Assembly: GCF_013394855.1 (NCBI RefSeq)
Contig: NZ_JABMLK010000001.1
Coordinates: forward strand, 744,001 to 808,000
DNA length: 64,000 bases
Direction: 5' to 3'
DNA from: Limnobaculum xujianqingii
GTDB lineage: Bacteria; Pseudomonadota; Gammaproteobacteria; Enterobacterales; Enterobacteriaceae
Made by a program: the position numbers and the translations under genes. Within the stretch, counting starts at the first letter, position 1. Each line of letters begins with the position of its first letter. The notes below the pieces were generated by a model. The model searched no databases. It saw only the letters and a program-made list of their open reading frames with translations, and was not told the DNA's origin. Shown piece by piece: positions 1 through 64,000 of the stretch.

Positions 1-2
1 AA

Positions 3-1553
3 GCCGAAGTGCTGTCATCAAAAGTTTCTGAAACCTATTTGAATATTCTGAAATATGAGCAGCTAATTGATATCAATAAAAAGAATACCATCGAACACCG
101 CAACATTCTTGGTCTGGCAGAAGCCAGAGCCAGTGGTGGTGTAGATAGCCGTGGTGATGTTGAACAGGTTGAAGTACGGATCAAGGGATTAGATGCGGAG
201 CTGGCTAACTATGAGGCCCAGTTGAAAGCCGCACAGGAAGATTACTACATTCTGGTGGGCAAACGCCCTTCCGGATTAAGTATTCCTGACGTTAGTGCGT
301 TGAAAGCTAAACTTGCCGTGAAAATGAAAGAACGTATTTCAGCGTCACCGCGGGTTGAAGCCATCAGATCTAACAGAGATGCTGCCGCTGCAGAATATGC
401 TTACACCAGTAAAAGCTGGCTCCCTGCCCTAAGCGTTTCGGTTTCTCAAGGAAAGTTAAGTACTTCCGGAGAAAATGACACGGTAGTGATGCTAAACGTA
501 AACAGTAATATCTTCGATGGCGGCGGCGCGCTCTATCGCAGCAAGGGTGCAGCTCAACGGGTAGAAAGCGCCCGCTGGAACATTCAAAAATCCATCGAGG
601 ATTTATCCACTAAAGTCTCCCAGATGTATCAGGAAGCGCTGAGCCAGGAAAATCAATCCAATATTTATGCTCAACGTATTCTCCATTCACAGGAGGTAAA
701 AGAGCTTTACCATGAACAATACAAAGTAAACCGTCGTTCTGTCCTGGATTTATTAAACTCAGAACAGGAGCTTTTTCAGACCATGAGCAATAAAGTGAAT
801 GCGGATTTTAACTTCCGGGTTCTGCTTATTCGCGTATTTTCTGAGTTAGGTGAGATAAATAAAGCATTTAATATCAAAGTAAAATTTGAAGAAGAAGACA
901 GTGGTAATTTAGTTTCTAACCTATTTGGTGGCAATAAGCAGTCTCAGAAAGAGCCTGAAGCCCAAATAACAGAAGAAGTAATACCGGAACCAATAGTGAT
1001 TCCTGCTACGTCGAAGGTAAACAGCAGACCAGAAATCGTCTATACACCAAACGTACAAAACACAGTGACCAGTAAACCAGAAATGGCTACACCACCGAAT
1101 ATTCAAGCTACACCACAAAATATTCAAACAACTGTGATTAACCGGTCTGATGTAACTGAACCGCGAAATGTCTCAACTACTGTGGCTAACAGGCCTGAAA
1201 TTTCGCCATCACAAAATATTCAAACAACCGTGATTAGCAGACCAGATGTAGCTATATCACAAAATGTCCCAACCACCGTGGTTAACCGACCTGAAATTGC
1301 ACCATCACAAACGGTTCAAACCAGAACTATTGAGCGTCCGCAAGTTTCTATGCCGACCTCAAATAATAACAATAATAGCAATGATGGTTATATCACTAAG
1401 CCATATAAATACTCTGAATCGCAGACAATCCAAACTCCGGCGTCAGCAATTCAGGAAAACATCAGAAAAGAGCAAATTACTAAACCCGTTATTCGTTCTA
1501 CGCCGAAAGGAATAGATGATCCCATGCTTTTAATTGGGGTCAGAAAGAAATAA
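3..1553 (+). CDS. TolC-family outer membrane channel protein, 5' end outside window
   Basis: The reading frame is open to the left edge, so the signal peptide and first part of the protein are missing; the GTG at 9 is not a real start. The visible part has the second half of an OEP/TolC fold (residues about 1-290 counted from 9): long helices, a beta-strand pair around 'LNVNSNIFDGGGALY' and the typical 'NRRSVLDLLNSEQELFQ' helix. Type I secretion outer membrane proteins of the LapE/AggA kind look like this, so an export role for a large adhesin or RTX protein is likely but is inferred. After residue 300 comes an unusual 210-residue hydrophilic tail with 16-residue repeats, an Asn run and a Lys/Arg-rich end, not part of classical TolC. 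Confidence 0.85.
   Translation, partial: AEVLSSKVSETYLNILKYEQLIDINKKNTIEHRNILGLAEARASGGVDSRGDVEQVEVRIKGLDAELANYEAQLKAAQEDYYILVGKRPSGLSIPDVSALKAKLAVKMKERISASPRVEAIRSNRDAAAAEYAYTSKSWLPALSVSVSQGKLSTSGENDTVVMLNVNSNIFDGGGALYRSKGAAQRVESARWNIQKSIEDLSTKVSQMYQEALSQENQSNIYAQRILHSQEVKELYHEQYKVNRRSVLDLLNSEQELFQTMSNKVNADFNFRVLLIRVFSELGEINKAFNIKVKFEEEDSGNLVSNLFGGNKQSQKEPEAQITEEVIPEPIVIPATSKVNSRPEIVYTPNVQNTVTSKPEMATPPNIQATPQNIQTTVINRSDVTEPRNVSTTVANRPEISPSQNIQTTVISRPDVAISQNVPTTVVNRPEIAPSQTVQTRTIERPQVSMPTSNNNNNSNDGYITKPYKYSESQTIQTPASAIQENIRKEQITKPVIRSTPKGIDDPMLLIGVRKK
1005..1358 (+). repeat. Degenerate 16-residue (48 bp) tandem repeats in the TolC-like tail
   Basis: About six units of the pattern N(I/V)QTTVxxRP(E/D)(I/V)xxSQ follow one another, for example NVSTTVANRPEISPSQ, NIQTTVISRPDVAISQ and NVPTTVVNRPEIAPSQ. 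Units diverge at the DNA level, so this is an old expansion under protein-level constraint rather than fresh slippage. One unit is shortened (NIQATPQ). The tail is rich in Thr, Pro, Asn and Val and should be extended or disordered. Confidence 0.85.
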
Positions 1554-1742
1554 CTTAAACTCATTATATTCAATCGTTCTTAACGAGTTGGTGAGTTGTT
1601 TATTTTAATGAATAGTGATTTTTAGAGTTTTATGTTAAAAATGAGCGAAGCTTCTAAGGAGGCTATTATATATGAGGGAATTATATAATTATTGCGGCAG
1701 GAAACTATTTCAACTGAAACATAAATGATTATATCAGTATAA

Positions 1743-1797
1743 AGGGATTTTATCAGAGCATTGTACAGATCCAAAAATCCCTGATGATTTTATTTAT
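1743..1797 (+). terminator. Stem-loop, possible terminator of the TolC-like gene
   Basis: AGGGATTTT (1743-1751) and AAAATCCCT (1774-1782) form a perfect 9 bp stem with a 22 nt loop, followed by a T-rich stretch. The rest of the 1554-1939 gap is AT-rich; it must also hold the promoter for the next gene, which I cannot place. Confidence 0.45.
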
Positions 1798-1939
1798 TTA
1801 GTAATACAAATATCTCTATTAATAGTTCACAACTCTGGTTAATGAATCTATTTTCTGTGTTCTGTTTCTGGTATAGAGGTCATAGCATTCAACACATTGA
1901 ATACGGATGCGAGTATTAAACAACGATAGGCGCTTAAAA

Positions 1940-2551
1940 ATGGACAAAGGCAAAATAAAGACATTAATTGTCGATAATAATCAATTCGTATGTTTCGCGA
2001 TCAGTGAAATCTTAAAAAACACTGACTTTCTGGATATCGTAGGTGCTATTCATTCTACAACTGGCGTTGTTGATATGATTAAAAATCAAGATATACAGCT
2101 GGTATTGATTAATATTGATCTGATCAATAATGATAAAGATAAACTGGTAAAAGAAATACATGGTGAAAATTCATCAACTAAGATCATTGGACTAACTTCA
2201 GAAAATTCGAACTCCAATATCATCAATTCATTAGATGTGTCAATTGATGGAATTATCGATAAAACCAATGATATCGAATCACTTACCTTAGTCTCTAAAC
2301 TAGTGATGAATGGCTTCCAGTGTATTCCAAAAAATAAACTGTGTAATGATAAAGTCAATAAAACAGCGATGCTAACCAATCGTGAACGCGAGATATTACA
2401 ATTCATTACCCAAGGAATGTCTAATAAAGATATCGCAGAAAAGCTAAATATTAGTAGCAAAACCGTTAGCGTTCATCGCTATAATATTATGTTTAAACTG
2501 GAGATAAAAAATTCTCTTGATCTGTTTAAACTGGGTAGTTTTTCTATCTAA
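1940..2551 (+). CDS. LuxR/NarL-type response regulator with atypical receiver domain
   Basis: A 203-residue two-domain regulator. Residues 1-125 look like a receiver: 'LIVDNNQ' at the start, 'LVLINIDL' at strand beta3, 'IIGLTSE' with the conserved Thr, and 'GIIDKT' with the Lys. The phospho-acceptor position (residue 58) is Asn instead of Asp, and the second acidic residue near the N-terminus is also Asn. Residues about 143-200 are a GerE/LuxR helix-turn-helix ('LTNREREILQFITQGMSNKD'). I chose the ATG at 1940 because it begins the receiver and has AGG 9 nt upstream; an in-frame ATG at 1907 would add 11 residues. No kinase is adjacent. Target unknown; it may act on the neighbouring exporter locus without phosphorylation. 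Confidence 0.85.
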   Translation: MDKGKIKTLIVDNNQFVCFAISEILKNTDFLDIVGAIHSTTGVVDMIKNQDIQLVLINIDLINNDKDKLVKEIHGENSSTKIIGLTSENSNSNIINSLDVSIDGIIDKTNDIESLTLVSKLVMNGFQCIPKNKLCNDKVNKTAMLTNREREILQFITQGMSNKDIAEKLNISSKTVSVHRYNIMFKLEIKNSLDLFKLGSFSI

Positions 2552-2584
2552 TCAGCTATTATGTAAAGTTTGGGGCGTAAAAGG

Positions 2585-2618
2585 AGGGAATAAAATCTAT
2601 TCCCTGCCTTTCATTTTT
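2585..2618 (+). terminator. Rho-independent terminator after the response regulator
   Basis: AGGGAATA and TATTCCCT form a perfect 8 bp stem with a 5 nt loop (2585-2605), followed by GCCTTTCATTTTT. Confidence 0.7.
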
Positions 2619-2844
2619 ACTATCCAGGTACATTTTTAATTTCTGTATTTTTTTAAAAACACAGCTCCCCTTCATTCTCGTGATGATAAATACACTCTAT
2701 TTGATTGTTTATTAAACAATGGTAAATCTAAATTCAATTTATTACTTCAACATAATGACTACAGGTACTAAATTATATCTATCCAGGCAATGTATTCTTT
2801 TAGAACATTTCAGAAAAAACAAAAAAACATTTATTAGCCACCTA

Positions 2845-3018
2845 TCAATTTAAATGATCATCATAATTATCATTTTCTGGCCTATCTTTTAAAATGGCAA
2901 ATAGACCTATAGCGCAAAATATATAAAGTATAATAAATGCACATAAAGAGAATATGATCATGAAATTTGATGACCACTCTACTATTGCCTGAAAAATATC
3001 TTGTATTAAACCAATCAT
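2845..3018 (-). CDS. Small single-pass membrane protein, 57 aa
   Basis: An unrecognised small protein beginning MIGLIQDIFQAIVEWSS, then one strongly hydrophobic segment at about residues 19-43, then a charged tail ending in Asp/Asn/His residues. A GAGGAG ribosome binding site lies 8 nt before the ATG. The combination of a good RBS, a single well-formed TM segment and a hydrophilic tail makes a real small membrane protein likely, probably N-out or N-in single pass in the inner membrane. No homologue recognised. It lies in a long AT-rich gap with another tiny membrane gene. Confidence 0.55.
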   Translation of the reverse strand: MIGLIQDIFQAIVEWSSNFMIIFSLCAFIILYIFCAIGLFAILKDRPENDNYDDHLN

Positions 3019-3310
3019 AGACAATAACTCCTCAATTAGTAACCATTTGATGCGTTACTTGCTAAAGGCAATATGCACGCTAACCTGTAGCCTTCTTAAA
3101 TAATCAGTAACGGTAGCTAATCTAACGCTGATTACTCAGAGGTGCTATCCATAAAACGAAATGAAAACAAAAGCGTTTTAAATTCAATTATTAAATTTAA
3201 AAACTAAATTATCCATTTGATTTTAAGAAGAAATAAATAAAATTTTCGGATAGTTTTATAAAATGAAGTGAAATTTTACGTGTTGCTGATAGATAGGAAT
3301 GGTCAAATGC

Positions 3311-3350
3311 AGAAACAAAAATCTCCACCTGAGGCTTTAAGTGGAGATTT
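3311..3350 (-). terminator. Terminator downstream of the 25 aa membrane peptide
   Basis: AAATCTCCAC (3319-3328) and GTGGAGATTT (3341-3350) form a perfect 10 bp stem with a 12 nt loop; read on the minus strand it is followed by TTTTTGTTT. It lies 45 nt after the stop of the small gene at 3396-3473, supporting that gene as a transcribed unit. Confidence 0.6.
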
Positions 3351-3395
3351 ACTGGGTATCCTTGTTGCAGCTATAGGCTTACTACAGGCTCAAAA

Positions 3396-3473
3396 CTAAG
3401 GCATGCTGATAATAAAAAGCGTTGAATAGAATATCAGCAGAATGGTACCCGTTACGGTTAATAATACTCTCAT
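3396..3473 (-). CDS. Very small hydrophobic membrane peptide, 25 aa
   Basis: A 25-residue reading frame beginning MRVLLTVTGTILLIFYS and ending in SMP is almost entirely one hydrophobic segment with a single Arg near the N-terminus. GAGGAG lies 7 nt before the ATG and a strong minus-strand terminator follows the stop, so promoter-RBS-gene-terminator order is plausible. It resembles the class of small stress-related membrane peptides known in enterobacteria, but I recognise no specific family; a type I toxin peptide is the main alternative. Confidence 0.5.
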   Translation of the reverse strand: MRVLLTVTGTILLIFYSTLFIISMP

Positions 3474-3812
3474 AGTGAACTCCTCGCTGATCTACTGAAC
3501 ACAAATTTACAGGTTAGTATCAAAAAGCTTTGGTCTTAAGTTTTTGATACTGCTTACTATAAAGACTAGTCTATTGTTTTAATTTTGTCATTTCAATGTA
3601 AATAAAATGTTATTGTTCATATAATTTATACCAAATAAAAAACCAATATTCATCAGAAAAATCAATATTTTTTCGTTAAAGTAAAGTTTTATGATTACTA
3701 CGACATTAATCACTAAAGGATTAGCAATTAAAGATTTTGATTATCAATGTAATAGGTAAAATCTTACTGATTATACTCGTCTGGTTTAGCTGTTCATTTC
3801 AGATGCGGGAGC
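3474..3812. other. AT-rich gap without a recognisable gene
   Basis: No convincing reading frame or RNA. The promoter of the 25 aa peptide should lie just above 3473 on the minus strand. Confidence 0.5.
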
Positions 3813-3842
3813 AAAAAAAACGCCGCAGTTATCTGCGACGCC
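3813..3842 (-). terminator. Terminator of the DUF3313 lipoprotein gene
   Basis: On the minus strand GGCGTCGCAG, loop ATAA, CTGCGGCG (one G-U pair) is followed by eight Ts, 20 nt past the stop codon. Confidence 0.85.
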
Positions 3843-3861
3843 TTGTATAACAAAGAAGAAA

Positions 3862-4524
3862 TTACTCTCTGTAACGTTGAATATCCGATGCCATATCGGT
3901 AACGATTTTCTTAAGATCTTCTGCCGTTACTTTTTGGGAATCATTACTCAACTGTTTGCCAAATCCTTTGCGTACCACTTCGAACACAGTTTTACCCGTG
4001 CTGGCATCAATTAATTGACCTTCAAACAGCAGCGTTGTGTCTTGATCACGCTCTCCGGTTGCTGCCATTGTGCCAGCAATCACTAAAGCAACAGGGATAA
4101 CTTCATAAAACTGTAAGCCCTCGGTAGAGGCAGCAACACCGGTAATTGCACCACGGAAAATCAGTGTGTTTGGTGTTTTAGCTGAATTAACCAGATTCAG
4201 ACGCTGGCCAAAAGCAGCCTTAATATTTTGGTTGGTATATGCTAATACCTGATCCAGAGTTTGTTGCGTAACTTGTGCATTAGGCTTTGGTGTCGGGTAA
4301 TAAACGATTGGTTCATAATAAAGATTTTGATAATTTTGAGCTTTAAACGATGGATCAACCCAGCGCAATACTTCCTGTCCTGACGCGCTTTCAGCTTTGT
4401 GCAATTTGGAGTAATCAGATAAAAAACCAGAGTAATCTTTAGTGTCTGCAACCTTCGAAGTACAACCGCCTAATAAAAGACTACCGATAACTACTGCTGC
4501 GGAGATATGCTTCATCGCCAACAT
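3862..4524 (-). CDS. DUF3313 family lipoprotein
   Basis: 220 residues with an N-terminal signal peptide ending in the lipobox LLGGC (Cys at about residue 21), so a lipid-anchored envelope protein. The mature start 'DYSGFLSDYSKLHKAE', the following 'WVDPSFKAQNYQ' and the central Ala/Gly-rich hydrophobic stretch ('VIPVALVIAGTMAATG') are features of the DUF3313 family, whose function is not established. AGGGG stands 6 nt before the ATG at 4524, favouring it over the second Met at 4515. Monocistronic with its own terminator. Confidence 0.8.
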   Translation of the reverse strand: MLAMKHISAAVVIGSLLLGGCTSKVADTKDYSGFLSDYSKLHKAESASGQEVLRWVDPSFKAQNYQNLYYEPIVYYPTPKPNAQVTQQTLDQVLAYTNQNIKAAFGQRLNLVNSAKTPNTLIFRGAITGVAASTEGLQFYEVIPVALVIAGTMAATGERDQDTTLLFEGQLIDASTGKTVFEVVRKGFGKQLSNDSQKVTAEDLKKIVTDMASDIQRYRE

Positions 4525-4927
4525 ACTTGACCCCTAATATGTAATCGTCAAATTGATTGTTTTGTTAAGCAGAGCACTATTTCTACATAAAAGAGAAGAT
4601 TGCTGGAACCTGTGAACTACTTTCTTTTTCTTTTATAAAGCTATCTTGCCCTGGCCAATGATCTTAAATACCTTCTGTGCCGGTACACTCAGTATAGATG
4701 CTATTAATGAGGCTACCGTGAAAATAATTATTCCTGATATATCAATAAAAAAGCCTAATTGACGACACAATATATAATAAAAATGAAAATAATTTCAATT
4801 GAATATTTTTAAAAGAAATTAATAAACCATGATAACTAAATGAAAGGGCAAAAAATAGCAGTAATACTTTATTGATCTATTTACATTAGATTGTTTTATA
4901 TGTTTTTTTTCATTCAAATATGATGTT
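4525..4927. other. AT-rich intergenic region
   Basis: No gene or structured RNA seen. It contains the promoter side of the lipoprotein gene and the 3' side of the AraC regulator gene. Confidence 0.5.
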
Positions 4928-5914
4928 TTACTTATTTTTTCCTCTGGCCCGACTTAAGGTTTTACTCGGTAACTCACCAAATATATCGCGATATTGTGCA
5001 GAGAAACGAGCCAGATATTGGAACCCCCATTTGGTAGCCACATCTGATACAGTAACATTCGGCCCGGCATCCATAAGGTCGCGCAATGCCCCATTCATTC
5101 GCATATTCCAAAACCAGTTTTTAGGCGACATTCCTACCGAATTTTTAAAAATAAACTCTAAAGCTCTCAGGGTATAACCGGTAGCTTTAGCCAGATCGCT
5201 CAATTTGAGGTTGTTTTCTGGCCCTGACAATATTAATTGCTCAGTAGCCATTATTAGTTGCCCGTGAAGTAACGCTAAACTATTGGGCTTTATTGGGTCA
5301 GCTTGACTTTCGGAAGCAAAAATAGCTTCAATAAAGCTATTCAGTAGTGCAGTTGACAGCATTCGGGATACATCTTCACTTAATTCTGTCTCACCTGGTT
5401 TATTGGCCATCTGTCTGATATCCATAAACATAGTTTTTAACTGCTCGTAGTTTTCAGCTTTCAGCGGGAAAGTCATGACCTGCTGAGGTATCAGCTTAAT
5501 TTTTCCACTATGATATGCATTTAACGCTTCCTGTAGCCTCTCTCTGGCAATCGCGTAAGTAAACCATTCACCCTCACCCATCGACTGATAAAGAATATCA
5601 ATCCCTTCAGGAAAAATATGCAAGTTACCAACCCCTGTGGGTATACCGTTATATCGCGTATACTCACCGCCTTTAATAGTAAGGCCCAGATAAACATATT
5701 CTGAAGATGCCTTTCCTCTGCCAATGGTCGCGCCCAGATGGTGTCCGGACTCCAGACGAGTTTCACCTAATGCCAGTCTAAAATTACGCGCTTCATTATT
5801 ATGTTCAAAACTTATGATCCTCCGTTCAAAGTAGCCTCCTTCCACTACTTCAAATTTATTTACTATATCCAGTCCATGGCTACTTTTTTCATGATACTTT
5901 GACGAGGATGTCAT
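4928..5914 (-). CDS. AraC family transcriptional regulator
   Basis: 328 residues. The last 110 residues hold the two helix-turn-helix motifs of AraC/XylS proteins: first near 'LSDLAKATGYTLRALEFIFK', second near 'VSDVATKWGFQYLARFSAQY', then the conserved 'FGELPSKTLSRAR' end. The N-terminal 200 residues form a sensor domain with no family motif I recognise. The gene is divergent from the pyrophosphatase-like gene at 6080 and separated by 165 bp, so control of that gene or autoregulation is possible. Effector unknown. Confidence 0.85.
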   Translation of the reverse strand: MTSSSKYHEKSSHGLDIVNKFEVVEGGYFERRIISFEHNNEARNFRLALGETRLESGHHLGATIGRGKASSEYVYLGLTIKGGEYTRYNGIPTGVGNLHIFPEGIDILYQSMGEGEWFTYAIARERLQEALNAYHSGKIKLIPQQVMTFPLKAENYEQLKTMFMDIRQMANKPGETELSEDVSRMLSTALLNSFIEAIFASESQADPIKPNSLALLHGQLIMATEQLILSGPENNLKLSDLAKATGYTLRALEFIFKNSVGMSPKNWFWNMRMNGALRDLMDAGPNVTVSDVATKWGFQYLARFSAQYRDIFGELPSKTLSRARGKNK

Positions 5915-6079
5915 AAATGCTTAACCACCTGATTAATTTTAATAATTAGGACTATAAACGATATCAAAAGCCGCAATTTACATAATCAGCGGACATTTTA
6001 AGGTATAGTAGTCTCCGCAGGGACTCCCATAGTTAAGTTCCCCATCCAACGCTTTTCATATTCAGTATAAGGTAGATTT

Positions 6080-6979
6080 ATGATCTCGGTATTCGGCCAT
6101 CTAAACCCGGACAGTGATTCAATATGCTGCGCTATTGTTGTCAGCGACTGGTTAAACTTCACTGAACAATCCGCAATGGCTTATCGCCTGGGGGAACTAA
6201 ATCCAGAAACTGAGTTTATTCTGTCACAAGCACAGTGCCTTTCACCTCCATTGCTTGAGCACAACATTACAGGCCAGCCGGTCTGGCTGGTTGACTTCAG
6301 TGATTTAGAACAAGGCCCGGAGAATCTGAATAAAAGTCAGGTGATCGGTTTAATAGACCATCACCGTCTTGGGTCACTGATCACCGCAGAGCCTCTGGAT
6401 GCCTGGATAAGAAGAGTCGGTTGTTGCGCGACGCTGGTTTTTGATATTGTTACCCGTACTCCGGGTTATCAACTAAGCCCATCACATGCATTACTGCTGC
6501 TGGCTGCGATACTCAGCGATACCATTGCTTTTCAGTCACCCACCACCACAGAGCAGGACCGAGAAGCGGCACACAAACTAAGCCTGATAGCTAAAGTAGA
6601 TTTGGACACCTTTATCATTAAGTTACTGGATGCCAAAACCGATATCAGTGGGCTCAGTATTGAACGCTTGCTGCGAAAAGATGAGAAGAACTACCTTATT
6701 GGTAAATATAAGTTAATTCTTGGTCAGATAGAGGTCAGTGATTTCCACGCTATTGAAAATCAAGTGCCGGCACTGCAGCAGGAAATGGAAAAACGGGCAC
6801 AGAGTGAAGGGTTGGACTTTTATGTCTTGATGATAACCTCTCTGTTTAGCTCACAAAGCTGTCTCTATTTCTCCCAAAATAATCCAATAAGTCAGTCACC
6901 AATTACCATTGAAAATATGTTAAGTCGCAAAAAGCAGCTAGTACCCTGGTTAACCCAAAAACTGAATGCAGACAAATAA
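6080..6979 (+). CDS. Mn-dependent inorganic pyrophosphatase (family II, DHH/DHHA2)
   Basis: 299 residues matching the usual length of the family. The N-terminal DHH domain shows the metal-binding motifs 'GHLNPDSDSI' (residues 6-15), the Asp of 'LVDFSD', and 'LIDHHRLGS' (DHH), then 'AAILSDTI'. The C-terminal DHHA2 domain ends with 'SRKKQLVPWL', the substrate-binding SRKKQ signature of family II pyrophosphatases. It should hydrolyse pyrophosphate to phosphate in the cytoplasm; some relatives prefer polyphosphate or short phosphoesters, so substrate is not certain. This type is uncommon in Enterobacterales, which normally use the unrelated Ppa enzyme. Confidence 0.88.
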   Translation: MISVFGHLNPDSDSICCAIVVSDWLNFTEQSAMAYRLGELNPETEFILSQAQCLSPPLLEHNITGQPVWLVDFSDLEQGPENLNKSQVIGLIDHHRLGSLITAEPLDAWIRRVGCCATLVFDIVTRTPGYQLSPSHALLLLAAILSDTIAFQSPTTTEQDREAAHKLSLIAKVDLDTFIIKLLDAKTDISGLSIERLLRKDEKNYLIGKYKLILGQIEVSDFHAIENQVPALQQEMEKRAQSEGLDFYVLMITSLFSSQSCLYFSQNNPISQSPITIENMLSRKKQLVPWLTQKLNADK

Positions 6980-7040
6980 TTAACTACCATCCAATTTTCA
7001 CGTTACACTGAGTAATATCTGCCATCGGGAAGGAGTAATA

Positions 7041-7304
7041 ATGAAAAAGTTAACCTTAAAAGACTTAACTGAAAGCCAGCTACAGCAAATCAAAATGAAA
7101 CAGGCGCAGTTAAAAAGGGAATTAGGCCGCTCTTTAACCAATAGTGAACTCAATAAAGCAAAAGAGGACGTTATTGCCCAAATAATGAAAGAGTTAGAAA
7201 AAGAAGAGAAAAAGGCCCGGGCAGAAAAGAAAAAAGATAAATACGTTCCCAGCGATGAAACCTTTAGCTGGAGCAAGAAGAATCATTCCAGAGGTGTTCG
7301 GTAG
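7041..7304 (+). CDS. Small charged coiled-coil protein, function unknown
   Basis: 87 residues, very rich in Lys and Glu, with a continuous predicted helix from about residue 5 to 68 and a basic Ser/Arg tail ('HSRGVR'). No signal peptide or TM segment, so cytoplasmic. A strong GGGAAGGAG ribosome binding site lies 7 nt upstream, and the gene follows the pyrophosphatase gene by 61 nt on the same strand, so the two may be cotranscribed. No family recognised. Confidence 0.7.
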   Translation: MKKLTLKDLTESQLQQIKMKQAQLKRELGRSLTNSELNKAKEDVIAQIMKELEKEEKKARAEKKKDKYVPSDETFSWSKKNHSRGVR

Positions 7305-7323
7305 GCACTTTTCATGAGGTTAG

Positions 7324-7345
7324 ATAACCAACCGGGTTATTTTAG
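7324..7345 (+). terminator. Weak stem-loop terminator
   Basis: ATAACC (7324-7329), 5 nt loop, GGTTAT (7335-7340), then TTTTAG, shortly after the stop at 7304. Confidence 0.45.
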
Positions 7346-7350
7346 TTTCA

Positions 7351-7420
7351 GAGAATATTCCGGTCGTAGATGCGCGGTACCAAAATAGCTGGCCGGGCAG
7401 CATACAAATTCGGGTTTGAG
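7351..7420 (+). repeat. Degenerate copy of the window's intergenic structured repeat
   Basis: Starts GAGAATATTCCGG.CGTA like the copies at 26613 and 49718 and has a GGCCGG block about 40 nt later, but the right half is lost. Like the other copies it lies between convergent gene ends. Confidence 0.45.
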
Positions 7421-7494
7421 CAAAAAGCAGCCGTTCTGTGTGAAATAGAGATTCATTGTGCTAACTGGGCTCTCTGTGGCGATTCGATGTCGTC

Positions 7495-8411
7495 TTATGT
7501 TGCTAAGGATATATTGCCCAATTTCTGATGCATGAAATCAATGAGTGCTCTTATTTTTGCGGGCAAGTAACGCCGATCTGAATAAAGTGCGAACAATTGC
7601 AATGGGGCTGCCGATTGTTCAAACTCAACCTCGATTAACCGTCCATCGCTAATGTAGGGTTGGCAGGCCTGTTTTGATAGAATTGCAAAACCGACACCTG
7701 CTACCGCTGCTCGCCCTGCCATCTCTCCGCTGTTTACCCGATAATGCCCTTTAACCTTAATTGTCTCGAATCCCCCCTTTGTATTGACAAACTGCCAGGG
7801 AGCACCTTTCAGCGCACTTACTGTTGTAATGCAGGGTAATTCTTCAAATTGTCGGATATGAGAAGGAGTACCATAACGCTGAATAATGGAGGGGGCTGCC
7901 ACAACAGTACAAGGGATAGTCACCAGATGGCGGGCTATGTAGTCACTGTCATCCATCTGACCACGGTTAATAATGATGGCTAAATCCAGATCGTCTCGCA
8001 GGGATTCGAAACCTGACAAATTGGTGACACAGCTGATCTCCAGGTCGGGGTACTGGCAGGCGAAATCGGCAATAACAGAGCCCAGCAATGCAGGGCCTAT
8101 TTCATTGGGAATGCAGATACGTAATGGACCCTTGAGTTGCATTTGCCGCAACGTTAATTCTGTCTCAGTTTGCTCAAGCGCCTCCAGTAATGGCTTCGTT
8201 CGGATATAGAGTAACTGCCCTGCTTGAGTGAGTTTCATATGTCGGGTGCTGCGCTCAATGAGCTGAAGATTCAGTTTTTTTTCTAACTGAGAAATACAAC
8301 GACTAACATTTGATGTCGGCATTTCAAGAACTTTCGATGCCCAACAAAACTTTCTCTTTCAACCACAGCAATGAACACTTTCAGTGTATTAAAATCAAGA
8401 GCCGAACGCAT
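7495..8411 (-). pseudogene. LysR family regulator, interrupted by a single-base frameshift
   Basis: The main frame (7495-8322) encodes a 275-residue LysR protein lacking the first 30 residues of the DNA-binding domain: it opens at 'MPTSNVSRCISQLEKKL'. The missing part is present upstream in another frame, starting with ATG at 8411 (reads MRSALDFNTLKVFIAVVERE then SFVG). It would join in register ('..SFVG-ASKVLEMPTSNVSR') if one base were restored near 8340. The recombined length matches a normal LysR helix-turn-helix. The effector domain (residues 90-275) looks intact. Divergent from the MFS gene, its probable target. Either a real recent mutation or a sequencing error. Confidence 0.8.
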
Positions 8412-8515
8412 CAACTGTCCCACATATGATAATAATGATTGCCATTTTTACCATATAATCAACACCATTGATAGCGGTTAAACTCAGGATATCTTTTATC
8501 TATAGGTTGCTTGCT

Positions 8516-9700
8516 ATGCCACTGGTCACACAGACGTTTAATCATAAAGCCCTCATGCGGATAGCTATTGTAATGGCTTTTATCCAGTTCACTAATGCGC
8601 TGGAATATATGGCGATAACGCCTGTTTTTGCTTTTATGGCAGACGGATTTTCGGTTCCCGTATCATTTTCTGGCTATGTCTCTGGTATGTACACACTGGG
8701 CGCCGTCCTTTCCGGAATTTTTGCTTTTTATTGGATCGACCGATTTAATAAAAAACAATTCTTGATTAAGAATATGGTGCTGCTGGGAACACTAACATTT
8801 TTGTCCACACTCACTACTCATTTTGACATTCTTCTGGCACTACGATTTTGCGCAGGATTGGTTGGTGGTACAACAATGGGGGTGGGTACGAGTATTTTGA
8901 TAAATTATGCCCCGGCAAACTTACGTGGAAAAATGCTGGCAACGGTGATTGCATCATTTTCGATGGTAAGTATCGTCGGAATGCCAGCTGTATTATTTTT
9001 GTGCACACACTATGGTTGGCAAAGTGCGCTGTGGTTAATCAGCGCACTTTGCCTGTTATCTTTACCATTGATAGTATTTATTATTCCCAAGGATACGGCC
9101 ATATCAGGCGTGAAGGCCAACCTGTCTATTGATACTCAAACCTTACTTTTCGCCTCTTGTGCTGCATTGGTACAATTTAGTCCAATGCTGATTATTCCCA
9201 TTTTAACTCCATTAATGACGCAGTTTATGGGAGCACAACAAAACCTGTTACCCTTATTGTTCTTGAGCGGAGGGATTGCAGGTTATCTGTCTACAAAAAT
9301 AACAGGTGTTCTAACATTGCATTTATCTGCCCTGATGTTAGCAACCATTTCAACCCTGCTCTTTGTAGCAAGTTTGCTGATTCCTGCGATGGGCTATCAT
9401 AATGCAGCTCTATTTATAATCTTATTTCTTGGAGCTTCATATAGCCGACTTGTTTCCGCTTCGTCAGTTGCTGTCCTGTATCCTGAGGATGAAAAAAGAG
9501 CCAGTTTTTCTTCACTGCAGACAGCAATTATGTATCTGATAACAACTCTCGCATTCTTTCTGTCTTCCTTATTACTACCGGAACAGGGGATAACAACGCA
9601 AAATCTAAACAGACTTTTGGTTATCAGTGCATTAGCCGCATCTGGATTTCCCATAATGGTCATAATACTTCAAAAGAAACTGGTTAAACGTACTATCTAG
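8516..9700 (+). CDS. MFS transporter
   Basis: About 394 residues with 12 predicted membrane helices in two halves. The first loop carries 'YWIDRFNKKQF', a variant of the MFS motif A, and helix 4 begins 'LLALRFCAGLVGGTTMGVG', typical of drug/sugar exporters of the AraJ/YdhP (DHA1) kind. I place the start at the ATG at 8516 (AGG 10 nt before); a TTG at 8468 opens the frame further upstream but adds a poor N-terminus. Divergent from the broken LysR gene, the common layout of LysR-controlled exporters. Substrate unknown. Confidence 0.85.
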   Translation: MPLVTQTFNHKALMRIAIVMAFIQFTNALEYMAITPVFAFMADGFSVPVSFSGYVSGMYTLGAVLSGIFAFYWIDRFNKKQFLIKNMVLLGTLTFLSTLTTHFDILLALRFCAGLVGGTTMGVGTSILINYAPANLRGKMLATVIASFSMVSIVGMPAVLFLCTHYGWQSALWLISALCLLSLPLIVFIIPKDTAISGVKANLSIDTQTLLFASCAALVQFSPMLIIPILTPLMTQFMGAQQNLLPLLFLSGGIAGYLSTKITGVLTLHLSALMLATISTLLFVASLLIPAMGYHNAALFIILFLGASYSRLVSASSVAVLYPEDEKRASFSSLQTAIMYLITTLAFFLSSLLLPEQGITTQNLNRLLVISALAASGFPIMVIILQKKLVKRTI

Positions 9701-9797
9701 ACTGACCTCCTCATTATTGATTAGCATAACGCCCGCTCTGTGCCATAAAAATGCCAGATCAAGCCTGAGCTAATACTCTGTATATTCCGCTCCAATG

Positions 9798-9822
9798 AAT
9801 ATCGGGCCCAAGGCCCGATATT
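9798..9822. terminator. Bidirectional stem-loop between convergent genes
   Basis: AATATCGGGCC, loop CAA, GGCCCGATATT: a perfect 11 bp stem between the MFS gene and the cytochrome gene of the iron operon. Confidence 0.7.
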
Positions 9823-9864
9823 TAACGTTTGTATATATTAGTCAATAACAAAACAATGCCCACT

Positions 9865-10164
9865 TTACTTCATCGTCGGAATAAACTTCGCCAGATTTTT
9901 AATATCTTCATCCGTCAGACGTTTTTTAACCTGATTCCCGGCCCCTTTCACATCGCCATTGCGCCGCTCTGTCAACGCCTCAACAATCTGTTGTTCTTTC
10001 AGGCTGATTAGTGGTCGAGCCTTATTGAGAGCCGTTTTTTCGCCCTTCTTGCCATGGCAGGAAGCACAGTTCATGTTATAAAATTTCTGTTCTGGTTGCG
10101 CCGCTATTGCCGGACATACCCAGCCGAACAACAGCAACATTAGCCCCAAATAACCCGTTTTCAT
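9865..10164 (-). CDS. Small periplasmic c-type cytochrome, last gene of the iron uptake operon
   Basis: 99 residues: signal peptide ending near 'PAIAA' (residue 22), then a class I cytochrome c fold with the heme site CASCH (about residues 33-37) and a probable axial Met in the C-terminal 'FIPTMK'. It lies 8 nt after the thioredoxin-like gene. In the E. coli fetMP-fetABCDEF and Campylobacter p19 operons the last positions are thioredoxin-like proteins; here a cytochrome takes the end. A role in moving electrons to or from iron at the periplasmic face is inferred. Confidence 0.82.
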   Translation of the reverse strand: MKTGYLGLMLLLFGWVCPAIAAQPEQKFYNMNCASCHGKKGEKTALNKARPLISLKEQQIVEALTERRNGDVKGAGNQVKKRLTDEDIKNLAKFIPTMK

Positions 10165-10172
10165 CCGCGACG

Positions 10173-10670
10173 TTATCCCTTAGCTTTCTGGAAAATAGCT
10201 TTTAGCTGAGGCTCATGCATCATCCCGACATATTGACCCTGTAATGTTCCTTGTGGGTCTATCAAAAACGATGTTGGCGTACCAATCACCTGATAGCGCT
10301 CCTGAGTAATCGCCAGTTGATCGCGTACGTTAGGGAATGAAACCTTCATATCCGTCAATAACGCTTGAATATTGGCATCTTCTTTATCGGTATTAATACC
10401 AACCACCACGATGTTATCCCGATATTCCTGACTCAGCTTCTCCAGCGTTGGCATCTCTGCCAGACAACCACCACAGTTGGAAGCCCAGAAATTCAGGTAA
10501 ACATATTTTCCTTTCCACTGTTCCAGTGAGGCTTTATTACCGGATAAATCATAAGCTGCCAGCGTAGGTGCCTGAGTGCCAATCTTAGCCTTTTCTTCTT
10601 TACACCCTGTCAGCAACAATGCTGCACCGATAAGCAGCAGTACGCCTGATTTAGCTATGTTAAACCGCAT
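10173..10670 (-). CDS. TlpA-like thioredoxin-fold lipoprotein
   Basis: 165 residues. N-terminal lipoprotein signal with lipobox LLTGC (Cys about 23), then a TlpA/ResA fold with the redox motif CGGC in 'FWASNCGGCLAEMP' and the cis-Pro segment 'IGTPTSFLIDP'. It should be a membrane-anchored periplasmic thiol reductase. Its start overlaps the ATPase stop by 11 nt, so translation is coupled. Corresponds in position to FetE of the E. coli fet system; proposed to keep cysteines of the DUF2318 protein or iron itself reduced. Confidence 0.85.
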   Translation of the reverse strand: MRFNIAKSGVLLLIGAALLLTGCKEEKAKIGTQAPTLAAYDLSGNKASLEQWKGKYVYLNFWASNCGGCLAEMPTLEKLSQEYRDNIVVVGINTDKEDANIQALLTDMKVSFPNVRDQLAITQERYQVIGTPTSFLIDPQGTLQGQYVGMMHEPQLKAIFQKAKG

Positions 10671-11373
10671 TTTCCACCTCGCGATTATTCACTTCTTCAC
10701 TCAGGTATTTCCCATGCTGTAATCGAACAATACGATCGGCAAAACGGCCCAACTCTGGGTTATGGGTTACCATCACAATGGTTCGCCCTTGCTTATGTAA
10801 ATCTGTCAGTAAACCTAAAACCAGCTGTTCGTTCTGTTCATCCAGATTTCCCGTTGGTTCATCGGCAAAAATCACCGGAGGTTCATTAACCAATGCACGG
10901 GCAATACATACACGCTGTTGTTCACCACCAGAAAGCTGGCTGGGCAAGTGGTCAAAGCGATGGTCTAATCCTACCTGTTCCAACACCTTACGTGCCGCCT
11001 TCTCATCAACCACGCTATGGTAATGCTGAGCCAGCATCACATTTTCCAGTGCGGTAAGAAATGGAATCAGGTGAAACTGCTGAAACACCAGACCAATCTT
11101 ATCCGAGCGAAACGCCCGACGGCCTTCTTCATCCAGCGCTGCGGCGTCTGTACCATCAAGTAACACCTGACCCTCACTGGCGGTATCCAGACAGGTCAAA
11201 ATATTCATCAGCGTAGTTTTGCCTGAGCCTGACGCACCCATAATGGCGATAAACTCTCCGCGTTTAATCTGCAGATTAATATCATCCAGTGCGACAACCT
11301 GGCCAAACCGCTTATACAAATGGCGGGTTTCAATCACCCATGGTGAGGAATTCTGACTAACTGATTGCGTCAC
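10660..11373 (-). CDS. ABC transporter ATP-binding protein (FetD-like, MacB/LolD type)
   Basis: 237 residues, a single nucleotide-binding domain: Walker A 'GASGSGKTT' (about residues 44-52), Q-loop 'VFQQFHLIPFLTALENV', signature 'LSGGEQQR', Walker B 'VIFADEPTGN' and the switch His in 'MVTHNPE'. The MacB/LolD subfamily works with FtsX-like permeases, which are the two upstream genes. Start lies 2 nt past the upstream stop. Confidence 0.9.
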   Translation of the reverse strand: MTQSVSQNSSPWVIETRHLYKRFGQVVALDDINLQIKRGEFIAIMGASGSGKTTLMNILTCLDTASEGQVLLDGTDAAALDEEGRRAFRSDKIGLVFQQFHLIPFLTALENVMLAQHYHSVVDEKAARKVLEQVGLDHRFDHLPSQLSGGEQQRVCIARALVNEPPVIFADEPTGNLDEQNEQLVLGLLTDLHKQGRTIVMVTHNPELGRFADRIVRLQHGKYLSEEVNNREVENAV

Positions 11374-11375
11374 CG

Positions 11376-12512
11376 TTACTCTCCTTTTAGAACTTTAGCC
11401 GGTTCAATCTTCACGGCGCGATAAGTCGGTAAAACGGCTGCGATTAAAGCAACCAATAATGAAAGGATAAAGGTTAATGGAATAACCTGAACGCGTAGAT
11501 CGATAGAGGCAGAGAACACCGTTTGCCCCAGAATTTGCGCCAGAATATAACCAATGACGATACCGGCAATAATGGCAAACAGCGCGATAATCAGGGTTTC
11601 CGCCATAATCTGACGTACAATATCTCGCCCTTTAGCACCCAGGGCTTTTTGCAATGCAAACTCTTTTGAGCGCTCGCTGACAATCGCCATTAGCGTGGTG
11701 TTTACGCACAGGGTCGACAGTACCAAAATCACCAGAGAGACAAGCCCCATCAATCCTTTAATCTTATCCAGTACCTGACCTTCACTGGCCGATACTTTAC
11801 GAATAGGTCGAATTTCCAGATCCGGATAACGTTGCTGTAACTGTTGAGCAAAGGCATCAACCTGTCCGGCTTCGTTACTTACGCTCAATAAACCATGACT
11901 GATAACGTCGGGCTGTTTCAGCCAGCTTTGGGCTAAAGGCAGATTGATAATCAGCACATTATCCGTCGCGTCACCAGACTCAACAATTCCTCTGATCTGT
12001 AGTGATTTTTTCTGATCGCCATCAACCAATACCAGAGAATCACCAACTTTCAGCTCCAGACGATTCGCCAACTTGTAGCCAATCATTGCTTTGCGATCGT
12101 CAAAGCTAACGCTAAGCCAGCTACCGGTAACCTGCCAGTAAGGTACGATTTGTTTAAGTGACTCAAACCTGACGCCCATTACCACTACTTTTTCCAGCTC
12201 GGTACGCGCCATTCCGTACAGATAAGGGCTTTCAGCTCCAATTAGTCCCTTGGGAGCCTGTTCGATAATCTGTTGATAATCGTTTAACGGTAAGGTATTT
12301 CCATGACCGGGGCCAATATAGAAATTAGCGCCGAAGGTGCGCAATTCCTGGCTCATCTTGGTATTAATATCGAAATAGACCGCAGACATTGCCGTCACAA
12401 TCGCAGCACCCACCGCCAGTGCAGCAAAGATCACTACCACCCGCTGCATTCTTAGCTTCAGCGCACGTAATACCAGGCGCCAAAACATATTTTGAGAATG
12501 ATTAGCGCCCAT
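11376..12512 (-). CDS. FtsX/MacB-type ABC permease (FetC-like)
   Basis: 378 residues: one N-terminal TM helix (about 22-44), a MacB-like periplasmic domain, then three C-terminal TM helices with the FtsX-type 'ERSKEFALQKALGAKGRDI' loop that contacts the ATPase and a final 'PTYRAVKIEPAKVLKGE'. Overlaps the stop of the other permease by 11 nt. Together the two permeases form a mechanotransmission-type ABC complex in the inner membrane. In Campylobacter the equivalents belong to the P19 operon. Confidence 0.88.
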   Translation of the reverse strand: MGANHSQNMFWRLVLRALKLRMQRVVVIFAALAVGAAIVTAMSAVYFDINTKMSQELRTFGANFYIGPGHGNTLPLNDYQQIIEQAPKGLIGAESPYLYGMARTELEKVVVMGVRFESLKQIVPYWQVTGSWLSVSFDDRKAMIGYKLANRLELKVGDSLVLVDGDQKKSLQIRGIVESGDATDNVLIINLPLAQSWLKQPDVISHGLLSVSNEAGQVDAFAQQLQQRYPDLEIRPIRKVSASEGQVLDKIKGLMGLVSLVILVLSTLCVNTTLMAIVSERSKEFALQKALGAKGRDIVRQIMAETLIIALFAIIAGIVIGYILAQILGQTVFSASIDLRVQVIPLTFILSLLVALIAAVLPTYRAVKIEPAKVLKGE

Positions 12513-13782
12513 ACAGTACCTCCACCGGATACAGATGAGCGATGCGGCGCGCCGGGAACCAGGTACCCGCCAGCGCGATTAATACTGACAACACTAAAAC
12601 ACAAGGCACAACAATCCAGGCAAAACTTAATGGCGCATCAAATAACATCAGGCCAATTCCTTTTGCTAATCCCCATCCGGCGATACAACCCAGCAACCCG
12701 CCAATGACACCACTCATTGCCGCCTCCAAATAGAACAGCATCATAATTTGCCACTGTCTTGCACCCAAAGCCTTCATTAACCCAATCTCTTTGGTGCGTT
12801 CCATAATGTTACTGGTCATCAGAGATGCGATACCCATTGCCGATGCCAGCAATGCCGCCAGTGTCACTACCGCTAACAACAGTTGAATCTTCTCGATCAC
12901 AATTCCTTCTGAAGCGGCTACCTGCCAGATTGGCCGTACGCCAGAACCTGAAATAGCCTCTTCCAGTTGATGAGCAATTGAGGAAACATAAGCGGTGCAG
13001 TACCACAAGTCGTATTCTTCAGCATCCAGTGACTCCAAATCAGCCCGTGCTTTCCGTGACAGCTCATTTTCAGGCACCGTTAATGCCGACACCCGAATGG
13101 CCTGTACTTTCCCCTGAAGCCCTAATAGTTCCTGAACCTGAGCCAGAGGCAATACCAGTTGCTGTTCTTCATCACCACCGCTGGCCAGAATACCGCTGAT
13201 AGTGACATTCAATGTGGCCTTTGCACCCTTGAGCGTGACGTTGTCACCTAATTTCCAACCGGTTTGTTGCGCTAATTGCTGACCTAACAGTGCCTGATGC
13301 TTTTCACCGGTTTCATCAGGCCATTCACCTGAAACCTGCCAATAGGTACTGATAACTTTCTGGCCAGTGTGATAATTCTCTTCATCCGGCACATCGACTT
13401 TTTGCTCAAAGAAGGTTCCTAAAACGGGAATAGTTTTTCCCTGAACCTCCACTTCACCACTCAACAGTGGCGCAAAGCCCATAATATTATTGCGCCAGAA
13501 GATATCCTTAATATTAGGCAGCTCAGCCTGATCGAGAAAATCCTGTCCTGCCAGTGGATTACTCTTTTCACCAAACAATGACGGTAAAGTAGCCTGTCCT
13601 GCGGGCTCAATCAGAATGTTGGCACCGTAGGATTTCATCTCCCGCGCCATTTTATCGCCAATATCTATCGATACCGCCAGCAAAGCCGAAACCAGCCCTG
13701 CCGCCAAAAAGATCGTCATCACCGCCAATAACTTTTTACGGATATTTCGCGACCATGACTGTCGTAACATAAGCCACAGCAT
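12502..13782 (-). CDS. FtsX/MacB-type ABC permease (FetB-like)
   Basis: 426 residues with the same plan as its neighbour: N-terminal TM helix (about 18-40), large periplasmic domain (to about 300), three C-terminal helices, and the coupling loop 'ERTKEIGLMKALGARQWQI'. The duplicate permease pair with one ATPase is characteristic of this iron system. It starts 2 nt past the DUF2318 gene stop. Confidence 0.88.
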   Translation of the reverse strand: MLWLMLRQSWSRNIRKKLLAVMTIFLAAGLVSALLAVSIDIGDKMAREMKSYGANILIEPAGQATLPSLFGEKSNPLAGQDFLDQAELPNIKDIFWRNNIMGFAPLLSGEVEVQGKTIPVLGTFFEQKVDVPDEENYHTGQKVISTYWQVSGEWPDETGEKHQALLGQQLAQQTGWKLGDNVTLKGAKATLNVTISGILASGGDEEQQLVLPLAQVQELLGLQGKVQAIRVSALTVPENELSRKARADLESLDAEEYDLWYCTAYVSSIAHQLEEAISGSGVRPIWQVAASEGIVIEKIQLLLAVVTLAALLASAMGIASLMTSNIMERTKEIGLMKALGARQWQIMMLFYLEAAMSGVIGGLLGCIAGWGLAKGIGLMLFDAPLSFAWIVVPCVLVLSVLIALAGTWFPARRIAHLYPVEVLYGR

Positions 13783-13784
13783 GG

Positions 13785-15158
13785 TTATTGTTCCTCCTTC
13801 ACGAACTTCTCAGGGTTGTCCCTGAAGGCTTCATAATTTGCCGCCGTAGAGAAGAAGTAGGTTTTTCCGGCAAAGGTATAGCGATGTTCTGCTTTGGTAT
13901 TGGTCAATTTACTGCCATCAACCGGATCGGTCACTTCCAGCGTCACAATGGTAGAAAAGTAATTCAAACCGCTCTCCAACGATTTCTTACTGATGGTCAA
14001 CTCCGTATCGTTCATCTCCCATTCATCAATCGGTACCGGATTACAGCCGCCGGGTTTACCAATTGAAGGTATAAAGATGCGAACATCACAGGCAACACAG
14101 ATAACCTGATTACCTTCCATAACATATCCCTGATCGCCGCACAGCAAGCAGGCATCAAATACCACGCCTAAACGTAACTTATCCGGATAACGATTTATGA
14201 CAAAGAAACGTACCGCTTTACCATCTTCGGCCACCCAGACGAAACGATGTAATTTACCGTCTCTTACCTGCTCAACAGGAATATGCACTAAACCATCACT
14301 GGCCAGGGTTACCGGCAGCGCTTCAGAAAGTCTTGGCGGTTGAGAAGCAACTTTATCCCAATACAGCTGAGCGCCTGCCGTCAACAGCGCTAATAGCAAG
14401 GTGATAACAAAAATGCGGCGGGAATCCTGATATTGTGCCACCGCTTTTCGATGTTCAATAGGACGTGGCTCTGCCCGGGCGATAGAACGAGGCAGTACCA
14501 CTTTGATTAAATAAATAACGCCGCTTAGCAACAGCACGCCTGCACATACATAGCTATTCAGATTATTGACATTAGTCACTTTTGCTACATAGCTGAGTAA
14601 GGATTTGGTTAACTCAACTACCTGTAGCTTCATCAAGACCAGCATCAGCTCGCCAGACAGCGGCGCTAACAGCAACAATGATAAAACAATCAGTAACGGC
14701 CAACGTAAATAACGCAACTGGCGCATACAAAACGTCATTAATGCACCAGAAAATGCCACCAGGATTAATCCCGCAACTACTGAACTAATATTCAACAATA
14801 AATCAGTATTGATAACATTAGTGGCAGTAATCGCGCTAAGGTTTGGTGTTTGCCCCCAACGCAGTGCGGCAACAAACAATAAAACTAACTGCCAGAAGTA
14901 ACCTACTTTTGACGATGATATCAGTTGGCTTAGCAAAAACAGCAGTATCAGCGCCAGTTGCAATGCGGTAAAAAACAGCACCCATTGTTGAGATGTCGGA
15001 AGATTAATACCGGTTGCCGTTCCGGCAAAAAATCCCAGCAGGCTTAACCAGATTAGTGGACGAACATGAGGTGTTTTACGTAAAGACCAGCTAAGCCCCA
15101 GTAACAAGGCGGTTGGCAGAAATGATTGCAATACCGAAACCAGAAAATAACTCATCAT
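13785..15158 (-). CDS. DUF2318 Fe-S-type membrane protein with C-terminal YHS-like segment (FetA-like)
   Basis: 457 residues. About eight membrane helices fill residues 1-255. The periplasmic part is DUF2318: 'FDACLLCGDQGY' and 'QVICVACDVRIFIP' supply two CxxC motifs, followed by 'GGCNPVP'. The family is annotated as an iron-sulfur or metal-binding protein (FtrD-like) of ferrous iron uptake. The last 50 residues ('DPVDGSKL' through 'TFAGKTYFFSTAANYEAF' to 'NPEKFVKE') resemble a YHS metal-handling domain in which the usual Cys residues are replaced. It begins 155 nt after the P19 gene, with two stem-loops in between. Confidence 0.85.
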   Translation of the reverse strand: MMSYFLVSVLQSFLPTALLLGLSWSLRKTPHVRPLIWLSLLGFFAGTATGINLPTSQQWVLFFTALQLALILLFLLSQLISSSKVGYFWQLVLLFVAALRWGQTPNLSAITATNVINTDLLLNISSVVAGLILVAFSGALMTFCMRQLRYLRWPLLIVLSLLLLAPLSGELMLVLMKLQVVELTKSLLSYVAKVTNVNNLNSYVCAGVLLLSGVIYLIKVVLPRSIARAEPRPIEHRKAVAQYQDSRRIFVITLLLALLTAGAQLYWDKVASQPPRLSEALPVTLASDGLVHIPVEQVRDGKLHRFVWVAEDGKAVRFFVINRYPDKLRLGVVFDACLLCGDQGYVMEGNQVICVACDVRIFIPSIGKPGGCNPVPIDEWEMNDTELTISKKSLESGLNYFSTIVTLEVTDPVDGSKLTNTKAEHRYTFAGKTYFFSTAANYEAFRDNPEKFVKEEQ

Positions 15159-15214
15159 CGACTTGTACCCCGCTCACAGACAGAACCGGAGCGGCAATGT
15201 ATTCAGAATTTATT

Positions 15215-15304
15215 ATTGGTTTTATAGGCTATCACCTTCCCATAAAACCAATAACACAGAAATATCAAAACAACCGCCGGGTAAGCCAATTCACTCACCC
15301 GGCG
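15215..15304 (-). promoter_or_regulatory. Two tandem stem-loops between the P19 and DUF2318 genes
   Basis: First in transcript order: CGCCGGGT/ACCCGGCG (arms 15297-15304 and 15275-15282), followed by GTTGTTTTGATATTT, a weak terminator. Second: ATTGGTTTTAT/ATAAAACCAAT (arms 15242-15252 and 15215-15225), a perfect 11 bp stem. They divide the operon into fetMP-like and fetA-F-like halves and could attenuate readthrough or protect the upstream mRNA. Confidence 0.6.
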
Positions 15305-15313
15305 AGGCTGGAC

Positions 15314-15841
15314 TTAGTTCAGACCGACATATTTAAAGTCGAAGCTAACATCAAACGGTTTCCACCAACGACCAACACCGGTTTCGCTATCGGTGTGACG
15401 ATGTAAGCCCGCTTTTGATGGTGGTTCAATGTGGTAAGTCACTTTATAGTTACCTACGCCCATCATTTTGATATTGGCACCGTAGTGAGGACCATCGCCC
15501 GCTACCATTGGCATGAAGGTACCTTCCTGCTTTTCACCGGTATCGGTGTTCACCAGGGTGTAAGCGATGGTCAGGTATGGCATCCACTCTCCGGCACCAA
15601 AACCATTCTTGTTACCTTCAACTGAATGGATATCAGCTTCCAGATGAATATCGGCTTTAGCTGCTGGGATACCCATACCGCGAGGCTCCATGTCGATCGG
15701 CTGTAAATAAACTGCAGCGATCTCCATTTCATTCATTTTGACAGGTTCACCGGCTGGATACTCTTTAAAAGCAAACGCTGCAGGCGCAGTAAACAGACTC
15801 GCAACCAGCACACCAGTAACTAATGTTTTATTCATTGCCAT
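15314..15841 (-). CDS. P19/Tp34-family periplasmic iron-binding protein (FetP-like)
   Basis: 175 residues with a cleavable signal peptide ending near 'APAAFA' (residue 24). The mature protein has the family's copper and iron ligands: 'EMEIAAVYLQPIDMEPRGMG', His in 'DIHLEADIHSVEG', 'TFMPMVAGDGPHYGANIKMM' and 'GLHRHTDSETGVGRWW'. P19/FetP proteins bind Cu(II) and Fe in the periplasm and hand iron to the FTR1 permease encoded just upstream. Confidence 0.92.
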   Translation of the reverse strand: MAMNKTLVTGVLVASLFTAPAAFAFKEYPAGEPVKMNEMEIAAVYLQPIDMEPRGMGIPAAKADIHLEADIHSVEGNKNGFGAGEWMPYLTIAYTLVNTDTGEKQEGTFMPMVAGDGPHYGANIKMMGVGNYKVTYHIEPPSKAGLHRHTDSETGVGRWWKPFDVSFDFKYVGLN

Positions 15842-15931
15842 CTTTTTTCCATCCTCTTTATTATCAATATTGATATTGCCGCTTCACCACGGCATTAAGA
15901 TCAAACGCAAAGCAACGATCAAAGCTTCCTG

Positions 15932-17848
15932 TTATGCATTCGCCGCTGTCGCAGACGAATTTTTTTTCATCACCCAAAGCGCAATCAAAGCAGCAATAAT
16001 CAGTACTACCTGCGGGGCAAGGGTTTCTATATAGGGGTAAATCCCCAGCCAGGATATTTCAGGCATTCCTGACAACAACGTAGGCTCAAACAGTTTTCCT
16101 TCGATCAACTCCAGAACACCTTTGCCTGCGAAAACAAATGCCATCAGATACATAAAGCTACCGGTAAACATGAAGAATGGTTTTAGCGGTAACTTCACTA
16201 CGGTAAAACGCATGATCAGATAGGCAATCAGTAAAATGACACAGCCAATAACAAAACCGGCCAGAATAGAAAGATGTCCGCTGACAGAGGTGGAATCCCC
16301 CATCAGAGCAAAATAGAACAGAACGGTTTCAGCCCCTTCGCGGTATACCGCCAGGAAACAGGTTAACCAGAGACCAACCACCGAACCGGTACTTAACGAC
16401 TGGGAAAGCTTACCTTCTAAGTAGGCTTTCCAGTGACGAGCTTCCACTTTAGACAGTAACCAATAACTCATGGAGAACAGCATCACCACCGCTATCAGCA
16501 TGGTTACCCCTTCCAGTAACTCGCGGCTGGCGCCGGAGTTAGAGAATAACCACTGGAACAGCACTGCAGTTATTACACTGGCAACCAGTGCTACATAAAC
16601 TGACTGACGAATTAACGGCAGTTTGTCGTGGTGATTGTTCTTCACCAGATAAGCGACAATCGCCGCGACAATCAGTAATGCTTCCAAACCTTCGCGTACG
16701 ATAATCAACAGGCTGTAAACCAACAGGCTCCAGCTGGTTTGACCGCCGGTTCCCAACATTTCTACTGCGGCATTTAAATCCTGCTGCAATGCCTGCGACT
16801 GTTGCTGTATCGACTCAACCGGCTGCCCGGCTTTAATCTGGCTCACCATGCGGGTGAAATAACCTTCGATTTTGGTTTTAAAGGCAGAATCGCGGGAACC
16901 GATCTTATTCTCCATTCCACTGGCTTCAAACAGGTCAAAGTAGGCGTCCTGAATAGCCATCATCGCCCCTTTACCATCACCAGAGCTATACTGTTCCAAA
17001 GCCGCATTAACTGCTTTATCGATATCTGTCACCACTTTCTGCCAGTCGGCATCCGGCGTTGTATCCTCAATAGCTCCATTGGTTGCAGCTACGGCTTGTT
17101 GAGAATCACGCGTAGTCGGTAATCCGGGAAGAAGATCTTCAAGATCCTGTAATAAGGTGGTGATGCGATAGCTGACTTCATTCATTTGATCCGCTTCGCC
17201 ACTGATTTTAATCAGCTCATTAAACTGGCGATTTATCTCCCCAGCCTGCTGAGAAGAACGGTTCTGGCGAACAGACATCTCCATTTCGGAGTTTTTAAAT
17301 CCATCATATTGAGCTTTTTGCACCCGAATACGTGCTTCTGCATAGTTGTTCTGTTGATACAACGTAATAGCTTCAGCCAGCAAATCATCAATGGTTTTAA
17401 AACTTTGCTGCCAGTAAGGCGCTATTTGATCGTTATCGTAGGTGCCGTGCTGCTGTTCTGCGGTCAACTGATGACCATCTGCCAGAACCGGTAATACGCT
17501 ATCCAGTTCCCCTTTCAGCCAGTTAATTTTTTCATCAACTTCGCTTTGCGGTTTACTGTCACCAATCATCTTTCTGATTTCGCCAAAAGCCGCTTCCATC
17601 TGGTAGCTTTTTTGTGCGGAGATATTGATACGAATTGGCCCTTCCAGATTTTCAAATACTTCAAAGTAAGCCATCTGGACTTCGGTACGCGCATCAGCAA
17701 TTTGCTGCTGTTGGTAGAGTTGAGAAGTTTTATCTAAGCGCTGGCGAATATCATCCGTCAACTGCTTATAATCGGTATCCGCGACAACAACAGCGCTAAG
17801 CGCCAGCCATCCAATGCAGAGCAACAAAGCTTTCTGAATAATACGCAT
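15932..17848 (-). CDS. FTR1-family iron permease with long periplasmic N-terminal domain (FetM-like)
   Basis: From the preferred start 638 residues. After a signal peptide come about 350 periplasmic residues built of three related units (each with a 'LYQQ..YAEAR..VQ.AYF..F' helix pair), then a seven-helix permease with the two iron-coordinating motifs REGLE and REGAE. An in-frame ATG at 17887 would add 13 residues (MRINIIVRICIII) that lie inside the promoter and Fur sites, so I choose the ATG at 17848, which gives a cleaner signal sequence. First gene of the operon; imports iron delivered by the P19 protein. Confidence 0.9.
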   Translation of the reverse strand: MRIIQKALLLCIGWLALSAVVVADTDYKQLTDDIRQRLDKTSQLYQQQQIADARTEVQMAYFEVFENLEGPIRINISAQKSYQMEAAFGEIRKMIGDSKPQSEVDEKINWLKGELDSVLPVLADGHQLTAEQQHGTYDNDQIAPYWQQSFKTIDDLLAEAITLYQQNNYAEARIRVQKAQYDGFKNSEMEMSVRQNRSSQQAGEINRQFNELIKISGEADQMNEVSYRITTLLQDLEDLLPGLPTTRDSQQAVAATNGAIEDTTPDADWQKVVTDIDKAVNAALEQYSSGDGKGAMMAIQDAYFDLFEASGMENKIGSRDSAFKTKIEGYFTRMVSQIKAGQPVESIQQQSQALQQDLNAAVEMLGTGGQTSWSLLVYSLLIIVREGLEALLIVAAIVAYLVKNNHHDKLPLIRQSVYVALVASVITAVLFQWLFSNSGASRELLEGVTMLIAVVMLFSMSYWLLSKVEARHWKAYLEGKLSQSLSTGSVVGLWLTCFLAVYREGAETVLFYFALMGDSTSVSGHLSILAGFVIGCVILLIAYLIMRFTVVKLPLKPFFMFTGSFMYLMAFVFAGKGVLELIEGKLFEPTLLSGMPEISWLGIYPYIETLAPQVVLIIAALIALWVMKKNSSATAANA

Positions 17849-17853
17849 AATTA

Positions 17854-17891
17854 TGATACATATTCTCACAATGATATTTATTCTCATTATA
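17854..17891 (-). promoter_or_regulatory. Iron operon promoter -10 overlapped by two Fur-box-like sites
   Basis: On the minus strand a perfect TATAAT (17891-17886) is followed by TGAGAATAAATATCA (17886-17872, 12/15 to the TGATAATGATTATCA Fur core) and then TGAGAATATGTATCA (17868-17854, 11/15). The sites are 18 bp apart, the arrangement expected for two Fur dimers, and would block the promoter when iron is plentiful. The -35 is weak. Confidence 0.7.
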
Positions 17892-18471
17892 CGTAGTTAA
17901 TTAATATAATAAACCTGATCTCTATCAAACTATGGGAAAAGCAGAGACAGATATCTCTGATTTAGAATCATTGTTCAAAATACCTGATTCATCAGTACCT
18001 GAGCAAAAAATAGTCGCTAATACATAGGTTCTCCCCCGTTCTGTAGACAGAGGAAAGATTTGGCTCCATTTTAGTGATTGGCTAAATTGGTCTAAACTGC
18101 ACCTGTCAATTATACTAGGCTTATAGTTTTTTGAACTGGCAGTCTCAAAAACAGCCAAAAAATGACCATAATGTTAAATAATCATCAATATTTATCGAAA
18201 TAAGCGCATCAATTTAGTATTTACACGCGTGATGAGGTCATAAATCAGGTCAAATAACCGTATATTTCTTTTTTTTAACTAAATTTTTAGGTTTGAGGTT
18301 AAAAAATCATCAAATTGATATTTCTGTAATAACAGAAAAGTTGCTGATGTGACAAAAACTCAATTTATTCATTATTGAAATCATATTGTTATTGATTTTT
18401 TGTCGTTATGCTCACAACTCTTGTACCGACTTTTGTTCAAGCCTTACCTATTAGGCGAAAAACTGTTAAAA
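17892..18471. other. Divergent intergenic region between the iron operon and fnr
   Basis: About 580 bp, AT-rich, without a credible gene. A 77-codon minus-strand frame at 17925-18158 has no RBS and no family features. Contains the upstream parts of both divergent promoters. Confidence 0.5.
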
Positions 18472-18485
18472 TTGACACATATCAA
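18472..18485 (+). promoter_or_regulatory. FNR binding site upstream of fnr (autoregulation)
   Basis: TTGACACATATCAA matches the FNR consensus TTGATNNNNATCAA at nine of ten defined positions, 20 nt before the fnr ATG. E. coli fnr is repressed by its own product through a site near its transcription start. Confidence 0.7.
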
Positions 18486-18505
18486 ATAAAGTAGAGTTAA
18501 ATTAT

Positions 18506-19255
18506 ATGATTCCGGAAAAGCGAACAATTCGGCGCATACAATCAGGCGGATGTGCAATTCACTGTCAGGATTGCTGTATCAGCCCGTTATGCATTCCTTT
18601 TACGCTGAATGAGCATGAACTGAATCAGCTCGACAATATTATTGAGCGTAAAAAGCCGATTCAGAAAGGTCAGGCGCTGTTTAAAGCGGGTGACGATCTG
18701 AAATCTCTGTATGCGATTCGTTCCGGTACCATAAAAAGTTATACCATTACTGAACAAGGTGATGAGCAGATCACCGGTTTCCATTTGGCGGGTGACTTAG
18801 TGGGTTTTGATGCCATCGGTAATCATATGCACCCAAGTTTTGCTCAGGCGCTCGAAACGTCGATGGTATGCGAAATTCCTTATGAAGTGTTGGATGACCT
18901 GTCGGGCAAAATGCCAAGCCTGCGCCAGCAAATCATGCGGTTAATGAGCGGTGAAATTAAAGGCGATCAGGATATGATCCTGCTGCTGTCGAAGAAAAAC
19001 GCGGAAGAACGTCTGGCTGCATTTATCTATAATCTCTCCCGTCGTTTTGCACAGCGCGGTTTTTCTCCAAGAGAGTTTCGCCTGACCATGACTCGCGGTG
19101 ATATTGGTAACTATCTGGGCCTGACGGTTGAAACTATCAGTCGTTTACTGGGTAGATTCCAAAAAAGCGAAATCCTGAGCGTCAAAGGTAAATATATTAC
19201 TATTCAGGATATCGATACCCTGGCCGAGCTGGCTGGTCAAAATCAAAGCGAATAA
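18506..19255 (+). CDS. fnr: FNR, oxygen-sensing global regulator
   Basis: 249 residues, near-identical to E. coli FNR (250 aa). The N-terminal cluster ligands are present in '[19 protein letters not shown]': Cys20, Cys23 and Cys29, plus Cys122 in 'SMVCEIP'. Residue 24, Ser in E. coli, is Cys here. A cyclic-nucleotide-type beta-roll (about 30-150), dimer helix and helix-turn-helix ('[20 protein letters not shown]') follow. As a [4Fe-4S] dimer it activates or represses anaerobic genes; nifJ and ldhA of this window function in the same fermentative metabolism. Confidence 0.97.
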
Positions 19256-19262
19256 TCACCGT

Positions 19263-19293
19263 CGGATCAAGATTTTACCTAAATCTTGATCCG
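19263..19293 (+). terminator. Stem-loop after fnr
   Basis: CGGATCAAGATTT, loop TACCT, AAATCTTGATCCG: a perfect 13 bp stem 7 nt past the fnr stop. There is no clear T-tract, so it may act in 3'-end protection as much as termination. Confidence 0.65.
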
Positions 19294-19372
19294 AGTCCCG
19301 TTCCTCTCCTGTTCTGTTCCCGTTATATGGTTTATCTTTAACTATACTTTAGGTATTTAACGGGAGGCGCTC

Positions 19373-20317
19373 ATGGCACACTATCAAAATCTTCTTGTCG
19401 CAATCGATCCGGATGAAGAGGATCAAGCGGCCCTACGGCGCGCCGTCTATCTTGTTCGCCGTAACGGCGGGAAAATTAAGGCATTTCTGCCTATTTTTGA
19501 TTTCTCTTACGAAGTAACCAGTCTGCTCTCTCAGGATGAGCGTATGGCGATGCGCCAAAGCGCTATCGATCAGCGCGTGGCCTGGATACGTCAGTTAAGC
19601 CATTACTATCTGGAATCTGGCGTTAACATCGAAATTAAGGTGGTCTGGCATAAACGCTACCATGAAGCGGTGATTGAAGAAATTATTGAGCATGACCATG
19701 ACCTGCTACTTAAAGCGGCTCACCAACACGATATACTGGAATCAGTAATTTTCACCCCGCTGGACTGGCATCTGTTGCGTAAAGCACCGTGTGCCGTTTG
19801 GATGGTAAAAGATCAACCTTGGCCAGAACATGGTAGAGCGCTGGTTTCGGTTAACCTCTCCAGTGAAGAAGATTTCCACGATGAGTTAAACCGTAAACTG
19901 GTGAGAGAATCTTTGGAACTGGCAGCCTTTGCTGACAGTACTGAAGTTCATCTGGTCAGTGCGTACCCTTCCACATCAATCAATATTGCGATTGAGTTAC
20001 CAGAGTTTGATCCTACGGTTTACAACAATGCCATTCGTGGTCAGTTCCTGGTGGCAATGAAAGCATTGCGTCAGGAGTTTGGTATTCCGGAAGAGTTAAC
20101 CCACGTAGAGAAAGGCATGCCGGAAGATGTTATTCCTGCCGTGGCAGAACAGATTCATGCGGGTATTGTAGTGTTAGGTACCGTTGGCAGAACCGGTCTC
20201 TCAGCTGCCTTTATCGGTAATACCGCAGAACGTGTGATCGGACATCTGAAATGTGACCTTCTGGCGGTAAAACCAGACGATACATCAGAACACGACGATC
20301 ATGATGATGAAGATTAG
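19373..20317 (+). CDS. uspE: Universal stress protein E
   Basis: 314 residues, two tandem Usp domains (about 1-150 and 155-305) as in E. coli UspE (316 aa), opening '[20 protein letters not shown]'. The second domain contains '[21 protein letters not shown]', the Usp phosphate-binding-type loop. The tail is very acidic (His/Asp rich), a possible metal-binding end. Cytoplasmic; linked in E. coli to stress resistance, motility and aggregation. Lies downstream of fnr as in E. coli, but with its own RBS and the fnr stem-loop in between. Confidence 0.95.
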
Positions 20318-20336
20318 TCGAGCTTGAATTATTAAA

Positions 20337-20356
20337 AAGAGCCGCGATTGCGGCCC
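20337..20356 (+). terminator. Stem-loop after uspE
   Basis: GCCGC, loop GATT, GCGGC with partial flanking pairing, 20 nt past the uspE stop. It resembles the stronger hairpin at 20600 that follows pntB. Confidence 0.5.
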
Positions 20357-20398
20357 TGAGACTGAGCCAGACGATTTTATTTTATGTTTTAATATAGC

Positions 20399-20555
20399 CA
20401 ATCGGAGGGAGAGATTGCCGTTGGGGCCGTAGCAGCTTTAGCTGCCGGAGCGCCCCTAGGGAATCTAGGCCCGGAGCACTCCGGCAGCTAAGTACAGATG
20501 GTCTTCTGGCCGAGCACAAAGGCGATATGAATAATATCGGTTTTACGGCCGGAAG
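20399..20555 (-). repeat. Structured intergenic repeat, inverted copy
   Basis: Read on the minus strand it matches the 49718 copy over most of its length: TTCCGGCCGTAAAA at the left, CTCGGCC.GAAGAC, ATCTGTACTT, GGGCCTAG, CCCCAACGGC and TCTCCCTCCGATT at the right. The left helix encloses a CGATAT/ATATCG hairpin. The right helix pairs AGATT with AATCT and GGGGC with GCCCC. The variable part contains CAGC/GCTG and CCGGAG/CTCCGG hairpins. Lies between convergent uspE and pntB. Confidence 0.8.
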
Positions 20556-20599
20556 ATGCACAGTTACTAATTTATTAAGTTTGTCAGCAGTCATCAAAC

Positions 20600-20623
20600 A
20601 AAGGGCCGCAATTGCGGCCCTTT
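20600..20623. terminator. pntB terminator hairpin
   Basis: AAAGGGCCGC, loop AATT, GCGGCCCTTT: a perfect 10 bp stem 22 nt past the pntB stop, T-rich on both sides. Confidence 0.8.
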
Positions 20624-20645
20624 GATTTGCTTATTTCAATGAAAC

Positions 20646-22052
20646 TTATAGAGCACGCAGGATCTTATCTACGCTTTCTTTAGCATCACCAAACAGCATC
20701 TGGGTATTTTCTTTGAAGAACAGTGGGTTTTGAACGCCAGCATAACCGGTATTCATAGAACGTTTGAATACGATAACGTTCTGCGCTTTCCACACTTCAA
20801 GTACTGGCATACCTGCGATAGGACTGCGAGGGTCTTCCATCGCCGCCGGGTTAACCGTGTCGTTGGCACCAATGACTAATACGGTATCGGTATCCGGGAA
20901 ATCTTCGTTGATTTCATCCATCTCCAGTACGATGTCATAAGGTACTTTCGCTTCCGCCAGTAATACGTTCATATGGCCAGGTAAACGACCGGCAACCGGG
21001 TGAATACCAAAACGAACTTTAATACCGCGTTCACGCAACTTAGCTGTAATATCCGCAACCGGATATTGTGCCTGTGCAACAGCCATACCGTATCCCGGGG
21101 TGATGATAACAGAGCTGGAATTCTTCAGCAGTTCTGCCACTTCTTCCGCCGTAGTTTCACGGTGTTCGCCAACTTCTTCATCTTCACCAGTAGAGGAACC
21201 ATCGGTACCAAATCCACCGGCAATAACGCTGATGAATGAGCGGTTCATCGCTTTACACATAATGTAAGACAGAATCGCACCGGAAGAACCAACCAGCGCA
21301 CCAGTTACGATCAGCAGATCGTTGCTTAACATGAAGCCCGCTGCTGCCGCTGCCCAACCAGAGTAGGAGTTCAGCATCGAAACCACTACCGGCATATCCG
21401 CACCGCCGATAGAAGCCACCAGATGCCAACCAAATGCAAATGCAATCAGCGTCATTACCAGTAATGCAAACACCTGGAATCCGGTGCTATCGCTGTTAAC
21501 GAACATAATCATCAACACAAATGAAACCAATACCGCAGCCAGATTCAGCTTATGGCGGTGAGGTAACATCATTGGTTTAGATGAAATAATGCCGCGTAAC
21601 TTACCAAATGCCACAACTGAACCGGTAAAGGTGACTGCACCGATGAAGATTCCGAGGAATACTTCAACGTTGTGAATGTTTAGCACCACTTGCAGTTCGT
21701 GTGCCGGTACGCCTTCCATATGTGGGCCAACAATATAGCTGTTAAAACCAACTAATACCGCTGCCAGGCCGACGAAGCTGTGCAAAATAGCAACCAGCTC
21801 CGGCATTTCGGTCATCTCAACTTTTCTGGCGAGATAAATACCGATAGCGCCACCGATGATCATCGCCATAATAATCCAGCCCACATTACTTGAGTAAGGC
21901 CCGAAAATCGTGGCGATTAAGGCAATTGCCATTCCCAGTACGCCAAAGGTATTACCCATTCTTGACGTTTCATGCTTGGATAAACCAGCAAGACTGAAAA
22001 TAAATAGAACCGCGGCAACAATATATGCGGCAGTAACTAATCCTCCAGACAT
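20646..22052 (-). CDS. pntB: NAD(P) transhydrogenase subunit beta
   Basis: 468 residues (E. coli PntB 462). Nine predicted membrane helices fill residues 1-260 and form the proton channel domain II; the C-terminal 190 residues are the NADP(H)-binding domain III with '[15 protein letters not shown]' and '[14 protein letters not shown]'. With PntA it couples proton entry to hydride transfer from NADH to NADP+. The acidic linker (about 285-310) is slightly longer than in E. coli. Starts 12 nt after pntA. Confidence 0.97.
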
Positions 22053-22064
22053 ATTTGTTACTCC

Positions 22065-23636
<1,572 letters not shown>

Positions 23637-23972
23637 TTAAACCTTACTTATTTATTACATTATTGAGCCGAGAACACTGGATTTGCGTAATAACCACAAA
23701 ACGATAATTACCCCGGTTAATTCAGCTGCCTATAACCTACTGAAAATATACTCGACGATCCACCGTTCTCTCTCTTTATGCGCAAGTTTTTTATCTGATT
23801 GTTATCAAAGTAGTGTAAATCAGCCTGATTTCTGGCTAACCTAGTTATAACTTGGAATGATAAAAAATGCTAAAGCATCCCTGTAATTCCATGACATAAT
23901 CGCTTACCCTGTCGGTACTGATTTATGCATACGTTAACAAATGTTAATAATTAAGGCGTAAAGGATCCTTTT

Positions 23973-24926
23973 ATGAAGCTGAAGACAACGCTAATTACTA
24001 CAGCCCTGCTTTCCAGCCTGGCTTTTTCTGTGTTTGCTGCCGAAGAACTCACCCCTGAAAAGGCTGATTCATTAGCACCTTTTGACAGAATCACTTTTTC
24101 TGGTCGTTACGATAGTATCTACGACGCCAACAAAGCAGCATCAAAACAAGCGGATAAGCGTGGTGCATCAGCATTCTTTGTTCGTGATATTAGTGAAGTT
24201 AATAACGGCAGTAACTCACGTGTTACCGTTGACCTGTACCATACCGATGCTAAACCAGCGGTTGAGGAAGTAAAATATCGGGAATATAACGGCGTACGTG
24301 AATTACCTCGCGACGAAGCCAGCAAATTAGAACCTTTTGATACCGTTTCTATTCGCGGCAACTTCCCTCTTCAGGACGATATCAACAGCACTATTGGTAA
24401 GCTTGCCAGTGAAAAAGGGGCTTACTCTTTTTTCATCGTCAGACAAATTGATGCTAACCGTGGTGCTAACCAATACATAACCGCGTTTATCTATAAGAAA
24501 GATGCTCCTGAACGTAAAGTTCAAACTCAGGATGACCCAATTCCGGCTGATTCAGAAGCAGGTAAAGCTGCGCTGGCCGCGGGTGGTGCAGCGGCGGCTG
24601 AAGTTGAGATTCCAAACGTGGCGTCTTCCACCTCTTTCAGTACTGATGTTGGCCGTTTCTTTGAAACCCAGACCAGCTCAGAAGGTTCTCGTTATACCGT
24701 GACGCTTAAAGATGGCACTAAAGTTCAGATGCTAAACAACGCCACGGCGATGAAAATGACACCGTTTGATAGCGTTACCTTTACGGATAACTTCAGCAAC
24801 TCGGTTGAAATGTACGAACAAGTTGCTAAACGCGCTGCGGCAAAAGGTGGTAAATATTTCCACGTAACCCGCGAGTGGCAAAAAGGCAGTGGCAACACCA
24901 CCGTAACAGCTGATATCTTCAAATAA
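23973..24926 (+). CDS. ydgH: YdgH, periplasmic protein with three DUF1471 domains
   Basis: 317 residues (E. coli 314). Signal peptide ending 'SVFAAEE', then three YhcN/DUF1471-type units at about 25-95, 110-180 and 250-317, each starting with a 'L.PFD.I.F.G' strand and ending in a repetitive beta-strand ('TVTADIFK'). An Ala-rich linker (around 193-210) separates units two and three. Divergent from pntAB, as in E. coli. Role in E. coli is not firmly settled; related small proteins affect stress and biofilm. Confidence 0.92.
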   Translation: MKLKTTLITTALLSSLAFSVFAAEELTPEKADSLAPFDRITFSGRYDSIYDANKAASKQADKRGASAFFVRDISEVNNGSNSRVTVDLYHTDAKPAVEEVKYREYNGVRELPRDEASKLEPFDTVSIRGNFPLQDDINSTIGKLASEKGAYSFFIVRQIDANRGANQYITAFIYKKDAPERKVQTQDDPIPADSEAGKAALAAGGAAAAEVEIPNVASSTSFSTDVGRFFETQTSSEGSRYTVTLKDGTKVQMLNNATAMKMTPFDSVTFTDNFSNSVEMYEQVAKRAAAKGGKYFHVTREWQKGSGNTTVTADIFK

Positions 24927-24946
24927 ATCATACTGTTAAAAATTTT

Positions 24947-24973
24947 AAGGGCGATAATCTATCGCCCTTTTTT
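24947..24973 (+). terminator. ydgH terminator
   Basis: AAGGGCGAT, loop AATCT, ATCGCCCTT followed by TTTT. Confidence 0.85.
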
Positions 24974-25140
24974 ATCTCTGTTATTTCCCCCTAAATACAC
25001 CATCTTTTTTCAGTGCATTAATCCATTGCAACGTTGGTCATCGCTACGTAGAATCAGCAAAATTTTTTAGCCAATCTGTGGCGGCACATGTGTTGTAGCT
25101 CGACAGGCTAATTTGAACGTTCTTTATCAGGTATCTGACG

Positions 25141-26535
25141 TTGGAAAAAAAACTCGGCCTTACCACGCTGACCGCGCTGGTGTTAAGTTCTATGCTCGGC
25201 GCTGGTATATTCAGCCTTCCGCAAAATATGGCTGAAGTAGCTAGCCCGGCGGCGCTACTAATAGGTTGGGCCATCACCGGTACCGGTATTCTGTTTCTGG
25301 CTTTTGCCCTGTTACTGCTAACCCGTATTCGCCCCGACCTGGACGGAGGTATATTTACCTACGCCAAAGAAGGCTTTGGTGAACTGATTGGTTTCTGCTC
25401 GGCCTGGGGTTACTGGATTTGCGCCGTGGTAGCCAACCTCTCCTATTTGGTGATTGTATTTGCTGCACTGAGCTTCTTTACTGACTCTCCTGACCATGTT
25501 GTTTTTGGTGAGGGTAATACCTGGCAGGCTATGCTGGGCGCTTCCGTGCTGTTATGGATAGTTCATGGCTTAATATTACGTGGCGTACAAACTGCAGCCT
25601 TAATTAATCTGATAGCTACACTGGCTAAGTTGATCCCTATTGCCTTATTCATCATTCTGGCAACACTGGCTTTCAATATTGATGTTTTCAAACTCGATTT
25701 CACCGGCGTCAATCTTGGTCAGCCGGTTTGGGAGCAGGTAAAAAGCACCATGTTGATCACCCTGTGGGTGTTTATCGGGATTGAAGGTGCGGTGGTGGTT
25801 TCCGGTCGGGCGAAGCATAAAGCCGATGTAGGACGTGCGACCGTTTTGGCAGTTTTAATGGCATTGTGTGTTTATCTGCTGATCACGTTGTTATCGCTGG
25901 GTGTCGTACCCCGCGTTGAGCTGGCAGGAATGCGTAACCCATCCATGTCTGGCGTAATGGTTATGCTTATGGGGCCAATTGGCGAAATTGTTATTGCCGC
26001 AGGCTTAATTATTTCGGTGTGTGCAGCCTATCTGAGCTGGACGATTATGGCGGCTGAAGTTCCATTTTTAGCTGCCCAACATGGTGCCTTTCCCCATGCC
26101 TTTATTCACCAGAACCATAAAGGTGCCCCTTCGGCATCACTGTGGTTCACCAACGGCATTATCCAGCTCAGTCTGCTGTTAATCTGGCTGACGGGAAGTA
26201 ACTACAACACTCTGTTGATCATCGCTTCAGAGATGATTCTGATCCCCTATTTTCTGGTTGGCGCATTTCTACTGAAAGAGGCGATTCGCCGCAAAAGCAT
26301 GAAACTGGGGCTAACCGCTGCCGGAGCCAGCATCTATGGTCTGTGGTTAATCTACGCTTCCGGTCTGGAAAATCTGTTTATGTCAGTGGTGCTGTATGCA
26401 CCGGGTATTTTAGTGTTTATCTATGCTCGCTATGCAGCAATAAATAAGAAGAAACCGCTGAACATAACTGAGCGCGCTATTATTGTTTTGTTGTTTGTTT
26501 TGCTGGCACCAGCGTTGTGGATGACGTTGTCATAG
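25141..26535 (+). CDS. ydgI: ArcD-like basic amino acid antiporter YdgI
   Basis: 464 residues, 12 predicted membrane helices, APC superfamily. The N-terminal 'SMLGAGIFSLPQNMAEVA' is the substrate-binding unwound helix of the arginine/ornithine antiporter branch. The first codon is TTG at 25141 (reads MEKKLGLTTLTALVLSS), with a modest AGG 9-10 nt upstream. Gene order ydgH-ydgI matches E. coli, but the ydgH terminator separates them. Exchange of arginine or lysine for ornithine or a polyamine is likely from the family only. Confidence 0.88.
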   Translation: MEKKLGLTTLTALVLSSMLGAGIFSLPQNMAEVASPAALLIGWAITGTGILFLAFALLLLTRIRPDLDGGIFTYAKEGFGELIGFCSAWGYWICAVVANLSYLVIVFAALSFFTDSPDHVVFGEGNTWQAMLGASVLLWIVHGLILRGVQTAALINLIATLAKLIPIALFIILATLAFNIDVFKLDFTGVNLGQPVWEQVKSTMLITLWVFIGIEGAVVVSGRAKHKADVGRATVLAVLMALCVYLLITLLSLGVVPRVELAGMRNPSMSGVMVMLMGPIGEIVIAAGLIISVCAAYLSWTIMAAEVPFLAAQHGAFPHAFIHQNHKGAPSASLWFTNGIIQLSLLLIWLTGSNYNTLLIIASEMILIPYFLVGAFLLKEAIRRKSMKLGLTAAGASIYGLWLIYASGLENLFMSVVLYAPGILVFIYARYAAINKKKPLNITERAIIVLLFVLLAPALWMTLS

Positions 26536-26612
26536 AGATTGAGTGAGTTGAGTATTGAGTCAATTTCGGCTACTCAGTACAGATTACAAATAAACTAGAT
26601 TAATCAGCAACA

Positions 26613-26848
26613 GAGAATATTCCGGCCGTAAAAGCTATGTGCACTCATGACTTTAGTGCCCGGCCGGAAGACAATCTGTACTCATATTCAGTGTGCGTCG
26701 GGCCTAGTCCGCCTATGGGCAGTTATGAAACACCTTACGGTGTTTCACCCTACGGGCCAGCGCAAGCGCTGTTCAAACAGGCTTTCGCCTGTTTGTCGTT
26801 GGCTTACGCCAAGTCGACCCAAACGGCGGCCTCTCCCGACGATTAACC
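26613..26848 (+). repeat. Structured intergenic repeat, longest copy with extra hairpins
   Basis: Begins GAGAATATTCCGGCCGTAAAAGC, has TTCCGGCCG paired with CGGCCGGAA around a GCACT/AGTGC hairpin, then ACAATCTGTACT, GTGCGTCGGGCCTAG, and ends AACGGCGGCCTCTCCCGACGATTAACC; CGTCGGG and CCCGACG can close the whole right domain. Between TGGG (26716-26719) and CCCA (26818-26821) sit four perfect hairpins at 26727-26746, 26758-26771, 26774-26795 and 26799-26812. Lies between convergent ydgI and the Qnr-like gene. Confidence 0.85.
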
Positions 26849-26899
26849 TGATTAACATCATTCGACTGCAAAAATATTTTCCAGAGTACGTATTAATAA

Positions 26900-27544
26900 C
26901 TAAAGAACGATTATCCCCAACGGCTCCAACAACTGACTCTGCTGTTCCTGAGTAATCTTCACTCCCGCAAGATTAACTCGCCGCACATCAATCTGACTCA
27001 AATCGCAGTTGGTCAGGTCGCAGCCGGTGAAATCTGCCGATTCCCAGTCAATATGATGGAATTCACCGCCGGACAAATCGGAGCCACAAAATCGGGCGGC
27101 TAACAGGTTAGCCTCTGACCAGCGGTTTTCTCGTAGTTCGCACTGTTCTAAAACCACGTCTTCAAAATTGCAGTAGCTGAAGTTATTGCGTAGAAAAGTA
27201 ACGGAACAGAAGTAGCTGGTACTACCGATCATATTGACAAAACTGGCACCTTTAAAATTGGCACCTAATACTTTGCAATCAGCTATTTCTAGCTCCATAG
27301 CATCAATATGACGAAAATCAGCCAGGCTTAGGTCGCAATGGTGGAAATGGCTCTCTTTCAGAATAGCGCGGTAGAAAGAGCAGCCGCTGTCTTGCTGTTC
27401 ATCATAGAATTTGCAGTGCAGAAATTGCATTTCACTCAGGTTCACACGGTCAAAACTACATTGGTAGAACTGGCAATGCTCAACGATTTCATCAGGAAAA
27501 TCACTGCGAATAAACGCTTTATCTCGAAATACCTGATGCTTCAT
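26900..27544 (-). CDS. Qnr-family pentapeptide repeat protein
   Basis: 214 residues from the ATG at 27544 (AAGGAT 8 nt before), the length of Qnr proteins. Pentapeptide units A(D/N)LXX/F run throughout ('CDLSLADFRHIDAMELEIA'). Specific Qnr features are present: loop A region 'KFYDEQQDSGCSFYRA', loop B region 'GASFVNMIGSTSYFCS', 'LEQCELRENRW', 'GSDLSGGEFHHIDW' and the end 'QLLEPLGIIVL'. Qnr proteins bind DNA gyrase and protect it from quinolones. Chromosomal location and backbone flanks suggest a native gene of the kind from which plasmid qnr genes derive. No LexA box seen upstream. Confidence 0.88.
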   Translation of the reverse strand: MKHQVFRDKAFIRSDFPDEIVEHCQFYQCSFDRVNLSEMQFLHCKFYDEQQDSGCSFYRAILKESHFHHCDLSLADFRHIDAMELEIADCKVLGANFKGASFVNMIGSTSYFCSVTFLRNNFSYCNFEDVVLEQCELRENRWSEANLLAARFCGSDLSGGEFHHIDWESADFTGCDLTNCDLSQIDVRRVNLAGVKITQEQQSQLLEPLGIIVL

Positions 27545-27564
27545 CGTTAATATCCTTAATCTAA

Positions 27565-27596
27565 ATTCCACCTTATCAATTAAGCTAAGGTGGAAT
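27565..27596 (-). terminator. Stem-loop between hrpA and the Qnr-like gene
   Basis: ATTCCACCTTA and TAAGGTGGAAT form a perfect 11 bp stem with a 10 nt loop, followed on the minus strand by TTTAGATTAAGG, the latter serving as RBS of the Qnr-like gene. It could terminate hrpA transcripts or act in the leader of the Qnr-like mRNA. Confidence 0.6.
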
Positions 27597-27602
27597 ATTT
27601 AG

Positions 27603-30600
27603 TTACACTGTAACCTTATCAATAGCCTGTTGAATACGCTTATCCGAAATTGGAGATGGTGTACCCAACTGCTGAGCAAAGTAGCTAACTCTTAACTCTT
27701 CTATCATCCAGCGAATTTCTGTCACTTCATCACTGAGTAGTTTGTGAGGTGGAAGCTTATTCAATAACTGCTGATAGGTCTTTTGAATATGTTCAACTTT
27801 TAGCATTTGGGCACGATCGCGATGAGGATCAATGGGCAGTTTATCAATTCTGCGTTCAATCGCCTGCAGATAGCGCAAAATATCCGGCAATTTGTGCCAG
27901 CCGCTTTCACAAACAAACCCACGATAAATAAGTCGCCCCATCTGCGCTTTAATATCTGACAGCGCCAAAGCAACCGACATATCCACCCGTCCTTTAAGGC
28001 GCTTATTAATGTTATGTGCGGTCGTCAGAATCTGTTCAACCTGTTTGGCTATAGCCACCACGCTCTCATTCAGTTCAGCACGGATAAACTCTTTTAGTGA
28101 ATCAAAAGAGCTTTCGTCCCAGGCCGGGCCGCCATGTTCAATGACCAGCTTATCTACACCGCAGGCAATACAGTCATCAATTAAGTCCAGCACTTTACCA
28201 AATGGATTAAAATAGAGCCCCAGCTTGGCTTTATTCGGCAATTTCTCATGCAAATACTTAACCGGAGATGGAATATTCAGCAACAACAGTCGGCGTGTTC
28301 CTTTCCACATCACCTGTTGCTGTTCCTGCTCGGTTTCAAATAGTTGAATACCTACGCTGTCTTTTTCGTCAGTTAATGCAGGATAGGCTTTAACTGAATA
28401 ACCACCTCGTTTTTGTTCAAACCGTTGAGGTAATGAACCAAAAGACCAAACGTGAAGCCCGGTTTGTTCAATACCATCATCCGCAACCGCTGACAGAGTT
28501 TGCTGAACTTCGCCCTTAAGCTGACGCTTTAATTGCGGCAGATCTTTACCTTCTGCCAGCATTTTGCTTTTATCATCAATCACCCGGAAAGTGATTTTAA
28601 GATGATCGGGAATCTGATCTAATTGCCATGATTCACGTGACACCGTCACGCCCGTCATTAGGCGAAGTTCTTTTTCCAGTGAGTCTAACAGGCTCATTTC
28701 CAGCAGTTTAGCTCTTTGCAGGAAAGCTTCTGCATAGTTTGGCGCAGGCACAAAATTGCGGCGTATCGGTTTTGGTAATGACTTAATCAATGCAATGACC
28801 AAATCCCGACGCAGCCCCGGGATTTGCCAGTCAAAGCCCTCTTCCTGCACCTGATTAAGAATTGGTAATGGAATATGAACCGTAACACCATCCGCGTTAG
28901 CACCAATTTCAAACTGATAGGTAACTCGCAGTTTCAGATTCCCCTGATACCAGCTATTCGGGTAATCCTGAGCGCTGATTTTACTGGCACCTTCTTTAAT
29001 CAACATCGATTTTTCGAAATTAAGCAATTCTGGCTGCTGACACGAGATTTTTTTCCACCAGCTATCAAAATGACGGCTGGAAACCACCTCTTCACCAATA
29101 CGACGCTCGTAGAAATTAAACAGCGTCTCATCATCCACCAAAATATCGCGGCGGCGTGATTTGTTTTCCAGCTCTTCAACTTCAGACATCAGGCGTAAAT
29201 TAGCTTTAAAGAATGGATGACGGGTTTGCCATTCTCCTTCAACCAAGGCATGGCGAATAAACAACTCACGGCTAAGCACCGGATCAATGGCCCCATACTG
29301 AACTTTGCGTTCATTCACAATCGGCAGGCCAAACAGCGTGACTTTTTCGCTGGCAATGACCGCCCCCTGAGCTTTCTCCCAGTGTGGATCGCTATAAGCA
29401 TGTTTAATCAGGTGCTGAGCCAGTGGTTCGATCCATTCTGGCTCCAGTCGGGCAGCAATACGCCCCCACAGCCGGGTAGTTTCCACCAGTTCAGCCACCA
29501 TCACCCATTTAGGTAGCTTTTTAAACAAACCAGAGCCAGGGAAAATAGAGAATCGGGCATTACGGGCACCGGTAAACTCATGCTTATCCATATCTTTTTG
29601 ACCGATATGGGATAACAAACCAGAAAGCAGTGCCGTATGCACTTCCCTATATTCAGCAGGCGTGCTGTTAACCGGGAATCCCAGCTCTTTTACCACCTGT
29701 CGCAATTGGGTATAAACATCCTGCCACTCGCGTACACGCAGGTAGTTAAGGAAATCCCCTTTACATGACTTACGAAACTGGGATGAAGACAATTCTTCCT
29801 GTTGTTCACCCAGATAGTTCCACAGATTAACAAAAGCCAGAAAGTCTGAGTCTTTATCAATAAATCGGCGATGTTTTTCATCTGACGCCTGCTGTTTCTC
29901 CAGCGGACGTTCGCGTGGGTCCTGAATAGATAACGCAGAAGTTATAATCATCACTTCACGCACGCAGCCATTCTTCTGGCCTTCAATCACCATGCGAGCC
30001 AGGCGCGGATCAATTGGCAATTGAGCCAGTTGACGACCAACAGGGGTAAGATGACCTTTGCCCTGCTCGTTGTGTTCAATGGCACCCAGCTCTTCCAACA
30101 GACGAACACCATCCTGAATGTTGCGATTATCTGGTGCTTCAACAAACGGAAATGCAGCAATATCACCCAGCCCAATGGCCGTCATTTGCAAAATAACCGA
30201 TGCCAGATTGGTACGAAGAATTTCCGGATCGGTAAACTCCGGGCGGGAGAGGAAATCCTGCTCGGAATAAAGCCGGATACAGATACCATTTGATACCCGA
30301 CCGCACCGCCCTTTACGTTGATTGGCTGAGGCCTGAGAAACCGGCTCTATCGGTAAACGCTGAACTTTGGTTCTGGCACTATAGCGGCTGATACGGGCAG
30401 TTCCCGGATCGATAACGTATTTAATTCCCGGAACGGTCAGTGAAGTTTCGGCGACGTTCGTTGCCAATACGATGCGGCGACCAGTATGGGATTGAAACAC
30501 CTTATTCTGGTCGTTATTCGACAATCGGGCATACAACGGTAAAACTTCCGTATGCGCCAGTTCCTGCTTATTAAGCGCATCAGCCGTATCGCGGATCTCG

Positions 30601-31490
30601 CGTTCACCACTCATAAACACCAGAATATCCCCTGGTGCTTCATGCATCAGTTCATCAACGGCGTCCAGAATGGCCTGAGTCTGATCCCGCTCACTGTCAT
30701 CGGCATCTTCTACAATCGGTCGATAGCGCACTTCTACCGGATAAGTACGCCCCGAAACTTCAATCACCGGTGCATTATTAAAATGACGGGAGAAGCGCTG
30801 CGGATCGATAGTTGCCGAAGTGATAATGACTTTAAGGTCCGGGCGTTTAGGCAATAGCTGACGCAAGTAGCCCAGAATAAAATCGATATTCAGGCTACGT
30901 TCGTGTGCTTCATCAATAATGATGGTGTCGTACTGACTGAGTAAACGGTCCTGCTGTATTTCTGCCAGCAAAATACCGTCTGTCATCAGCTTAACCAGCG
31001 TATTGTCACTGATTTTGTCGTTAAACCGAACCTTATAACCAACTGCGGATCCCAGAGTTACGTTCAGTTCATCCGCAATACGCCCGGCAACCGAGCGGGC
31101 TGCCAATCGTCTTGGTTGAGTATGACCAATAATGCCCTTAATTCCCCGCCCCAGCTCAAGGCAGAGTTTTGGTATCTGTGTGGTTTTGCCCGAACCGGTT
31201 TCACCGGCAATAATGACGACCTGATGGTCACGAATGGCCGCCAGCAATTGATCTTTCTTTTGGCTAACCGGCAAATTTTCCGGGTAGCTGATTGTCGGAC
31301 AGGCTGCCTTACGGTTAGCTACACGCTGCAAACCGCTCTGAATATCAGATTTAATTTCTGCCGCAATTAATGATAATTTTTCACCATTGGTGATTTTACG
31401 GGCACCATCTAAACGACGACGCAGCCGCTTTTGGTCGCGCAACATTAAGTGCCGGATTTGACCGGATAATGCGGCTAGTGGGGATTTCAC
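27603..31490 (-). CDS. hrpA: ATP-dependent RNA helicase HrpA
   Basis: 1295 residues (E. coli 1300). Helicase core at about residues 75-430: Walker A 'GETGSGKTTQIPK', DEAH box 'IIIDEAHERS', SAT motif 'IITSATIDP', and motif VI 'QRKGRCGRV'. HA2, OB-fold and the long DUF3418 C-terminal region follow, as in all bacterial HrpA. Cytoplasmic; in E. coli it processes the daa fimbrial mRNA and rescues stalled ribosomes. Start is GTG at 31490 with AGGAT 9-10 nt upstream. Confidence 0.96.
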   Translation of the reverse strand: MKSPLAALSGQIRHLMLRDQKRLRRRLDGARKITNGEKLSLIAAEIKSDIQSGLQRVANRKAACPTISYPENLPVSQKKDQLLAAIRDHQVVIIAGETGSGKTTQIPKLCLELGRGIKGIIGHTQPRRLAARSVAGRIADELNVTLGSAVGYKVRFNDKISDNTLVKLMTDGILLAEIQQDRLLSQYDTIIIDEAHERSLNIDFILGYLRQLLPKRPDLKVIITSATIDPQRFSRHFNNAPVIEVSGRTYPVEVRYRPIVEDADDSERDQTQAILDAVDELMHEAPGDILVFMSGEREIRDTADALNKQELAHTEVLPLYARLSNNDQNKVFQSHTGRRIVLATNVAETSLTVPGIKYVIDPGTARISRYSARTKVQRLPIEPVSQASANQRKGRCGRVSNGICIRLYSEQDFLSRPEFTDPEILRTNLASVILQMTAIGLGDIAAFPFVEAPDNRNIQDGVRLLEELGAIEHNEQGKGHLTPVGRQLAQLPIDPRLARMVIEGQKNGCVREVMIITSALSIQDPRERPLEKQQASDEKHRRFIDKDSDFLAFVNLWNYLGEQQEELSSSQFRKSCKGDFLNYLRVREWQDVYTQLRQVVKELGFPVNSTPAEYREVHTALLSGLLSHIGQKDMDKHEFTGARNARFSIFPGSGLFKKLPKWVMVAELVETTRLWGRIAARLEPEWIEPLAQHLIKHAYSDPHWEKAQGAVIASEKVTLFGLPIVNERKVQYGAIDPVLSRELFIRHALVEGEWQTRHPFFKANLRLMSEVEELENKSRRRDILVDDETLFNFYERRIGEEVVSSRHFDSWWKKISCQQPELLNFEKSMLIKEGASKISAQDYPNSWYQGNLKLRVTYQFEIGANADGVTVHIPLPILNQVQEEGFDWQIPGLRRDLVIALIKSLPKPIRRNFVPAPNYAEAFLQRAKLLEMSLLDSLEKELRLMTGVTVSRESWQLDQIPDHLKITFRVIDDKSKMLAEGKDLPQLKRQLKGEVQQTLSAVADDGIEQTGLHVWSFGSLPQRFEQKRGGYSVKAYPALTDEKDSVGIQLFETEQEQQQVMWKGTRRLLLLNIPSPVKYLHEKLPNKAKLGLYFNPFGKVLDLIDDCIACGVDKLVIEHGGPAWDESSFDSLKEFIRAELNESVVAIAKQVEQILTTAHNINKRLKGRVDMSVALALSDIKAQMGRLIYRGFVCESGWHKLPDILRYLQAIERRIDKLPIDPHRDRAQMLKVEHIQKTYQQLLNKLPPHKLLSDEVTEIRWMIEELRVSYFAQQLGTPSPISDKRIQQAIDKVTV

Positions 31491-31664
31491 TGTCTGGGAT
31501 CCTGTGCTGAATAAACTGATGTGAACCGTTGATGGTTCTGTTACTCATTATATTACCACAAACCTGATTTATAAGCGGATAAGTCACTTTGCTATCTTAT
31601 TCAAAAAATTAGAACAAACTTATCTAATTATTGCGCTATCAAATTGAAGTCAGGCCGAATATGA

Positions 31665-32324
<660 letters not shown>

Positions 32325-32347
32325 TATTCGTTCTTTCTTTATTATGC

Positions 32348-32372
32348 AAAAGCCCCTGATACAGGGGCTTTT
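32348..32372. terminator. Bidirectional terminator between azoR and ydbL
   Basis: AAAAGCCCCTG, loop ATA, CAGGGGCTTTT: a perfect 11 bp stem with T-rich exits on both strands. Confidence 0.9.
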
Positions 32373-32394
32373 ATCATTTAATCAGCGGACAATA

Positions 32395-32718
32395 TTACTT
32401 CTTGAGCCACTGACCATTAATACCTTTCACATACTCTCCCGCCTCTGCCCGGTTTACTAATTTTTGCCCGGTCATTTTAGCGACGTCATTCACACTTACA
32501 TTATTCTCTGCCGCTACCGATTTATACTGCTCGGTACGAGCCTGATTGATTTTATCGGTTAACGCTTGTGCTTCAGTTGTTGGCTTCACCACTGCAATAT
32601 AACCATTCAGTGTTTCACCAACTAATCCCTGCTGCTTTGCCTCTTTTAAGGTTAATGCGCTGGCAGCCACACTAAACAGCAGTACCGTGGCAAATAATCC
32701 GGTATTGATGAGTTTCAT
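32395..32718 (-). CDS. ydbL: YdbL, periplasmic DUF1318 protein
   Basis: 107 residues with a signal peptide ending 'VAASALTLKEAKQ'. The mature part matches DUF1318: 'QGLVGETLNGYIAVVKP' and 'NRAEAGEYVKGINGQW'. In E. coli YdbL acts with YnbE and YdbH, apparently regulating assembly of the YdbH-YnbE bridge. Last gene of that three-gene operon, 9 nt after ynbE. Confidence 0.94.
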   Translation of the reverse strand: MKLINTGLFATVLLFSVAASALTLKEAKQQGLVGETLNGYIAVVKPTTEAQALTDKINQARTEQYKSVAAENNVSVNDVAKMTGQKLVNRAEAGEYVKGINGQWLKK

Positions 32719-32727
32719 TGCTGTTCC

Positions 32728-32916
32728 TTAAAAAATATCAGATTGGGTCTTCAGCATTTTTTCGACGTCTTTATCGACTTTAATATGAATCTCATGCTCA
32801 ATTTTAACATTCATATTAATCACAATCGGCTCAGTTGATGGTGCAATCTCAATTCTTGGAACACAGCCACCAAGAGCAAAGGCCATCATCACCGTTAACC
32901 ATCCAAATTTATTCAC
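32728..32916 (-). CDS. ynbE: YnbE, small outer membrane lipoprotein
   Basis: 62 residues, lipobox ALGGC with Cys at residue 18, then 'PRIEIAPSTEPIVINMNVKI', strands expected to extend the beta-sheet of YdbH. GTG start shares its first base with the last base of the ydbH stop (TAGTG), so translation is coupled. Anchors the C-terminus of YdbH at the outer membrane. Confidence 0.94.
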   Translation of the reverse strand: MNKFGWLTVMMAFALGGCVPRIEIAPSTEPIVINMNVKIEHEIHIKVDKDVEKMLKTQSDIF

Positions 32917-35537
32917 TAATTTTGCTCCTTCGGTAATGAGAAGATCTGTTGCAGATTGTCCTGCAAGTTATCGCCAAACCTTAAGCTACGCCATAACTGG
33001 AAAATATCTTCTTCATGATGATAATTGAGTTTCACTAAACGCTCAGCATTCTTGGTTGGGTTAAACCCTTCAATTTGTGCATCCATGACCAATAATCCTA
33101 AGTTACTGACGTTAACATCCGCTCTGGAACGGCGGATCTCCATGTAACGCAGCCAATCCATAATGTCGCCGGTTGCCATATTGTCATCGCTGATTGCCTG
33201 TACCATATCTTTATCCAGACGCAGGGTGAGATCTTTACTATTTTCCACCCAGCCCCCTTTCACCAGCCAATCCGGATGATTCAAATATAACGGCAATTCA
33301 CCATCCACTTTACCGGACATGGTAAACTGCTTTGGTTTCAAAATGGTAAATAACTCACTAAGATCGACTCCTCTAACCGTGAGAATAGCCGGATCTTTCT
33401 GCGGTAATCTCAGTTCTTGCATACCGATATGCCCCTGAAGCATATCCACACCAACATTGGTTAATCGTAAAGGTTGACGCTCAGTCTGAGGATAATATCC
33501 CTGTAAGTCAGCAGTAATATTGCTCATATCAAACAGGTTATTCAGTTTTTTCACTCTTAGCTTAACCGGAGATTGTGGCCCTAGCTGCCACACGTGATCC
33601 TTCAGACGGTATGACATCACAAAATCAAGTCCGCTCAGTTCACCATCTTTTAACCACATACCGCCATCTTTCACTACCATATGACCACCAGCCTCAATTC
33701 CCTGAGTTTCAGAAATTGAGAACGCTGATTGAGCATACAGCGTACCCTTGCGAATTTTAAAACCGAGTTCCGGAGCCAGTAAGGTCTGGAAGACGTCCAG
33801 CGACTGTTCTGGCCACCAGCCTTCTCCCCGGATACGTTCACCATCCCAGCGGCCGCTTAATTTTATTGGGCCAATTTTTTTAGTGCTGAGATCGCCTTTC
33901 CATTGAAAGTTTGCCGGATCCTGACCAAAAAACTGAATATTTAGCGTCGATGGCGGTAAATAACCACCGCTGTCGAATTCAACTTTTTGCGCCTGTAGTT
34001 GCCATCCTGCATGGTACTGACCCGCAGCACGATTCCAGCTCAGAGGTTCAGCCAGAATTAATCTTGGCTTATTAACTGTAACTTGCCCATAAACCAGATG
34101 GTTAAATCCGGTTGATAATGTTTGCAGGTTGATCAGGCTATCGTTCCATTCCCCTTTACCGGACATATCCCATTTGGCTTTCATTGGTGGCATATCGCCA
34201 TTGCCCCAGAAATTCCACTCCCAGTGCCCTTGATCGATCCAGAAATCTCGGGAGCGTCCGTCCAAATGCAGTTTGTATTTGCCCCAATAACGATGGCTGG
34301 CATTAATGATGGTTTGCAATCGACCGCTGACGCCTTTATCCGTCACCTTTATTCCTGCCAAAGGGAATCGAGCTTCATGCAGATAGATATCCGGGGTCAC
34401 GGCTCCAGTTACACGTAATAAAGAACCAGACAATAAATTAAGAGTTGGGTTAGCAATCGTCCCCGATAGCTTACCGGGAATAGTGGTATATAAAGAAAGC
34501 TGTTCTTCATTCATTTTACCGGTGAGCTGGAAATTTAAGTCGCTATCTTTCAGACTGATTTTTCCCGGTGCAAAAGTTAGTACCGCGTTTCCTTTACCCG
34601 CACTGCCTTGAGTAACCACATTCAGCCGTGCTTCAATATTGGCTTCATTATAGTCATTGCTCCACTCAGTGAGAGTCATACTAATACCACCGGTAAAAGG
34701 CTGGGAAGCATAAGGCCAGCGCCATTGACCCTGACTCACCACCAGACGTTTACCCTCCAGCGTCCAGGGAACATCCAGTAAACTTTCTTTCTCACCTTGT
34801 GGCGTTATGGTCAGATGGCCATTTATCTGCTGCCAACTTAGTTCTAATAGCAGGGGTTTATCCACGTAGGTAGTAACAAATTCACCATTGATATTTCCCT
34901 GTTCCGGGATGGTATCCAGACTAACCGGAACCTGTATTTCACCGTTCAGTTGAATGACATCATCGCTATCCGGAATATGCAGGCTTAGCGACTCCAGCGT
35001 CAGCATCTGCCGATCGTTTAATATTGCAGAACCAGAGAGTAACTTTCCCTTAATGCTAAGACGCTGACCTTGCTTATTACTGGTGAGATCCACCTGACCC
35101 GAGTATGACTCCCATGGCGTGATACTCAGGCGATCGAGGGATAGCGAGAAAGCCGGTAGTTGTTTTTGAATATCGGCAACGGACAGCGGTGTGTCGTCGT
35201 CTCCGGAAGTGTCCTGAGTGGTTAACTTCTCCAGACAGTGGGTATCTATATCTAACGAATTACCATGCAGCTTCCACTGCCGATCCTGATATATTAGCGT
35301 TAACGGCCCAGCATCGGCCAGAAAGCAGTCCTGAGCCAAAAATTGAATGCCGTTTAAAGAAATTCCGCGCTTGATTAACTCTGGAGGCTGAGTAAATATC
35401 AGTTGTGTTCCGGCAGGTAGCCAAAGACTGGCAACTTTAGGTAGCCACGTTGAGATCGTTGCCCATAATGTCATTAATGACAACATAAGTATGGTCACGA
35501 CAATCAGAACGTATTTAACAAAACGACCTATTACCAC
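32916..35537 (-). CDS. ydbH: YdbH, AsmA-like intermembrane phospholipid transport protein
   Basis: 873 residues (E. coli 879). One N-terminal membrane helix (about 8-30) and a long periplasmic beta-rich region of DUF748/AsmA-like repeats ending in 'EDIFQLWRSLRFGDNLQDNL'. In E. coli YdbH, TamB and YhdP are partly redundant bridges carrying phospholipids to the outer membrane. GTG start at 35537. Heads the ydbH-ynbE-ydbL operon and is divergent from ldhA. Confidence 0.94.
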   Translation of the reverse strand: MVIGRFVKYVLIVVTILMLSLMTLWATISTWLPKVASLWLPAGTQLIFTQPPELIKRGISLNGIQFLAQDCFLADAGPLTLIYQDRQWKLHGNSLDIDTHCLEKLTTQDTSGDDDTPLSVADIQKQLPAFSLSLDRLSITPWESYSGQVDLTSNKQGQRLSIKGKLLSGSAILNDRQMLTLESLSLHIPDSDDVIQLNGEIQVPVSLDTIPEQGNINGEFVTTYVDKPLLLELSWQQINGHLTITPQGEKESLLDVPWTLEGKRLVVSQGQWRWPYASQPFTGGISMTLTEWSNDYNEANIEARLNVVTQGSAGKGNAVLTFAPGKISLKDSDLNFQLTGKMNEEQLSLYTTIPGKLSGTIANPTLNLLSGSLLRVTGAVTPDIYLHEARFPLAGIKVTDKGVSGRLQTIINASHRYWGKYKLHLDGRSRDFWIDQGHWEWNFWGNGDMPPMKAKWDMSGKGEWNDSLINLQTLSTGFNHLVYGQVTVNKPRLILAEPLSWNRAAGQYHAGWQLQAQKVEFDSGGYLPPSTLNIQFFGQDPANFQWKGDLSTKKIGPIKLSGRWDGERIRGEGWWPEQSLDVFQTLLAPELGFKIRKGTLYAQSAFSISETQGIEAGGHMVVKDGGMWLKDGELSGLDFVMSYRLKDHVWQLGPQSPVKLRVKKLNNLFDMSNITADLQGYYPQTERQPLRLTNVGVDMLQGHIGMQELRLPQKDPAILTVRGVDLSELFTILKPKQFTMSGKVDGELPLYLNHPDWLVKGGWVENSKDLTLRLDKDMVQAISDDNMATGDIMDWLRYMEIRRSRADVNVSNLGLLVMDAQIEGFNPTKNAERLVKLNYHHEEDIFQLWRSLRFGDNLQDNLQQIFSLPKEQN

Positions 35538-35693
35538 GCCTAACCTACCCCGGAACGCGAATCAGGCGGAAAATATAGCATATTAATAATATTGGCTAAA
35601 CTGATTCTATCGCAGGTTACTAACCATATCGTTAAATTGTCCTGATACCCGATCTCTGATAAATTAATTTTATAATTCTGGTGGAGATATGTG

Positions 35694-36680
35694 ATGAAAC
35701 TTGCTATTTACAGCACAAAACAATACGACAGAAAGTATCTTGAAGTTGCTAATCAACGTTTTGGTATCGATCTCGAATTTTTTGATTTCAAACTTAGCCA
35801 GCAAACGGCTAAAACGGCCGAAGGTTGTGAAGCGGTTTGTATCTTCGTTAACGACGATGGGAGCCGCCCGGTTCTTGAAGAATTAGCGAAATCAGGCGTT
35901 AAAATTGTGGCCTTACGCTGTGCCGGATTCAACAATGTTGATCTTGATGCAGCGAAAGAGCTTGGATTGCAAGTGGTGCGTGTTCCAGCCTATTCACCTG
36001 AAGCCGTAGCTGAACACGCCATTGGATTAATGATGAGCCTTAACCGTCGTATCCATCGAGCCTACCAAAGGACACGCGATGCTAACTTCTCTCTTGAAGG
36101 ATTGATTGGCTTTAATATGCATAACCGTACCGCAGGTATCATTGGTACTGGAAAAATCGGTATTGCCACTATGCGAATTTTGAAAGGATTTGGTATGCGT
36201 TTACTGGCATTCGATCCTTATCCATCACCGCTGGCTCTGGACTTAGGGGCGGAATATGTCGATCTGAAAACGCTTTATGAACGTTCTGATGTAATCTCTC
36301 TGCATTGCCCATTAACACCAGAAAACCATCACCTGTTAAATTCTGCTGCCTTTGAGCAAATGAAAGATGGTGTAATGATCATCAATACCAGCCGTGGCGG
36401 TTTAATCGATTCCCCTGCTGCTATTGAAGCCTTGAAAAAGCAGAAAATTGGCTCACTGGGAATGGATGTTTATGAAAACGAAAGAGACCTGTTCTTTGAA
36501 GATAAATCTAACGATGTGATTCAGGATGACGTATTCCGTCGCTTATCTTCCTGCCATAACGTGTTATTTACCGGCCATCAGGCATTTTTGACGGAAGAAG
36601 CGTTATTAAGCATTTCTGAAACTACACTTCAAAACATTCAGCAATTAGAACAGAACCAGCCTTGCCCTAATTTACTGTAA
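35694..36680 (+). CDS. ldhA: D-lactate dehydrogenase (fermentative)
   Basis: 328 residues from ATG 35694; GTGGAG stands 7 nt before, and an in-frame GTG at 35691 is less likely. Rossmann motif 'GTGKIGIATMRILKG', catalytic Arg in 'INTSRGGLIDS', Glu in 'ERDLFFED' region and His in 'LFTGHQAFLT'. Reduces pyruvate to D-lactate with NADH during anaerobic growth. Nearly the whole protein aligns with E. coli LdhA without gaps. Confidence 0.96.
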   Translation: MKLAIYSTKQYDRKYLEVANQRFGIDLEFFDFKLSQQTAKTAEGCEAVCIFVNDDGSRPVLEELAKSGVKIVALRCAGFNNVDLDAAKELGLQVVRVPAYSPEAVAEHAIGLMMSLNRRIHRAYQRTRDANFSLEGLIGFNMHNRTAGIIGTGKIGIATMRILKGFGMRLLAFDPYPSPLALDLGAEYVDLKTLYERSDVISLHCPLTPENHHLLNSAAFEQMKDGVMIINTSRGGLIDSPAAIEALKKQKIGSLGMDVYENERDLFFEDKSNDVIQDDVFRRLSSCHNVLFTGHQAFLTEEALLSISETTLQNIQQLEQNQPCPNLL

Positions 36681-36697
36681 TAATCGTCTGTTTTATG

Positions 36698-36730
36698 ACC
36701 GGTAGTCACAATATTATGTTAACTACCGGT
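36698..36730 (+). terminator. Inverted repeat after ldhA
   Basis: ACCGGTAGT and ACTACCGGT, 9 bp stem with a 15 nt loop, 18 nt past the stop; no T-tract follows, so function as terminator is uncertain. Confidence 0.45.
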
Positions 36731-36857
36731 AAATCATTGTAAATCCCTATTTACTCTCATATTTATTATGGTAAAACACATTCAAATTTAAACCGATACA
36801 ATAGCAACGCATTGATTATCGGGTCAATTTCCACGTAATAACTTCCCGGGGATGATA

Positions 36858-37289
36858 ATGAAAATAGCCTTACCTTTTATTATTTCAGCCGTTCTGCTTA
36901 GCGGTTGTACATTAACAGATAGCAATAGCGTAAAAGAGAGTGATTTACAGCATCATAACTTCATTCTGATCGGCGTTGACGGCAAAAATATGGCTGATAC
37001 CACTAAAGAAAAACGTCCATTAAATATTGAATTTGGCGAAAATATGCATGTCAGCGGAACTATGTGTAATCGCTTTATGGGTCAGGCAACGCTGAAGAAT
37101 GGCGTATTAACTGCGAAACAGTTAGCCTCTACTCGTATGGCTTGCATTGATGAACAGATTAGTCAGTTGGATCAGGTTATTGCCACAACTCTAAGTAATG
37201 GAGCTAAAGTGACGCTGGATCAAGGCGTATTAACGTTAAGCTCCTCACAACACACTCTGACTTATAAGCTCAAAGACTGGGTTAATTAA
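36858..37289 (+). CDS. hslJ: HslJ/META-domain lipoprotein
   Basis: 143 residues from the second ATG (36858, GGGG 7 nt upstream). Lipobox LLSGC, then a META domain: 'NFILIGVDGKNMAD', 'LNIEFGENMHVSGTMCNRFM' and 'LASTRMACIDEQ' with the two conserved Cys. Heat-inducible in E. coli and linked to novobiocin resistance; outer-membrane anchored. Follows ldhA as in E. coli. Confidence 0.93.
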   Translation: MKIALPFIISAVLLSGCTLTDSNSVKESDLQHHNFILIGVDGKNMADTTKEKRPLNIEFGENMHVSGTMCNRFMGQATLKNGVLTAKQLASTRMACIDEQISQLDQVIATTLSNGAKVTLDQGVLTLSSSQHTLTYKLKDWVN

Positions 37290-37317
37290 TCTTTGCGTTA
37301 ACTCATTGATTGAATAT

Positions 37318-37358
37318 AAAAAACCGGAAATTGCCTGTCGCACATTTCCGGTTTTTTT
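37318..37358. terminator. Bidirectional terminator between hslJ and ydbJ
   Basis: CCGGAAAT and ATTTCCGG with a 12 nt loop, flanked by six As on the left and seven Ts on the right. Confidence 0.9.
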
Positions 37359-37407
37359 GCTGTGTAAATCAGCCAGAACCAATTTCAACTAAATCATATA
37401 GGTATGC

Positions 37408-37653
37408 TTAATAACGCTTACCGTTTGAGAGCTGACATTTGCTAACTACACTACCATCCAGATTATGTGAAGTAGTTGGCATACCACCCATGCTATTGCA
37501 GTTAGCTAATGCCATTTCATCCATTGGAGTCGCTCTGGCAGCCTCTTCGGTGATCATTGATTGATGTGGTAATAACCTCACCTGATCCGGCTGACTACTA
37601 CAACCTGCCAATAAAAGTGCGCCAAGTGCAGCCAGGCCAATTTTTCCCTTCAT
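37408..37653 (-). CDS. ydbJ: DUF333 lipoprotein (YdbJ-like)
   Basis: 81 residues. Lipobox LLLAGCSS (Cys18) and a DUF333 C-terminal half: 'ALANCNSMGGMPTTSHNLDG' and 'VSKCQLSNGKRY', with the paired Cys of the family. Function unknown. Convergent with hslJ as E. coli ydbJ is adjacent to it. Confidence 0.88.
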   Translation of the reverse strand: MKGKIGLAALGALLLAGCSSQPDQVRLLPHQSMITEEAARATPMDEMALANCNSMGGMPTTSHNLDGSVVSKCQLSNGKRY

Positions 37654-37807
37654 GTTTACCTCTGTTATTGTATTTTTAGCTACGAAAAACCACCAGCTGC
37701 GATGGTTTGATTAAATTTGGCCAACAATTAACCTGAAATTAATATTCTGATTACTTTATTTCGCATTTTTTGTAATAACTTATGTTGTTAATTAAGCTAT
37801 TATAATG

Positions 37808-37890
37808 AAGCTAATTAATTAGCGATCCACTGCTTTTCAGTTAATCTGACTGAGTCTTTTACCAGCGCCATTTGCGCTGGTTTTTTTTTA
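37808..37890 (+). ncRNA. Candidate small RNA upstream of nifJ
   Basis: A textbook terminator (ACCAGCGC, loop CATTT, GCGCTGGT, then eight or more Ts at 37861-37890) has no coding gene upstream on its strand; the nearest upstream gene is on the other strand. A TATAAT sits at 37799-37804 and would start a transcript of about 80 nt. The body contains a perfect 14 bp palindrome (GCTAATTAATTAGC) and a CAGT/ACTG hairpin. The -35 is poor (about ACTTAT at 17 bp). It does not resemble MicC, RyhB or FnrS. Alternative: a premature terminator in a long nifJ leader. Confidence 0.35.
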
Positions 37891-38260
37891 TTCTTTTTTT
37901 GAACAACCGGTATAAACCGAAAAACCAGAGCGTTCAATGGCGCTGGCTCACAAATTTAATAATTATATTTAGCCTATATGGTGCTAATAGTCCAGCGCTG
38001 AAGCCATATTCTGCAAGCTTGCCCCTACTATTAAAAGGGAATTCAAACATCCTCAACACCTTAATGATAATAGCTATCATTATTTTCTGTCACAGAATGT
38101 AATAACACACAAAACAACAGCTGCCCAAACTGTCTTATCTGATATGATGAGTTGCGATTTCGGAAGATAAAAAAACCATTAATAACTATCCAATCCAATG
38201 TGTTTATTGTTACTCAGGTTTTGACCTGGGAGAGCTAATGTCAATAAAGGTATTGAATCT

Positions 38261-41200
38261 ATGATTACTACCGATGGTAACAGTGCTGTTGCCTCCGTGG
38301 CGTATCGTTCCAACGAAGTTATCGCCATTTATCCTATTACACCCAGCTCAACCATGGCCGAACAGGCTAATGACTGGTCAGAGTATGGCACTAAAAACGT
38401 TTGGGGTGATGTTCCTCGCGTTATGGAAATGCAGTCCGAAGCCGGTGCTATCGCCACGGTACATGGCTCGTTGCAAACAGGAGCATTAGCTACCTCGTTT
38501 ACCTCATCGCAGGGATTGTTACTGATGATCCCAACCCTGTATAAACTGGCCGGTGAGCTGACCCCTTTTGTGCTGCATGTTGCAGCCAGAACCATTGCTA
38601 CCCATGCTCTGTCTATTTTTGGCGATCACTCTGATGTCATGGCAGTTCGTCAAACTGGCTGTGCAATGTTGTGCGCCAGCTCGGTACAGGAAGCCCAAGA
38701 CTTTGCTCTGATTTCACAAATGGCGACGCTAAACAGTCGGATTCCGTTTATTCATTTCTTTGACGGATTCCGTACCTCTCACGAAATTAATAAAATTGTT
38801 CCCATCAGTGATGACTGCATCCGCCAGCTATTACCAATGGAAATGATTAGTGCTCATCGTAAACGTGCATTAACACCAGATCACCCGGTGATCAGAGGGA
38901 CTTCAGCCAACCCGGATACTTACTTCCAGTGCCGGGAAGCCGCTAACCCATGGTATAACCAAACTTACCAGCACGTTGCCGATGCCATGCAAGCTTTTGA
39001 GCAACAAACTGGCCGTCACTATCAGCCGTTTGAATATTATGGTCATCCTCAGGCAGATCGCGTCATTATCCTGATGGGCTCTGCCTGCGGTACAACCGAA
39101 GAGACAATCGATACTTTACTAACCCGCGGCGAAAAAGTCGGCATGTTAAAAGTTAGACTGTATCGTCCTTTCTCAGCAGAACACTTGCTTGAACAACTAC
39201 CTCAAAGCGTAACCCGAATTGCCGTTCTCGATAGAACTAAAGAGCCTGGTGCGCTGGCTGAGCCACTCTATCTTGATATTATGACGGCGCTGGCAGAAGC
39301 TTTTTCCAGAGGTGAACGGGATACACTGCCACAGGTTATTGGTGGTCGTTATGGTTTGTCTTCTAAAGAGTTTGCACCAGAATGTGTACTGGCTATCTTC
39401 AAAGAGTTAACGCTGGAGAAACCGCGCCCGCGCTTTACTGTCGGTATTTTTGATGACATTACCGGCCTGTCATTACCGCTAAGTGATGATAGCATTCCTC
39501 AAAAAGCCTCTCTGGAAGCATTGTTCTTTGGACTGGGTAGCGATGGCACCGTTTCTGCTACCAAAAATAATATTAAGATTATTGGTAACGGTACCCCACT
39601 TCACGCTCAAGGCTACTTTGTTTACGACTCCAAAAAAGCCGGTGGTTTGACCGTTTCTCATTTGAGGGTTAGTGATTACCCAATACATTCTGCCTATCTT
39701 ATTTCTCAGGCTGATTTTATTGGCTGTCATCAAAATCAGTTTATTGATAAATACCAAATGGTCGAAAAACTGAAACCCAACGGTACCTTCTTGCTGAATA
39801 CCCCCTATAGCAAAGATGAGATCTGGCAGCGTTTGCCACAAGACGTTCAGGCGTTATTGCATCAGCGTAAAGCTCGTCTGTTTATTATTAATGCGGCGAA
39901 AATTGCCAGAGAATGCCATCTGGCTAACCGAATCAACACTGTTATGCAGATGGCGTTTTTCCATCTGACTCAAATTATTCCTGGTGATGTTGCACTGCAA
40001 CAGCTACGAGACGCTATTGCTAAAAGCTATAGCGCCAAAGGTCAGGATATTGTTGAAAATAACTGGCAGGCATTAGACGCCACTATCAGTGCGCTGGAAG
40101 AGATTCCTTTACAAGCGATTAATCCACAAAGCCCAATGCGCCCTCCGGTGGTTTCCGACAGCGCTCCGGACTTTGTTAAAACGGTAACCGCAGCGATGCT
40201 GGCCGGTTTGGGAGATGCACTACCGGTTTCAGCCTTCCCGCCGGATGGTACCTGGCCTTCAGGCACTACCCGCTGGGAAAAACGCAATATTGCAGAAGAG
40301 ATCCCAATTTGGGAGGCTCCGCTATGTACCCAGTGTAACCACTGTGTTGCGGCCTGCCCTCACTCTGCAATTCGGGCCAAAGTCATTTCACCAGAAGCTT
40401 TTGCTGACGCGCCTGACGACCTGCAATCATTAGACGTTAAGTCAAAAGATATGCGCGGGCAGAAATATGTTCTGCAAGTTGCTCCGGAAGACTGTACCGG
40501 CTGTAACCTGTGCGTAGAGGTATGCCCGGCTAAAGATCGCCAAAACCCAGAGATTAAAGCGATTAATATGAAGTCTCGCCTGGATAATCTTGAGGTTGAA
40601 AAACGCCACTATGATTACTTCCTGCAGCTACCAGAAATTGATAAGAGCAAAATTGAGCGTATCGATATTCGGACTTCTCAATTAATTACTCCACTATTTG
40701 AATATTCCGGAGCCTGCTCCGGATGTGGTGAAACGCCATATATTAAATTGTTAACTCAGCTGTATGGCGATCGGCTGCTTATAGCCAATGCTACCGGTTG
40801 TTCATCCATTTATGGCGGTAACCTGCCAAGTACACCATATACTACCAATGCTGATGGTCGAGGCCCGGCATGGGCTAACTCACTGTTTGAAGATAACGCA
40901 GAGTTTGGCCTTGGTTTCCGCCTGACGGTCGATCAACATCGCGAGCGAACTTTACGTCTGATAAATCAGTTGGCACCACAGTTACCCGGTGAGCTAATTG
41001 CCGAACTTCAAGCTTCTGAAACCAGCGTAGAACAGCGCCGTGAACAAATTGTACAGTTACGAACACTGCTGGCAGGTATCGACTCACCGGAAGCGAAAGA
41101 ATTAGCCGAATGTGTCGATTATCTGGTAGATAAATCTATCTGGCTGATTGGTGGCGATGGCTGGGCGTATGATATTGGATTTGGTGGTCTCGACCACGTC

Positions 41201-41803
41201 ATGAGCCTGTCGGAAAACGTTAATATTCTGGTGCTGGATACGCAATGTTATTCCAATACCGGTGGTCAACAATCTAAAGCAACACCTATCGGTGCCGTCA
41301 CCAAATTTGCTGAACGTGGTAAACGTAAAGGACGTAAAGACCTTGGTGTAAGTATCATGATGTATGGTCATGTATATGTAGCCCAAATATCTTTAGGCGC
41401 ACAATTAAACCAAACGGTTAAAGCAATTCAGGAAGCTGAAGCTTATCCGGGGCCATCATTGATCATTGCTTACAGCCCGTGTGAGGAACATGGTTACGAT
41501 CTGGCATTTAGCCACGACCAGATGAAGCAGTTAACTACCGCTGGTTTCTGGCCGCTATATCGTTTCGATCCTCGTCGGGTTGAAGAAGACAAACCCGGTT
41601 TAACTATTGATTCCCGTCCACCGTCTGATGGTCTGGCATCGGCTCTGTTAAAAGAGCAACGTTTCCGCCGTTTGAATACTATGGAACCAGATGTCGCCTC
41701 AGCCTTACACATTCAGGCTGAAAAAGATGTTCAGAGTCGTTATAACTTACTAAGCCTGTTAGCAGGAAAAACAGTAGAAAAAACGGAATCTGAACCATCA
41801 TAA
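38261..41803 (+). CDS. nifJ: Pyruvate:ferredoxin (flavodoxin) oxidoreductase
   Basis: 1180 residues (E. coli YdbK 1174), all domains in one chain: pyruvate-binding N-terminal domain ('AIYPITPSSTMAEQAN'), domain II, gamma domain ('GLGSDGTVSATKNN'), a two-cluster ferredoxin domain ('CTQCNHCVAACP' about 689 and 'CTGCNLCVEVCP' about 745), the 'GACSGCGETPY' cluster and TPP-binding 'GDGWAYDIGFGG' (about 965). Makes acetyl-CoA and CO2 from pyruvate, reducing flavodoxin or ferredoxin, under anaerobic or oxidative stress conditions. AAAGGT lies 11 nt before the ATG. Confidence 0.96.
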   Translation: MITTDGNSAVASVAYRSNEVIAIYPITPSSTMAEQANDWSEYGTKNVWGDVPRVMEMQSEAGAIATVHGSLQTGALATSFTSSQGLLLMIPTLYKLAGELTPFVLHVAARTIATHALSIFGDHSDVMAVRQTGCAMLCASSVQEAQDFALISQMATLNSRIPFIHFFDGFRTSHEINKIVPISDDCIRQLLPMEMISAHRKRALTPDHPVIRGTSANPDTYFQCREAANPWYNQTYQHVADAMQAFEQQTGRHYQPFEYYGHPQADRVIILMGSACGTTEETIDTLLTRGEKVGMLKVRLYRPFSAEHLLEQLPQSVTRIAVLDRTKEPGALAEPLYLDIMTALAEAFSRGERDTLPQVIGGRYGLSSKEFAPECVLAIFKELTLEKPRPRFTVGIFDDITGLSLPLSDDSIPQKASLEALFFGLGSDGTVSATKNNIKIIGNGTPLHAQGYFVYDSKKAGGLTVSHLRVSDYPIHSAYLISQADFIGCHQNQFIDKYQMVEKLKPNGTFLLNTPYSKDEIWQRLPQDVQALLHQRKARLFIINAAKIARECHLANRINTVMQMAFFHLTQIIPGDVALQQLRDAIAKSYSAKGQDIVENNWQALDATISALEEIPLQAINPQSPMRPPVVSDSAPDFVKTVTAAMLAGLGDALPVSAFPPDGTWPSGTTRWEKRNIAEEIPIWEAPLCTQCNHCVAACPHSAIRAKVISPEAFADAPDDLQSLDVKSKDMRGQKYVLQVAPEDCTGCNLCVEVCPAKDRQNPEIKAINMKSRLDNLEVEKRHYDYFLQLPEIDKSKIERIDIRTSQLITPLFEYSGACSGCGETPYIKLLTQLYGDRLLIANATGCSSIYGGNLPSTPYTTNADGRGPAWANSLFEDNAEFGLGFRLTVDQHRERTLRLINQLAPQLPGELIAELQASETSVEQRREQIVQLRTLLAGIDSPEAKELAECVDYLVDKSIWLIGGDGWAYDIGFGGLDHVMSLSENVNILVLDTQCYSNTGGQQSKATPIGAVTKFAERGKRKGRKDLGVSIMMYGHVYVAQISLGAQLNQTVKAIQEAEAYPGPSLIIAYSPCEEHGYDLAFSHDQMKQLTTAGFWPLYRFDPRRVEEDKPGLTIDSRPPSDGLASALLKEQRFRRLNTMEPDVASALHIQAEKDVQSRYNLLSLLAGKTVEKTESEPS

Positions 41804-41834
41804 ATAAACGGTAATAACCGATAATATAAAAAAT

Positions 41835-41866
41835 AAAGCACCCTCATCAGGTGCTTTATTTTTTAT
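41835..41866 (+). terminator. nifJ terminator
   Basis: AAAGCACC, 7 nt loop, GGTGCTTT then ATTTTTTATT. Confidence 0.88.
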
Positions 41867-41968
41867 TAATTAAGTAAATAAAAGTTTATTTAAGAGTACC
41901 GTCTTATTTTCAATAAAAAGATAATACCATCTTAATATTCTAAATCTATCACTCAATAATAAGAAGAA

Positions 41969-42244
41969 TTAACTTATTCCTTCAGCGGTTTTCAAATAAC
42001 GCATCACTGTGTTCAATCCCACTTTCAGCGTTCGGCTGGTCTGTCGTATTCCCGCACCTTGAGAGGCCATTTCAATAATCTTTTCTTTCATTCCTGGCTG
42101 ATGAGCTCGGTACAAATAAGACAGCTGAAATGTTCTTCTGCAGCTATTACAATAGTAACGCGGATAACCACCTCGCCCTTTACCATGTTTTCTAACCGGT
42201 TTTGTCTCATTGCAATGGCGGCATGCGACTTCAATAGTGACCAT
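41969..42244 (-). CDS. Solitary IS1 InsA-like protein
   Basis: 91 residues, exactly the length of IS1 InsA. The N-terminal zinc ribbon is intact ('CRHCNETKPVRKHGKGRGG', then 'YYCNSCRRTFQLSY') and the C-terminal helix-turn-helix is present ('GAGIRQTSRTLKVGLNTVMR'). No InsB transposase follows, the A6C slippage site used to make InsAB is absent near the end, and I see no IS1 terminal repeats. A strong AAGGAGATGG site precedes the ATG. Could be a degraded IS1, or a retained DNA-binding protein; InsA alone is a repressor in IS1. Confidence 0.75.
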   Translation of the reverse strand: MVTIEVACRHCNETKPVRKHGKGRGGYPRYYCNSCRRTFQLSYLYRAHQPGMKEKIIEMASQGAGIRQTSRTLKVGLNTVMRYLKTAEGIS

Positions 42245-42748
42245 TTTCCATCTCCTTTTGGACCCAAAAACATCAAATAAGTAATCATGACAGTGATAAT
42301 TTCGGAATATTATTAACTACTTTGTTTCTATAACACTCTAATCAGAAATGAATTAAGTGTTTATATGCTACTTAACCACCTCAATATTATTCAGAATAGT
42401 CACAATACTAATTAATCAGCGTAATTCTTATGTTGGTATACCTGTTCGATTCTAATATATATTTTTCGATTACATCACTGGTATAATTGACAGTTCTGCA
42501 TAAGATAATTTCATAATCGTTTTATAAATTAACTTATTTGAATCGAATTTTTGGTAACAACCCGAACCAAGCCTAACCATTTTGAGTTAGTTTTGGTTGC
42601 TTTCTTACCACTACTGTCGATTTCAGCCGCTACCGAAGCGTATTCTTCTACTGACAACACTCTCAATAATCCGTACCATACACCTCCACGATTTCCCGGC
42701 AGGTCGTCCCTGCTAACAGGCAACAATCAGGCAGACAGAGTTACCGCT
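42245..42748. other. Region between the InsA-like gene and ttcA
   Basis: About 500 bp. The ttcA frame is open from 42551 but the added 66 residues do not match TtcA proteins. The rest is AT-rich with no recognisable gene or IS end. Confidence 0.5.
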
Positions 42749-43672
42749 ATGAGCACAACAGCAGCGCTGAACCAGAAAGAACAATACAATCTGAATAAAC
42801 TGCATAAACGTTTACGTCGCAACGTTGGTGAAGCAATCGCAGATTTTTCGATGATTGAAGATGGCGATCGGATCATGGTTTGCCTTTCCGGTGGAAAAGA
42901 CAGTTACACCATGCTGGATATTCTGCAAAATTTGCAGCGCAGCGCACCGGTCAATTTCGAGCTGATTGCCGTTAATCTGGATCAAAAGCAGCCGGGATTT
43001 CCTGAACATGTACTACCAGAATATTTAAATACGCTGGGTATTGAGTACAAAATTGTTGAAGAAAATACTTACGGTATCGTGAAAGATAAAATACCCGAGG
43101 GTAAAACCACTTGCTCGCTTTGCTCTCGCCTGCGTCGCGGTATTCTTTACCGTACGGCAACCGAGTTGGGCGCAACTAAAATTGCGCTGGGTCATCACCG
43201 CGACGATATTCTGCAAACGCTGTTCTTAAATATGTTCTACGGCGGCAAACTAAAAGGGATGCCGCCAAAACTCATCAGTGATGACGGCAAACATATTGTT
43301 ATTCGTCCACTGGCTTACTGTCGTGAAAAAGATATTGAGCGTTATGCCGAGGCGAAAGCTTTCCCGATCATTCCCTGCAATCTCTGCGGTTCACAACCTA
43401 ATCTGCAACGTCAGGTGATTAAAGATATGCTGAGAGACTGGGATCGCCGTTATCCAGGCAGGATTGAGACTATGTTCAGCGCGATGCAAAACGTTGTGCC
43501 ATCTCACCTGTGCGATCGTGAGCTGTTTGACTTCACGGCTATTCAACAAGGTATGGACGTGGTTAACGGCGGCGATTTGGCGTTTGACCGGGAAGAGTTC
43601 CCGCTACAGCCGGCTGGTTTTGTACCGGATGAAAATGAAGATTTAGGGATTAATGTTGTTGAGGTTAAGTAA
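42749..43672 (+). CDS. ttcA: tRNA 2-thiocytidine biosynthesis protein TtcA
   Basis: 307 residues from ATG 42749, where similarity to E. coli TtcA (311 aa) begins ('[19 protein letters not shown]'). PP-loop ATPase motif '[12 protein letters not shown]', the CxxC pair in '[12 protein letters not shown]' and the third Cys region '[15 protein letters not shown]'; these bind a [4Fe-4S] cluster. Thiolates cytidine 32 of certain tRNAs. The RBS is weak. Convergent with zntB. Confidence 0.95.
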
Positions 43673-43713
43673 GTCATTATCGTTAAGATCGGCAAATAAC
43701 CTCGACCAATAAT

Positions 43714-43746
43714 AATTCAGCCCCAACCTTTATTTGGGGCTGAATT
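43714..43746. terminator. Bidirectional terminator between ttcA and zntB
   Basis: AATTCAGCCCC and GGGGCTGAATT, a perfect 11 bp stem, ending 9 nt from the zntB stop. Confidence 0.85.
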
Positions 43747-43755
43747 ATAAAATAT

Positions 43756-44748
43756 CTACAACCACTTACTCTTCTTAAGCCACCATAATATTCCACCGCC
43801 AACAACCGCCAGACAGGTGCAGAAGATGGCAAAGGCATGCTCTTTACCGCCACCAGGAATTCCCCCCAGATTTACGCCAAACAGCCCGGTAAGAAAAGTT
43901 GCAGGTAAGAACAGCATCGCCATTAGCGACATAGTATAAGTGCGGCGGTTCATGGCATCGGCCAATTGAGAGTTAAGTTCATCAACCACCACTGCGGTAC
44001 GTGCAATCGTTGCGTCCAGATCGTCCAGGCCACGGCCCAGTCGGTCGGCAATATCCTGCATCCGATGGCGATCTTCATTACTCATCCACGGCAGTCGCTC
44101 ACTGGCCAGTCGGGAAAAGACATCTCGCTGAGGCATCAGGTGACGACGTAGCACAATCAGTTGTTTGCGGATAAGCGCAATAACGCCACGCTCTGGCACC
44201 TCTTTGTCCAGTAAGCCATCTTCCAGTTCGATTACCCGCCCGTGAATATCATCAATAAAATCGCTAACCTGATCGGTCAGAAGATCCAGAATTTCCACCA
44301 GCCAGTTTCCACTATGTGATGGCCCGGTACCTTTTTTTAATTCATTTACCACTTCATCTACCGCATGAATCGGCCGATGACGACTGGAAATAATCAAGCT
44401 ATCGGTAATAAATACTCTTAACGTCACCAACGGATCGGGAACTGACTCACTATTCAGATTAATGCTGCGAAGAATAATTAATGTTCCATCCCCCTGGCGG
44501 GCAACTCTTGGGCGACAGCTTTCTCCGGACAGAGCCTCTTTAAAGCTCTCTGGCAATAGTGGTGTTTCATTCAACCAGTTAAGGCTTTCTGGCTGTTCGT
44601 AGTCTATGTGTATCCAGCAAGGCTGTGTCGCAGTTGCTTCCGTCTTATCCGTAACCGGCAATATACCGCCCTTGCCATCTAACTGATAAGCATGAATCTC
44701 CTGCGGGACCTCTAATTGTTCACCGCTTATCTTATCCACATCAATCAC
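43756..44748 (-). CDS. zntB: Zinc transporter ZntB (CorA family)
   Basis: 330 residues (E. coli 327). Large cytoplasmic N-terminal funnel domain, a long helix, and two C-terminal membrane helices with the pore signature 'FLTGLFGVNLGGIPGG' (GVN as in E. coli ZntB rather than GMN of CorA). Mediates zinc transport coupled to protons. Downstream of the menI-ydiJ pair on the same strand, 45 nt after menI's stop-distal boundary. Confidence 0.95.
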   Translation of the reverse strand: MIDVDKISGEQLEVPQEIHAYQLDGKGGILPVTDKTEATATQPCWIHIDYEQPESLNWLNETPLLPESFKEALSGESCRPRVARQGDGTLIILRSINLNSESVPDPLVTLRVFITDSLIISSRHRPIHAVDEVVNELKKGTGPSHSGNWLVEILDLLTDQVSDFIDDIHGRVIELEDGLLDKEVPERGVIALIRKQLIVLRRHLMPQRDVFSRLASERLPWMSNEDRHRMQDIADRLGRGLDDLDATIARTAVVVDELNSQLADAMNRRTYTMSLMAMLFLPATFLTGLFGVNLGGIPGGGKEHAFAIFCTCLAVVGGGILWWLKKSKWL

Positions 44749-44793
44749 CTATACAACATAACCGGGTATCCTCGTCATAATGAACGCCAGTCA

Positions 44794-45216
44794 CTAACGT
44801 AATTTCTTATCCAGAACCGCCGTAGTTAATCTGGAAATACAGCAAAGCCTGTCCGCATCATCATAAATTTTAATTTCCCACACCTGATGGCTGCGGCCTA
44901 AATGAATGGCCGTACATACTCCACGAACCGTTCCCTGCTTTGCCGCTCGAATGTGGTTTGCATTAATATCAATACCGACTACCTGCGCCTCTCCCTCACA
45001 GCACAGATAACCCGCAACAGAACCCAGCGTCTCGGCCAGTACCACTGAAGCTCCGCCATGCAGCAAGCCAAAAGGTTGAACGGTACGCTGATCCACCGGC
45101 ATTGTCGCTTCCAGGCTATTTTCTGTTTGCGCCGTGTAGACAATGCCGACATGCTCGATCATGGTTCCTTTTGACATCTGGTTCAGTTCTTCCAGCGTCT
45201 TATGACGTTTCCACAT
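44794..45216 (-). CDS. menI: 1,4-dihydroxy-2-naphthoyl-CoA hydrolase (hotdog thioesterase)
   Basis: 140 residues from the ATG at 45216, where E. coli MenI/YdiI begins (MWKR..); AGGG lies 11 nt before. An upstream in-frame start at 45258 would overlap ydiJ. Hotdog fold with 'QPFGLLHGGASVVLAETLGS' (catalytic Glu) and 'GIDINANHIRAAKQG'. Releases CoA in menaquinone synthesis. Likely cotranscribed with ydiJ, as in E. coli. Confidence 0.92.
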   Translation of the reverse strand: MWKRHKTLEELNQMSKGTMIEHVGIVYTAQTENSLEATMPVDQRTVQPFGLLHGGASVVLAETLGSVAGYLCCEGEAQVVGIDINANHIRAAKQGTVRGVCTAIHLGRSHQVWEIKIYDDADRLCCISRLTTAVLDKKLR

Positions 45217-45244
45217 ATATTTGCTTACCCTAATTAATTGTTCA

Positions 45245-48200
45245 TCACACCAGCTCAAGCAATGCCTGAAGCGGATGTTTCAATACTACATGACTAAAAC
45301 GTTTAACCTGACTACGACATGAATACCCGGTAGCCAGACAACGGCTGGCATCTTTACCTTCCAGCGCTTTTTGCCATGATAAAGCATAGATACCGGCAGA
45401 ATTATTCAAGTTATCTGCTTCATGACCATAGGTTCCCGCCATACCGCAGCAGCCAAGGCTCACATTATTTAATTTAGCGCCAAAGTGACTAAACAACTCT
45501 TGCCACTGTTTGCCACTGGCTGGCAGTGCCGTACTTTCAGTACAATGACTAAACAAATACCAGGGAGCCTGTTCCGTACTTTTCGACGGAAACTGTGTCA
45601 GGTTAGCATTCAGCCATTCATGCACCAACTGGACTTTAAAATCGCCCCGTTTCTCACCTAATATCTGGTTATACTCATCGCGATAACACAACACCAGAGC
45701 CGGGTCGACACCCACCATCGGTATACCCAGTTTAGCCACCCGGTTCAACATATCCGCCGTTCGCTGGGCTGTTTTGGCAAACTGCCGCAGAAAACCTTTT
45801 ATATGCTGCGCTTTGCCATTTGGGCTAAAGGGTAACAGCACTGGTTTTAGCCCAAGTTTCTCAATCAGGTGAATAAAATCCGCCACTACTTTGGCATCGT
45901 AATAACTGGTAAAGGGATCCTGAACCACTAAAACGTATTGTTGTTTGCTCTGGCTATCAATTCCTTCCAGTTGTTCCAGCGTCATAGTGCAGGCCTGATG
46001 CCCTTGCAAATGCTGTTTCAACGTTGGGGAAGAGAGCAACGGCAGATTTACCATACCTATACTTTTGGCTCCCAGCGATTGAACCCATGATTGGCGAACA
46101 AAGAAGTTAAACAGCTGCGGTGCTTTTGCCATCACTGGCGCATAGTTTTCTACTGATGCAACAATATAATCCCGAGCCGGACGGAAGTAACGCGTGTGAT
46201 ATAGCTGCAGGAAGCGGGAACGAAATGCCGGAACATCAATCTTTATTGGGCATTGAGTGGAACAGGCCTTACAGGCCAGACAGCCTGCCATAGACTGCTT
46301 AACTTTATGAGAGAAGTCATATTCTCCCTGACGTTGACGCAGGCTGTTTTTAGTCTTATCTAACAAACTGCGCCAGCTTAAACGTTGCTCAGCCAGTTGA
46401 TTCTCAAGTTCCAGTGGATCAACACCCTCTTCAGCCAATAAGCGCAACCACTCCCGCACCAGTGTTGCCCGACCTTTAGGTGAATGTACCCGATTAGCAC
46501 TGACTTTCATTGAAGGACACATTGGACTGTTTGCATCAAAGTTAAAACACAGACCGTTGCCGTTACACTCCATTGCGCCTTTAAAGGAAGTTCTGACTGC
46601 CAGCGGAATACGGCGATCAAAAGTACCGCGTTTTACCGCGTCGACTTTATAAAGGGTATCTTCCCGCCCTATTGGTGGACAGATCTTGCCCGGATTCAGG
46701 CGATTGTCCGGGTCAAACACCGCCTTAATGCGACGCAGTTCTTCATACAGTTCCGGCCCAAAAAAATCCGGGCTATATTCAGCGCGAAATCCTTTACCAT
46801 GTTCTCCCCATAACAAGCCACCGTATTTAGCTGTCAGCGCCACAATTTGGTCAGAGAGCTGCTTCATTAACAGCTCCTGTTGAGGGTCGCACATATCCAG
46901 CGCTGGACGAACGTGCAGAACCCCGGCATCAACGTGACCAAACATGCCGTAAGCCAGATTATGGCTATCCAGCAATGCGCGAAACTCTGAAATATAGTCG
47001 GCCAGATGCTGTGGTGGTACACAGGTATCTTCAGCAAACGGAATGGGTTTAGCTAAACCTTTGGCATTGCCCAACAGGCCTACTGCTTTTTTACGCATGG
47101 CATAGATACGTTCAATATCCGCTAAATCGCTACATAGCTGATAGCCAATGACGCCAGCTTCACCTTTTTCCATCAATTGATCCAGTCGGGAGCAGAGAAA
47201 CTCAGCCTGATGATTTATCAGTTCAGGATCCTGACCGGCAAACTCAACAATATTCAGCCCCTGCATATCTTTACCCGGTACATCGGTAATCAGATTTTTT
47301 ACTGACTCCCAGACAATATCTTCCCGCGCCAGATTAAAAACTTTAGAGTCTACCGTCTCCACCGATAGCGCATTCGCCTCAACCATTAGCGGCGCATTTC
47401 TTAACGCAGAATCAAAGCTGTCATACTTAATATTGACCAGTCGGCGCAATGCCGGTAATGGTGTGATATTCAGTCTGGCTTCAGTAATAAATGCCAGCGA
47501 ACCTTCAGAACCAGTCAAAATGCGCGAAAGGTCAAACGTTTGCAGGTCATCGCTAAAAACATGCCTGAGGTCATAGCCGGTGAGAAAGCGGTTTAGTTTG
47601 GGAAATTTGTCGATAATAAGCTGGCGCTGCTGACGGCATCGCTCCAGCACCGTATGGTAAACCTGTCCCGCCGCCGTTTGTTGTGACGCCAGTTGTTCCG
47701 CCAGCGCTACCGGCATGGCGTGCGTGTCTAATAATTCTCCGTTAAGCAGAACGCTTCTTAAACCCAAAACATGGTCGGAGGTTTTTCCATACACCAGAGA
47801 GCCCTGTCCGGATGCATCGGTATTGATCATCCCTCCCAGCGTTGCCCGGTTACTGGTTGACAGTTCTGGCGAGAAAAAGTAGCCATGAGGTTTCAGATAT
47901 TGATTCAGCTGATCTTTAACCACACCCGCCTCAACGCGAACCCACCCTTGTTCTAAATTAAGCTCAAGAATACGATTCATATGGCGCGACATATCAACCA
48001 CGATGCCATCGTTGAGTGACTGCCCATTCGTGCCGGTACCACCGCCACGGGGGGTAAATTTGATAGAAGAAAAGTTGGCCTGTTGTCCGGTACGGGCAAT
48101 CAATAGCACATCGGCAGTAGAGCGAGGAAACACGATAGCCTGTGGCAACATCTGATAGATGCTGTTATCCGTTGACATGCTAAGGCGGTCCGCATATTGC

Positions 48201-48304
48201 GTTGCGATATCACCACTGAAACCTGCCTGTTTTAAGGCGTCTAAATACTCCTGAACCGGTGATTCAACACCAGGTGCTTGCTTTAGCTGTGGAATCATTG
48301 CCAT
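45245..48304 (-). CDS. ydiJ: YdiJ, FAD and Fe-S D-2-hydroxyglutarate dehydrogenase
   Basis: 1019 residues (E. coli 1018). FAD-binding PCMH domain with 'FTPRGGGTGTNGQSLNDG', FAD-oxidase C domain ('GMFGHVDAGVLHVRPALDM'), [4Fe-4S] motif 'GCLACKACSTQCPIKID', and a C-terminal CCG-type domain ('GCCGMAGTYGHE'). E. coli YdiJ oxidises D-2-hydroxyglutarate to 2-oxoglutarate. A second Met at 48298 matches the E. coli start (MIPQ) and may be the true one. Confidence 0.94.
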   Translation of the reverse strand: MAMIPQLKQAPGVESPVQEYLDALKQAGFSGDIATQYADRLSMSTDNSIYQMLPQAIVFPRSTADVLLIARTGQQANFSSIKFTPRGGGTGTNGQSLNDGIVVDMSRHMNRILELNLEQGWVRVEAGVVKDQLNQYLKPHGYFFSPELSTSNRATLGGMINTDASGQGSLVYGKTSDHVLGLRSVLLNGELLDTHAMPVALAEQLASQQTAAGQVYHTVLERCRQQRQLIIDKFPKLNRFLTGYDLRHVFSDDLQTFDLSRILTGSEGSLAFITEARLNITPLPALRRLVNIKYDSFDSALRNAPLMVEANALSVETVDSKVFNLAREDIVWESVKNLITDVPGKDMQGLNIVEFAGQDPELINHQAEFLCSRLDQLMEKGEAGVIGYQLCSDLADIERIYAMRKKAVGLLGNAKGLAKPIPFAEDTCVPPQHLADYISEFRALLDSHNLAYGMFGHVDAGVLHVRPALDMCDPQQELLMKQLSDQIVALTAKYGGLLWGEHGKGFRAEYSPDFFGPELYEELRRIKAVFDPDNRLNPGKICPPIGREDTLYKVDAVKRGTFDRRIPLAVRTSFKGAMECNGNGLCFNFDANSPMCPSMKVSANRVHSPKGRATLVREWLRLLAEEGVDPLELENQLAEQRLSWRSLLDKTKNSLRQRQGEYDFSHKVKQSMAGCLACKACSTQCPIKIDVPAFRSRFLQLYHTRYFRPARDYIVASVENYAPVMAKAPQLFNFFVRQSWVQSLGAKSIGMVNLPLLSSPTLKQHLQGHQACTMTLEQLEGIDSQSKQQYVLVVQDPFTSYYDAKVVADFIHLIEKLGLKPVLLPFSPNGKAQHIKGFLRQFAKTAQRTADMLNRVAKLGIPMVGVDPALVLCYRDEYNQILGEKRGDFKVQLVHEWLNANLTQFPSKSTEQAPWYLFSHCTESTALPASGKQWQELFSHFGAKLNNVSLGCCGMAGTYGHEADNLNNSAGIYALSWQKALEGKDASRCLATGYSCRSQVKRFSHVVLKHPLQALLELV

Positions 48305-48579
48305 TAGTCTCTTTGCGTTATTTTTTATTTTATTATGTTCTAAACATTACCCAATCCAGCGAACTAAACTAGCATACTGCTTTATCGTTTGCGTAGCCCA
48401 TCTGTTAAATTTATCGTAACTCTTAGCGCTGTCTTCAAATGTTGATGAAAGGCTAACGGCTCATTAACATACTTTTGCCTGCGCTTACGCTTAAATGATA
48501 GTTATCAGTTTATTAATTAAAATAGCGCAACGGTTAGCTATACCCGATACTATAGCTTAGTTATTAACATCTCTATTTC

Positions 48580-49692
48580 ATGATGAGTACATCCATGACG
48601 CAACCGAAAAAACGTTTTGATCTTGCACGTCTGATGTTTGGAATACTTTTTATTCTTGTAATGATCGTAGTCTGTCTTTGGGTAGTTCGGCCTTTTATTT
48701 TAGGCTTTGCCTGGGCGGGCATGGTGGTTATTGCAACCTGGCCGTTGCTGTTGCGAGTACAGAAATATACTGGTGGGCGGCGGACGCCGGCCGTGATCTT
48801 CATGACGTTATTATTGGTGGTAGTGTTTGTTCTGCCTTTTGGTCTGGTGATTAATAGTATTGTAGACAACAGTGGTCAGTTAGTTGATTGGGTAGGAAAG
48901 CCCGAGAACTGGCATATCCCTAAACTGGCCTGGCTAAATGATATTCCGGGAGTTGGTCGACGCCTGTACCGCAACTGGCAAGCGATGACGGCTGATAATG
49001 GTAAAGTGCTGGTTGCCAGCGTTCAGCCTTATGCGGGTGCCGCTACAACCTGGTTTGTTTCTCAGGTTGCTCACGTTGGTGGCTTTATGCTGCACGGTAC
49101 TCTGATGGTGGTATTCAGCGCCCTTCTCTACGCTAAAGGTGAGTCCGTGGCTAAGGGTATCCGTCACTTTGCATTGCGTTTAGCAGAGAAGCGTGGTGAA
49201 GCAGCGGTTATTCTTGGTGCTCAGGCTATTCGTGCTGTTGCATTGGGCGTAGTGGTTACTGCTCTGACTCAGGCCCTGTTGGGCGGTATTGGGTTAGCCA
49301 TATCCGGTATTCCTTATGCCACGTTATTAACGGTGTTGATGTTTATCTGCTGTCTGGCACAGATTGGGCCGTCGTTGATTCTGTTCCCGGCGGTGTTCTG
49401 GCTTTACTGGAGCGGTGATAATACCTGGGGAACGGTGTTGTTAGTGTGGAGTTGTGTTGTGGTTTCCATGGATAACTTCCTGCGTCCTGCACTGATTCGT
49501 TTAGGTGCAGATTTGCCGCTGCTGTTGATTCTTTCCGGGGTTATCGGAGGGTTACTGGCCTTCGGTATGATTGGATTATTTATTGGTCCTGTGGTGCTGG
49601 CGGTGTCGTATCGTTTAATTTCTGCATGGATTGATGAAGTTCCTGAGCCGACGGATGAGTTGCCGGATTTGGAGCGGGATTTGAATATTTGA
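48580..49692 (+). CDS. ydiK: YdiK, AI-2E family membrane protein
   Basis: 370 residues, eight predicted membrane helices with the AI-2E/PerM layout; the central loop and 'ALGVVVTALTQALLGGIGLA' and 'LLLILSGVIGGLLAFGMIGL' helices match E. coli YdiK closely. Substrate unknown; the family name reflects one member. Divergent from ydiJ. The Met at 48595 is an alternative start. Confidence 0.92.
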   Translation: MMSTSMTQPKKRFDLARLMFGILFILVMIVVCLWVVRPFILGFAWAGMVVIATWPLLLRVQKYTGGRRTPAVIFMTLLLVVVFVLPFGLVINSIVDNSGQLVDWVGKPENWHIPKLAWLNDIPGVGRRLYRNWQAMTADNGKVLVASVQPYAGAATTWFVSQVAHVGGFMLHGTLMVVFSALLYAKGESVAKGIRHFALRLAEKRGEAAVILGAQAIRAVALGVVVTALTQALLGGIGLAISGIPYATLLTVLMFICCLAQIGPSLILFPAVFWLYWSGDNTWGTVLLVWSCVVVSMDNFLRPALIRLGADLPLLLILSGVIGGLLAFGMIGLFIGPVVLAVSYRLISAWIDEVPEPTDELPDLERDLNI

Positions 49693-49717
49693 TTGAGAAT
49701 TAGGGTAATTTAGTTTT

Positions 49718-49880
49718 GAGAATATTCCGGCCGTAAAAGCAATATTATGTATATCGCCTTTGTGCTCGGCCGGAAGACAATCTGTACTTGGTCTTGGTGT
49801 GCGTCGGGCCTAGACCGCCTAGGGGCACTTCGTTGGCTTGCGCCAAGTCGACCCCAACGGCGGTCTCTCCCTCCGATTAA
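49718..49880 (+). repeat. Structured intergenic repeat, compact copy
   Basis: Reference copy of the family. Left domain: TTCCGGCCG paired with CGGCCGGAA around 31 nt. Linker: ACAATCTGTACTTGG. Right domain: AGACCGCC (49812-49819) with GGCGGTCT (49859-49866), inside it GGGG (49822-49825) with CCCC (49852-49855), inside that a TTGGC/GCCAA hairpin. Ends TCTCCCTCCGATTAAC. Lies between convergent ydiK and ppsA. Confidence 0.85.
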
Positions 49881-49944
49881 CTTTGGTAATGAACGAAGTT
49901 CACAAACAAAGTTCACATGCTAAGACTATTGACTAACTACGTTA

Positions 49945-52335
49945 TCAAACCGTTTCTGCGTTTTCTTCTGCCAGTGCCATCCAGGTTTTGATCACGGTGT
50001 CCGGGTTGAGGGACAGGCTGTCGATGCCTTGTTCCATTAACCATGCGGCGAAGTCTTCGTGGTCTGATGGGCCCTGACCACAAATTCCGACGTATTTGCC
50101 TTTCTTCTTGGCGGCTTTAATGGCCATGGAGAGTAAGGCTTTTACTGCGTCGTTACGTTCGTCAAACAGTTCGGAAACTACGCCGGAGTCGCGATCCAGA
50201 CCCAGGGTTAGCTGTGTCATATCGTTCGAGCCGATAGAGAAGCCGTCGAAGTGTTCCAGGAACTCTTCTGCCAATAGTGCGTTAGAGGGTATTTCACACA
50301 TCATTATCACTTTCAGCCCGTCCTGACCGCGTTTCAGACCTTCATGTGCCAGGCGATCGATAACCGCTTTAGCCTGATCGACTGTGCGTACGAATGGGAT
50401 CATGATTTCAACATTAGTCAGACCCATTTGATTACGAACCCGTTTAACCGCTTCACACTCCAGTGCAAAGCAGGCTTTAAAGTCTTCGGAGACGTAACGA
50501 CCTGCACCACGGAATCCCAACATTGGGTTTTCTTCATGAGGCTCGTAACGACTGCCACCGACCAGGTTGGCATACTCGTTAGATTTAAAGTCTGACAGAC
50601 GAACGATCACCCGCTTAGGCCAGAAAGCGGCGGCCAGTGTCGCAATACCTTCTGACAGACGACCAATATAGAACTCCACCGGATCGTCATAACCAACCAT
50701 CAGTTCACGAATTTCCTGCTGTACGGACTCTTCCTGCTGGTCAAATTCCAGTAATGCTCTTGGGTGTACGCCAATCATGCGGTTGATGATGAACTCCAGA
50801 CGTGCCAGACCAACTCCCTCATTTGGCAAACGAGCAAAGTCAAAAGCACGGTCCGGGTTACCGATATTCATCATGATTTTTACCGGAATTTCTGGCAGTT
50901 GATTCAGTTGAGAACTTTGAACCTTAAACTCCAGAATATCCTGATAGATAAAGCCGGTATCACCTTCAGCACAAGAGACGGTAACTTTCTGTCCTTCATG
51001 CAATAGCTCGGTGGCATTACCGCAGCCTACAACCGCAGGAATACCCAGTTCACGGGCAATAATTGCCGCATGACAGGTTCTTCCGCCACGGTTAGTGACG
51101 ATGGCTGCCGCACGTTTCATGATAGGTTCCCAATCCGGGTCAGTCATGTCGGTCACCAGTACATCGCCGGGTTGGATACGATCCATCTGGCTTAAGTCGG
51201 TAATCACTTTTACCGGACCAGCACCAATGCGGTTACCAATGGCGCGCCCTTCCGCCAAAATATCACCACGCTTGTGTAATTGATAACGTTCCATTACTTG
51301 TTCATTGGAACGAACCGTTTCCGGACGAGCCTGTACGATATACAGTTTTCCACTATGGCCATCCTTTGCCCATTCAATATCCATTGGGCGACCATAGTGT
51401 TTTTCAATCAGCAGAGCCTGATGAGCCAGTTCCTGAATCTCATCATCCCGCAGGCTGTACTGTACGCGATCTGCTTCTGGCACATCTTCAATACAAACCT
51501 GTTTGCCATGTTCCTGACTGTCAGAATAAACCATGCGAATCTTTTTCGAGCCGATGGTCCGGCGAACGATAGCCGGTCTGTCATTCAACAATGTTGGTTT
51601 GTGGACATAAAACTCATCCGGGTTAACCGCACCCTGCACCACCATTTCACCTAAACCATAGGCTGAGGTGATAAATACCACCTGATCAAAGCCCGATTCA
51701 GTATCAATGGTGAACATCACTCCGGCAGAGGCTAAGTCAGAACGCACCATGCGCTGTACCCCGGCAGAGAGTGCTACACCACGGTGATCATAGCCCTGAT
51801 GCACACGGTAAGAAATCGCACGGTCGTTAAACAGCGAAGCAAATACATGCTTAATCGCTACCATTACCGCATCAATACCCTGTACGTTAAGGAAAGTTTC
51901 TTGCTGGCCGGCAAACGATGCATCGGGCATGTCTTCGGCGGTTGCGGAAGAACGAACCGCAAATGAGGCTCCAACATTACCTTCTGACAGCGTTTGATAA
52001 GCCTGGTGAATCGCTTGTGTCAGTTCTGGCTGGAATGGCGTATCAATAATCCAGCTGCGAATTTGTGCCCCGGCATCTGCCAGTGCTTTTACGTCATCCA
52101 CGTCAATCTGGTCGAGTAGCTGATAAATGCGCTGATTTACGCCACTTTGCTCAAGAAAATCATTAAACGCCTGAGCAGTAGTAGCAAAACCATTAGGAAC
52201 CGATACGCCCAGTTCGCTCAGATTAGTGATCATTTCCCCTAAGGAGGCATTTTTGCCCCCAACACGATCAACATCATGCATTCCCAGTTGGTTGTACCAA
52301 ACAACGTTATGTTGATTACTATTGATATCAGGCAT
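49945..52335 (-). CDS. ppsA: Phosphoenolpyruvate synthase
   Basis: 796 residues (E. coli 792). N-terminal ATP-grasp domain ('[10 protein letters not shown]', '[20 protein letters not shown]'), swivelling phosphohistidine domain with the catalytic His in '[20 protein letters not shown]', and C-terminal PEP/pyruvate barrel ('[15 protein letters not shown]', '[12 protein letters not shown]'). Converts pyruvate and ATP to PEP, AMP and phosphate for gluconeogenesis. Divergent from its regulator ppsR, as in E. coli. Confidence 0.97.
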
Positions 52336-52584
52336 CAGAGATGTTCCATTATTGAGTCAATAAAACAGATTAAATAGCAAAACAAGTTTTATACCGGACA
52401 GGTCAAAAATCCAGATACATAAGAAAGCTTACACAGCAATGCACAACTTATGAAATGGTTAATCGTTTCCGCATTTAAACTGAGTTTTCTTAGACTTATA
52501 AATATTGTACCTTGTTCGTAATCGCGCTTTTTATGCGCATATTCAACAACGGTTTTAGAACAATATTGTTCATATCGATAGCAT

Positions 52585-52618
52585 GATTTTAATTAGGAGT
52601 TATCTCATGATTAAAATC
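52585..52618 (+). promoter_or_regulatory. Leader inverted repeat with mini-ORF before ppsR
   Basis: GATTTTAAT and ATTAAAATC form a 9 bp stem. The loop holds TTAGGAG and an ATG at 52608 that opens a 28-codon frame overlapping the ppsR start out of frame. The stem could mask this upstream RBS; function not known. Confidence 0.35.
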
Positions 52619-52635
52619 AGCAACAGGAGAACGCC

Positions 52636-53457
52636 ATGGAGCGTACGGTTTTCTATATTTCTGACGGCACGGCGATTACTGCTGAGGTATTAGGGCATGC
52701 GGTGTTATCTCAGTTTCCCATTAGTCTGAATCAATACACTATCCCTTTTGTTGAGAATGAGGCAAAAGCCCAAGAGGTTCGCCAGCAAATTGACGACCTG
52801 TACCAGAAAACCCAACAGAAGCCACTGGTGTTTTACTCTATCGTTTCACCGGAAATTCGCGCTGTTATTGAGGCTAGTCAGGGCTACTGTCAGAATATTG
52901 TTCATACTCTGGTTGCCCCTTTAAAGCAGGAATTAGGCATTGCTCCGTTGCCTTCCGCGCACCGTACTCATGGATTAACCGCCAGCAATCTGGTGAAGTA
53001 TGACGCCCGTATCGCCGCGATTGATTACACTCTGGCGCACGATGATGGTATTTCATTACGCAATCTGGAAGAGGCTCAGGTGATTTTGTTAGGGGTTTCC
53101 CGCTGTGGTAAAACCCCTACCAGCCTCTATTTAGCCATGCAGTTTGGTATTCGGGCGGCTAACTATCCGTTTACCGCTGATGATATGGATAATATTCAGC
53201 TTCCCGCCGCGCTTAAACCATTCCAGCATAAGCTGTTTGGCCTCTCTATTGACCCGGAGCGGCTATCCGCCATTCGTCAGGAACGTAGGGAAAACAGTCG
53301 TTATGCCTCATTGCGTCAGTGCCGCATGGAGATTGCCGAGGTTGAAGCGCTATACCGTAAAAACAATATTCGCTTTCTTAACAGCACCAACTACTCCGTA
53401 GAAGAGATCTCTACCAAGCTGCTGGATATCTTAGGCATGAGCCGCAGAATGTATTAA
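52636..53457 (+). CDS. ppsR: PEP synthase regulatory kinase/phosphorylase PpsR
   Basis: 273 residues (E. coli 277). DUF299 family: P-loop-like '[17 protein letters not shown]' (about 152-168) and '[17 protein letters not shown]' at the N-terminus. ADP-dependent threonine kinase and Pi-dependent phosphorylase that inactivates and reactivates PpsA. AGGAG 7 nt before the ATG. Confidence 0.96.
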
Positions 53458-53466
53458 AAGCTTATT

Positions 53467-53503
53467 AAGGGGAAGTGTAGACCACCTTCCCTTATTGTTT
53501 CTT
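53467..53503 (+). terminator. ppsR terminator
   Basis: AAGGGgAAG pairs with CTTCCCTT (one bulge) around a 10 nt loop, followed by ATTGTTTCTTT. Confidence 0.65.
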
Positions 53504-53672
53504 TGGCTCATTTCTTTACTGCCAAACCTTTCCAGTAAGTGAGATAGAACATGATAATTAAACGAACTGTACTGTGATAATTATGGAATGAACCGGAACA
53601 TAGTGAAATATGATGGGATAGATTCTGTAAGAGGATTGCAAGGACTGCAATAAAAATCAGGCTTAAATTTTT

Positions 53673-53708
53673 AAAGAGACCCAAACAATTCTGAGTCTCT
53701 TTTTGTTT
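53673..53708 (+). terminator. Stem-loop between ppsR and the phage mor gene
   Basis: AAAGAGAC and GTCTCTTT with a 14 nt loop and a TTTTTGTTTT tail on the plus strand; on the minus strand it follows mor directly and may end the early transcript. The host-phage junction must lie in 53458-53713, but I see no diagnostic end sequence. Confidence 0.6.
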
Positions 53709-53713
53709 TACCG

Positions 53714-54106
53714 TTACTCTTTTGGCAATTCATTAGAATCACCAGAAAACAGGTCACCTTGCATATCTCTGAGCGTCTCTTTACGAATCAATTTTACCAC
53801 CTTATATACGTGCTGAACACTCACGCCGAATTTAGTAGCAACTTCATCGTGGTTGCGGCCATTAAAAGCCTCGAAGATTTGCAGGTGAGTTTGGGCACTC
53901 TTAAGCTGAGTACCTGACGGAAAGTAAATCAACTGCCCACACCATACCTGAGACATCCGTAGCGCCACTTCTTGGCCAAGGTGCTCAGCCGTTATACCTG
54001 AAACGCCGAGCACATCTTTCACGCTGTCTGTTACATGATCAGCTAGGTTCACCAGTAACTCTGGCCCCTTACTTTTAAACAGTCGATCTTGGGCTGCCTT
54101 ACTCAT
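53714..54106 (-). CDS. Mor-family middle transcription activator
   Basis: 130 residues from the ATG at 54106, which has GGAGG 7 nt before and overlaps the gemA stop. Mor/C family features: an N-terminal dimerisation region and a C-terminal helix-turn-helix after the strand 'GQLIYFPSGTQLKSAQTH', in 'FEAFNGRNHDEVATKFGVSV' and 'HVYKVVKLIRKE'. In Mu, Mor turns on the middle promoter for the late activator C. Here its target region is absent, so the protein has nothing adjacent to activate. Confidence 0.85.
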   Translation of the reverse strand: MSKAAQDRLFKSKGPELLVNLADHVTDSVKDVLGVSGITAEHLGQEVALRMSQVWCGQLIYFPSGTQLKSAQTHLQIFEAFNGRNHDEVATKFGVSVQHVYKVVKLIRKETLRDMQGDLFSGDSNELPKE

Positions 54107-54525
54107 TTTGTAGCCTCCGTTCTCGATGACCATTGCTTAAGGTGCTCAATCACAATGCTGGCTTTACGTTTATCCAGCCATTGTAGTGTATCCACTTTAA
54201 CCATACGTTTAATAAAGTGGTTCAGGGCTGATTCAGTGCCGTTTTTGACAACACCGCGTTTAGCCAGCCCATGCCAAAGCGAACGGATTAACTCAAGCTG
54301 CGGGCGTAGTGAATTAGCTTGAGTTGGTACCTTGGCACGAACTTTGAAACCTAGCCCTTTTAAGTGGTCTAAAACGATACTAAGTTGCTTCGGTGACATT
54401 TCCCGCAATGAGGCTTTTGCTGTCAGCTTAGCCAAGATAGAACGGTATACATCCTCATCTAAACAAAGTTGCGTTTTAGCAATCTGAATAAGCTGGATCA
54501 GTTTTCCTCTTTCCATGTCATTCAC
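54103..54525 (-). CDS. GemA-like phage protein (DUF1018)
   Basis: 140 residues matching the DUF1018/gp16 family: 'LIQLIQIAKTQLCLDEDVYR', 'SLREMSPKQLSIVLDHLKGL' and 'QLELIRSLWHGLAKRG'. In Mu the GemA protein modulates host gene expression and supercoiling genes. A second Met at 54516 is better spaced from AAGG and may be the start. Sits directly before mor, its usual place. Confidence 0.85.
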   Translation of the reverse strand: MNDMERGKLIQLIQIAKTQLCLDEDVYRSILAKLTAKASLREMSPKQLSIVLDHLKGLGFKVRAKVPTQANSLRPQLELIRSLWHGLAKRGVVKNGTESALNHFIKRMVKVDTLQWLDKRKASIVIEHLKQWSSRTEATK

Positions 54526-54718
54526 CTTTTACTCGGCGGTTCCAGGCATTGGTCGCCCACAGTTTCTTTTGTTCAATTGAGCCAACGAACATAGCCGTTT
54601 GAACATCGCAGCTATGGCATCTGACAATCCATGCTTGATACGGATTATCGTCTTTATCCATCTCAAACAATTCGACATAGGAAGAACCACAGAAAGGGCA
54701 AGGTTTTAATTTATCCAT
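54518..54718 (-). CDS. Lar-like small zinc ribbon protein
   Basis: 66 residues from ATG 54718, which overlaps the previous stop (TAATG). N-terminal 'LKPCPFCGSSYVEL' and 'VRCHSCDVQT' make a CxxC...CxxC zinc ribbon, and 'ATNAWNRR' closes it. This is the pattern of Lar-like restriction alleviation proteins common in phages; anti-restriction activity is inferred. Confidence 0.75.
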   Translation of the reverse strand: MDKLKPCPFCGSSYVELFEMDKDDNPYQAWIVRCHSCDVQTAMFVGSIEQKKLWATNAWNRRVKGE

Positions 54719-55017
54719 TAGAACCACCCCTCATACTCACTTACAGGAACCCGCTCTGCTTCAATAGAAAACTGCAATTCTTCTCGATCATTACAATCAA
54801 TTGAGTGCGCTTTTTTAGCAGCCGTAGCAAGACACTCAACAGCTTTAAGGTATTCATCGGAACGGAAGTTACCAACAGTGAAATGACCACAAAAAACTCG
54901 CCAAACAGTGCGCCGTTCTTCAGCTTGTTTTTCAGCTATGGCGTGTTGTATTGCATTTTGAAAGTCTTTCAACTGATACAGGTCTAGGTTGGCAATTCTT
55001 TCTTTATAGCTGCTCAT
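54718..55017 (-). CDS. Phage protein of unknown function, 99 aa
   Basis: Opens 'MSSYKERIANLDLYQLKDFQ', mostly helical, soluble. AGGGG 7 nt before the ATG; overlaps the upstream gene by 14 nt. No family recognised. Confidence 0.6.
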   Translation of the reverse strand: MSSYKERIANLDLYQLKDFQNAIQHAIAEKQAEERRTVWRVFCGHFTVGNFRSDEYLKAVECLATAAKKAHSIDCNDREELQFSIEAERVPVSEYEGWF

Positions 55018-55300
55018 TGCAATGCCCCTCAGCAGTTGAGATACCTAACCGATTGGCTAATTGGGCCAGCTTGAGTTGCTTAAAATGGTCAATTAGACCA
55101 TCCATGCCATTTTGCCTAAGCTGCTCGATCATAATCTCTACATCTGCGGCTTCTTCAGCTAGTGATCGCTCATCTCCACAATGGTTAATAACACGGCTAG
55201 CTGCTGCTGATAGTTCACTGGCCTCCTCGGCCAGCTTACATAATTGTCGGTCATAGCCCCATTTTATAGTGGCGGCTTTAAATAGTGCTGCTTTATTCAT
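55004..55300 (-). CDS. MazG-like nucleotide pyrophosphohydrolase domain protein
   Basis: 98 residues from the third of three consecutive ATGs (55300), which is best spaced from AGAGGG. Helical, with the acidic metal-binding pattern of all-alpha NTP pyrophosphohydrolases: 'KLAEEASELSAAASRV' and 'SLAEEAADVEIMIEQL' (ExxE then ExxD). May alter nucleotide or alarmone pools during infection; inferred from the fold only. Confidence 0.7.
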   Translation of the reverse strand: MNKAALFKAATIKWGYDRQLCKLAEEASELSAAASRVINHCGDERSLAEEAADVEIMIEQLRQNGMDGLIDHFKQLKLAQLANRLGISTAEGHCNEQL

Positions 55301-55553
55301 CATCATGCCCTCTCAAGAGTTTGATGACATCAGAAGCCAACTTGTAGGCTTGTTCTCTATCAATACTGGCGAAATGCTTATCACGCAAATTTAGCCCTAC
55401 CTCAGTATCGCTAAATCCCCAGGATGGAATTGCTGATACCCCGTTATACTCGCAACGAAGCGCTACAATTGGATGGTCATTTTCGTCATGAGTATCAGTG
55501 GTAATAAGTACTTGACCGATATCGTCAAATTCAAATAATTTTGCAAAATCCAT
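55293..55553 (-). CDS. Phage protein of unknown function, 86 aa
   Basis: Start at ATG 55553 (GGGG about 7 nt before), 1 nt after the DUF3164 stop. Begins 'MDFAKLFEFDDIGQVLITTD'. Acidic, soluble, no recognised family. Confidence 0.6.
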   Translation of the reverse strand: MDFAKLFEFDDIGQVLITTDTHDENDHPIVALRCEYNGVSAIPSWGFSDTEVGLNLRDKHFASIDREQAYKLASDVIKLLRGHDDE

Positions 55554-55554
55554 A

Positions 55555-56163
55555 TCACACCCCCGCAATATCTAAAGGGATATGAACCATCCGGCCATCA
55601 TCAGCCTGTTCCCTGAAGTTCAGATAGGTTTTAGAGACAGCCACCTGTAATGAATCAGCAATAGCTTCCATCGCCTGAAGCCAACGCGGATCGTTAATCT
55701 TTATCCGACGCAGGGAGAGAATACGGGCAGTATTGAGCTGGCCTTCTTTATCAACCTCAAATGCATCGGTAATCAATGCCTGTAGGTTTTCATTCGCTCC
55801 CTTGGCCCACTCAGACAGACACTCATCAATAATGTCTTTAGCTATCTGTAACTCTGGTCCAAACGTCAGCGAATCCTGAACAGAGATCCGAATTTGCTCA
55901 GCGCCATCAAACGTGCTGAACGTTATGTTGCCTTTCTGGCCACCAAGGGTACGCTGATATTTTTCAGCCACTAGATCCAACCAGGCATAGCACTCATCAA
56001 ATGTCTTTGTTTTAAAGGCTTTTAGGGTTTCATGGATATCACGAGCCTTCACTATTTGGGCTCTTACAAATGCATCCATTTCAAGGTCATAATCTGACAC
56101 TTGGGTAACAGGTACTAAACGGCCTTTACGGTCTTTCATGTATCCATCAGGAACTTGTTTCAT
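55555..56163 (-). CDS. DUF3164 family phage protein
   Basis: 202 residues opening 'MKQVPDGYMKDRKGRLVPVT'. The order 'MDAFVRAQIVKARDIHETLK', 'GGQKGNITFSTFDG' and the C-terminal 'RRIKINDPRWLQAMEAIADS' is that of DUF3164 proteins, regularly found after the transposition genes in Mu-like phages. Possibly DNA-binding; role unknown. Start overlaps the previous stop by 4 nt. Confidence 0.82.
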   Translation of the reverse strand: MKQVPDGYMKDRKGRLVPVTQVSDYDLEMDAFVRAQIVKARDIHETLKAFKTKTFDECYAWLDLVAEKYQRTLGGQKGNITFSTFDGAEQIRISVQDSLTFGPELQIAKDIIDECLSEWAKGANENLQALITDAFEVDKEGQLNTARILSLRRIKINDPRWLQAMEAIADSLQVAVSKTYLNFREQADDGRMVHIPLDIAGV

Positions 56164-56462
56164 TTAATACCTCCCCATATACCTAAAACGACAATAACAA
56201 TAATCCCAATAACTGAACCCCATACCGCTAGCCTGTCAGCTAAGGAAACTTTTCGATGATGCATAACATCATCGCCAGTGAGCTGATGAAGAAGATTATC
56301 AACAGGGATACGAATACAAGGACGGTGAAGATATAAAGGAATATCATCCTTATCTTTTGGTCGCTCCCACATGTCACCATGCATAAGCCCTAAGCCAGCC
56401 AGTTCATTTTCAGATGTCCAAGCAACTGGTGTGTTGGCTTCAGAACGCTGAAGTCTATCCAT
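56160..56462 (-). CDS. Phage protein with C-terminal membrane helix, 100 aa
   Basis: Soluble N-terminal part rich in polar residues, then one TM helix near the end ('AVWGSVIGIIVIVVLGIWGG'). Begins 1 nt after the ATPase gene. Unrecognised. Confidence 0.6.
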   Translation of the reverse strand: MDRLQRSEANTPVAWTSENELAGLGLMHGDMWERPKDKDDIPLYLHRPCIRIPVDNLLHQLTGDDVMHHRKVSLADRLAVWGSVIGIIVIVVLGIWGGIK

Positions 56463-56463
56463 A

Positions 56464-57705
56464 TTAGATATCCTCCCGTGTTTTCACTGACTCGATGATT
56501 AACTCACCGGTTACTTTTGGCGCACCAATGCGGCAAGCCAGATTCAGCGCACCGGTAACCAGATTATTCACCGCCAGCGGATAACAAAGGGAGCGTACCT
56601 TTACGCCCCTGGAAGAACCCCGGCCTTCAGTAACGCTGATACGTAACCGGTTGAGGATTTCATCAAAAGCGCTAGGCTCAAACAGAGTGGTATAGTCAAT
56701 ATTGATGCAGGCAAATTTATGCTTAATGTAGTCCTCTACCTTTAGATCTAACGGTTTCAGGTTAACAATCTCGGTACGCTGAACAACCTCACGCACCTCT
56801 GGATTGAACTCAGAAAGCTTGTACTGAAGCTCTGTCTGGCCGATTAAGATAATGGCTAGTAACTTTTTAAAGCCTTCCTGAAGCTCATAGAAGCGCTTCA
56901 GGTGCTTCAAGGTTGGGATAGGTAAACCGTGCGCCTCTTCGATGATCAATACATGCTTACGCCCAGTTAAAGCACTGGCTTTCAGTAAGTCGTGCATCTG
57001 ACGCGCACGTGCCTCGGCAGAACGGCGGGGTTTAGCCTGAGGGTCAATGGCGTTAACGATGGCACCGCTGATATCAACACTCTTCAGCGCCTTACCTTTA
57101 ACTTCATTATCTTCCATACCCAGAACATAAGGTTCGATAACCGTGATCGGTTCATGGTTGACGTTAATCCATTCGATAAGGTCTTGACGTAACGTTGACT
57201 TACCGGCACCTGACTCACCGATAACCGCCAACATTCCGCCATATTTAGCGGTTTGACGCATAGCCTCGCGCACATAGCGGATATCGTCAGACAGAAAAAC
57301 GTCACTGTCTGACTGCATTTCGTCAGTAAATGGATCGCGCAGAATACGGAAGTGGGCGCGGGTTGCGCGACTTAGCGTATGTTTACGTAGTAACATATGG
57401 GTGGACTCCTTTTTTCCTAGTGGGGTGTCTACTGGTGCAGGGTTGTCCGCCAAGATTCCCTCTGCACCAGTTTCTTCTTCAAATACATCAACTAAAAATT
57501 CTTCTTTTAACCCTTTGTTAACTAGGGCGTCTTCTATCTGTTTCTTTATGGTTTCCTTGTCAATGCTACGGGGCCAAAGATTGTGGTTAATGATCAGGTT
57601 AACGGCGGCTTGGCTTAAGGTACCGTTTTTGTACTTAATCTGACGGGCAAGCTCTGTTTGCTTCATACCCAGCTTGCTCATCATTCGCTTTAGATTTAAC
57701 GCCAT
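56464..57705 (-). CDS. MuB-like AAA+ transposition ATPase
   Basis: 413 residues. N-terminal HTH resembling XRE domains ('MKQTELARQIKYKNGTLSQA'), then an AAA+ core with Walker A 'GESGAGKST' (163-171), Walker B 'VLIIEEAHG' (252-260) and sensor 'LLAIILIGQTEL'. MuB-type proteins coat target DNA, deliver it to the transposase and provide target immunity. Lies 10 nt after the transposase gene. Confidence 0.9.
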   Translation of the reverse strand: MALNLKRMMSKLGMKQTELARQIKYKNGTLSQAAVNLIINHNLWPRSIDKETIKKQIEDALVNKGLKEEFLVDVFEEETGAEGILADNPAPVDTPLGKKESTHMLLRKHTLSRATRAHFRILRDPFTDEMQSDSDVFLSDDIRYVREAMRQTAKYGGMLAVIGESGAGKSTLRQDLIEWINVNHEPITVIEPYVLGMEDNEVKGKALKSVDISGAIVNAIDPQAKPRRSAEARARQMHDLLKASALTGRKHVLIIEEAHGLPIPTLKHLKRFYELQEGFKKLLAIILIGQTELQYKLSEFNPEVREVVQRTEIVNLKPLDLKVEDYIKHKFACINIDYTTLFEPSAFDEILNRLRISVTEGRGSSRGVKVRSLCYPLAVNNLVTGALNLACRIGAPKVTGELIIESVKTREDI

Positions 57706-57715
57706 AAATCCGTCC

Positions 57716-59497
57716 TTAAATCGCTCTTAGACCGTTGGTACCAGTATCCTGACCAACGGCAATTGGCTGGGTAAATAGCTGGATAACTGACTGAATATTG
57801 TCCTCAGGAATGCCATCTTTATACCGACTGGCCAACCATTTGTTCTCGTCAACACTCAGGCTACGACCAATAGCACTGGAAATTCTTAACATTGCGGCGG
57901 TAGCTGATAGCATTGATACTGGCGTTTTTAGGTGCTCAGGAGTATCAATCTCCGTACCTTGCTTAGGTAAGTAAGTTGGATGCTCAATATCATTGAAATA
58001 ACCGTGAGCATTTAAGCCGCCAAACGGTACAGCCTGTTTAGCGCGTGACTTTTTAACTTCTTCAGGGGTTTGGCCAGGATAAGCCAGTTCATCCATTTCT
58101 TTGGATACTTGCTCAATGATGGTCTCCGGCTGAGATTTGTATTCTTCACCAATGACAGCGGCATCCAGTAACTGGCCAAAGCGGTCATAGTTGCGCTCAG
58201 GTTCGACACGATAGATCAACATTTCACCGTCATATCTCGGAGCCTGGATCTGAATGGCACAATCACCATAGACTAGCGCCCGAACGTAAACCTTACCTTT
58301 AACAGTGACGCCATCCAGCCCCTTAAGGGAGTATGACAAGGCCCTATCTGACTGAGGATGTTTAAAACCGATGGTCATATCATTACGAACGGTACGCTCC
58401 TGCTCTTTACTCGTCATTAATGCCTGGCAAACTTCAACAGAAGGCAGTAAGCGCAGTTCATCGGCCCGAATCAGTTGCCATAGGTCATGACGAGATATCG
58501 GTTCAGCCAAACCACGTCGATTTAAGCGAGTATCTTGCCCTGGAATACGGTTAGCGTTATATGCCTCAGCCCATGCGGTAGCTGCCTTGTTCAGTTGGGC
58601 GATATCTTCCACGGGCTCAAAGCGCAGACGGCTTTCAAATTGGGTTTCAATGATGTTATTAGCGTTCTCAACGCCGCCTTTGGCTCTAGCGTTACCGGCT
58701 TCATGCTCCAAATAGGTCACCTCAAGGTGTTCGAGCAAATTTTTAATAGCGCTAGAAGTGTTCGCAGAACCCTTATCCCAATAGATAATCTTCGGTACAC
58801 CATGAAATAGCCGACTATCCTGCTTACTCCAGGCAAACATGAGGAACTGGAACAGAACATGCTGATTTTCACCTGCTGATTCCACATACCAAGGGACAAA
58901 ATGGCCAGAAGCACGGTCATATAAGGTATAACGCCACACCTTGTATTTAATTTTGGCGTAGTTCTCCAACTTGTTCTTATAGAACTCACGCTCCCGCATG
59001 ATGTATTGCTTATTTTTCATGTAATAAATCAGACAAAGAGACGGATCGACTTCATGAACATGATTAGGATGTAAAGCCCGTAATGCCTGAACCGGGTTAA
59101 CCTGCATTTGGGCTTTCACGTTAAGCTTACGTGAGCGTAATAGCCGGTTAAGCTGAGAATTTGACACACCGAACTCATGGCCATTCTGTTCCAACATACC
59201 CCTAGCAGTGGTAGTGAATAAGGTTTGTTTGCCGTTATCACGAACAGACTCACGACTGGCGGCACCTAAGACAATTAGGGCATCACGAGATACGCTGGTT
59301 TTACCTTTATCAGAACGGGTTTTACGTTCACACTTCCAGCCGCACTGTTGCTTTAAACGACGATAAATAGTCTGCGGGGGCCAGCCTAAAAACTCCTGAG
59401 CCTCTTCAATAATGCTTCCTCGCTGACCATGAACTGCTAAGTCCAGTTTTTTGGCCAGTTCAATTAGGTAGCTGTGAATTTCGGGACTAGTAGACAT
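57716..59497 (-). CDS. DDE transposase (MuA/BcepMu type)
   Basis: 593 residues. N-terminal winged-helix and HTH DNA-binding regions (1-140), then an RNase H-like core with Asp151 ('HEVDPSL'), Asp241 ('YWDKGSAN') and Glu277 ('GGVENAN'), the last two with a 35-residue gap (D,D35E). A beta-barrel and C-terminal MuB-interacting region follow. Catalyses strand transfer of phage ends into target DNA. All three catalytic residues are intact. Confidence 0.92.
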   Translation of the reverse strand: MSTSPEIHSYLIELAKKLDLAVHGQRGSIIEEAQEFLGWPPQTIYRRLKQQCGWKCERKTRSDKGKTSVSRDALIVLGAASRESVRDNGKQTLFTTTARGMLEQNGHEFGVSNSQLNRLLRSRKLNVKAQMQVNPVQALRALHPNHVHEVDPSLCLIYYMKNKQYIMREREFYKNKLENYAKIKYKVWRYTLYDRASGHFVPWYVESAGENQHVLFQFLMFAWSKQDSRLFHGVPKIIYWDKGSANTSSAIKNLLEHLEVTYLEHEAGNARAKGGVENANNIIETQFESRLRFEPVEDIAQLNKAATAWAEAYNANRIPGQDTRLNRRGLAEPISRHDLWQLIRADELRLLPSVEVCQALMTSKEQERTVRNDMTIGFKHPQSDRALSYSLKGLDGVTVKGKVYVRALVYGDCAIQIQAPRYDGEMLIYRVEPERNYDRFGQLLDAAVIGEEYKSQPETIIEQVSKEMDELAYPGQTPEEVKKSRAKQAVPFGGLNAHGYFNDIEHPTYLPKQGTEIDTPEHLKTPVSMLSATAAMLRISSAIGRSLSVDENKWLASRYKDGIPEDNIQSVIQLFTQPIAVGQDTGTNGLRAI

Positions 59498-59510
59498 AGC
59501 AACACTCCAG

Positions 59511-60554
59511 TTACATATCAGACGTGCGAATATCGCTCATAACCTGGTCAAATCGACCGCCAGCGGTTTCTATTTCGTCACCAAATTTGTCCCACAGGTC
59601 TTTGTACATGCGCTTAGTCTGTGAGAGTGTGATGACTAACGCCCCGTTGAGTATTAATAAGGTGTTATGTAGCGCTTCAGGCAACTGGAACGGTGCTTCA
59701 GGGTCATAATTAGGGTCGTTTTCCATTGCTTCAAACTGCAATTTTTCCATCATCTCAATGTGCTGACGATACTCATTAAATAAGGTATCTACCTCAGCCT
59801 GAGTCTGTGTTATCTGAACCTTTAAGGGCTCAAGGCGCTCATCTAAAGGAATAGTCTTGAGCTCGTATTTGTTAAGCTTCAGGCCCATTTCTTCCTTTTC
59901 TTTGCTGATGTCGGTGTTGCGCTTTTGCAGAGCGTTATAATCGGCCTGGGTATCATCAACTTTCTTCTTAAGCTCTTCTTTTTCTCTGGTATGCTTAGAA
60001 ATGAATTCCTCAGCCAGCTCAACCAGTGCTTCTTTATCACCGGCTTTAGCAACTTCGATTAAGGCAACTTTTTCATCTTCAGGTAATTTGCGATATTGGC
60101 GCAATTCACGGTAACCGAGCCCCAAGCGAGATAGATTTTCTAGAGCTTGTTCACCAAAGGATTTTAGATTTGCTAAGTCTTCATCAATAGATGAGCGAGA
60201 GCTCCCTAATAATTGACAATATTCATCCCAAGTGCCGACAAGTCGGCACTCTTGGCCGTCAGGTAAAATGATGTTTTTGCCTGCCAATGCTTTGTATAGC
60301 TTGCTTTCTTTCACATGAGCCAATTTGGTTAAACTGACGACGTCGGCAAATTTTGCTATTGAACGAGCCATTTGCGCTTGCCCTAAAATCTGATTGGCAA
60401 GATCCCGTTCATCGTTATATTCAGTCTGAACAGTCGCCATCAGATTTTGATTAGTCACAATCTCATCTTCCACCGACGATGACTGGTAATCAGGATCTTC
60501 ACGCAGTTGTTTCAGTACATCTTCAGTTTTGCCACTATAAATTTTCGTTGTCAT
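59511..60554 (-). CDS. Large coiled-coil phage protein upstream of the transposase
   Basis: 347 residues. Part one (60-140) has a helical DNA-binding look ('LTKLAHVKESKLYKALAG', 'WDEYCQLLGSSRSSIDEDL'), like phage DUF3102-type proteins. Residues about 190-265 form a Glu/Lys-rich coiled coil. The C-terminal part is helical. Genes of this kind stand before the transposase in BcepMu-like phages; function unknown. 13 nt before the transposase gene. Confidence 0.7.
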   Translation of the reverse strand: MTTKIYSGKTEDVLKQLREDPDYQSSSVEDEIVTNQNLMATVQTEYNDERDLANQILGQAQMARSIAKFADVVSLTKLAHVKESKLYKALAGKNIILPDGQECRLVGTWDEYCQLLGSSRSSIDEDLANLKSFGEQALENLSRLGLGYRELRQYRKLPEDEKVALIEVAKAGDKEALVELAEEFISKHTREKEELKKKVDDTQADYNALQKRNTDISKEKEEMGLKLNKYELKTIPLDERLEPLKVQITQTQAEVDTLFNEYRQHIEMMEKLQFEAMENDPNYDPEAPFQLPEALHNTLLILNGALVITLSQTKRMYKDLWDKFGDEIETAGGRFDQVMSDIRTSDM

Positions 60555-60563
60555 AAATAGCCC

Positions 60564-60866
60564 TTATTGACTGATCCCAGACATAATCCGCTGGTTTGTT
60601 TCTTGGATCCGGTTCTGCAAATTGGCAACATGCTCTGCATGGGCCTGTGCAATACGTAGCATTTCAGTACTGTGAGCAAATAGACCGTTATCAAGTTTGA
60701 TAACTAAGCCTTCCTCAATCAGCACACTCATCGCCCGACTTACGTTGGATGGCGAATCATCAATAGCTTCCGCTATTGCACTGTTTGAAATGCCAGTCAG
60801 GGTGTAACCCTTAATGGCTTTTAGTACTCTCAGAACGCGAGAACCTGATGTTGAGGTTGTCTTCAT
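60564..60866 (-). CDS. Winged-helix DNA-binding protein, 100 aa
   Basis: IclR-like winged helix: 'SRVLRVLKAIKGYTLTGISN', 'IAEAIDDSPSNVSRAMSVLI' and wing 'GLVIKLDNGLFAH'. Likely an early regulator. Overlaps the upstream gene by 4 nt. Confidence 0.75.
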   Translation of the reverse strand: MKTTSTSGSRVLRVLKAIKGYTLTGISNSAIAEAIDDSPSNVSRAMSVLIEEGLVIKLDNGLFAHSTEMLRIAQAHAEHVANLQNRIQETNQRIMSGISQ

Positions 60867-61102
60867 ACTCTGGCCTCCAGCGGTTGAACCTGATGAACAA
60901 CGGCATAGTCGGAAAACGGCGTATCACCAAGATCTTCCGAGCCGTCCAATTCAGCAAAATCAGCAATGCGGATAATGCTATAGGCTGGGTAGCCAAACTG
61001 ACGCGGAACGCGTCGGATGAACGTACCGTGGTAAGGCGTTTTCAAACCAAATAGAGGGGTTATCAGCACACGCTGGCCGGGTTTTAGTTGGGTAGGCTTC
61101 AT
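60863..61102 (-). CDS. Phage protein of unknown function, 79 aa
   Basis: Beta-rich with 'LKPGQRVLITPLFG' at the N-terminus, resembling a small SH3-like barrel. Overlaps both neighbours by 4 nt, so part of the early operon. Confidence 0.6.
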   Translation of the reverse strand: MKPTQLKPGQRVLITPLFGLKTPYHGTFIRRVPRQFGYPAYSIIRIADFAELDGSEDLGDTPFSDYAVVHQVQPLEARV

Positions 61103-61446
61103 CGTTTGTTACTCCGAGTTTTTCGACTATGGAGGCGATACTGCTTTCTTAATAACCGAATGATTTCTAACTGATCGGCTAAAGGTTGATAGTCAACCAA
61201 TTTGTTTTCATCCATGTTGTCAATAACGTATTCCCAGAGGTCTACCATTGACAAAAAATAACGATTAAGAAATATACCGTCCCCATCCAATTGATTATTT
61301 CTAAAGCCCCCAGCCCATAACATAGCGCCAGCAGTGAGACATAACTCGAGTGTCATAGGTGGGCTATTTGCCAATCTGAAATGGTCAGGAATATAAATTT
61401 TATTTCCATCACTAAGATGGTGATTAGAGCTTGGTTTGTTTCCCAT
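61099..61446 (-). CDS. Phage protein of unknown function, 115 aa
   Basis: Soluble, helical, with a basic tail ('QYRLHSRKTRSNKR'). Good GAGAGGG RBS upstream of the ATG. No family recognised. Confidence 0.6.
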   Translation of the reverse strand: MGNKPSSNHHLSDGNKIYIPDHFRLANSPPMTLELCLTAGAMLWAGGFRNNQLDGDGIFLNRYFLSMVDLWEYVIDNMDENKLVDYQPLADQLEIIRLLRKQYRLHSRKTRSNKR

Positions 61447-61506
61447 ATAATCCCTCTCTTAACAACCAGCATGAAAAACTCTGTTGGTGTGTCATGTAAA
61501 AGCCCT

Positions 61507-61707
61507 CTAAGCGGCCTGAACTTTAGCTTTTAGACCCAAAGCAACTGCGATTTCATGAGCCGTACCGAATCTGCCTTTCATACGACCATTCAGTACTGCG
61601 TAGACATAACTTGTTTTAAAACCATGTTCTTCAGCCCAAGCAGTTACAGTGATGCCCTTTGAATGAAACTGAGCTTTAACTTGTTCAGCGGTCATAACTT
61701 TTTGCAT
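61507..61707 (-). CDS. BcepMu gp16-family regulator (Ner/Cro-like)
   Basis: 66 residues, a compact HTH: 'GITVTAWAEEHGFKTSYVYA' then 'VLNGRMKGRFGTAHEIAVAL'. This matches the BcepMu gp16 family, short phage DNA-binding proteins. First gene of the early operon, with GGAG before the ATG, in the position of Mu ner; probably represses early transcription or the repressor gene. Confidence 0.82.
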   Translation of the reverse strand: MQKVMTAEQVKAQFHSKGITVTAWAEEHGFKTSYVYAVLNGRMKGRFGTAHEIAVALGLKAKVQAA

Positions 61708-61754
61708 AGTGCTTCTCCTTTGTTTATGGAATACTTAGTAATCACTTTAATGTC

Positions 61755-61783
61755 ATTATTGTATTCATTTGAATACATGTCAA
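61755..61783 (-). promoter_or_regulatory. Early promoter with a palindromic operator as its spacer
   Basis: On the minus strand: TTGACA (61783-61778), a 17 bp spacer (61777-61761), AATAAT (61760-61755). Sixteen of the spacer bases are the palindrome GTATTCA-N2-TGAATAC. A repressor dimer bound there would occlude polymerase. The promoter drives the gp16-family gene and the transposition operon. Confidence 0.75.
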
Positions 61784-61798
61784 GGTTAATGTTTTCGT

Positions 61799-62320
61799 AT
61801 GACTACAATTGGAGCAAGGCTAAAAGAAGAACGTTCCCGAATGGGATTAACTCAAGATGATTTTGCTGCATTAGGTGGAGTCAAACGAGGGGCTCAAGTT
61901 AATTATGAAAAAGATGAGCGGGCTCCGGATGCGAACTATTTGTCTTCGATTGCAAACAATGGCGTTGATGTTCAGTACATCCTAATTGGTATACGTTCAC
62001 AGGTTGAAATACCTGGCTCTGTAATGAATGAAATGAGAGATAATGGGGTTCTCCCTGGTCAAGCTATTGCATCACATCAATTAGGAACAACTCTTCCTAT
62101 TGGTTCTGACAACAAACCAGTTACACCAGAGCTTTTGGATACTGAGTTACTTCACAGAATCGCTGCTATGCTAGATAACGCCGCCAAGCAAGCTGGCAAG
62201 CGCTGGACTATAGTACAGTTGGTTGACGCTGTTGCACTTGTGTATAACTTCCTGATACAGGAAGAGAATGTTAATGATGAAAAGATAGAACGGACATTAC
62301 GATTAGTAGTGAACCGTTAA
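61799..62320 (+). CDS. XRE-family phage repressor
   Basis: 173 residues. HTH at the N-terminus ('IGARLKEERSRMGLTQDDFA', then 'GGVKRGAQVNYEKDERAPD'); C-terminal part lacks a peptidase catalytic pattern, so it is not a LexA-type self-cleaving repressor. Divergent from the early operon over a 91 bp operator region, the standard arrangement for maintaining lysogeny. No clear RBS; AAGG is 12 nt before the ATG. Confidence 0.85.
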   Translation: MTTIGARLKEERSRMGLTQDDFAALGGVKRGAQVNYEKDERAPDANYLSSIANNGVDVQYILIGIRSQVEIPGSVMNEMRDNGVLPGQAIASHQLGTTLPIGSDNKPVTPELLDTELLHRIAAMLDNAAKQAGKRWTIVQLVDAVALVYNFLIQEENVNDEKIERTLRLVVNR

Positions 62321-62352
62321 TAATTATAACGAAGGTATCAGGAGGCTCAGGC

Positions 62353-62895
62353 ATGAGCGGAAATCAAAATATTGAAGATTTAGCAAACCAAATAGCCAGT
62401 ACTTTAGAAAGTCTCCCTAACGACGGCAAAGAACGCCAGATGACGATTACCATTGGTGGTAATAATCACGGTACTGTTGTTATGGGGTCGAATATCACTA
62501 TAAACCCACCACCTGAACGTGTCCGTGAGCCCCAAGATATGAGCACATCTGAACTACAACAGTTACGTGAAAATTGGCAAGTAGAAGTACGTTCAGCATT
62601 TTGGCGAAAATGGTTCAACACCCCATCACTAATAGTTTTTGCCTTACTCATTGCTATGTTAGGCATGATTTTGTGGCCAATATCAGAATTTTCAGCTAGG
62701 GGTATTGCTTCTGCATTATTACAAAATAACGAGACTAATATTCTAACTTTCCCTGTCGTTATCGGTTTTGCCTCTCTACTACTGGCATCAGGCATCTGGT
62801 TTGACCGAGTAAGAAAAGTTGAAGATCGTTTAATTAAAGAAAATAAAGAACAGATTGACAATATTAACGTTATTTTGCGCCGCAGAGGCTATTAA
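62353..62895 (+). CDS. Membrane protein with two C-terminal TM helices, unknown function
   Basis: 180 residues, AGGAGG 7 nt before the ATG. N-terminal 45 residues are soluble and lead into a Gly/Asn/Thr-rich beta segment ('TIGGNNHGTVVMGSNITI'), then a Pro-rich linker, and two TM helices at about 93-112 and 136-155, ending in a charged helix. No recognised family. Directly downstream of the repressor on the same strand, the usual place of phage moron or superinfection-exclusion genes; that role is speculative. Confidence 0.65.
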   Translation: MSGNQNIEDLANQIASTLESLPNDGKERQMTITIGGNNHGTVVMGSNITINPPPERVREPQDMSTSELQQLRENWQVEVRSAFWRKWFNTPSLIVFALLIAMLGMILWPISEFSARGIASALLQNNETNILTFPVVIGFASLLLASGIWFDRVRKVEDRLIKENKEQIDNINVILRRRGY

Positions 62896-62908
62896 TAAGG
62901 ATATTAAA

Positions 62909-63355
62909 TTGGATGATTTAAAACAGGTTTTTCACCAAATAAAGTTAAAAGTAATAGCATCTGATGAGTTTTGTGGAGCATACCTTCACGCTTGGGATGC
63001 TGAAGTGTATCCGTTATTACATGAAGATATGGATACTGAGTTAGAGCAACCGCTAGAAGTATATGATTCAATATTTGATATCCCATCATCTAAAGTTGAA
63101 GTTGTTTTAAATTATATGAATCTTGCTTACCTGAGAAAGAAAGCACTGACGTTTTATGGGCTCGAAAAGGTATTTGGTGGTCAATATGATGAACAATATG
63201 GCCGGGGTGTGTTAGTCGATATTTGTCGATATCTGTATTTATCTGATTGCTTTTGTGAATCATTTTGGATTGGGCTTTTGGCTGAAGGCAAACACCCTGC
63301 CGAGGCCGGTTTTTTAACCCGTCCATTCAATAAATCTGAAATTTTATTGTCGTAG
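62909..63355 (+). CDS. Acidic soluble protein of unknown function, 148 aa
   Basis: I place the start at TTG 62909, which has AAGGAT 6 nt upstream and lies 13 nt past the previous stop; an ATG at 62855 would overlap the membrane protein gene by 41 nt. Reads 'DDLKQVFHQIKLKVIASDEF', rich in Asp, Glu and Tyr, no signal peptide. Probably cotranscribed with the membrane protein gene. Not recognised. Confidence 0.6.
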   Translation: MDDLKQVFHQIKLKVIASDEFCGAYLHAWDAEVYPLLHEDMDTELEQPLEVYDSIFDIPSSKVEVVLNYMNLAYLRKKALTFYGLEKVFGGQYDEQYGRGVLVDICRYLYLSDCFCESFWIGLLAEGKHPAEAGFLTRPFNKSEILLS

Positions 63356-63427
63356 TTCACTGTTTTTAAATGCGACACTGAATAGCTTTTAGTTAATTTC
63401 ATTTGTTATAACAGCTAGGATAAAGCA

Positions 63428-63997
63428 ATGAATAAAATACCCTGTACATTTTTATTATTAGCAACCCTGACATATACGGGAATTGTCGCAGCAACTGATA
63501 TTGTAAAACCACTCAATATTCCAGAGGCAAGAGAGAAAGCAGAATTGACAGTAAATACATTAATGTCACTTGAAAAAAAATTTATGGCTAATGTTCAGGC
63601 TGGTATGAGTGCTCAGCAAATGAAGCAAGAAATATCTCAACCATTATTCACATTACTTGAGCAGTGGCCTCATTCTTATGTTGATGACGGTGATGCTCAA
63701 GCACACTTTCTGAGCTGCCGTGATTCAATTAGTAATCTTCAGAGTGTGGTTTCATCTGTAGTTAAGCCAATGAGTAAAAATAAGGAAACCAATAAAAAGA
63801 GCTTTAATGTTGCATTAGAGCGTTATGAAGAATCAGGCCAAGTTTGTCAGAAAATGCTGAACATGACTGATAAAGAGCTAGCCGCAATTGACAAACAAAA
63901 GCGAGAAGCTAAGTGCACTAAAAAGAGTGTCATTTTTGACGTTGATAAAGGCGAAATGGTTGAGCAACCCAAACCTGCCTACTGTACTAAGTCATAA
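63428..63997 (+). CDS. Secreted/periplasmic protein of unknown function, 189 aa
   Basis: Signal peptide 'MNKIPCTFLLLATLTYTGIV' with likely cleavage near 'AATD' (residue 23). The mature part is helical and Lys/Glu rich with four Cys ('LSCRDS', 'GQVCQKM', 'AKCTKKS', 'YCTKS') that could form two disulfides. AGGA 9 nt before the ATG. Whether it belongs to the prophage or to the host is unclear. Confidence 0.65.
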   Translation: MNKIPCTFLLLATLTYTGIVAATDIVKPLNIPEAREKAELTVNTLMSLEKKFMANVQAGMSAQQMKQEISQPLFTLLEQWPHSYVDDGDAQAHFLSCRDSISNLQSVVSSVVKPMSKNKETNKKSFNVALERYEESGQVCQKMLNMTDKELAAIDKQKREAKCTKKSVIFDVDKGEMVEQPKPAYCTKS

Positions 63998-64000
63998 TCC

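Follow-up and report, generated by a model that had tools for sequence, protein, structure and literature searches.

What kind of element is the structured repeat that recurs between genes of Limnobaculum xujianqingii, and how did it come to lie where it does? The window, that is, the whole 64,000-nucleotide stretch of this genome that was analysed, had been described in an earlier note as holding four copies of a new-looking repeat family. The copies were located with a covariance model of 25 aligned copies, together with BLAST and nhmmer, and the following features were assigned.

49722..49878, plus strand: repeat core of class A (without recognisable transposon ends); full length, 183.5 bits with the covariance model
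20358..20599, minus strand: whole class B element with YPAL/IS1182-type ends; 242 bp between two terminator copies
20400..20557, minus strand: core of the class B element (left hairpin and right nested stem); full length, 152 bits
20600..20621, no strand: terminator hairpin, target duplication copy 1, 22 bp; direct repeat, single in the sister species G003
20336..20357, no strand: terminator hairpin, target duplication copy 2, 22 bp; direct repeat, single in G003
26617..26844, plus strand: core with an extra multi-hairpin module; found by the model, BLAST and nhmmer; corresponding site in G003 without a copy
26724..26795, plus strand: inserted module of about 72 nt; gap between two aligned parts
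7355..7410, plus strand: possible left-arm fragment, non-significant alone; 10.2 bits, E = 1.2

The repeat and its distribution

Three of the four copies originally described are full members of the family. The fourth, placed at 7351-7420, is a left-arm fragment at best; its model score lies amid chance-level matches and its likeness to the family is confined to the first 17 or so nucleotides, AGAATATTCCGGTCGTA. The copy at 49722 starts 29 nt downstream of the stop codon of the preceding ORF. The sequence blocks said to be fixed in all copies fit two of the full ones, and the copy at 26.6 kb has CAAACGGC where the listed block gives CCAACGGC. BLAST and nhmmer aligned this last copy in two separate parts (26613-26724 and 26796-26846), from which we conclude that it bears the insert of about 72 nt; the covariance model likewise scored 26617-26757 (plus strand) at 100.3 bits and 26780-26836 at 27.4 bits. 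A 102-residue ORF spanning the repeat at window positions 26647-26955 is probably spurious.

A genome-wide search did find further copies. In the 4.76 Mb of the L. xujianqingii genome, BLAST with one copy as query returned 47 matches and the covariance model at least 150 (the best 150 of 976 candidates, the weakest with E = 2.1e-13), a family size far above chance. Among these best 150, the top 121 are 155-168 nt long, while the other 29 include some of up to about 229 nt and others of 102-153 nt; the latter may be copies that are short, or copies with an insert, such as that at 26.6 kb, which the model matched in part. Plasmid DNA searched with the repeat gave no match. Half copies of the left arm, clustered about 120 nt apart, were seen at locus L028 (1914-2461) and in Limnobaculum allomyrinae (G001:C1:22020-22650).

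The model search was extended to 149 genomes of the bacterial family, including that of L. xujianqingii, and gave matches in 14, with full-length copies in Pragia, Budvicia and one other genus. The right-hand core, searched for as a pattern, matched at least 120 stretches, and the 52 examined came from Yersinia, Serratia, Hafnia, Brenneria, Edaphovirga, Symbiopectobacterium, Pragia, Budvicia and Limnobaculum. The repeat is a real family with a conserved fold, as proposed. Its standing as a separate, new kind of element is not supported, since the right-hand module is present in so many genera and the ends of the intact copies tie it to YPAL/RU-2 and to the IS1182 family. Its separateness from ERIC was confirmed: similarity to the published letters of ERIC (RU-1) and RU-3 does not exceed that of shuffled sequences. 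ERIC is also an intergenic enterobacterial MITE; it differs in its TATA-type ends and in a similarity score of 12, against a shuffle maximum of 17.

Folding of the core and gene context

The fold predicted for each copy, with a hairpin on the left and a nested domain on the right, was supported. The arms of the left hairpin are TTCCGGCCG and CGGCCGGAA, and the right side forms a nested stem. RNAalifold predicted 31 pairs from the 25 copies, of which 11 are changed on both sides in at least one copy. When 34 right-domain sequences from different genera are aligned, the core stem is kept and 5 of 16 pairs are changed on both sides; here the program also pairs two mostly-GU positions (columns 87-148 and 112-127), which were taken for alignment or bulge effects and could speak for RNA.

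Such covariation, together with the many class A copies that start 24-43 nt past a same-strand stop codon, speaks for a structured RNA family, whether a 3'-UTR element or a small RNA, whose transcript would be preserved because of its fold. If selection acted on the RNA of one strand, GU pairs should be well in excess of AC mismatches. Counted over 67 full copies, Watson-Crick pairs fill 2030 of 2077 pair cells, GU 10 and AC 11, so that the pairing is almost purely Watson-Crick and neither strand is favoured. Between tandem genes the copies lie in the same orientation as the genes in 14 cases and in the opposite one in 13. This near equality of GU and AC and the orientation-neutral insertion both argue against a strand-specific RNA. 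Moreover, the core of the intact 20400 insertion lies outside the duplicated terminators. A screen of the window against Rfam gave no match at the gathering score; at a relaxed threshold, three loci gave five matches with E-values of 0.93-9.4, every one below gathering score. An RNA family is therefore a very improbable reading, and the case carries a caution, namely that strong covariation within a repeat does not have to imply RNA.

With respect to the neighbouring genes, all four places in the window lie between convergent gene ends, judging from ORFs, as had been noted. This does not hold genome-wide: of 66 full copies, 37 lie in convergent, 27 in tandem and 2 in divergent gaps (67 were taken, mainly as best matches, and one had no upstream gene call; gene calls followed a plain longest-ORF criterion). 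Convergent gaps are nevertheless enriched, the gap count in 1.2 Mb of G003 giving expectations of 12.1 convergent, 39.4 tandem and 14.5 divergent. Over-representation between convergent genes has been reported for IS1182 in the accessible text of PMC9208149.

Element ends and insertion sites

About one third of the full copies examined retain a YPAL-type end, GACTGCTGACAAA, together with a matching right end. With the stricter test, 24 of 67 full copies fall into this class B and 43 into class A, without clear ends; with the looser test class A numbers 38 of 67. The genome contains 27 sites matching GACTGCTGACAAA with at most one mismatch, against 9 for a control pattern. For nineteen of the 27, including all nine exact ones, the distance to a core copy is 22 or 34-35 nt, whereas only about 0.4% of the genome is equally near to one. 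An intact Limnobaculum element is about 245 bp long; its core, of about 157 bp, is bordered on the left by the end GACTGCTGACAAAC... and on the right by the end ...GACTTTGTCATCAATCTGA. In the 20358..20599 element the recognisable left end starts at 20592. At about 157-245 bp the elements are too short to encode a transposase of their own, as is characteristic of MITEs. ATTRGCTTT-like letters flanking class A copies were considered as a target repeat and dropped, as the inner flanks of class B have matching letters.

A degenerate form of the end pattern was found in 51 of 198 genomes of the bacterial family (the control gave one match among those listed). A MITE family distinct from the present one, its elements about 140-144 bp long with ends of the same type and duplicated terminators, occurs in G029 (L295, L296 and L298) and G068 (L304-L306), each of which has 21 end matches. 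In G140 a 54-bp palindrome beginning at position 1047 of L308 consists of the two ends alone and is perhaps the smallest such element. In G122 an element with these ends, from position 187 of L311, lies between repeated terminator copies and encloses a palindrome which we take to be REP/PU-like.

Insertion of the family takes place at the hairpins of intrinsic terminators, and the entire hairpin can be duplicated in the process. The 22-bp direct repeat around the window's class B element (20600..20621 and 20336..20357) scored 17, the 99% point of the control being 10. With the 99% point of mismatched pairs as the threshold, the outer flanks shared a direct repeat at 7 of 24 class B and only 4 of 43 class A copies of the same genome, and elsewhere at 14 of 22 loci in Serratia/Edaphovirga, 8 of 12 in Brenneria, 5 of 15 in Yersinia and none of 10 in Hafnia (of 62 loci given from other genomes 59 were scored, three lying too close to an end). 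The repeats fold as hairpins in all 14 Serratia/Edaphovirga and all 8 Brenneria cases, weakly in L133, and not in L104, L024, L103 or L161. In L. xujianqingii itself, a perfect stem of 6 bp or more directly adjoins only 5 of 16 left and 4 of 14 right MITE ends.

Comparison with the sister species G003 was possible at 10 of 68 loci (the 67 full copies and the 26.6-kb one), these having both flanks within 1.2 Mb of that genome. The 20400 site is the one clean empty site among the ten: in G003 the element is absent, the terminator is single, and the two flank matches overlap by 22 bp. No copy is present in G003 at 26617, L101 and L110 either, the sites being too diverged for a clean empty-site call. 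Four loci (49722, L031, L076 and L081) have a copy in the same orientation in G003. Two others, L077 and L084, have one in the opposite orientation, through in-place inversion or independent insertion. At L031, L076 and L081 the G003 copies have an internal module and those of L. xujianqingii do not; the presence of a multi-hairpin module in this same part of the right domain, corresponding to window positions 26724-26795, thus varies between orthologous copies. Other hairpin-rich expansions were seen at L313 and L314.

The four loci shared in orientation with G003 are class A by both tests, whereas L077, L084, L101 and 20400 carry class B ends, which suggests that class A is the older class; L110, a class A copy absent from G003, is an exception to class A being always old. 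After more loci had been added and rows with several or partial copies excluded, core identity between the species was 0.79-0.94, compared with 0.58-0.89 for 45-nt flanks (six scored pairs, biased towards good matches). The core was more alike than the mean of its two flanks at all six scored loci, a figure biased in that the relatives' copies were mostly fetched as best matches, and a flank was more alike than the core in one of 12 comparisons (L111 left, 0.89 versus 0.87).

Relationship to YPAL and IS1182 elements

Among described repeats, YPAL/RU-2 is of similar size and shares the terminal letters (T)TCAGACTGCTGACAAA... and ...TTTGTCAATAACCTCA. The 14 identical letters are found in class B only, and since their alignment score of 14 is not above that of shuffles (mean 11.2, maximum 21), the weight of this likeness lies in its terminal position. 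YPAL target duplications of 3-26 bp, at or beside dyad symmetry, are described in the accessible portion of PMC2229807, and a variable target duplication at dyad symmetry is also seen in the Limnobaculum family; the ends and target behaviour of YPAL are already in print (PMC2759123 and PMC2229807, from the sections available). The interior of RU-2 is unlike the Limnobaculum core (score 9, shuffle mean 10.5), and the Limnobaculum family differs further in its long left hairpin arm and in its abundance, a single genome giving at least 150 matches. Another type of Yersinia element, for instance L131 and L148, has the same right module and may be the YPAL* of about 130 bp in PMC2267715, judging from the part of that paper available. 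In Yersinia similis (L179) a right-module element and an RU-2-like element lie on opposite sides of one terminator-like hairpin.

A first search of four genomes revealed no IS-sized pairs of ends. A wider search with the end pattern gave a lead, as G205 and G098 proved to have such ends close to the edges of contigs. In G205, apparently a Budvicia (the genus of Budvicia diplopodorum, G072), all six N-terminal transposase fragments are preceded by the end TCAGACTGATGACAAAG; they are 86-89% identical to a plasmid protein of Providencia that bears an IS1182-family annotation. Ten IS ends were seen in this genome and all abut a hairpin; for two insertions the hairpins match between ends on different contigs (L333 with L337, L332 with L328), the pairing of these ends being presumptive. 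The same genome also contains MITEs (L300 and L302) with the right-hand module, as recognised by eye, with like ends and with duplicated hairpins. In G098, three DUF772 fragments (best E-value 9.4e-13) lie downstream of TCAGACTGCTGACAAAG, each abutting a hairpin, and in G164 two IS-like loci (L315 and L319) have related but less similar ends and differing hairpins on their two sides.

Six plasmid copies annotated "IS1182 family transposase" (L322-L327) were examined in addition. Three, the complete elements L324 (of Salinivibrio kushneri), L325 and L327, have the 17-bp end TCAGACTGCTGACAAAG and the same whole hairpin on both sides; L323 and L326 have differing hairpins on the two sides, and L322 is a tandem arrangement whose left end was not found. 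In total, 25 of 28 IS ends directly abut a perfect stem of 6 bp or more, the ends being partly non-independent in that L323 and L327 have one site in common; the misses are L326 left, L315 left and L319 right. Such a stem was found at 1.2% of 5000 random positions. Two stricter controls of 4000 positions each had a higher background, of 2.4% for intergenic positions and 4.1% for those in convergent gaps. Duplication of a whole terminator hairpin is therefore seen at both MITEs and IS1182 elements, though not at every copy. The ends common to both are carried by class B and not by most class A copies.

The distribution of the enzyme was also investigated. Searches for DUF772 and for the IS1182 transposase protein each gave no match in the four Limnobaculum genomes. 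The DUF772 search matched one distant genome among 12 relatives and four among 14 chosen genomes; G205, with its IS copies cut at contig ends, was not among the four. Two of the seven DUF772 loci, L316 and L318, have no such ends. With the transposase protein as query, G205 yielded 12 fragments, whereas seven other genomes, including G072, G086 (Pragia fontium) and G169, gave none. The Limnobaculum family may thus be stranded without a transposase, or be moved by an enzyme that escaped detection.

Since a 17-bp end and a hairpin target are common to IS1182 elements and the MITEs, with the difference that the former encode a transposase, IS1182 is the likely mobiliser. The family is best described as MITEs with YPAL-type ends, whose partner is likely an IS1182 element, and we hold it to be highly probable that an IS1182-family transposase moves them now or did so formerly. 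The transposase would recognise the element ends and join the element at the 5' foot of the terminator stem-loop, and repair would then copy the entire stem-loop; this putative chemistry would explain intact insertions between two copies of one terminator. Both convergent genes would keep a terminator and the insertion would do little harm. Class A would represent mostly older insertions, in which the ends and duplicated terminator have decayed and the core has stayed. For the staphylococcal family member IS1272, replacement of the stem-loop at the target, rather than its duplication, has been reported, and the model drawn there includes stem-loop duplication as a possible alternative route (both from the portion of PMC5678879 available).

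The shared ends might instead have arisen by convergence or capture in a YPAL-like element moved by some other enzyme. The ends, the variable target duplication and the dyad-symmetric target do fit the YPAL reports (RU-2 letters, and PMC2229807 as far as its text was available), and IS1182 transposase was not found in the four Limnobaculum genomes searched; even so, the same 17 terminal bases with the same hairpin duplication are too specific for convergence, and both kinds of element occur in one genome, G205, which leaves this explanation very improbable. Spread by a RAYT (Y1) transposase in the manner of REP/BIME-like palindromes would suit the intergenic position, the palindromes and the tandem half copies at L028. 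Fixed terminal sequences, duplication of a hairpin target and a length of 157-245 nt are unlike REPs, making this extremely improbable. Of a different order is the proposal that the core, once the transposon ends have decayed, has been domesticated and is kept at the ends of genes as a hairpin or cruciform device acting in the DNA itself, serving for instance as a barrier between converging transcription or as a supercoil sink. Domestication would account for Watson-Crick pairs without strand bias, for end-less class A copies at sites shared with G003 and for cores more alike than their flanks, this last being alternatively a product of gene conversion among copies; we regard it as doubtful.

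No report linking YPAL with IS1182 was found in the literature searched, which mostly did not extend to subscription journals, and the link may be in print. According to the accessible part of PMC2229807, mobilisation of such repeats by a transposase lacked experimental evidence. With an IS1182-family transposase as the probable partner, the question of which enzyme moves the YPAL-type repeats of the enterobacteria becomes testable. The mode of insertion proposed here would constitute a near-harmless strategy for a mobile element, which would insert into a terminator and leave a second copy of it, so that neither of the adjoining genes loses its proper end.
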